This document shows positions 1 to 24,589 of a stretch of DNA of 24,589 nt, in pieces (positions within the stretch are counted from its first letter, which is position 1; each line of letters opens with the position of its first letter). A program made the translations under genes and the position numbers. Source of the stretch: a virus; IMG/VR virus record IMGVR_UViG_3300027082_000113, positions 1-24,589 of that record. One strand, 5' to 3'. The notes beneath the pieces are model-generated. The model saw only the letters and a program-made list of their open reading frames with translations. It did not search any database and was not told the origin of the DNA.

Positions 1-340
1 GGTATGCGGTAGAATGCTTGGAGTTATCGTGCGTCGTCGGGACCGCCCCCGTTCCGCCTTGCTCCTCTGAGCTGTGATCATGGATCGGCAGGGATCCGTC
101 CGCCCCCGGCGATACAGCCCCATACCAGACATCGGAAAGGTTCGAGGTGAGGACCGAATCATAGATATTGACCGTCGTTTCATTTGCGCCGTTGTCGTAG
201 CTGGATGACGTGACGTGCGATGTCACCTCGCCATCATCGCCGCAGTCCGCGAGGACACGGCGCCCCTGGACGAACTCGCCTGTCCTGTCCTCCGGGACGG
301 TGAAAGTGCTTGCGTCAACGTATGTCGCCTTAAAAGCCAT
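1..340 (-). CDS. Distal tail or fibre-associated protein, N-terminal part (cut by window edge)
   Basis: An open frame begins with ATG at 340 and runs without a stop to position 1, giving 113 residues of a longer protein. The start is preceded by an AGGGAG Shine-Dalgarno sequence. The N terminus (MAFKATYVDASTFTV, then RRVLADCG) resembles a beta-rich N-terminal module that I recall from phage tail proteins, often ending in a Pro/Gly/His-rich stretch; here a PIHDHSSEEQGG stretch appears near residue 85. It lies 12 bases downstream of the tape-measure gene, where lambda-like phages keep distal tail-tip genes. Assignment to the tail rests on position and N-terminal resemblance. The rest of the protein, and therefore its exact role, is outside the window. 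Confidence 0.7.
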   Translation of the reverse strand, partial: MAFKATYVDASTFTVPEDRTGEFVQGRRVLADCGDDGEVTSHVTSSSYDNGANETTVNIYDSVLTSNLSDVWYGAVSPGADGSLPIHDHSSEEQGGTGAVPTTHDNSKHSTAY

Positions 341-352
341 ATATCGCTCCCT

Positions 353-2764
353 CTATCCGTTGATCCCGAGCAGAAAGTTGCTCGCCTCCTCGCTGGCCCT
401 GATCTGCACCTTCTCCAGGACCTCCCAGAGCAGCATCTCCAGGGAGGGCTCCAGGCCCTCGGAGTCAATCTTGATCAGGCCCTCGCCGGATTCCATCGCG
501 TCCTTCCGGGCCTCCATCAGCTCAAGCTGCTTGTTGATCAACTTTCTCTGCTGCTCGGCCTGGCTCTCCTGGATCTCCATGTTCTGCTCAATCGCGTCCT
601 GGATGGCCCACTGCTTCCGGAAGCCCGCATCACCGGACCATTCGCCGAATAGCTGCCCCAGGGCGTCCGTGGAGGCGTTGAGGCTGGAGGTGACGGATTC
701 AATCGACGACTTGTAGCGCTCCATCTGGGCCTCGGCCTGGGCCACCTGGACCTTGGCCTCCATCTCCAGGGCTTCCTGGGCGGTCTCGGCCTGGGATTCG
801 ATCTTGGAGATCTGTTTCTCGATCTGGGCCTTCTCGACCTCAGCCTCGACCTTCATCTTGGTCTTGGCGGGTACGTTATCCTTGACGTCCTCGCCTGCTT
901 CCTTGGCGGACTCCTTGTCCGCCTTGGCCTTCAGATCCACATGATAGTCCCCGCCCTCGGAAACGGATCTGATCACGTTCTCGAAGCCCCGGACGGCGTC
1001 CTCGCCGTCTTGGGCTGACTTATACGTACGATCGATTTCGCCACGATAGTCCGCCTGGCTTTTCTTTGCTTCATCCGTAGCGTTCGTCAGATCCTTCCAG
1101 GCTTCCTTGGTCTGCTTCGCATTCTTCTCTATCCTGTCGCTATACTCGTCCATCGTGTCTTGAAGATGCTTTGCAGCCTCCTCCACCCTCTCCCCGGTTC
1201 CGGGGATAGCTGCTAGGGCCTGCACGAATCCATTGATGGGATGGAGCACCTCTTGACCTAAAAAGGACATGAACGTCTGGATTGCGTTATGAACAAGCCG
1301 AATCCCGTCCCAGGTTCCTTCCATCGCCATATTGGTTTTCTTGAAAACGCCCAGAACTCCGCCCATCGTGTCCGCAAGCTTTTGGATTGCTTTCGCTAAA
1401 TCATCAGGTTTGGTCGGATCAAGCCCGTCAAACCAGAACTTGAACGATTCCCCAGCTTTGCGGGCGTTCTCTGCAAGGCCGCTAAAATCCACGTCTTCAA
1501 ACGCTTCCGGCATGGCATCAGCCACTTTGCCGAGCCATTCCGCTAGATCCTCGGCCATCTCGTTTATGGACTCAAAAAACTCGCTCGCGCCACCGGACTG
1601 AATGGTTTCTTGCAGGACACCCACCAAATCAGTGGCAGATCCTATGACACCAGTGAATGATTCCGCGACCTTACCGCCAATAGTTTGGGCTAAGACTTCG
1701 CCAGTAGCAGAAAGGCGGCCCATTTGGATTTCGGCGGCCTGTAATCGGTTCTTGACCTCATCAGTAATCGACCCGGCGGCTTGCATCTGTGTATTATAGG
1801 TGTCCTGGACCTGATCGTAGCTGGTCAGCGTAGCCAGAAGTTTGGCCGCATGTTCACGGCCTGCGATCTGGGTTGCGATGTATGCTTGTTGGCTTTGGTC
1901 CAGCTCTCCAAAGTTCTTCGCCACATCGTCCAGGATCTCTTTTCCGGAACGGAACTGCCCGTTAGCATCCTTCTGCTTGACGCTCAGGGTCTCCATCGCT
2001 TCCTGGACTCGCGTTGTGTCGCTCTGGAGCTTGGTCAAAGTGGTCTTGAACGCGGTCCCGACTCTCTGACCGTCCTGGAATTTCTCAATCGCAGGCGTCA
2101 TTACTGCCGCGATCTCTTCCATCGAGAAGCCCATGGATTCCGCAATAGGAGCGACCCGCCCCAGAGCCTCAGAAAGTTGCCCCGCGCTGGCAGCGTAATT
2201 GTTAGAAACGGAGTTGATGGAATCCAATTTGCGGCGGGCTTCATCGACCTCGACCCCAAAGCCTTTCATGACTCGGGTCATGGTCTTGGTCGCCTCTTGC
2301 ATGTTTAGTTCAGAGGCGTAGGTAAGCGAGATGGCGTCCTCAGCCAGAGTCATGGATTCGTCGAGGTTATATCCGGCCTGGACCCAGTTGGCGATGGAAT
2401 CCACTACCTTTTGAGAGGCCACCCCATACTTAACAGCCATGTCCTGGGCAGCATTTTTGGCCTCATCCAGTTTCTTGGGCTGATCCCCCAGGACCTTCTC
2501 CAGATCCTTGAGGGAAGATTCAAAGGTGGCAAACTCACCGTAAGCAGCGGCCATCCCCTGGGCCAGCTTGCCGGACAGCACAGCGCTCAGGCCCGCAAGC
2601 GCCGCAGAGGCGGCGCCGGCAGCGGCCACAACGCCGCCAGCAACACCCGCGCCCCCGAGCACGCCATGAAACTTCCGGGCCGTTTGCGTAGCCATCCGGA
2701 ACTGGCGGCTGAGGCGATCCTCGCCGTTGAGAATGACGTCCACGGTGCGCTTCAGGTCAGCCAT
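353..2764 (-). CDS. Tail tape measure protein (lambda gpH position)
   Basis: This 803-residue protein sets tail length and is ejected during infection in siphoviruses. The N-terminal part carries the PhageMin_Tail-type region (about residues 75-330, with stretches such as SVSNNYAASAGQLSEAL and APIAESMGFSMEEIAAVM). An Ala/Gly-rich hydrophobic segment lies at about residues 34-66. The C-terminal third is long, charged and helical, rich in Glu, Lys and Gln (about 600-780). At the roughly 0.15 nm per residue known for tape measures, 803 residues would predict a tail near 120 nm. The start at 2764 has AGGAG nine bases upstream, and the ATG directly follows the stop of the frameshifted GT product, so translation is probably coupled. 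It is the longest gene in the window, as is typical. Confidence 0.93.
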   Translation of the reverse strand: MADLKRTVDVILNGEDRLSRQFRMATQTARKFHGVLGGAGVAGGVVAAAGAASAALAGLSAVLSGKLAQGMAAAYGEFATFESSLKDLEKVLGDQPKKLDEAKNAAQDMAVKYGVASQKVVDSIANWVQAGYNLDESMTLAEDAISLTYASELNMQEATKTMTRVMKGFGVEVDEARRKLDSINSVSNNYAASAGQLSEALGRVAPIAESMGFSMEEIAAVMTPAIEKFQDGQRVGTAFKTTLTKLQSDTTRVQEAMETLSVKQKDANGQFRSGKEILDDVAKNFGELDQSQQAYIATQIAGREHAAKLLATLTSYDQVQDTYNTQMQAAGSITDEVKNRLQAAEIQMGRLSATGEVLAQTIGGKVAESFTGVIGSATDLVGVLQETIQSGGASEFFESINEMAEDLAEWLGKVADAMPEAFEDVDFSGLAENARKAGESFKFWFDGLDPTKPDDLAKAIQKLADTMGGVLGVFKKTNMAMEGTWDGIRLVHNAIQTFMSFLGQEVLHPINGFVQALAAIPGTGERVEEAAKHLQDTMDEYSDRIEKNAKQTKEAWKDLTNATDEAKKSQADYRGEIDRTYKSAQDGEDAVRGFENVIRSVSEGGDYHVDLKAKADKESAKEAGEDVKDNVPAKTKMKVEAEVEKAQIEKQISKIESQAETAQEALEMEAKVQVAQAEAQMERYKSSIESVTSSLNASTDALGQLFGEWSGDAGFRKQWAIQDAIEQNMEIQESQAEQQRKLINKQLELMEARKDAMESGEGLIKIDSEGLEPSLEMLLWEVLEKVQIRASEEASNFLLGING

Positions 2765-3381
2765 TTATTTATGCTCCTGCCGCTGCCTGCGTTGCTCGAA
2801 GTAATCGGCCCACAGCTCCATCTCCATATCCGTCAGGTATCCCTCCGGGAACAGATCCGGCCTCAGCTCGAAGAGGCATCTTCCTTGTCTGTCTCCGAGG
2901 GCGAGGCTGGTTTGAACTCCTGGGTCTTCCCAGAGCCTTTTTTTTTGACCGGATACGCCCCCTTGCCGGACAGTTCCATGATCTTGTTGGTAAGCTGATA
3001 GAACTCGACAGGATAGCGCTCGGCCAGCTTGACCGCCGCCTCATGGTCCAGCTCCGGGTCCACAGCGCCCATTTTCAGATGCTCGTGTCGCTTAGCGAGG
3101 CTATCGGGGACTTCCTCTCCGGGAGTGAGCCCCATCATTCTCTGAATGGCCTGTATCTGATCCTGCACATTGCTGGAGCTCATGGCCTCCATGATGCGCG
3201 TCCATGCCGTGTTCCGCTCGGAAGCCTCATTCGCCACGGCCATTTCCCGGCCGGACAGGCCCCGCACGATGAACACGGGCTCGTCTTCCTCCTCGAACCA
3301 CTCGGCCAGCCCCTCGACCCGGACCTCCTCGGACCGGGTCGAGAACTCCGACTTTTTGAAGCTCTTCACATCAAAGGCCAT
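2765..3381 (-). CDS. Tail assembly chaperone GT, -1 frameshift product (lambda gpGT-like)
   Basis: Reading starts at 3381 in the G frame. At the nine-A run at 2946-2938 (codons AAA AAA AAA) ribosomes can slip back one base. The -1 frame then stays open for 57 codons (AGG at 2938 onward) and stops with TAA at 2767-2765, directly before the tape-measure ATG. The fusion would be 148 + 57 = 205 residues. The extension is protein-like: RLWEDPGVQ at its start, FELRPDLFPEGYL in the middle, and MEMELWADYFEQRR near the end, which recalls the conserved Trp-Ala-Asp-Tyr motif of lambda gpT-type extensions. Its own frame has no ATG of useful length, so it would be missed by ATG-based gene finding. Frameshifting itself is inferred from family behaviour and the slippery run, not observed. 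Confidence 0.82.
2863..3381 (-). CDS. Tail assembly chaperone G (unshifted product)
   Basis: The unshifted frame gives 172 residues. It follows the tail tube gene with a one-base TGATG overlap and precedes the tape measure, the standard position of lambda gpG. The protein is acidic and soluble, starting MAFDVKSFKKSEFSTR, with WFEEEDEPVFIVRGLSGREMA around residues 28-48, a pattern I associate with phage tail chaperones that read a small structured domain. After the lysine run (about 146-148) the unshifted tail is a short Ser/Pro-rich low-complexity sequence, as expected when the folded T domain is in the other frame. In lambda, G and GT act at a fixed ratio to load the tape measure and recruit tube protein. 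Confidence 0.85.
   Translation of the reverse strand: MAFDVKSFKKSEFSTRSEEVRVEGLAEWFEEEDEPVFIVRGLSGREMAVANEASERNTAWTRIMEAMSSSNVQDQIQAIQRMMGLTPGEEVPDSLAKRHEHLKMGAVDPELDHEAAVKLAERYPVEFYQLTNKIMELSGKGAYPVKKKGSGKTQEFKPASPSETDKEDASSS
2938..2946 (-). promoter_or_regulatory. Programmed -1 frameshift slippery run (nine A)
   Basis: On the coding strand GTC is followed by nine consecutive A residues and then GGC. In the G frame this reads AAA AAA AAA, so tRNA-Lys can re-pair after moving back one base. It is the only place needed to join the G frame to the 57-codon T frame. The position, about 86% along G, matches the G/GT arrangement of lambda and many other siphoviruses. I did not model a stimulatory hairpin. 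Confidence 0.8.
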
Positions 3382-4382
3382 CAGCTAGCTTCCTCCTGGG
3401 CTGGCTCCATCGCGCTAATTGTTATCTCAGCGTTATTGTTGTTCCCCGCAGGCCAGGTCCGGGCGATCCCTAGCTTGCCCTGGCAGAGGATATGGGGGAG
3501 CTTGTTCCGATCCGGATAGAACCGGAACCAAATGAACTGATTTTTACGCTTTACAAGATCGTCGGTTACGCCGTTATTGAGGCGCGTGGTGAATGATCCC
3601 TGATTGAGCGAGGTGGAGATGGAGGCCAGGGTCCCACCGTAGACCTGCTCGGAGTTGACGCTGTGACTGTTCTCCGGCGCGGTGAAGTCGCTGGAGTAGG
3701 GCTGAACCTTGAAGCTCGGCTCCCACCAGGAAGCATGGATCGCCTTGGTCTTCTTGGTGGACCCGTCATCATCGGAATGGATGGTGGGCAGGGCGGAATT
3801 GAACTCCACCTCGCCGCCATACATGTACTCTTCCCAGGTAGGGACGTCGTAGTATTCGATATGCGTCCCCGGCTTCTGCTTGATCTGATCCTTGGTCAGA
3901 GGCGCGGCAGCGGAGGAGGTCATGCGGACCTGGGCGATCTCGATGGAGTCCGTGGGAATCCAGGGCGGACCGCCACCAGCGCCGCGCTCCTCACTGAAAG
4001 TCTGATCCGACCCCTCGGAGCCCTCCACCACGACGAGAGACGCCGAGGGATCGAGAGTCACCGAATCAATCTTCGCGACGTCACTGGTGGGCCTGGTCAC
4101 GGTCAGCTCTTGGCTCGACACGGATTCCTTAACCCCGGCGAGATAGGCCGTGAGCGCAGCAATCGCCACGGTATCGTCCGATTCTCCGGGCGTGGCATCT
4201 CCCCCAGTAATCACACCATTCGGACGCACTTCGGGCTCGTATCCGGATCGCCCGGACCATAGATCCGAGCCTGAAGTGAAGACCTTGTTGTCCCCGTCAT
4301 TCGTGAGCGCCTGGAAGTCGAAGAAATCTCCCTCAACCTCGTATTCCAGGCGAGCGTTTTCAGCAGTGTTGGTCTGTGCCAT
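3381..4382 (-). CDS. Major tail tube protein (lambda gpV position)
   Basis: This 333-residue protein lies immediately upstream of the tail chaperones and overlaps the G start by one base, the place of the tail tube gene in lambda-like phages. The start has GGAGG eight bases upstream. The C-terminal region reads as a compact beta-rich unit (SISTSLNQGSFTTRLNN, FIWFRFYPDRNK, GKLGIARTWPAG, EITISAMEPAQ), consistent with tube proteins. It is longer than lambda gpV (246 residues); a Ser/Asp/Gly-rich region around residues 50-150 (GDATPGESDDT, VVVEGSEGSDQ) may be an extra exposed domain. I recognise it mainly by context, so the tube assignment is likely but not certain. Confidence 0.75.
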   Translation of the reverse strand: MAQTNTAENARLEYEVEGDFFDFQALTNDGDNKVFTSGSDLWSGRSGYEPEVRPNGVITGGDATPGESDDTVAIAALTAYLAGVKESVSSQELTVTRPTSDVAKIDSVTLDPSASLVVVEGSEGSDQTFSEERGAGGGPPWIPTDSIEIAQVRMTSSAAAPLTKDQIKQKPGTHIEYYDVPTWEEYMYGGEVEFNSALPTIHSDDDGSTKKTKAIHASWWEPSFKVQPYSSDFTAPENSHSVNSEQVYGGTLASISTSLNQGSFTTRLNNGVTDDLVKRKNQFIWFRFYPDRNKLPHILCQGKLGIARTWPAGNNNNAEITISAMEPAQEEAS

Positions 4383-4401
4383 GGTTCATTCCTCCGAAGA
4401 G

Positions 4402-4887
4402 TTATGGTTGACTGTATGGATCGCCAATGGTGATGGCGTAGACGACCTCAAAGTTGGCCTGGACCCAGAGGACCTGATCCTCCGGGGCCGGATAATCGGA
4501 GATCCCGCCGCCAGTATATGCGAGATCCTCGACGATGTTGATATCGTCGCGCCCGCCCACGACCGCCCGGATAAGATCGCCCAGAATCTCCTCGCCGAGA
4601 ATCGAAGCGTTGTAAGAGACGATGTTCCCGTCATTGTCTTTTGTCCACAACGAATGGATCGCGGCAACCTCAACGGGCATTGTGAGGATTTGTGCGCCCA
4701 TATCTCGCTCGGCCGCATCCTGGCCCGGAAAAATAAACGAGAGCGCCCCTGTAGACTCCATATCGGCGTTCACAAGGCCACGATACACCGCGTTGCCCAC
4801 GTTGGTATTGTATCCGTTTACGGTGGTGACATACTCGACCAATCCCTTGAGCGCCTGGATCACTTGTTCCCTGATCGTGTCGGCCAT
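4402..4887 (-). CDS. Probable tail terminator protein (lambda gpU position)
   Basis: The protein has 161 residues. It starts at 4887 with a one-base TAATG overlap with the preceding Z-like gene and ends 19 bases before the tail tube gene. In lambda the order is Z, U, V; this gene is in the U slot. U-type proteins form a hexameric ring that stops tube growth and joins head. The N terminus (MADTIREQVIQALKGLVEYV) looks like the first helix of such proteins, and the C terminus (VLWVQANFEVVYAITIGDP) like the closing beta strands (compare the common Y.. pattern of gpU-family ends). Sequence similarity alone is weak; the call is mostly from synteny. Confidence 0.6.
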   Translation of the reverse strand: MADTIREQVIQALKGLVEYVTTVNGYNTNVGNAVYRGLVNADMESTGALSFIFPGQDAAERDMGAQILTMPVEVAAIHSLWTKDNDGNIVSYNASILGEEILGDLIRAVVGGRDDINIVEDLAYTGGGISDYPAPEDQVLWVQANFEVVYAITIGDPYSQP

Positions 4888-5525
4888 TATTTCGCCCTCT
4901 GTCGTGCCAAGATTTTATCGACCTGCCGGGACAGTTCTTTGTTCATGCGCTGCCGGCTCGACTCCTCGACCTGCTCCATCACTCTGGGATCCGCGATGAT
5001 GTCCTGAATACGCGGCCCCACCAAAGATTGAATCGGGAACCGATACCGCCAAGGTAACGCGCTATAAGCCATCCAGGACTTGCGCTTTTTCGTCCCGATC
5101 TTTTGCGATCCCTCGCCGTCCTTCTTTCGCCAAAAGGCGAGCTTGTTGCCGCCAATAACCGCGAAGAAGGCGCCCTGGATTTTCCGGGGGCGCTCGCCCT
5201 TGAATACAGTTACTTTAAGGCCGCTTTTAAGTTGCGTTGACTTAAATTCAGCGTAATTCACCGGCCTGCCTGTCGTGGAAACGATGCCGGAGAAATCGGA
5301 CAGGGAGGCCTTCTTCGCTATTTCAATATCCTTCCTGATCCGCTTCTGCTTGAGGGTCAAAACCTCCGCGGCCTTCTTGGTCATATCGGTCCGTACGCCG
5401 GTCAGCGTCTTGTTGACCGCGCCCCGGAGAGCTTTTGGCGCCCCGTCCTGGATGCCCCGCAGGGTCCACTGGACGCGCCGCAGGTCCCCGCTGTCCACTT
5501 GTATTCTAATTCCTCTACGCGCCAT
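4887..5525 (-). CDS. Minor tail protein Z-like
   Basis: This basic protein of 212 residues has a helical N-terminal half (VQWTLRGIQDGAPKALRGAVNKTLTGVRTDM, split over residues 18-49) and a central beta segment (GRPVNYAEFKST, LKVTVFKGERPRKIQGAFFAVIGG) that matches the pattern of the phage minor tail protein Z family. In lambda, Z acts late in tail completion so that the tail can join the head. It starts two bases after the preceding stop and lacks a clear Shine-Dalgarno sequence, which suggests coupled translation. It overlaps the next gene by one base. The Lys/Arg-rich C terminus (QVDKILARQRAK) is typical. Confidence 0.78.
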   Translation of the reverse strand: MARRGIRIQVDSGDLRRVQWTLRGIQDGAPKALRGAVNKTLTGVRTDMTKKAAEVLTLKQKRIRKDIEIAKKASLSDFSGIVSTTGRPVNYAEFKSTQLKSGLKVTVFKGERPRKIQGAFFAVIGGNKLAFWRKKDGEGSQKIGTKKRKSWMAYSALPWRYRFPIQSLVGPRIQDIIADPRVMEQVEESSRQRMNKELSRQVDKILARQRAK

Positions 5526-5527
5526 AA

Positions 5528-5851
5528 TTACGCCGTGGCAACGCCCGAATGCAAGAACACGGTCCAGACATAACCATCGCCCGTAGGTTGATCCGCGATG
5601 TAGTAGACCTTACCATCATACTCGATCCGATCGCCCTGCTGAACGCGGGAGCCGACCTCGCTCTCCAAAAGATACACCTCGATCCCGGAGACGTCCAGAT
5701 CGCTGTATTGAGTATTCGAGCGGTTGCGCTGCGAGAGACGCAGGCGACAGGACACGGAGCTGCCCCCCTGGGGATAGTAGGTTGCGTTGGGCTCCTCTCC
5801 CACGAACACGTCGAAGAGGATTTCAGCGGCGCCTTTCCTGATCCCGGTCAT
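5528..5851 (-). CDS. Probable head-tail joining protein (lambda FII position)
   Basis: A 107-residue protein that overlaps the end of the holin gene by four bases (ATGA). It lies just before the Z-like gene, the slot filled by the head-tail joiner FII in lambda. The sequence has a small beta-barrel look: VSCRLRLSQRNRS, VSGIEVYLLESE, then RVQQGDRIEYDGKVYYIAD and YVWTVFLHSGV. Stopper or joiner proteins often carry such a 'G D . I . . . G . . Y . I' pattern near the C terminus. The family cannot be named from sequence alone; context carries the call. Confidence 0.55.
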   Translation of the reverse strand: MTGIRKGAAEILFDVFVGEEPNATYYPQGGSSVSCRLRLSQRNRSNTQYSDLDVSGIEVYLLESEVGSRVQQGDRIEYDGKVYYIADQPTGDGYVWTVFLHSGVATA

Positions 5852-6474
5852 TTTTTGCCCCGCCCGAAGGCTTTGCCGAGCTTATCCACCAAGCCCTCCG
5901 GCATTTGCCCGGCCGCTGTCATTTTGTCCATGCTTCGCCGGGTCGTGTAGGAGCGAAACGCCGTGGCGAAGGCGAGGAAAACGACTCCGGCCAGATAGGA
6001 GAGCCCTTGAGCGGCAAGATCCGCGTTCGTCTCGGGGATTTCATACGGGAGCGCAAGGACAATTCCGATGGCGACAGTGAACAAGACAACAAAGGCGGCC
6101 ATGAGCCACATAGTCATGCGGACCACTTTCGGCCGGGTGTGCCGGACGTAGGGATCATCGCTCTTCATTTCCTTTGCGGAAAACTCGCGAGCGCCCTGGA
6201 CGTCCTGGGCCTGATACTCACGCATCTGCTCCTTATGATCCTTTCGGATCTGCTCGAGCTGTGCTTTGTGATCTAGCTCAATCTTTTTGAGCTTGGCCGC
6301 AGCCTCCGGGTCCTGAGCGATAGCCTCGGAGATGGCATCCGGATCATCACTGCTCACCCCGAATGCGCTCGCCAGAGCATCCACCGCTGGGCCGGACCCC
6401 GGAAACGGGAGCGCCTCGCCCAGAACGTCCGCCCCTATTCCCGCAATTTTCTTACCGAGTGCTCCCCAATCCAT
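5848..6474 (-). CDS. Holin, GTA-type 3TM family-like
   Basis: This 208-residue protein starts MDWGALGKKIAGIGADVLG, a Gly/Ala-rich amphipathic or hydrophobic N terminus seen in GTA_holin_3TM-type proteins. A charged helical stretch follows (about residues 55-105, KLKKIELDHKAQLEQIRKDH). Two clear membrane segments lie at about 117-142 (MWLMAAFVVLFTVAIGIVLAL) and 155-175 (LSYLAGVVFLAFATAF). The C terminus is basic. Shine-Dalgarno AGGGAG sits eight bases before the ATG. Its place next to a lysozyme supports a pore-forming role in the inner membrane at lysis. The family match is by recognition of the layout, without a database search. Confidence 0.7.
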   Translation of the reverse strand: MDWGALGKKIAGIGADVLGEALPFPGSGPAVDALASAFGVSSDDPDAISEAIAQDPEAAAKLKKIELDHKAQLEQIRKDHKEQMREYQAQDVQGAREFSAKEMKSDDPYVRHTRPKVVRMTMWLMAAFVVLFTVAIGIVLALPYEIPETNADLAAQGLSYLAGVVFLAFATAFRSYTTRRSMDKMTAAGQMPEGLVDKLGKAFGRGKK

Positions 6475-6477
6475 CGC

Positions 6478-6792
6478 CTACTCCCTGGGTTTTATAATTC
6501 CGGCGATTCTGCGCCGAATATCCTTGACCCTGGATATCGTCCATCCGTAGAGATCGTCCGCCCGACTCTCCAGATTTTCCGCTTGTTTATCTAGGAGGAG
6601 AAGTTGGTCCCGCGTCCACTTCCGGAGCTTGTCGTCCGTCTGCTCCCATGCCTTCAAAACATCGTTGAGATCCTGGGCCGCCTGGATGCTGATAGATCGC
6701 GCCTTCTCACTGGCATCCTTCCTGAGAAGGAGGATCGCGACCCCGAGAAGGCCCACAGCTAGAACAATGATAATCCACGCCCATACCGGCAT
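6478..6792 (-). CDS. Small membrane-anchored protein of the lysis block
   Basis: A 104-residue protein with one N-terminal membrane segment (about residues 3-23, VWAWIIIVLAVGLLGVAILLL) followed by a soluble helical, charged region. It starts eleven bases after the lysozyme gene with a strong AGGAGG five bases before ATG, and ends three bases before the holin gene. The layout (single N-terminal anchor plus helical domain) could fit an inner-membrane spanin, a second holin or a holin regulator. I see no nested lipoprotein-type outer spanin partner, so I leave the exact role open. Confidence 0.6.
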   Translation of the reverse strand: MPVWAWIIIVLAVGLLGVAILLLRKDASEKARSISIQAAQDLNDVLKAWEQTDDKLRKWTRDQLLLLDKQAENLESRADDLYGWTISRVKDIRRRIAGIIKPRE

Positions 6793-6803
6793 AGCGTCCT
6801 CCT

Positions 6804-7295
6804 TTATTGTTTGACCAGCTTGAGGGCCTGTTGGTGCATCTCCGACAACCGGCGCATCCAGCCCAGACCAAAGTCATTCCAGACGGAAAGATCCGTGTAG
6901 TAAATCGCCCGGTGGGCCACATACTCCCAGATCACGGTTCTAGGATCTTTGCGCTCCACAGCGGCCTTTGTCTTTGGTCCCCATATTCCATCCGGGTTAG
7001 ACCCCACGGACTCTTGCAGGAAGCGCACAGAGGAGCGCACACCGCAATTCACGGCCCCATCGAACACGATCAGATCAATGCCTGCTGGCATCTCGTCGCA
7101 TCCGGCCGGGGTCCAGTAGTCCCGCCTGTAAATCTTGCGGGCCTTGTCCTTAGTCAGCTTGGAAATATTCAGCTTGGGATAAGCTCGCTTGCTAATCCCG
7201 AACTTCGTTTCTCCTCCGGGGTCGTTCGGGTCGTCTACGTAGCCACCCTCCCATTCCAAAACGGCCCGCATCGCTGGTTCAAAACTGTTATTCAT
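6804..7295 (-). CDS. Endolysin, glycoside hydrolase family 108 type
   Basis: With the start at 7295 the protein has 163 residues, the normal size for GH108 phage lysozymes. The N-terminal hallmark is clear: FEPAMRAVLEWEGGYV with Glu16 in EGG as the expected catalytic residue, then DDPNDPGGETKFGISK. The C-terminal half (about 95-163) looks like the PG_binding_3 peptidoglycan-binding domain (DGIWGPKTKAAV). The start was chosen because AGGAGG lies nine bases upstream and the ATG overlaps the end of the TraR-like gene by eight bases (ATGAATAA); a longer in-frame version beginning upstream adds an Arg-rich, unrelated leader. No signal peptide is seen, so release would depend on the holin. It cleaves the glycan backbone of peptidoglycan. 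Confidence 0.92.
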   Translation of the reverse strand: MNNSFEPAMRAVLEWEGGYVDDPNDPGGETKFGISKRAYPKLNISKLTKDKARKIYRRDYWTPAGCDEMPAGIDLIVFDGAVNCGVRSSVRFLQESVGSNPDGIWGPKTKAAVERKDPRTVIWEYVAHRAIYYTDLSVWNDFGLGWMRRLSEMHQQALKLVKQ

Positions 7296-7491
7296 GCTCG
7301 TATGCCTCCTGGCAGGTGATGCACCGTGTGCATCCCTGCACGGCCTGCCTGCGTTTTTCCGGGATCCGGCCTCCACAGTCCTCGCAGCACTCCAGCGATG
7401 GACCGTTAGGCCTGGACGCAGCCACGCGATCCAGGGAATGCTGAAGATACTTTGCTTGCCGCTGCTGAGCTTGGTCGATCTGATCCGCCAT
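7288..7491 (-). CDS. TraR/DksA-type C4 zinc finger protein
   Basis: The chosen start at 7491 gives 67 residues and is preceded by AGGAG seven bases upstream; the longer frame adds about 48 unrelated residues overlapping the previous gene. The C-terminal half is a DksA/TraR zinc finger: CEDC at 36-39 and CITC at 57-60, with GGRIPEKRRQAVQG between, the classic 'C..CG..I...R..A....C..C' pattern. The N terminus is a short Gln-rich helix (MADQIDQAQQRQ), as in F-plasmid TraR and the small P2-like phage homologues. Such proteins bind the secondary channel of host RNA polymerase and alter promoter choice. Its position between lysis genes is common in P2-like phages but not explained. Confidence 0.88.
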   Translation of the reverse strand: MADQIDQAQQRQAKYLQHSLDRVAASRPNGPSLECCEDCGGRIPEKRRQAVQGCTRCITCQEAYEHE

Positions 7492-7501
7492 GGGTTTACT
7501 C

Positions 7502-7957
7502 CTAGCCGTCCGTCTCGCGCTTATGTCTTTCCCCCGGATGATCTCCAGAGGTATAAGGCTGGCACTTTTCTTCTTCCGGAGACACCTGGGGGTCCGACTT
7601 TCGCCGCCGGAAGCCCACAATACCAGGATCGGCAACCTTGGGAGGACGAGGAGACGCCAGCTCGAGCTGGCGCTCTACAGCCGCGATGCGCTGGCCGCGC
7701 TTGCTGCACCGCTTCTCTCGCTCGTCCAGCTTTTCGTGGATCCTGGTTAGCCCCTTGTCTATGTGCTCGCCTATCTCTTTGCGAATCTTGTCCAAGCGCT
7801 CTTCCAAAGCATGCAGGTCTTCTCGGGTGGCTACTGTATAGTTGACATCGTTGTCCGGCCCGCCCCTCTCCGCGCTTAGAAAGCGCATGACAATAGCGAA
7901 TATGCCGACCAGGGATATCAGCGTGCCGACAATGGTAAGAGACGTGCCCAGTTCCAT
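7502..7957 (-). CDS. Membrane-anchored coiled-coil protein of the lysis block
   Basis: This 151-residue protein has one N-terminal membrane segment (about residues 7-27, LTIVGTLISLVGIFAIVMRFL). A strongly charged probable coiled coil follows (about 45-97, LHALEERLDKIRKEIGEHI and onward), then a basic, disordered tail rich in Pro, Lys and Glu. GAGGG lies six bases before the ATG. It is the first gene after the capsid gene and the hairpin at 7998-8021, and begins the lysis block. The layout would fit a spanin-like or holin-accessory protein, but I recognise no family and make no firm call. Confidence 0.65.
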   Translation of the reverse strand: MELGTSLTIVGTLISLVGIFAIVMRFLSAERGGPDNDVNYTVATREDLHALEERLDKIRKEIGEHIDKGLTRIHEKLDEREKRCSKRGQRIAAVERQLELASPRPPKVADPGIVGFRRRKSDPQVSPEEEKCQPYTSGDHPGERHKRETDG

Positions 7958-7997
7958 TTAGCCCTCTATTGCGCTTTTTTGGTCCGGCCTCCTCATA

Positions 7998-8021
7998 AAG
8001 CCGGGCGCCTTCGCCCGGCTT
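7998..8021 (-). terminator. Hairpin after the capsid gene, candidate weak terminator or mRNA stabiliser
   Basis: A perfect ten-base stem (AAGCCGGGCG and its complement) with a four-base loop lies 24 bases after the capsid stop. On the coding strand it is followed by only a short T stretch (its own TT end, then TATGAGG), so termination may be partial. In phages such structures often let head genes be expressed far above the genes that follow. Confidence 0.5.
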
Positions 8022-8045
8022 ACAGAGAGGGCTCAGTCACCTGGA

Positions 8046-9053
8046 CTATGTAGTTTTGTTGCCCTTGACCAGAATTCCCGGCCGATAGCACAGCGGCAAG
8101 GGATTGCTCTGAGTGTGGATATCCACGCCCCGGTTGTGCTTGCGAGGCGTCTGCTTGGCGTAGAACAGACGTCCACGGGTATTGACCGCCTCCATAAAGT
8201 CCGCGGGGGCGGCGACAGTGCCGAAGCTGTTTTGGGTCCCGGTGGGGAAGAAATGGGCATCGTCGGTACCGATGAAGTCCCGAGTGGAACCATCAGGAGC
8301 GCTTGCCTTGCCCCGGTACTCCTCGAAGGTGATTCCGCCGTAGCTGAAATTCTTCCGCACGTCCTCGCGGAGCTCATTGCTCGCCTGCATCTTGAACGCC
8401 TCTATAACCTCGGGATGGGAAGTGAGCGAGTCCATGAAGTTCTGCCCGCACAGGCAATGGACCCCGTTCATTGTCTCGCCCTTCAGGTTGTCCTCGATGA
8501 TCCGCTTGACGGTGAAACACTTGCCGCGAACATCGGTGGCATCCGTGCCCAGCTCAAAGTTCACGGTTTCCTGGGTGAGCCCGAATTCGTTGAACAGATC
8601 ATAGAGGACGCTGCCATCGGCATCCAGGATCACGCCTTTGAGGGCGCCCACGCGGAGATGCTCCAGCGTAATCGCATGCTTGTTCTTGAGCGTCTGCAGC
8701 TTATCGTTCAGGATACGGTTCAGCTCGACAAGCATGTCCTCGGAACCAAAGGCCCGAAGACCCTGGTAATCCTGGGGATGGAGCACATCGTCCAGAGGCA
8801 GATGCGGAGCATGGAAGGAGCGCACCTTCCGCTTGCCGCTCTGGGAGGGCGTGCCCGCGGAGCCCACGGGTTGCGAGGGGATAAGGGTCAAGACCCCCTC
8901 GAATTCCTCGACCACAATGTTGCGGGTAGTTATGCCCTGGACGGGCATAAGGCCCATTTCCCGCACCCTGCCATAGTTATTCGGCAGGAGATTGATCGCT
9001 CGGGTGAGCGAGTAGACGTTAAAAGCATCCTGTTCGAATGGATTGGTCAGCAT
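8046..9053 (-). CDS. Major capsid protein (lambda gpE family)
   Basis: The 335-residue length is close to lambda gpE (341). The start MLTNPFEQDAFNVYSLTRAINLLPNNYGRV is typical of the E family ('F....L...IN..P...G.i'); the family also shows the pattern RKVRSFHAPHLPLDDVL around residues 75-91 and the C-terminal GRLFYAKQTPRKHNRGVDIHTQS region, with NPLPLCYRPG near the end. It has AGGAGG eight to ten bases before ATG. It follows decoration protein D and the S49/scaffold gene in the exact lambda order C-Nu3-D-E. It forms the HK97-fold shell of the head. Confidence 0.93.
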   Translation of the reverse strand: MLTNPFEQDAFNVYSLTRAINLLPNNYGRVREMGLMPVQGITTRNIVVEEFEGVLTLIPSQPVGSAGTPSQSGKRKVRSFHAPHLPLDDVLHPQDYQGLRAFGSEDMLVELNRILNDKLQTLKNKHAITLEHLRVGALKGVILDADGSVLYDLFNEFGLTQETVNFELGTDATDVRGKCFTVKRIIEDNLKGETMNGVHCLCGQNFMDSLTSHPEVIEAFKMQASNELREDVRKNFSYGGITFEEYRGKASAPDGSTRDFIGTDDAHFFPTGTQNSFGTVAAPADFMEAVNTRGRLFYAKQTPRKHNRGVDIHTQSNPLPLCYRPGILVKGNKTT

Positions 9054-9076
9054 TCCGTTTTACCTCCTACAGTTTA

Positions 9077-9093
9077 GCCGTCCACTAGACGGC
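9077..9093. repeat. Short inverted repeat at the D stop codon
   Basis: GCCGTC at 9077-9082 and GACGGC at 9088-9093 form a six-base stem with a five-base loop. The D stop codon (TAG at 9087-9085) lies in the loop, and the capsid Shine-Dalgarno sequence follows closely. It could affect D-to-E translation or mRNA processing, or be chance. Confidence 0.35.
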
Positions 9094-9705
9094 ATCGCGT
9101 GTCACGATTCCTTTGGCCCGCAGCTCCTCCAGGGCCTGTTCCTTGTTGGCTTCGGAGATACCATCGGGCCAATCCAAGCCGTCCGTCTGGAGTACGGCCT
9201 CTTTCACCAAAGCCACACCATCTACGGCTGCGCTCGACGCATCGTAGGCCCCCAGGGCGATCCCGTGGGCCTCATGGGCGCCGTTGACCGCCGTGGTATC
9301 CAGGGGGGCGAGCTCGCCGGAGCTGTCGCCTACGGTGACGGTGTACTGGTCGGTGTCCGCCACACTGCCGGAGTCGATGTTCAGGTGATCACCGGTATAG
9401 GGGATGGCCGAGAAATCATCGACATGGTAGCCGTCCGGATCGACCATGTAACCGGTATCCGCCCCCGTCCCGACGATGGTGTAGTCACCCTTCTTGGCCT
9501 TGGGGCCGAGGGAGACGTCGCCGGAGGACAGGTTCGTGCCGCTATCCTGGGTGAAGTTGGTTTTGGCCTTGTAGTCCTTCCCGAGCACCTGGCCGATGGT
9601 AAACTCATTCCCGGACTGAAAAACGCCGTTCTCACGGCTCATCCGGTTTTCCTGCTCGTAAAGCAGGACATCCTCAATCTTTTTGGGTTCGGTCTGAACT
9701 GCCAT
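9085..9705 (-). CDS. Head decoration protein (lambda gpD family, with inserted beta domain)
   Basis: The protein has 206 residues, about twice lambda gpD (110). The N terminus (IEDVLLYEQENRMSRENGVFQ) and C terminus (AVLQTDGLDWPDGISEANKEQALEELRAKGIV) fit head decoration proteins of this family. The extra length is a central region (about residues 45-130) rich in Gly, Asp and Thr (SLGPKAKKGDYTIVGTG, YMVDPDGYH), which looks like the small beta domain found inserted in many D homologues. It sits between protease/scaffold and capsid genes, as in lambda. Trimers of D stabilise the expanded head. The start has AGGAGG seven bases upstream. Confidence 0.85.
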   Translation of the reverse strand: MAVQTEPKKIEDVLLYEQENRMSRENGVFQSGNEFTIGQVLGKDYKAKTNFTQDSGTNLSSGDVSLGPKAKKGDYTIVGTGADTGYMVDPDGYHVDDFSAIPYTGDHLNIDSGSVADTDQYTVTVGDSSGELAPLDTTAVNGAHEAHGIALGAYDASSAAVDGVALVKEAVLQTDGLDWPDGISEANKEQALEELRAKGIVTRDAV

Positions 9706-9770
9706 TGCCGTTCCTCCTGTCGATTATGATTCACTGATTTTTTGGCGGGGATCTGCCTCCCCCCTCGCCT

Positions 9771-10169
9771 TTAATCCTGACCGCCCCCGCGGGCCTTAGC
9801 GTCATCTTCCAAGGAGGAAGCCCCGGTGCCCGACGCATCGGCGCGGACGCCGTGCCCGTGGGCGCTTTCCAGGCCCTCAAGGACCTGATCCCGCGAGGAT
9901 TTACCGCCGCCGGATCCGCCGGAAGGAGTACCCAGGAGGCCTTGCGCCTGCTTGAGCTGCTCAGCGGTGAGCCCGGAATCAGCGGCCTGCTTCACCTTGT
10001 CCTTGGCCTCGGTTCCCAGGAGGGCTTCTACTAGGCCCAGGGCATGATCCTGACCCTCTTGGCTGCCTTCCTGCTTGCCCTCCTGCTTACCTTCCTCCCT
10101 GGACTTGCCAGCGATCTCTTCCGCGACCTGTGGATAATTGGTTTTGACGTTCTCAGCCGTGATATCCAT
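9771..10169 (-). CDS. Nested scaffold protein (lambda Nu3-like), internal start in the protease gene
   Basis: An in-frame ATG at 10169 (residue 360 of the protease) is preceded by AGGAG eight bases upstream, a strong signal in the middle of a coding region. It would give a separate 132-residue protein identical to the protease C terminus: MDITAENVKTNYPQVAEEIAG, then an EGKQEG-type repeat, a helical section (HALGLVEALLGTEAKDKV) and a Gly/Ser-rich end. This mirrors lambda, where Nu3 is made from inside gene C. Scaffolds of this type direct capsid assembly and are removed by the protease. Expression as a separate product is inferred from the signal and the family. Confidence 0.75.
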   Translation of the reverse strand: MDITAENVKTNYPQVAEEIAGKSREEGKQEGKQEGSQEGQDHALGLVEALLGTEAKDKVKQAADSGLTAEQLKQAQGLLGTPSGGSGGGKSSRDQVLEGLESAHGHGVRADASGTGASSLEDDAKARGGGQD

Positions 10170-11246
10170 GTTGGCTTCTCCTGTGGTGTTTTGCGTTGAC
10201 AATTCTTCGATCAAGCCTTCCAGGTTGCCGATCCTATCGGCAAGCCCAAGATTGATCGCCCTTTCAGCGATGGCCACATCGCCCTGGAGCGAGACGACTG
10301 CATCTCGCGTCATGCCACGATACTGCATGACCGCCCCAATGAATACTTCGGAGAGCGCATCAATACGCTCCTGGAGCTGCCGCAAACCTTCGTCCGTGCG
10401 CGGATCGGGGCGTTTGCGCGGACTCTGGCTGCTCACGATCTCGATTGAATCCTCGTCGTCGTCCCGGACCATAATGCCCATTATCGCCCCGATGGAGCCG
10501 ATAAGGGCCGTATCCGTCGCCACAACCTCAGAGGCAGCGGAGGCGATCCAATACGCCGCCGAGGCTCCGACATCCCCGACATAAGCCACGGTGCGCTTTT
10601 TCTGCTTGCCCTTCGAGATAAGCTGCGACAATTCGCTGACGCCACCAAGCTGTCCGCCGGGAGAGTCGATCCAGAGAACGACCTTATTGATCTCCGGATT
10701 GTCCAGTGCGGCCCGGTACTCCTGCGCCACCGTCTCCGTGGCTGGAAGCCCGAAGATCATGGTGAGGATGTTGTTGTAATGGAACATGGGGCCGATCACT
10801 TCGATAACCGCCACATCTCCGCGCACGCTGGTCAGCGTAGATCCTTGAGGACGCTTCCCCTCCTGCGTGAGCAGGCCCCGGTAGGCGGATTCCGCCTTGG
10901 CCCGGACGCTCGCCATACCCTCATTCGTTATGGCCCAAGAGCCCCGCAGGAGCCCGGCGACACTCACCCCCTCGGTAGAGCGGATATTCCCTTCTTCATC
11001 TGCAGCCGGCTCGAACCTCAAGCCATCGTGATCCTTACAATGGGACCGGGCCTCGGACTCGCTCCAATCATCTGTAGGATAACGATATGACTGATCCACT
11101 TGGACCCCATCGCTTTTCCGCTTGGCATACACGACATGATAGCTCTTGCCCTCATGGGTCCGCTCGTTATTCGCTCGCCGGAAAGAGCCATCCTGGCAAT
11201 CCCCCGGATTGACCAGGCGACATGCGTGTTCTCCCGGATAAGGCAT
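9771..11246 (-). CDS. Head maturation protease, S49 (lambda gpC-like), with N-terminal module and C-terminal scaffold
   Basis: 491 residues. Residues 1-85 (MPYPGEHACRLVNPGDCQDGSFRR, split here by family: 'YP.EHA.RL..P' and later RYPTDDWSESEA, RFEPA) form a small module I recognise from various phage head proteins. Residues about 140-345 are an S49/SppA-type serine protease: WIDSPGGQLGG (193-202), then VGDVGASAAYW with Ser229 as likely nucleophile; a Lys near 278 (SPRKRPDP) is the likely partner. Residues 360-491 are helical with EGKQEG repeats and Gly/Ser-rich, fitting a lambda Nu3-like scaffold. GAGGTG lies before the ATG. It processes the prohead. The gene starts eight bases after the portal. 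Confidence 0.9.
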   Translation of the reverse strand: MPYPGEHACRLVNPGDCQDGSFRRANNERTHEGKSYHVVYAKRKSDGVQVDQSYRYPTDDWSESEARSHCKDHDGLRFEPAADEEGNIRSTEGVSVAGLLRGSWAITNEGMASVRAKAESAYRGLLTQEGKRPQGSTLTSVRGDVAVIEVIGPMFHYNNILTMIFGLPATETVAQEYRAALDNPEINKVVLWIDSPGGQLGGVSELSQLISKGKQKKRTVAYVGDVGASAAYWIASAASEVVATDTALIGSIGAIMGIMVRDDDEDSIEIVSSQSPRKRPDPRTDEGLRQLQERIDALSEVFIGAVMQYRGMTRDAVVSLQGDVAIAERAINLGLADRIGNLEGLIEELSTQNTTGEANMDITAENVKTNYPQVAEEIAGKSREEGKQEGKQEGSQEGQDHALGLVEALLGTEAKDKVKQAADSGLTAEQLKQAQGLLGTPSGGSGGGKSSRDQVLEGLESAHGHGVRADASGTGASSLEDDAKARGGGQD

Positions 11247-11254
11247 GATTCACC

Positions 11255-12799
11255 TCACTGTTTCTTTTCGCCAAACTGGAGACCGAGTTCTGAAATCCTG
11301 TCCCGCTCGCGCTTGATCTGATCCAGATGGGCCTCCCAATCGTTCCCGCGCTCTTGGACCACCTCGCTCCAGGTCTTTGTTCCTTCGCGGAGCGCCTTCA
11401 CATCGGCCTGAGTCTCCTTCACCGGATCAACATGCCCGCGCTTCGGAGGTATCCAGATAGCTTCGGTCAAGGCATCGTAATACTCGTAAAAGTCGATATC
11501 CCTGGGAAGTTCCAGCTCCCCGCGTAGCCAGGCTTCCTCCAAAACCATTCCCCAGGTGGGCTGGAGGAAGCTCATAATGAAATGATTGCGGATGGAGCGA
11601 AACGTCTTGTCCGCTTCGAGCAGGGCGGCGCGGGCGGAGGAGTAATTCGTTTCTGTAAAATCCTTAGTCACGATCTCGTAGGGCATCCCGACACTCGCGC
11701 CCTCGCTCTTGAGCATCCGCTTGGTGAACTCCCCGAAGGTGGAGGACGGCTTCTGCGAGGACAGGACGTGCGGCTTCTCGCCCTCGTTTCCATACATAAC
11801 CTGACCGGGCGGGACCTCGTTGTAATAGGTCTTATCCCCTTCCTCGTCCGTGCCTTCGGTCCCGTAATAATCGGCCGCATCATGGGCCTTGTCCGTCTCG
11901 ATCCAAACCGGAAACGCCGAGGAGACAATGGTCCCGATCAGCTCATAGTCGAGGTAATCGGACATATCACGGAACAGTTTCATGGCCGGGGCCAAAATAC
12001 TCGTCCCCCGGATTTGCTCGTCCTCCTTCTGGACAAAACCATGGAGCATTCCCGGCCGGTAGGGATGGAGCCAAGCACGATACTTCCGGAAATAGCTAGG
12101 GCCGAGCATTTCGGTCCCGGTCGAACCAGAAGGCATATCCGTTCCGCGGGGGGGATCGTAAACAAAGTAGCGGCGCGGCCGCCCCAGGGAGTCAAGCTGG
12201 ATGCCGTCTCGAATGCTGTCCTGGACTGAGAAATCAAGAGGAGAAGTCACCCGCATGGGACTGATGCTTTGCAAGGCGAGGCCGAGAGGACGCCGAGTCC
12301 CCTGGAGCATGATTGGAATACGAAAATACTCCCCGTTGGTGAGCAGGGAGCGGACGGTCAAATCTTGAATTTGAGCGAAGGTCATGTGCTCGCGGGCATC
12401 GGCGAATTTACACCACCGCCGGTAGACCCATTCAGCCTGCTGCTGGAAACGCTTGATCTCTTCATCAGTCCAGCCCAGGACCTCCTGCTTGGGGCGACTT
12501 TGGGGCTCAATCCCCGTACCGACTATGTTGGTTGCCATCGAGTTGATAACGGACGCCGCGTGCGCGTCATTCGCTACCAAATCCTGCGCCCGAGCGGACG
12601 ACCTGCCCCGATGCTCTCCCTCTTCACGGCGGGAAAGGAATTGCGGAATCCAGTTGCTCACCGGGCCTCGGTTGCTCCCGGCGGTCGAACGGATGGAGGG
12701 GAGCATGTTCCAGGCGGCCCGCGCCTGGACGCGCTGCAATCCGCGAGAGGGGGCGAAGTAGGCCACCGCCTTGTCGAAGAGATTCGGCTTGACGTTCAT
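11255..12799 (-). CDS. Portal protein (lambda gpB family)
   Basis: 514 residues, near the usual 500-530 of lambda-family portals. The N terminus (FDKAVAYFAPSRGLQRVQAR) and RSSARAQDLVANDAHAASVINSM around residues 65-87 are typical of the family ('R...aR.L..N...a...i......nvVG.G'), followed by GTGIEPQSRP. The region RPGMLHGFVQKEDEQIRGTS (about 247-266) and the C-terminal NYSSARAALLEADKTF (about 388-403) are also characteristic. It overlaps the gpW-like gene by four bases (ATGA). Twelve copies form the DNA entry ring at one vertex, where terminase and later the connector dock. Confidence 0.94.
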   Translation of the reverse strand: MNVKPNLFDKAVAYFAPSRGLQRVQARAAWNMLPSIRSTAGSNRGPVSNWIPQFLSRREEGEHRGRSSARAQDLVANDAHAASVINSMATNIVGTGIEPQSRPKQEVLGWTDEEIKRFQQQAEWVYRRWCKFADAREHMTFAQIQDLTVRSLLTNGEYFRIPIMLQGTRRPLGLALQSISPMRVTSPLDFSVQDSIRDGIQLDSLGRPRRYFVYDPPRGTDMPSGSTGTEMLGPSYFRKYRAWLHPYRPGMLHGFVQKEDEQIRGTSILAPAMKLFRDMSDYLDYELIGTIVSSAFPVWIETDKAHDAADYYGTEGTDEEGDKTYYNEVPPGQVMYGNEGEKPHVLSSQKPSSTFGEFTKRMLKSEGASVGMPYEIVTKDFTETNYSSARAALLEADKTFRSIRNHFIMSFLQPTWGMVLEEAWLRGELELPRDIDFYEYYDALTEAIWIPPKRGHVDPVKETQADVKALREGTKTWSEVVQERGNDWEAHLDQIKRERDRISELGLQFGEKKQ

Positions 12800-13026
12800 C
12801 GCTTAGGCCGCCCCCTTAGAGTTCTCGGTCCGGGAACATTTTGCAGATCCTCTTTTTCATGGGCCAACCAACTGAGCGTCTTGCGTATCTCAGGCAAATC
12901 AGCCGTAGTGAGGCTTTCACCATCGGGCATGGTATATTGTTGCCCCTTGGAGATCATCTTGAGCGCTTCCCGGTAGAGGGCAAGCTGCTCGTCTACCTGC
13001 TCGACGGTTTCAAAAACAGTAGACAT
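12796..13026 (-). CDS. Head-tail connector (gpW-like)
   Basis: This 76-residue protein has the size and layout of lambda gpW (68 residues): a first helix (LALYREALKMISKG), a short hairpin (QYTMPDGESLTTAD) and a second helix (LPEIRKTLSWLAHEKEDL), ending in a basic tail. It lies between terminase and portal, as gpW does in lambda. AGGAG is eight bases before ATG. gpW-type proteins seal the portal after packaging and provide the binding site for the next connector ring. Confidence 0.78.
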   Translation of the reverse strand: MSTVFETVEQVDEQLALYREALKMISKGQQYTMPDGESLTTADLPEIRKTLSWLAHEKEDLQNVPGPRTLRGRPKR

Positions 13027-13048
13027 GATTTAACTCCTATCACGCCGT

Positions 13049-13068
13049 TATAGTTGCCGCAACCTATA
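13049..13068. repeat. Operator-like inverted repeat between HTH gene and gpW-like gene
   Basis: The plus strand has TATAGTTGC, a central C, then GCAACCTATA: the arms match except for one extra base. It lies 31 bases downstream of the HTH gene's stop and 23 bases upstream of the gpW start. It could be a binding site for the HTH protein, a small RNA hairpin, or chance. Confidence 0.4.
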
Positions 13069-13077
13069 GATCCCTCG

Positions 13078-13095
13078 CGTGGCACACTTGGCACA
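13078..13095. repeat. Tandem 9-base repeat after the HTH gene
   Basis: Two adjacent copies, CGTGGCACA and CTTGGCACA, differ at one base. They lie immediately after the end of the HTH gene and beside the inverted repeat at 13049-13068, so both could form a small control region. Evidence is the sequence pattern only. Confidence 0.3.
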
Positions 13096-13098
13096 AAC

Positions 13099-13464
13099 TC
13101 ACCCTTCATCTTTCTTCCCGTAGACCCGTTCGTAGTAATCGCAAACATCGCTTTCATCGAGGCGATACCCATACACAGGGCCGATCTTCGCCACGGGAAG
13201 TTCCCCCATAGCGATTAAACGATACACACTCCGCGGGGAGATGCTGAGACGGGAGGCGGCCTGTTTCACATCCAGCATTCTTCCCGGAACCATCTCCTGG
13301 GGAAAGGTATCCTCCGGCGGATTTTCTTGATCTTCCGCCTCCGGGGGCGCTTTTTGCTCCTCTACCTCCGGGGGAGCATCTTGGACGGCATTTTCCGGGG
13401 GAGATGGAGATGAGGAGGACGCTTGCCCTTTCTTGCCCTGAGTCTGCTCCTTATACTTCGCCAT
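13099..13464 (-). CDS. Helix-turn-helix DNA-binding protein (excisionase/MerR-type fold) in the head operon
   Basis: 121 residues. The N-terminal half (1-60) is low complexity, rich in Pro, Glu, Gln and Ser, with repeated PPE motifs. Residues about 63-116 form a winged-helix excisionase-type domain: MLDVKQAASRLSISPRSVYRLIAMGELPVAKIG, written here as LDVKQAASRLSISPRSVYRL followed by GELPVAKIG and the wing YRLDESDVCDYYERV. The start at 13464 has AGGAGG six bases upstream, embedded in the last codons of the terminase gene. It lies between large terminase and gpW, where lambda has no such gene. It may regulate late genes, assist DNA packaging as an architectural protein, or bind packaging sites. 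Function unknown. Confidence 0.8.
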   Translation of the reverse strand: MAKYKEQTQGKKGQASSSSPSPPENAVQDAPPEVEEQKAPPEAEDQENPPEDTFPQEMVPGRMLDVKQAASRLSISPRSVYRLIAMGELPVAKIGPVYGYRLDESDVCDYYERVYGKKDEG

Positions 13465-13467
13465 GAT

Positions 13468-15342
13468 CTACCTCCTGAACCATGAGGGCTTACCTGTCGA
13501 TTGAGGCCCTCCCCGCCCTTTTGGGGACGGGGCCTTCTTCTTCGTCTTGTCCCCAGATCCCCCACGGGGCGGCCGACGGAGAAGCTGCAGTCCTCCTCCG
13601 GGCCACTGAGGATCTACGGCCGCATGATTGTATATTTCGCAGTCGAGCAGGTGGTTTTCCCGCCCGACCTGGACCCATTGCGCCCGGCCCTTGTTGTCCA
13701 CGCGCTTCTCCTCGCTTCGGATCTGCCGGGCGTAGTCCTCGCCTACTTCCGCATGCAGAAAGGCCGCCTGGACGGGATCGCCCTCACGCGCCCGACTGAG
13801 GCGATGGTGAAACGTCTCCTTGAGTTCGTCCGTATCCAGATTCACGATCTGGAGACCCTCGGGGATCCGCTTACCGCTCGGGGTCCGATCAAGGACCTGA
13901 CTCGGGCGCACCTTCTCGACCATCTTATGGCTCGCGCCCTGGACGCCCCAGACACGACACCCGCGCCCGCGCCCGTTCTTCCGGAGCCACCAATAGGCCT
14001 CCTCGGTCATGCTTACTCCGGATTCGGCCATACCGCCGCCGATATCCAAAGCAGCCCGCCAGATCGACATGGGTTGCCCGCTACCCTCGACGGGATAAGC
14101 GGACTCAAAGAGCAGGTGCTCCAGATCCTCCCAGGCCGGGAGGAACCCGTAATGGATAAGCCAGGAAGTAAAATCCTTCGACCATGCGCGAACTGTGAAC
14201 CAAAATCCAACCTTCTGCTGGTCTACACCCGCCACCAGGGCCACGGCGTCCTCGGGGACGGTCTGAGGCGAAAGCTCGGTCCGGGCCTCCAGGATATCGG
14301 ACTCCTTGGCGCTCAAGGTGACATTCGCCCAAGGCTGGCCGAGCTTGAGATTCACAAAGGCCATCATCGCGTCACGATCCCCGGAATGGACCGCATCGCT
14401 CCACTCTTTCGCCAGGGCCGCGAAAGACGACCACGGACTATACAAGGCGTTGATATGATAGCCTCGAATATCCGATTCGGGATTATGCGGGCGCCACTCT
14501 CCCCGTGCAATGATCTCGTTTCGCTCACGCTCCCGGATTGTCCCCTCGCAATAAGGGCAAACGAGGGTGGCCGTCTTGGGGCGGCTCTTCTCCCACTGGA
14601 CGTTCTTCCATTCCAGGGTATGAAAGACCTCGCAATGAGGACACGGGACATAGAAATACCGTTGATCCGAAAGGTAGAACCAGGACTCGATATTGCTCTC
14701 GCCCTGAATGGTGGGAGTAGAGACTAGGCCGATTTTGCGATTATAGAAGTTTTCGGATCGCTGGATAGCGATACGGATAGGATCGCCCTCTCGGGTAGTA
14801 CCGTAGCGATCCACCTCGTCCAGGAGGACGATGCGAATAGGGCGAGTGGCAAGTCCGGCGGGAGCATAGGAGGAAGCAAAGGCCAGGAAGCCTCCAGGGA
14901 AGTGCTTGACGTCGAGGGTATTAGAAGTTTTGCGGCCGTTCCCCCGGCTCTCGTTCACCTCCTCGAGCTTGCCCTTGAGGGCCGGGGACTGATTGAAGAC
15001 GGGTGTCACGCGCTCCTTGGAAAAGGCGTTCATCATCAGCTCGTTAGGCTGGACAACGAGGATCGGGGACGGTTCATGATCCGCATAATAGCCGATCACG
15101 TTCAAGAATTGCTCGGTTTTGCCCACCTGGGAGGACATCATGCAGACCACCGTCTCGACGTAGACGTCCGCAAATGCATCCATAGGCTCGACTAGATAGG
15201 GGACGCGATCATTGCGCCACCGTCCGGGCTCCGGGCTCGTCCCCTTGGGGATAACCCGGCTTTGCTCAGCCCACTCGGACACCGTTAGACGGACCTTGGG
15301 CTGGAGAAGGGATTGAACAACGTCAGACCAGATGGCGCTCAC
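13468..15342 (-). CDS. Terminase large subunit (lambda gpA family)
   Basis: 624 residues, close to lambda gpA (641). It packages DNA into the prohead and cuts concatemers. The ATPase motor shows SSQVGKT (70-76, variant Walker A) and IVLLDEVD (171-178, Walker B with catalytic Glu). A zinc-ribbon-like pair follows, CPHC (234-237) and CPYC (262-265), common in this family. The nuclease half includes VAGVDQQ (about 377) and DIGGGM, acidic residues expected in the RNase H-like site. The C terminus (GGSGDKTKKKAPSPKGRG) is basic and disordered and may contact the portal. It overlaps the small subunit by four bases (ATGA), so the two are likely translated together. Confidence 0.95.
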   Translation of the reverse strand: MSAIWSDVVQSLLQPKVRLTVSEWAEQSRVIPKGTSPEPGRWRNDRVPYLVEPMDAFADVYVETVVCMMSSQVGKTEQFLNVIGYYADHEPSPILVVQPNELMMNAFSKERVTPVFNQSPALKGKLEEVNESRGNGRKTSNTLDVKHFPGGFLAFASSYAPAGLATRPIRIVLLDEVDRYGTTREGDPIRIAIQRSENFYNRKIGLVSTPTIQGESNIESWFYLSDQRYFYVPCPHCEVFHTLEWKNVQWEKSRPKTATLVCPYCEGTIRERERNEIIARGEWRPHNPESDIRGYHINALYSPWSSFAALAKEWSDAVHSGDRDAMMAFVNLKLGQPWANVTLSAKESDILEARTELSPQTVPEDAVALVAGVDQQKVGFWFTVRAWSKDFTSWLIHYGFLPAWEDLEHLLFESAYPVEGSGQPMSIWRAALDIGGGMAESGVSMTEEAYWWLRKNGRGRGCRVWGVQGASHKMVEKVRPSQVLDRTPSGKRIPEGLQIVNLDTDELKETFHHRLSRAREGDPVQAAFLHAEVGEDYARQIRSEEKRVDNKGRAQWVQVGRENHLLDCEIYNHAAVDPQWPGGGLQLLRRPPRGGSGDKTKKKAPSPKGRGGPQSTGKPSWFRR

Positions 15343-15953
15343 TTCTTATCGTCTCCCTGCATGGTGTTGAGCTTTTGCATCTCTTCCTGAATAGCCTGCT
15401 TGATCTCGTTCACGCCGTCCTCGATGATCTGCTGCACTTCCGGGAGAGAATCGCGCTGTATGAGCTTAGGGGCGAGACGAGAGGGGAGAGAGTCAAGGAC
15501 GGACACCAAGGCCCCGATCACTTGCTCGGCCTCGCCGCGCACCTCGCTGACCGGGACATATTGGCCCTTGCGAATGTAGTAATCCAGCTCTTTGAGCAGG
15601 CTGTTGAACGCCTTTTCCTTGGCGCGGGACTTGTTGAATACCCGTTGGGCCTCCTGCACGGCAGGATCGGAGAACTCTGACGCCTGGGGGACCGTATCAT
15701 CCGGGACGCCCTGATCCCCATTCCCGGATGAAGCCTTATCGTGGCCGTTCTTGGCGCCGCTTTTCTGGCGCCGGTTCCACTCACGGGTCCCCTCACGGCC
15801 TACCTCCCCCAATGCCTGAAATTCAGCATACGCCTTCTTTTCGTCAAGTTTACCCTTGCCCGACGTTGACAGTTTGCCTTTTTTGACAAGCTGATTGATG
15901 TATTGGCGAGAATGACCCACCTGTCGAGCGAATTCAGCTTGGGATAATGCCAT
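15339..15953 (-). CDS. Terminase small subunit (Nu1-like)
   Basis: 204 residues. The first 27 residues form a helix-turn-helix (LSQAEFARQVGHSRQYINQLV) fitting the DNA-binding domain of lambda Nu1-type small terminases. A disordered Gly/Asp/Ser-rich linker (about 65-105) follows, then a helical C-terminal domain (VFNKSRAKEKAFNSLLKEL and EVQQIIEDGVNEIKQAIQEE) for assembly and contact with the large subunit. The start has AAAGG five bases upstream. It recognises the packaging start site (cos or pac); I cannot locate that site, which in lambda lies next to Nu1. Confidence 0.85.
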   Translation of the reverse strand: MALSQAEFARQVGHSRQYINQLVKKGKLSTSGKGKLDEKKAYAEFQALGEVGREGTREWNRRQKSGAKNGHDKASSGNGDQGVPDDTVPQASEFSDPAVQEAQRVFNKSRAKEKAFNSLLKELDYYIRKGQYVPVSEVRGEAEQVIGALVSVLDSLPSRLAPKLIQRDSLPEVQQIIEDGVNEIKQAIQEEMQKLNTMQGDDKK

Positions 15954-16038
15954 GTAAACCTTTACGTTGGAATCAAAAAAATCGCTATTGATTGCGGCCG
16001 ACTTGACCCGTATTCGAGAGGGCCTGGCGAAGGACCCG

Positions 16039-16500
16039 TTATGCCTCGCTCTCGCAATAGGCGATGAGCACGTCGAGGACTTCTTTCTGGCCGGTGGCGA
16101 TCACCGCCTTGTTGCCCTGGGCTTGGAGCCACTCCTGCCACTCGATTTGTTCGGCGCTGGCTTTGCCGCCTTCGGCCTTCACCTCGATGTAGAGCGCATG
16201 GTAGCCCCCCTTCGGGACTGGCAGGCAGAAATCGGGGACGCCGCGCTTTACGCCTTCGGCCTTGAGCCGGACGCCGACACGCACATCCCGATCCCCGCCG
16301 TTGGGAATAGCGAACAACCCGGCCAATTCTGGGTAGGCATAGACCAGCCCCTCGTTGACCTCTTTGACTACGGCGCGGACCACCGCACCCTCCTTGTCTT
16401 CTGGAGCGCGACGATCCGCGGGGAGATCGTTCACTCCCAGGACTTCGTTCGCCCTTTTCTCTCCCAAGAGGGTTTTCAGCTCTTGCACGCTCATTCCCAT
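16039..16500 (-). CDS. VRR-NUC domain nuclease
   Basis: 153 residues with a compact PD-(D/E)xK-type VRR-NUC core in the second half: GVPDFCLPVPKGGYHALYIEVKAEGG, written as GVPDFCLPVP (87-96) and ALYIEVKAEGG (102-112). The catalytic Asp90, Glu106 and Lys108 are visible, and Gln118 (SAEQIEW) and a late VIATGQKE strand match the family. In phages this domain cleaves branched DNA such as Holliday junctions and helps resolve replication intermediates before packaging. It lies just upstream of the terminase pair, a usual place for such nucleases. The N-terminal 45 residues are helical and specific to this protein. Confidence 0.9.
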   Translation of the reverse strand: MGMSVQELKTLLGEKRANEVLGVNDLPADRRAPEDKEGAVVRAVVKEVNEGLVYAYPELAGLFAIPNGGDRDVRVGVRLKAEGVKRGVPDFCLPVPKGGYHALYIEVKAEGGKASAEQIEWQEWLQAQGNKAVIATGQKEVLDVLIAYCESEA

Positions 16501-16527
16501 TTCAGACCCCGTGTGTTTGTTTGCGAG

Positions 16528-16560
16528 GGCCGCCCGACCCCCAGGCGGGGGAAAGGGGCC
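16528..16560. repeat. G/C-rich hairpin between dNMP kinase-like and VRR-NUC genes
   Basis: In the 120-base gap a CCCCC/GGGGG stem with a four-base loop (16538-16551) is flanked at distance by GGCC on both sides. No T run follows on the minus strand, so it is not a standard terminator. It may shape the mRNA or be chance in a G/C-rich gap. Confidence 0.25.
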
Positions 16561-16620
16561 GGGAAGGCTCTCAGCTTGCCTGACGGCGCTCTATGGATAC
16601 AAAAGAAACACCCCCTCCCC

Positions 16621-17181
16621 CTATGGAACGATCTGCGCGATCTCACGCGCTACGGCGTGGAGATGCTTATAGCCAAAGCTCGGCCGATACCGGCCATGCC
16701 ATCCCGAGAACTCATCCAGGTCCATTTCGCTGGTATGCATACCTCCCGGAGGGTTGCGATATTCCGGATAGGGCTCGAGACGAAAAAGCCATCCCCCCAT
16801 GTGCAGGATGTATTCCGCTTCCTCCATAAAGCGAATATCGCCTAGAATAAGGGAGTTGGGACGGTTTACCGTGATCCACGAATTCATCTTCTTGACCCAA
16901 TGGTGCGGATCCTGCTTTCGGCAAACATCGGTCCCCCACCACTGGAGAATATGCCGGACCCTCATGCTCCCCAGGGGAAGATCCGAATGAAATATCACCC
17001 GCTCTTTCCCCTCCGCGCTGTAGGCCCATTCCAGAGGAAAACCGAACCGCTCGGAGCAATCTTCCTTGACTGCATCCCCAAAGTCACGCCACGCTTGCGC
17101 CTTCCCCATACGGTAGAGGGTTTCGGAAATAGTGCTCTTGCCTGTGCCGATCTTGCCAGAGATCCCGATAACAATAAACAT
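16621..17181 (-). CDS. P-loop deoxynucleoside monophosphate kinase-like protein
   Basis: With the start at 17181 (AGGAGG five bases before ATG) the protein has 186 residues. The longer frame would overlap the previous gene with a basic unrelated leader. It shows a Walker A motif GKIGTGKS (9-16), a LILGDIRF strand with Asp115 and Arg117, and HTSE at 149-152, a set I recognise from phage dNMP kinases. These phosphorylate dNMPs (in T-phages often modified ones) to supply replication. It follows the accessory ParB/PP-loop block with one gene between. If that block modifies nucleotides, a kinase for modified monophosphates would fit, but this is inference. Other P-loop kinases of dephospho-CoA kinase type are an alternative. 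Confidence 0.72.
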   Translation of the reverse strand: MFIVIGISGKIGTGKSTISETLYRMGKAQAWRDFGDAVKEDCSERFGFPLEWAYSAEGKERVIFHSDLPLGSMRVRHILQWWGTDVCRKQDPHHWVKKMNSWITVNRPNSLILGDIRFMEEAEYILHMGGWLFRLEPYPEYRNPPGGMHTSEMDLDEFSGWHGRYRPSFGYKHLHAVAREIAQIVP

Positions 17182-17194
17182 CGTCCCCTCCTTT

Positions 17195-17680
17195 TCAAAT
17201 ATCCTCGAGAGCAGACACAAGCGTCTGCGCGGCCCTTTCGCCCGCATCCATGCTATCCTCGGCCGTCAGTTCAGGGTCCATGCTTTCATAGAGCTTCTGC
17301 AGCGCCCCGAGCATATGCGCCCAGAGGTGTTGCGTCTTACTCGACACTTTCGCGAATTTATCAAAGGTAGCGAGCAGGATCGCATTAACGTATTCCCGCC
17401 CATCGAGTTCTTCACCGGGCCACGCATCTATCACCGCCCGCTGAGCGGCCTGAACCTCCCGCTTGTAGCGCTCATATTCCTTCTTACTCTCGAATACGGG
17501 GCCGCCGTCCCTGTTCAGGAGGACGATCTCCCCCTTTATGCGCTGCGAGAGGTCGGACAGTTCCCAAAGGACTTGGCCGATCTCTACGTTATCCGGGTTG
17601 GCGTCCTTCTCCGCGTCAATGATTCCCTCGATAAGATCCAGGGCGATCAATTGCCTCCTTACCGCTCGCGAATAGCCCAT
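17195..17680 (-). CDS. Unknown helical protein
   Basis: 161 residues, predicted soluble and mainly helical. I do not recognise a family. The N terminus (MGYSRAVRRQLIALDLIEGIIDAEKDANP) and middle (SQRIKGEIVLLNRDGGPVF) have no catalytic pattern I can name; LATFDKFAKVSSKTQHLW and MLGALQKLYESMDPE are typical amphipathic helices. It begins 17 bases after the IbrB-like gene with a G-rich ribosome site (AAAGGGG) and ends 13 bases before the kinase gene, so it is in the same transcription unit. It could belong to the ParB/PP-loop block or to DNA metabolism. Confidence 0.7.
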   Translation of the reverse strand: MGYSRAVRRQLIALDLIEGIIDAEKDANPDNVEIGQVLWELSDLSQRIKGEIVLLNRDGGPVFESKKEYERYKREVQAAQRAVIDAWPGEELDGREYVNAILLATFDKFAKVSSKTQHLWAHMLGALQKLYESMDPELTAEDSMDAGERAAQTLVSALEDI

Positions 17681-17697
17681 GCCCCATCCCCTTTATA

Positions 17698-18222
17698 TCA
17701 GTTTTTCACCTGCGAATACGTCTCGGCCTTGTTATACCGCTTATCCGGGGCCATCATCTCCAGGAAGTCCTCGCGGGAGAAGTCGGACAGCCGGAACACC
17801 TCCTCAACGCGCATGCCGAGCTGCTTGCCCACCTCATCAACGGTCTTGCCCTGATCGAGTAGACGCTTCACGATATCTTTCATAGGCCCGAGCTGATGCA
17901 CACCCCTGGCCCGATTATGGGTGATCGTTCCATACATATCCCCGGCCTCTTCCTCATGCTGCACGACCACCACGGGGACCTTCCCCCCGAGCATGGAGTA
18001 AAGCGGCTCCTGGAAGGCCACGGTCCAGCGGTGGAACCCGTCGATGATGGTATAGTCGGGCCGGACCACGATGGGCAGGGTCCAGCCGTTGGTGAGGATG
18101 GACTGCTTCAAGAGCTCCAGGCTTTGCGAGTCCACCCGGTTCGGGTTGTAGTCATTGGCCCGGAGCTGCCCGTGATCTATCCAGTGCAGGCTCCGCAGAG
18201 GCGTATCAAGTTCTTGGCTCAT
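17698..18222 (-). CDS. ibrB: ParB-like nuclease-domain protein, IbrB-like
   Basis: The start at 18222 has AGGAG seven bases upstream and lies ten bases after the IbrA-like stop; the longer frame adds 42 residues read across that gene. The protein is 174 residues. It has the ParB/sulfiredoxin fold pattern: DYNPNRV (24-30), LPIVVRPDYTIIDGFHRWTVA (49-69, split at the conserved G-F-H-R), and THNRARGVHQLGPM (101-114). The 'HNRARG.H' stretch is typical of IbrB-type proteins. A C-terminal helical region (EVGKQLGMRVEEVFRL) may be a small HTH. In E. coli, IbrA and IbrB act together to activate eib surface-protein genes; the chemistry is not known. Here the pair is adjacent in the same order. Confidence 0.82.
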   Translation of the reverse strand: MSQELDTPLRSLHWIDHGQLRANDYNPNRVDSQSLELLKQSILTNGWTLPIVVRPDYTIIDGFHRWTVAFQEPLYSMLGGKVPVVVVQHEEEAGDMYGTITHNRARGVHQLGPMKDIVKRLLDQGKTVDEVGKQLGMRVEEVFRLSDFSREDFLEMMAPDKRYNKAETYSQVKN

Positions 18223-18232
18223 CGCTTGGCTC

Positions 18233-19357
18233 CTACTTTTCCCGGCCTCGATCGGCCAGTTTGGAATACATGACCCGCAGGCTCCTTTGCTTCGGATCCC
18301 CGCCCACAAGAGCCCCGTATATCTCGCGCCACTCCCTATGCGTCGCAAGGTGGCCGAGCTTAAAGACGAGCTTCTTATAGGTCCGGGCCACCTTCTGACT
18401 GTTCTTGGTATTGAAGTGCGCGGGGATATCGGAGAGCATCGAGAGGACCTTGGCTCGATAGTCAGTATGATCCTCTTCCCCCTGCTCCCGCTTCTGCTTG
18501 CCCGCCCGGCGGAACATCTCAGTGTTCCAGTAAAGGGCCGCCAAGTAGGCGTTCGGCTCCCGCCGGGTGATGCGCTCCATGAGATCGGGATAGAACTCCT
18601 GGAGATTCACCAGGGACTTCGCCGTATCGACGGAGAAGAATTGGCTGATCCGAAGCTGCGGCCGACTGCACCCTATCTGCCAGAGGTAGAGATATTCCAC
18701 CGGAAAATCGAGCCCGCGCTCCCGAATAAAGAGCCACACGTCATTGTCGGTCCAATCATAGATGGGCTTGACCATCCTATCGCCCTTGGATTTGGAGAAG
18801 GAGATGAGCCGCTGCATGGACTCCGTGACCCGTACGCCCACGACATTCGGATATCCCTTGGTCAGGCGCAGGAGAAACTCCTGATAAGAGTCCTTCACCG
18901 GGCGATGCAGGGGATGGTAGGTATAGGCCACGGAGGGCATGGGCCGCACCCACACATCCCGCTTGTGCCGATCCCAACAGATGAACGTCTCCTCCTCGGA
19001 GAGGAAGTTGAAGCAGTTGAAGTGCTTCACCTCCAAACAGAGCCACCAGAATTGCGCCCCCTGCATGAGGAACGTCTTCCTCCAGGAATCAACGATCCGC
19101 TCCACATCGGGGAAGATGGCCTCCTCGTCCACGAACATCACGATCAGTTGCCGGGGGTCGATACGCCCGGCCTGGATGAGCTCCAAAATGACCTGGGCAA
19201 GACAGATGCTGTCCTTGCCCCCGGAGAAGGAGACGAACACCGGGAGGCCATGCGCGAAGGCGTTTTCGACCCGCTTCTTCGCGGCGGAAACCACGTCATA
19301 CTTCTTCGACTTCTGCCGGATTATCCGTCCCATACCCATTCTCCGCAGTGAGGGCAT
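18233..19357 (-). CDS. ibrA: PAPS-reductase-family PP-loop protein, IbrA-like (DUF3440-like)
   Basis: 374 residues from 19357; a start at 19333 (366 residues) has a better ribosome site (GGAG seven bases upstream) and may be the real one. The PP-loop SGGKDS (45-50) binds ATP. Further family signs are FVDEEAIFPD (75-84), HFNCFNFLSEEE (112-123), ICWDRHKRDVWVRPMP (126-141), VVGVRVTES (172-180) and KPIYDWTDNDVW (197-208), which together match IbrA/DUF3440 proteins. The C-terminal domain (about 260-370) is helical. It lacks the ECGLH motif of true PAPS reductases, so reduction of PAPS is unlikely; adenylation or ATP-pyrophosphatase chemistry is expected. It overlaps the second CPxC ParB gene by 37 bases and precedes the IbrB-like gene. 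Confidence 0.85.
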   Translation of the reverse strand: MPSLRRMGMGRIIRQKSKKYDVVSAAKKRVENAFAHGLPVFVSFSGGKDSICLAQVILELIQAGRIDPRQLIVMFVDEEAIFPDVERIVDSWRKTFLMQGAQFWWLCLEVKHFNCFNFLSEEETFICWDRHKRDVWVRPMPSVAYTYHPLHRPVKDSYQEFLLRLTKGYPNVVGVRVTESMQRLISFSKSKGDRMVKPIYDWTDNDVWLFIRERGLDFPVEYLYLWQIGCSRPQLRISQFFSVDTAKSLVNLQEFYPDLMERITRREPNAYLAALYWNTEMFRRAGKQKREQGEEDHTDYRAKVLSMLSDIPAHFNTKNSQKVARTYKKLVFKLGHLATHREWREIYGALVGGDPKQRSLRVMYSKLADRGREK

Positions 19358-19887
19358 TGCACCTGACGGGCCGCCGGGGGCGCCTGCTCGGAGGGAGCAG
19401 AGGGCGGCGTGGGCATGGACTCCGTAAAGTCGCCGCCACCACCGCCCCCCGAGGGGGGATCGCTCGGGGCGCCATACCCTTCAATTCGGGCGTCGATGTC
19501 CTCATCGGAGGCAACGAGGTTGCTAATCGTCTCCTCATCGAATCCGGGGACGTCCGTATCCGGCATCTCGGAGAGGAACCGCACCACGGCGTCCGCATCG
19601 TCCACCCCCAGATCGAACATTCGGTTGTCCACGACCATGAGCTTTTTCTTTTCCGCCTCGGACAGACCCCGCTTCACGATAGCGTAGGCCTCACTCCACT
19701 TGAGGCGCTGCATGGCCGTGACCATCCCCGCGCCCACTAGGATCAGGCCATTTTCGTCCACGACAACAGGGCGAGTCTGCCCGAAGGTCTGCAGGCCCCG
19801 CGCCAGTTCTTCCATCTGCTTTTCGGGATGCTGCCGCACGTTACGTTCCGGGAAGGACAGGGATTCAATACTCACCTTTTCGTTCAT
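19321..19887 (-). CDS. ParB-like protein with C-terminal CPxC (second of a tandem pair)
   Basis: 188 residues. The ParB N-terminal domain (1-125) shows NVRQHPEKQMEELARGL (16-32), FGQTRPVVVDENG (35-47), VGAGMVTAMQRLKWSEA (51-67) and LMVVDNRMFDLG (83-94). The usual GERR of ParB is replaced by GAGM. After a Ser/Pro/Gly linker (about 140-174) the protein ends in QCPHCGEWVWDG with Cys178 and Cys181. It begins one base after the first copy with GGAGG six bases before ATG and is clearly its paralogue. Such domains are found in phages next to modification enzymes; here the neighbours are PP-loop proteins. The CPxC could bind metal as a dimer or carry sulfur. Confidence 0.85.
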   Translation of the reverse strand: MNEKVSIESLSFPERNVRQHPEKQMEELARGLQTFGQTRPVVVDENGLILVGAGMVTAMQRLKWSEAYAIVKRGLSEAEKKKLMVVDNRMFDLGVDDADAVVRFLSEMPDTDVPGFDEETISNLVASDEDIDARIEGYGAPSDPPSGGGGGGDFTESMPTPPSAPSEQAPPAARQVQCPHCGEWVWDG

Positions 19888-19888
19888 G

Positions 19889-20542
19889 CTATTCCTCCAT
19901 CTCGATCATTCCGTAGCAGTTAGGACACTGGATCCGGCGCCCATACGGTCCGCCATCATCACTACCGCCGCCGGGGGGCTCGCCCCCTCCCCCGGTAGAG
20001 GACGAGGAGGCCACTGATTGAGGCTCTCCGGACGCTGTGTCGTTTCCGGACGGCTCCCCCGGAGCGGAGGACGCGGACGGCTCCCCGAAGGGTTCATGGC
20101 CGCCCTGAGAGGCATTCTGGCCCGCTTCGCTACCTTCGGGGGCCTCCCCGTCCACCATCGCCTCCAGCATATCCATCTCAAAGCCGGGGATATCGTAGTC
20201 CGCGGACTCCCGGAGGATCTGCTCCAAAACCTCAAGCTGCGCATCGAAGTCCGTCGCCCCCAGGCTGGACATGCGGTTGTCGGAGAGCATGAGCTTGCGC
20301 TTCTGGGCCTCGGTGAGGCCCCGGTAAACGTAGACCTCGGCCTCGCTCCAATCCAAGCGGACCATCGCCATCACCATACCGTTGCCGATGAGGACCGTGT
20401 AGTTCTCGTCCACCACGGCGGGGCGAATCTGGCCGAACTGCTCCAGGGCGCGGGCCATCTCCTGCACCTGTTTCTCCGGATGGGAGCGGACGTTCTGCTC
20501 GGGATACCGCAGATCAGACAGCGGAACCGTGCTCGTTTCCAT
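19889..20542 (-). CDS. ParB-like protein with C-terminal CPxC (first of a tandem pair)
   Basis: 217 residues. The ParB-like domain (about 1-130) has QNVRSHPEKQVQEMARAL (16-33), FGQIRPAVVDENY (36-48), IGNGMVMAMVRLDWSEA (52-68) and LMLSDNRMSSLGATDFD (84-100), matching the next gene nearly motif by motif. GNGM replaces the usual GERR. A long Gly/Ser/Glu/Pro linker (about 132-203) leads to IQCPNCYGMIEMEE with Cys206 and Cys209. The start is set by AGGAGGT six bases upstream and overlaps the second PAPS-reductase-like gene by 29 bases. The two copies may form a heterodimer in which the two CPxC pairs make one zinc site; this is inference. Confidence 0.86.
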   Translation of the reverse strand: METSTVPLSDLRYPEQNVRSHPEKQVQEMARALEQFGQIRPAVVDENYTVLIGNGMVMAMVRLDWSEAEVYVYRGLTEAQKRKLMLSDNRMSSLGATDFDAQLEVLEQILRESADYDIPGFEMDMLEAMVDGEAPEGSEAGQNASQGGHEPFGEPSASSAPGEPSGNDTASGEPQSVASSSSTGGGGEPPGGGSDDGGPYGRRIQCPNCYGMIEMEE

Positions 20543-21320
20543 ATAGCCACCTCCTTGCAGGGCTGAATTGTTCCGCAGCTCGCGGAATTACAGAGGAATC
20601 TATCGAATGGACCTCCCGGAACCCCTCATCCCAGGACTTGCAATGCTGCCTCGCGGGCCAGACGTGCGTCCCGCACTGATACCCCTTGGGCCAGGAATAA
20701 ATAGGCGGGATCGAGGTGAAATAATAGAACATCGCGGCCAGGACATGACCGTGGTCCCAATCCGCGAGAGGGGAATACCGCAGGACACCCCGTGAGGAGT
20801 AATAGTTGCCCTTGCCCCCGATGTAATTGCCATCGGCCCGGCGTCTGCCCAGGATCAGCACATCGAGATCCTGGGCGAGGAAGTAGCGCTCCTGGGCTTT
20901 ATGCTGGATCTTCTTGAACCAAAGGGCGGCGATCTTAGCATCGCGGGGAAAGAGCATCCCCGGATTCTTTTCAAGCCAGGGCAGATCAAGGCCGGATTCG
21001 AGGATGGTCAGATTGCGGGGGCCGTTCTCCTGCGCCCAGGAGAGGAACTCCGGGAACTCCAGCTCCTTCGCTGTAGCCATCAGGCAATCCGTGGCCCCGG
21101 CCGCCTCGCACACCACCTGGAGCGCAAGGCTATCCTTGCCCCCGGACCACGCGAAGGCCGCCCGTTTCCCCTGGCAAAAAGCCCGGATCTTCTCCGCGGT
21201 CTTCGCCACCATATCGTCCATCTGGGCGCGGGAGACGTATTTCTCGATATACCGGGCCAGGAACTCCCACCGTTCCTGCACCATAGATTGCTTCTTGGCT
21301 TTAGCGATTTGAGCAAGCAT
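20514..21320 (-). CDS. PAPS-reductase-family PP-loop protein (divergent)
   Basis: 268 residues. The start at 21320 has GGGAG eight bases upstream and overlaps the transporter's end by 20 bases. The PP-loop SGGKDS is at 59-64, preceded by a helical N-terminal extension. Later motifs are ATAKELEFPEFL (82-93), LDVLILGRRRADGN (152-165) and YSPLADWDHGHVLAAMFY (182-199), the equivalent of the 'P...W...DVW' region of sulfonucleotide reductases. A QCGTH sequence lies at 215-219, reminiscent of, but not identical in position or sequence to, the catalytic ECGLH. It is followed by WPARQHCKSWDEG. The substrate is unknown; adenylation by ATP is the shared chemistry of the fold. It sits between the transporter and the first ParB gene. 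Confidence 0.83.
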   Translation of the reverse strand: MLAQIAKAKKQSMVQERWEFLARYIEKYVSRAQMDDMVAKTAEKIRAFCQGKRAAFAWSGGKDSLALQVVCEAAGATDCLMATAKELEFPEFLSWAQENGPRNLTILESGLDLPWLEKNPGMLFPRDAKIAALWFKKIQHKAQERYFLAQDLDVLILGRRRADGNYIGGKGNYYSSRGVLRYSPLADWDHGHVLAAMFYYFTSIPPIYSWPKGYQCGTHVWPARQHCKSWDEGFREVHSIDSSVIPRAAEQFSPARRWLYGNEHGSAV

Positions 21321-22689
21321 AGACCACGCTCCCGGAGATCAGGACAGTGAGCAGGGAACCCGCCACGATGAACGCGGTATGATCCCCGAAATTGCCGTAT
21401 GCGAAAATAGGGAGGCCGATCAGGATTGACCCGATGATCCCGTAGAACATCGCCGGCTCGGAAATATCTTCATCGCGCCGGCTGAGAAGCGTCTGCACGG
21501 TAGGCAGTAGCGTCGAGGCCCGGAGGGTCCCGTAAAACAAGAACAGATACACGATTTCCATGCCGGGAATGCTTGCGATAAGCACGGCGGCGAGCGCCAC
21601 CAGGAGCATACCGGCCCGCGCCACATGAACGGAACTCACATTCCAGCGCAGACGGTCCTCGATATCAGCCCCGGCCATAGACGACACCGCGCACAGGCAG
21701 GAATCCAGGGTGGAGATGAGCCCGCACAGGAGCATGAAGGCGAAGGGCAGGACCGTCCAGGCCGGGAGCACTTCCGCGACAGCCTGGAGGTTGATGGTCT
21801 GGGAGTCGCCGGTGGAAAGTCCCATACCGGCGGCCAGGAACCCGAGGAGGGAGAGCAACAGGGGGATAAGGCCAAAGATAAGCGCCCCTGCGATAAAGGC
21901 CCGCCGAACCACGCTCACCTGAGCGGCCTGGGCTCGTTGCCAGAAGGATTGGTCCCCGAAGGGACCGGAAAGAAGGCCGATGGTGGTTGCCAGCCCGAAG
22001 GAGAGAAAGACCTCCAGGCCGTAGGCATCAAACGGGTTGCCATAGTTGCCGGACACGCCGCCCAGACCATCGGCCACCACGGACAGACCGCCCCCGGCCG
22101 ACACGGCCCAGGGGATAAAGATTCCGCCGACCAAAAAGATGATAAGGGCCTGGAGGTGGTCCGTGACCACTGAGGACTTGAGCCCCGCCCATAGCGAGTA
22201 TGAGAGAGCAATGGCAGACATTGAGATGATGATGGGTAGAAAAGAAAGGCCGGTAATGTTGGAGAAGATAAGCCCGCCCGCCAAAAGCTGGACCGCAAAA
22301 GCGCAGATGGACAGGCCGATCATCTGGAAAAGATAAAGCCCTTGAACGCGCCCGCTATGAACGCGCCCCATGAACTCGGGGAGGGTGTAGCCATCGGGCA
22401 TCCTGGCCCGGAGGCGGACGGCGAATTCCGAGAAGATGATCAGGCAAAGGACGTTAGGGACCACAAACCAGAGCAGTCCCACAATGCCCTTGTCGTAGGC
22501 CATCTGGGAGGAGACGAACAGGGCAGGAGCCCAGGTCCAGGTCGCGGCAATAGAGAATGCGGTTTGCCACATCCCGAGCTCCCGGTTCGCCACCAGGAAT
22601 CCTTCTTTGCCCTGGACGCCCTTGGAGTAGAGCACAGATAACCCGAACATGATCCCGAAAAAAGCGATGAGCATGAGAATACCAGACAT
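21301..22689 (-). CDS. Sodium:solute symporter (SSS family) in a phage accessory block
   Basis: 462 residues, hydrophobic throughout, with about twelve to thirteen membrane segments. Family signs are YSLWAGLKSSVVTDHLQ (164-180, the SSS signature region), GDQSFWQRAQAA (245-256), and LISTLDSCLCAVSSM (324-338), where Ser/Thr residues of the second sodium site are expected. It is a bit shorter than many SSS proteins (about 500 or more). AGGAGGT lies three to nine bases before the ATG. It would import a small solute with sodium across the inner membrane; the substrate (sugars, amino acids, urea and others in this family) cannot be told. It is flanked by phage-type genes on the same strand and overlaps the second PAPS-reductase-like gene, so it is part of the same unit. 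Confidence 0.9.
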   Translation of the reverse strand: MSGILMLIAFFGIMFGLSVLYSKGVQGKEGFLVANRELGMWQTAFSIAATWTWAPALFVSSQMAYDKGIVGLLWFVVPNVLCLIIFSEFAVRLRARMPDGYTLPEFMGRVHSGRVQGLYLFQMIGLSICAFAVQLLAGGLIFSNITGLSFLPIIISMSAIALSYSLWAGLKSSVVTDHLQALIIFLVGGIFIPWAVSAGGGLSVVADGLGGVSGNYGNPFDAYGLEVFLSFGLATTIGLLSGPFGDQSFWQRAQAAQVSVVRRAFIAGALIFGLIPLLLSLLGFLAAGMGLSTGDSQTINLQAVAEVLPAWTVLPFAFMLLCGLISTLDSCLCAVSSMAGADIEDRLRWNVSSVHVARAGMLLVALAAVLIASIPGMEIVYLFLFYGTLRASTLLPTVQTLLSRRDEDISEPAMFYGIIGSILIGLPIFAYGNFGDHTAFIVAGSLLTVLISGSVVYACSNR

Positions 22690-22786
22690 GAGACCTCCTT
22701 TACGTTGACAGAATACGAGCGTTCTGAAACCATACGTTTATACCCATCCTCCTTATGGCGTCGAGGCTCCATCCTTCTCGCCTCCG

Positions 22787-22816
22787 GCCCCCCGGACGTT
22801 CCGGGGGGCTTTTTTT
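22787..22816 (+). terminator. Rho-independent terminator facing rightward
   Basis: GCCCCCCGGA at 22787-22796 and TCCGGGGGGC at 22800-22809 form a perfect ten-base stem with a three-base loop, followed by seven T residues at 22810-22816. The T run is on the plus strand, so it would stop rightward transcription, although all genes here are read leftward. On the minus strand only an A run precedes the stem, so it may act poorly for the operon itself. It lies between the unknown gene (ending 22819) and the transporter gene. Confidence 0.75.
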
Positions 22817-22818
22817 GT

Positions 22819-23145
22819 TCAACCAATGGTAAACGCAAGAAAGCCAGTGTGTCCTCGCAACGTAAGCTCATGCCGAAGATCAATCTTGTGAGCTTTTGGC
22901 ATTTCAATAAACGCGACAATCTCGCCTTTCCAGTAATACTCAATATCACGAACAGGGTACCCGATAGGGGGGAGAGACATACCTCCTCGTCCGGGAAAAT
23001 GAATCGTATCGTATTTGCAAAATCCTTTCCCGCCCTTTGAGACAAGCGGAGAATCCGTCATCGGAGGATCGCCGCGATCCATGTTGCGAATCCTGCCTTT
23101 CAGTAGCAGTGTATGGACGTGACCGGTAAATACAGGCTTCATCAT
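22819..23145 (-). CDS. Unknown small protein
   Basis: 108 residues, starting at 23145 with a one-base TAATG overlap with the Cys4 protein gene, and a second ATG right after it. I do not recognise a family. The sequence has a His-containing start (MMKPVFTGHVHTLLLKGRI), a Gly/Pro-rich middle (FPGRGGMSLPPIGYPV) and a mixed beta/alpha end (EYYWKGEIVAFIEMPKAHK). There is one Cys and no membrane segment. Coupled translation with the preceding gene suggests that both are made together. Confidence 0.6.
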   Translation of the reverse strand: MMKPVFTGHVHTLLLKGRIRNMDRGDPPMTDSPLVSKGGKGFCKYDTIHFPGRGGMSLPPIGYPVRDIEYYWKGEIVAFIEMPKAHKIDLRHELTLRGHTGFLAFTIG

Positions 23146-23375
23146 TACCCCCCTTCTTCCTCTTCATACGCTTCCACGGCCCCCGGCTCATCTATCGCTC
23201 CGAAAGCATTTTCCTTCCATTGTTCGCAATAACCATTTCCGGAAATGAACCGCTGAAAATTCGGACTCGCCCGCCGCAGGCAGACAGCTTCAACAGGTCC
23301 GCCTCCTTCCGCCTGGGCGAGCAAGGAACTCCAAAACCGACACGTTGCGCACTCTTTCACCGCGCTTGGCCGCAT
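23145..23375 (-). CDS. Small Cys4 protein, probably zinc-binding
   Basis: 76 residues. CATC at 9-12 followed by RFW, then Cys32 (VCLRR) and Cys50 (GNGYCEQWKE) give a 'C..CrFW...C.R......Y C..W' pattern seen in small phage proteins that bind zinc. The C terminus is acidic (EAYEEEEGG). The start at 23375 is preceded by a GGGGGTG ribosome site. It lies between the first PP-loop gene and the unknown gene. The role is unknown; such mini-proteins often bind nucleic acid or host proteins. Confidence 0.65.
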   Translation of the reverse strand: MRPSAVKECATCRFWSSLLAQAEGGGPVEAVCLRRASPNFQRFISGNGYCEQWKENAFGAIDEPGAVEAYEEEEGG

Positions 23376-23434
23376 ACCTTCACCCCCTTTGGTTTCATTG
23401 TTACAGCCCGGACGCGATCAAAAATGTTTAGAAC

Positions 23435-23458
23435 AGGACCACGATCAGGACCGCGATC
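23435..23458. repeat. Tandem 12-base repeat in the gap after the first PP-loop gene
   Basis: AGGACCACGATC and AGGACCGCGATC lie side by side with one mismatch. They are in the 181-base gap (23376-23556) between two accessory genes, where I see no convincing gene. They could be a binding site; the evidence is only the pattern. Confidence 0.35.
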
Positions 23459-23556
23459 GCGTTATTCCTCCAGCGCCGCCACGGGCTCAGGCAGCTTGCT
23501 TCTCAGGAGGCTTTCTTCTTTCCGCACTCCACATACGTCGGTATGCAACATTGCTC

Positions 23557-24324
23557 TTATATTGCCCGCACGAATCCTTCCTCATCGGAATTGATTACGC
23601 CCCCCCAAGGCAGCTTTAGCTTCTTATCTTCCATCTGGAAGCGTTGTTCCAAGTCGTTCACCGTTTTGTAACCCTTGAATCCTCTGTTGTCTGGCATATT
23701 TTGATCCCATTCCAACATTTTGCTCCATAACTCAGGATAGTGTCGGCGCAGTTTTCGCAACTCAGATAATCGTTGAAGTGGGCAACAAAAACAGCTAACC
23801 CTGTTAAACACTTCATATAATCCACTCCAGTCAAAACCGTGTTTCATGCAGTAAGCAAGAGCTTGTTGCTCTGTTATGTTGTATTCTTGTAACGGAAACC
23901 GATAATTAAACTCTTTATCTTTAAGTTTTCGTTGTGCTTCATCAGCAGCGTATCCAATGCACTGCACTGGATTATCAACCTTGCGAACAAACTGTTTTAT
24001 CTCCTTTGTTTTTTCCCTCGTGCACCACCTACGCAAAGGAGAAGGCCATCCAACGCCATGCCTGCCGCTTTGCTTTCCTTTATAAATTGTGTAGTTAAAC
24101 ATCCAATCGTAAAAACTTCGTTTAGGCTTTAATCTCACAAATTCAAATCCCACATAGTGCTCTAGCTTATCAATGTGATCCTGCATCTCTGGAAATTCCC
24201 ACCCCGTATCAAACCACACAACGGAATGGATTGGCTCTCCGCGCTGCAACATCATCAGTAGCATTGCGGTAGAATCCTTTCCCCCGGAAAGGTTTACTAC
24301 TTGATTCATCTCCATATATTCCAT
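23557..24324 (-). CDS. PAPS-reductase-family PP-loop protein, Cys-rich, AT-rich gene
   Basis: 255 residues. The start at 24324 is fixed by AGGAGGT six bases upstream, although two further ATGs follow. SGGKDS is at 13-18, then FDTGWEFPEM (38-47). RRWCTREKTKEI (98-109) has Cys101, QCIGYAADEAQR (121-132) has Cys122, and SCFCCPLQR (177-185) has Cys178, 180 and 181. The C terminus is basic to mixed with no ECGLH motif. The WCT and C.CCP arrangement is known in phage PAPS-reductase-family proteins and might hold an iron-sulfur cluster or zinc, as in the DndC branch; this is inference. The gene is far more AT-rich than its neighbours (19 G/C of 60 bases at 23881-23940), so it was probably acquired separately. 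Confidence 0.87.
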   Translation of the reverse strand: MEYMEMNQVVNLSGGKDSTAMLLMMLQRGEPIHSVVWFDTGWEFPEMQDHIDKLEHYVGFEFVRLKPKRSFYDWMFNYTIYKGKQSGRHGVGWPSPLRRWCTREKTKEIKQFVRKVDNPVQCIGYAADEAQRKLKDKEFNYRFPLQEYNITEQQALAYCMKHGFDWSGLYEVFNRVSCFCCPLQRLSELRKLRRHYPELWSKMLEWDQNMPDNRGFKGYKTVNDLEQRFQMEDKKLKLPWGGVINSDEEGFVRAI

Positions 24325-24354
24325 CTTTTCACCTCCTAGCCGGGCGGTCCGGCG

Positions 24355-24588
24355 TTATCCATTCCATCGCTTCTCGGCCAGTTCCAACCAGCCCTGCATT
24401 TCTTCGATGTCCTCATCCATCATTGCCCCTAGGCCCTTCTCTCTACACGCCTCGTTGGTTCCTCTGAGATCAAACAGCTCCCTTTTGAGCCAAGGGATGA
24501 CCTCATTTTGGATGTAATTACGGGTGTAGCTATCTCCCGTATCACCGGTGCGGATCAGGCTTTTGATCTTCTCAAGACTCATTACCAT
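24355..24588 (-). CDS. Unknown small protein, start near the window edge
   Basis: 77 residues from an ATG at 24588, with another ATG two codons later. Only one base lies upstream in the window, so the frame may begin further right and the true start is unknown. The sequence is acidic and helical (SLEKIKSLIRTGDTG, VIPWLKRELFDLRG, MDEDIEEMQGWLELAEKRW). I recognise no family. It ends 30 bases before the first PP-loop gene, with that gene's ribosome site in the gap. Confidence 0.5.
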   Translation of the reverse strand: MVMSLEKIKSLIRTGDTGDSYTRNYIQNEVIPWLKRELFDLRGTNEACREKGLGAMMDEDIEEMQGWLELAEKRWNG

Positions 24589-24589
24589 A

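Follow-up and report, generated by a model that had tools for sequence, protein, structure and literature searches.

Which task could bring PP-loop enzymes, ParB-like proteins and a membrane symporter together on one strand of a phage genome, just ahead of the packaging genes? We addressed this question for positions 1 to 24,589 of the IMG/VR virus record IMGVR_UViG_3300027082_000113, a stretch of 24,589 nucleotides hereafter referred to as the window.

Organization of the locus and conservation of the cassette

All seven ORFs were confirmed on the minus strand (Table 1). The earlier note, drawn from the letters of the window, had listed three PP-loop proteins, three ParB-like proteins and a symporter, and had described the genes from the symporter to ParB-c as tightly packed. 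These assignments were borne out by Pfam or PHROG matches for the PP-loop proteins, with an AlphaFold2 model in addition for PP2, by Pfam ParB_N for ParB-c, by phrog_620 and a profile alignment to the ParB-c family for ParB-a and ParB-b, and by Pfam SSF for the symporter. The measured spacing agrees with the packing, as SSF and PP2 overlap by 20 nt, PP2 and ParB-a by 29 nt, and ParB-b and PP3 by 37 nt, with gaps of 1 nt between ParB-a and ParB-b and of 10 nt between PP3 and ParB-c. PP1 is set apart from this block by two small ORFs and by a gap of 129 nt that contains a GC hairpin. The fixed downstream neighbours of the cassette are the terminase genes, and the large subunit matches annotated terminases (39.8%, 2e-123). 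A nucleotide-kinase-like gene (16621-17247) was dropped as a cassette partner because it is absent from related loci.

Table 1. Features of the locus discussed in the text.
Feature	Position	Strand	Basis
Symporter (SSF), cassette gene 1, "supply slot"	21301..22689	-	Pfam, PHROG, structure matches
PP-loop enzyme 2 (PP2), optional member	20514..21320	-	phrog_424, AlphaFold2 model
ParB-like protein a (ParB-a)	19889..20542	-	phrog_620, phrog_498, PADLOC
ParB-like protein b (ParB-b)	19321..19887	-	phrog_620, alignment to ParB-a
PP-loop enzyme 3 (PP3), IbrA-like core enzyme	18233..19357	-	phrog_2302, IbrA homology, AF2 model
ParB-like protein c (ParB-c), IbrB-like	17698..18222	-	ParB_N, phrog_2159, IbrB homology
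Terminase small subunit, downstream of cassette	15339-15953	-	ORF
Terminase large subunit, downstream of cassette	13468-15342	-	ORF, match to annotated terminases
PP-loop enzyme 1 (PP1), separate gene outside cassette	23557..24324	-	SspD / phrog_424 matches

We observed that SSF, ParB, PP3 and ParB-c keep the same order across dozens of divergent viral contigs, a recurrence that goes far beyond chance. The conserved unit, importer-(PP2)-ParB-PP3-ParB, lies directly upstream of the terminase genes and is found at roughly 25-50% identity in phages of Lachnospiraceae, Clostridia, Bacteroidales and others. Among 50,697 phage-collection records, the sole one with a homologue of this SSF has PP3 and PP2 adjoining it, and ParB-c is a near-obligate partner of PP3. 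The co-occurrence survey that the earlier note had called for found the genes together in about 170 clusters; the refuting condition set there, a lack of co-occurrence elsewhere, did not hold, and the view of PP-loop, ParB/Srx and transporter proteins as one functional unit stands. Its 3+3 array as the natural unit was rejected, as none of the 90 sequence clusters examined has PP1 at 7 kb or less from the cassette and 34 of the 90 have PP2. Furthermore, the importer and PP3 flank just one ParB in most relatives, which suggests that ParB-a and ParB-b arose by local duplication. Faecalibacterium phages Taranis and Pioen carry an intact cassette in its short-symporter form, and prophages of Parablautia intestinalis D8-82 carry the form with SSF and PP2. 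We found no account of the cassette in the literature searched, which covered few subscription papers.

The resemblance to IbrA/IbrB, also raised at the outset, proved real: PP3 shares 24% identity with IbrA of Escherichia phage PhiR5_2 (5e-21) and ParB-c 38% with its IbrB (4e-31). In this phage and in Streptococcus phage CHPC1230, IbrA and IbrB form a homologous adjacent pair in the order of PP3/ParB-c. However, the pair stands alone, whereas in the cassette ParB-a/b, a supply gene (importer or cupin) and an adjoining terminase belong to the unit. The IbrA/IbrB homologues of E. coli and Streptococcus phages occur without ParB-a or a transporter and away from the terminase, indicating that PP3/ParB-c can work in another setting. 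The core order of the cassette ahead of the terminase is also seen in Mycobacterium phage Kamiyu and Arthrobacter phage Laroye, which start with ParB-PAPSr-ParB-terminase at roughly 28-30% identity to PP3, but with no recognised importer.

PP-loop enzymes and ParB-like proteins

PP2 (268 aa, SGGKDS at 59-64) falls under the cut-off of Pfam PAPS_reduct (0.023) and matches phrog_424 (4.7e-21). Its AlphaFold2 model (pLDDT 93.6) has the fold of an N-type PP-loop ATP pyrophosphatase, close to CysH (Z 13.6, rmsd 3.2 over 183) and GMP synthetase (Z 13.1, rmsd 2.7 over 166), and SGGKD is kept across 99 PP2 sequences. PP3 (374 aa) matches PAPS_reduct (1.3e-8) and phrog_2302 (2.6e-77), its signatures SGGKDS, DEE, GxRxxES and YDW are at least 95% conserved in 205 sequences, and the best solved match of its model is APS reductase (Z 14.9, rmsd 4.1 over 191). 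The SGGxDS pyrophosphate-loop motif is at least 96% conserved in the cassette PP-loop proteins, and the models of these proteins match CysH, GMPS, TilS and TtuA; as modelled, PP2 and PP3 belong to the N-type PP-loop ATP pyrophosphatases of the HUP fold. PP1 matches PAPS_reduct (1.2e-14), phrog_424 (3e-50) and PADLOC SspD (5.5e-28).

CysH-type (PAPS) reduction was rejected for PP2 and PP3, as PP3 scored 13.8 bits against the curated CysH model (cut-off 154) and no column of either alignment has Cys in at least 95% of sequences. Dnd/Ssp phosphorothioation was rejected on the same cysteine pattern and on the curated DndC/SspD models: PP3 scored 15.8 against TIGR03183 DndC (cut-off 290), PP2 had no match to that model, and the PADLOC DndC match was only 3e-4. 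The cassette resembles Dnd/Ssp systems in its PP-loop ATP pyrophosphatases (DndC, SspD), and PP1, outside the cassette, is SspD-like, but PP2 and PP3 fall outside DndC/SspD, lack a conserved cysteine set and have no recurring DndA/D/E neighbours. None of DndA/D/E or SspA/B/C was seen among the slot genes read, the window being a fragment whose partners can lie elsewhere. A single Cys is semi-conserved in each protein (C107 of PP3, 90%; C71 of PP2, 85%), and thiol chemistry may yet be involved.

ParB-a has a ParB/Srx-type domain in which GNG replaces GxxR, and a C-terminal CxxC zinc-ribbon-like tail. It matches phrog_620 ('ParB-like', 3.1e-34), the ParB-methyltransferase phrog_498 (1.6e-27) and, with its N-terminal part, PADLOC MTase_II (1.1e-10). 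Its paralogue ParB-b is 42% identical, has the same tail and matches phrog_620 (1.9e-34). Neither reaches the cut-off of Pfam ParB_N; their family profile aligns with that of ParB-c (hhalign 94.7%, 6e-8). ParB-c itself lies above the ParB_N cut-off (2e-6) and matches phrog_2159 (4e-67), and its catalytic-type motif DGxHR and its motif NRARGxH are invariant in 225 sequences. A role as chromosome or plasmid partition ParB was rejected, since GNG without Arg stands in place of the GxxR CTPase motif in most of 146 ParB-a/b sequences and the neighbours read are packaging genes, with no ParA recognised among them.

The supply slot and the place ahead of the terminase

The symporter (462 aa, 10 hydrophobic segments) matches Pfam SSF (9.6e-15, 54.8 bits, cut-off 22.8) and phrog_20720 (7e-124), and its nearest solved structure is the urea symporter DUR3 (8e-16). 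As judged from this score and its predicted multi-pass topology, it is a member of the sodium:solute symporter family. SSF occupies the same slot, in the same order, at 55 viral loci. Among 84 PP3- or ParB-c-seeded clusters with enough upstream sequence, 81 have a supply gene, either a transporter (60) or a cupin (21). The slot transporters are unrelated to each other, comprising SSF, a short SSF-like protein, a BPD permease with an NMT1/SsuA-type binding protein, and a TctC binding protein; the ABC variants of phages consist of a permease and a binding protein, with no ATPase seen. Other phages place a cupin, a PIG-L-type deacetylase, a glutamine amidotransferase or an aldehyde dehydrogenase there. 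Reading a substrate from the transporters was given up, as their relatives (DUR3, choline, PanF, SsuA/TauA/THI5-like, terephthalate/TctC-like) do not point to a shared compound.

The terminase lies at most 4.5 kb downstream of the cassette in 53 of 64 clusters, and the terminases behind it belong to several unrelated families. In related phages, the same slot ahead of the same terminase holds a phrog_620-type ParB with a C5 (cytosine) methylase or Mom, the same ParB type with a TET-associated glycosyltransferase (TAGT) and a UDP-sugar dehydrogenase or PLP decarboxylase, or a ParB fused to an N6/N4 DNA methylase or an amidoligase. These Mom, TAGT and ParB-methylase modules share slot and ParB family with the cassette but use another enzyme and lack a transporter. 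Overall, 101 terminase-anchored loci split 53/18/30/0, with 53 carrying the cassette, 18 a modification enzyme and none both. Exclusivity is not absolute, as on one contig (L042/L098/L189) a ParB-methylase lies no more than 7 kb from the cassette, and one cassette locus (L082) has a TAGT. Furthermore, one terminase family (T019) shows 6 cassettes, 13 empty slots and no alternative modification genes, and the exchange pattern therefore rests on two of three terminase families. In genomic position the cassette replaces known DNA-modification genes, with which it shares the accessory ParB family. As support for a function, this position and exchange are circumstantial, given that any late moron could occupy the slot.

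Probable DNA hypermodification and the rival explanations

Since DNA-modifying enzymes occupy this location in other viruses, the cassette probably adds an imported compound to the viral DNA, and it probably acts late, around packaging. We consider it reasonably probable that the block 17698-22689 serves phage DNA hypermodification: it would import or synthesise a substituent of its own and attach this through the ATP-dependent chemistry of the PP-loop enzymes, a chemistry that is inferred. Under this model, the symporter would bring a small molecule into the infected cell, a step for which the transporter family is established and which another importer or a small-molecule enzyme would serve elsewhere. 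From their fold and active-site conservation, the PP-loop enzymes may then spend ATP on adenylating one of two partners, the imported compound or a carbonyl of a DNA base (much as TilS acts on an RNA base and GMP synthetase on XMP), and base and compound would be joined. The ParB-like proteins belong to a family that occurs next to, or as fusions with, phage DNA methylases, Mom and glycosyltransferases; they would bind the DNA and either guide or drive the reaction. The modified DNA would be packaged by the adjoining terminase and would shield the phage from host nucleases.

Known systems offer partial parallels. ParB genes accompany 5-carboxymethylcytosine hypermodification genes, and the two-step CmoX/CmoY pathway (5-carboxymethylcytosine-amino acid) resembles the cassette in its nearby ParBc gene and ATP-dependent attachment of a small molecule (PMC12783734). 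However, no CmoX, CmoA or CmoY is visible in the cassette, which has PP-loop enzymes in place of an AMP-forming ligase and a dedicated importer. Likewise, the ParB-like NTPase DpdB serves a DNA base-modification machine that inserts 7-deazaguanine (PMC12839542), but no TGT (DpdA) or DpdC was recognised in the cassette.

The genes could instead be auxiliary metabolic genes for nutrient or sulfur acquisition, in which an imported sulfonate, amino acid or similar compound is assimilated by a PAPS-reductase-like enzyme. This agrees with the current annotation of such genes as AMGs or host metabolism (PMC10434257, PMC11318856), with the usual presence of an importer, with the SsuA/TauA-like binding proteins of the ABC variants and with the matches of PP1, PP2 and PP3 to 'phosphoadenosine phosphosulfate reductase' PHROGs. 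We nevertheless regard it as unlikely: no cysteine is conserved in at least 95% of PP2 or PP3 members, PP3 falls far below the CysH cut-off, cupins and other enzymes substitute for the importer, and the near-obligate ParB partners and the swap with DNA-modification genes are left unexplained. We also doubt that the same chemistry is aimed at host or phage RNA (tRNA, as for many PP-loop enzymes), protein or free nucleotides. The nearest PP-loop folds (TtuA, NcsA, TilS, GMPS) do act on tRNA or nucleotides, and kinases of nucleotides or small molecules exist among ParB/Srx proteins, such as sulfiredoxin and the serine kinase SerK, yet it is the ParB-a/b family that occurs in fusion with DNA methylases (phrog_498), and the swap with Mom, TAGT and methylases and the fixed pre-terminase place point to DNA.

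Homology of PP3/ParB-c to IbrA/IbrB, annotated co-activators of prophage gene expression, could suggest a co-activator that uses the transporter as a sensor and alters phage or host gene expression. We know of no biochemistry behind the IbrA/IbrB phenotype, the enzyme active sites are fully conserved, and the cupin, deacetylase and amidotransferase of the slot fit synthesis rather than regulation, which makes this quite improbable. Among the functions offered by the earlier note, DNA modification emerged as the best supported, whereas host gene expression and protein modification fell back, with only the IbrA/IbrB name pointing to them. Most improbable in our view is a device for superinfection exclusion or against host defence that works by depleting or exporting a metabolite; it would account for a membrane protein next to NTP-using proteins and for the SspD-like PP1, but PP1 lies outside the unit, SSF, TctC and NMT1 are uptake families, and SSF, PP2 and ParB-c have no PADLOC family match. 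No PADLOC system fits the cassette, and a known defence system was rejected.

Returning to DNA hypermodification, if this reading is right, we know of no earlier case in which a phage encodes a nutrient importer to supply DNA modification. We give an even chance to the broader reading that the cassette represents a widespread, undescribed hypermodification class, in which phages encode a substituent importer and PP-loop ATP pyrophosphatases attach the substituent to a DNA base, with new bases that would vary among phages according to which importer or enzyme fills the supply slot. If so, the 'PAPS reductase', 'partition protein' and metabolic-cargo genes of very many gut and aquatic phages would be one system that builds unusual viral DNA and could yield new DNA bases and enzymes, directly testable in cultured phages such as Faecalibacterium phage Taranis. 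It would also provide a tractable setting for the ParB-like companions of phage DNA-modification genes, whose role has been stated to be unknown (PMC12783734).

Gene layout of the cassette

All the genes claimed by the earlier note are open frames on the minus strand of this 24,589-base virus record, and its assignments of PP-loop, ParB-like and sodium:solute symporter family (SSF) proteins were confirmed by family searches. PP2, ParB-a and ParB-b score under the Pfam cut-offs, and despite this their assignments are secure from PHROG profiles and profile-profile comparison, together with an AlphaFold2 model for PP2 (pLDDT 93.6). The tight spacing also held, as neighbours from the symporter through ParB-c overlap or lie 1-10 bases apart. 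Two small ORFs separate PP1 from the symporter, along with a 129-base gap in which a GC-rich hairpin of 11 pairs lies directly before the symporter gene. This hairpin is followed by a T-run on the plus strand; viewed on the minus strand, an A-run precedes it. The nucleotide-kinase-like gene between cassette and terminase, which by eye resembles a dNMP kinase, was not kept alongside the cassette in relatives.

Features of the window in order of transcription of the minus-strand genes
Feature	Position	Strand	Remark
PP1	24324-23557	-	PP-loop protein, first in transcription order
Small ORF	23375-23145	-	between PP1 and symporter
Small ORF	23145-22819	-	between PP1 and symporter
Hairpin	22786-22810		before symporter gene
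Symporter	22689-21301	-	SSF by family search
PP2	21320-20514	-	PP-loop; PHROG, profile-profile, AlphaFold2
ParB-a	20542-19889	-	ParB; PHROG, profile-profile
ParB-b	19887-19321	-	ParB; PHROG, profile-profile
PP3	19357-18233	-	PP-loop by family search
ParB-c	18222-17698	-	ParB by family search
161-aa protein			after ParB-c
P-loop nucleotide-kinase-like gene	16621-17247
Small ORF			VRR-type nuclease as read from sequence
Terminase subunits			after the small ORF

A conserved unit in viruses and bacteria

Four query proteins were run against 2.9 million viral contigs: the symporter gave 55 loci and PP2 gave 26, while the best 80 were taken for each of PP3 and ParB-c. Scanning bacterial genomes with PP2 gave 23 loci. 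The co-occurrence check revealed the order supply gene (importer or small-molecule enzyme), optional PP2, ParB, PP3, ParB-c and terminase again and again. Loci reached via PP3 or ParB-c only were collapsed at 90% identity into 90 clusters, of which 88 contain ParB-c, 82 ParB and 34 PP2, while PP1 was found within 7 kb of the cassette in none. Therefore, PP1 is a separate gene and PP2 is optional, and the array of three PP-loop and three ParB-like proteins that had been read as a unit does not stand. Of the 64 clusters whose sequence extends far enough, at least 53 have a terminase large subunit no more than 4.5 kb downstream. Among sampled bacterial genomes, hosts from the PP2 scan include Lachnospiraceae, other Clostridia, Bacteroidales, Prevotella, Muribaculaceae, Streptomyces and Actinomadura, with a transporter in 15 of 17 clusters and a cupin in two. 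Decayed or partly recognised cassettes, with just ParB-c and/or symporter pieces before terminase (L265, L386, L397, L452, L456), suggest that the cassette is dispensable.

PP1 has matches to phrog_424 and, at 5.5e-28, to SspD, a protein of Ssp DNA phosphorothioation; it stands apart from the cassette, and its relatives are scattered across 38 phage records.

PP3 and ParB-c group by sequence with IbrA/IbrB, although such pairs elsewhere stand alone. Mycobacterium phage Kamiyu and Arthrobacter phage Laroye carry ParB, a PAPS-like gene, ParB and terminase, but no recognised importer. Laroye gp4 (L259:1712-3193; 493 aa, phrog_16093, family unassigned) occupies the supply-slot position directly upstream of these genes. 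Publications annotate such enzymes either as PAPS reductase or as auxiliary metabolic genes (PMC10434257, PMC11318856). None of the full-text papers searched, a set that lacks most subscription papers and so cannot prove priority, describes the cassette, the importer within it or the way it is exchanged with modification genes.

Exchange of genes around the core

Across the 90 clusters, the supply slot ahead of ParB/PP3 is occupied by a transporter 60 times and by a cupin 21 times; 3 clusters show neither, and 6 are truncated. Several transporter types occur: SSF proteins; a shorter protein of ~333 aa with weak SSF similarity, which Taranis and Pioen, two cultured Faecalibacterium phages, encode; a TctC-type binding protein; and an ABC permease paired with an NMT1/SsuA-type lipoprotein but without its ATPase. 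The latter pair was observed at L112:5636-7428 and similarly in L107, L111, L113, L120, L213 and L244; no ATPase gene was seen among the adjacent genes read, and the pair presumably borrows an ATPase of the host. Less often, the slot is filled by a PIG-L deacetylase together with a small cupin, by glutamine amidotransferases or by an aldehyde dehydrogenase. This swapping of importers for other importers or enzymes of small-molecule metabolism indicates that the cassette core needs a small molecule. Among 50,697 named phage records, a single one (MT836198) has a homologue of the window's SSF protein, and PP2, PP3 and ParB adjoin it. At L082:4127-5353, a ParB-c homologue bears a ~230-residue insertion within the ParB domain, on a contig also carrying a PIG-L deacetylase, a small cupin and a gene resembling TET-associated glycosyltransferase (TAGT).

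In a reverse survey anchored on three terminase large subunits, 101 loci had at least 4 kb upstream: 53 carry the cassette, 18 another DNA-modification-type enzyme, 30 neither and none both (42, 14 and 19 for the first three classes at 90% terminase clusters). This zero overlap has a hypergeometric probability of 2e-7, a value weakened by the loci not being independent. By Pfam, the alternative enzymes are C5-cytosine methylase, Mom, TAGT with UDP-sugar dehydrogenase or PLP decarboxylase, and fusions of ParB with an N6/N4 methylase or with an amidoligase. The slot can also contain WbqC and formyltransferase genes. At 16 of the 18 loci, a ParB gene is recognised by the profile that matches the cassette ParB (two checked by PHROG). 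In terminase family T019, the slot is either occupied by the cassette or empty. In two contigs outside the 101 loci, a methylase or a TAGT gene lies no more than 7 kb from the cassette; the exclusion is thus strong but not absolute.

The ParB-Amidoligase_2 fusions (L437:3275-4660, L438:4106-5491) are candidates for a further DNA-modification design. Upstream of terminase in L305, L306, L319, L330 and L333, TAGT genes neighbour a UDP-sugar dehydrogenase or an Orn/Arg-type PLP decarboxylase. A ParB gene accompanies most of them, though none was detected in L330, and these sets are probable further hypermodification modules.

Active sites and proposed chemistry

Conservation of SGGKD(S) reaches at least 96% in both PP2 and PP3 sequences, and PP3 also conserves DEE, GxRxxES and YDW. 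Fold comparison placed both among N-type PP-loop ATP pyrophosphatases (APS/PAPS reductases, GMP synthetase, NcsA, TtuA, TilS), with many matches tied in score so that the exact relative is undecided. Neither protein has a fully conserved cysteine, a lack that speaks against Fe-S thiolation and CysH-type chemistry, although 90% of PP3 sequences share one Cys. DGxHR/NRARGxH is invariant in ParB-c; in ParB-a/b, GNG replaces the ParB GxxR motif with loss of its Arg, and 141 of 145 sequences have a CxxC tail.

We infer that a base carbonyl or the imported compound would undergo ATP-dependent adenylation, and that base and compound would then be joined on DNA with the ParB proteins as putative DNA-directed partners. 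DpdB, a ParB-like protein in a DNA base-modification system, offers a precedent (PMC12839542). A second precedent is the ParBc genes that adjoin CmoX/CmoY, where the ParBc role was stated as unknown (PMC12783734). With this putative chemistry, the cassette is, on balance, probably a phage DNA-modification module.
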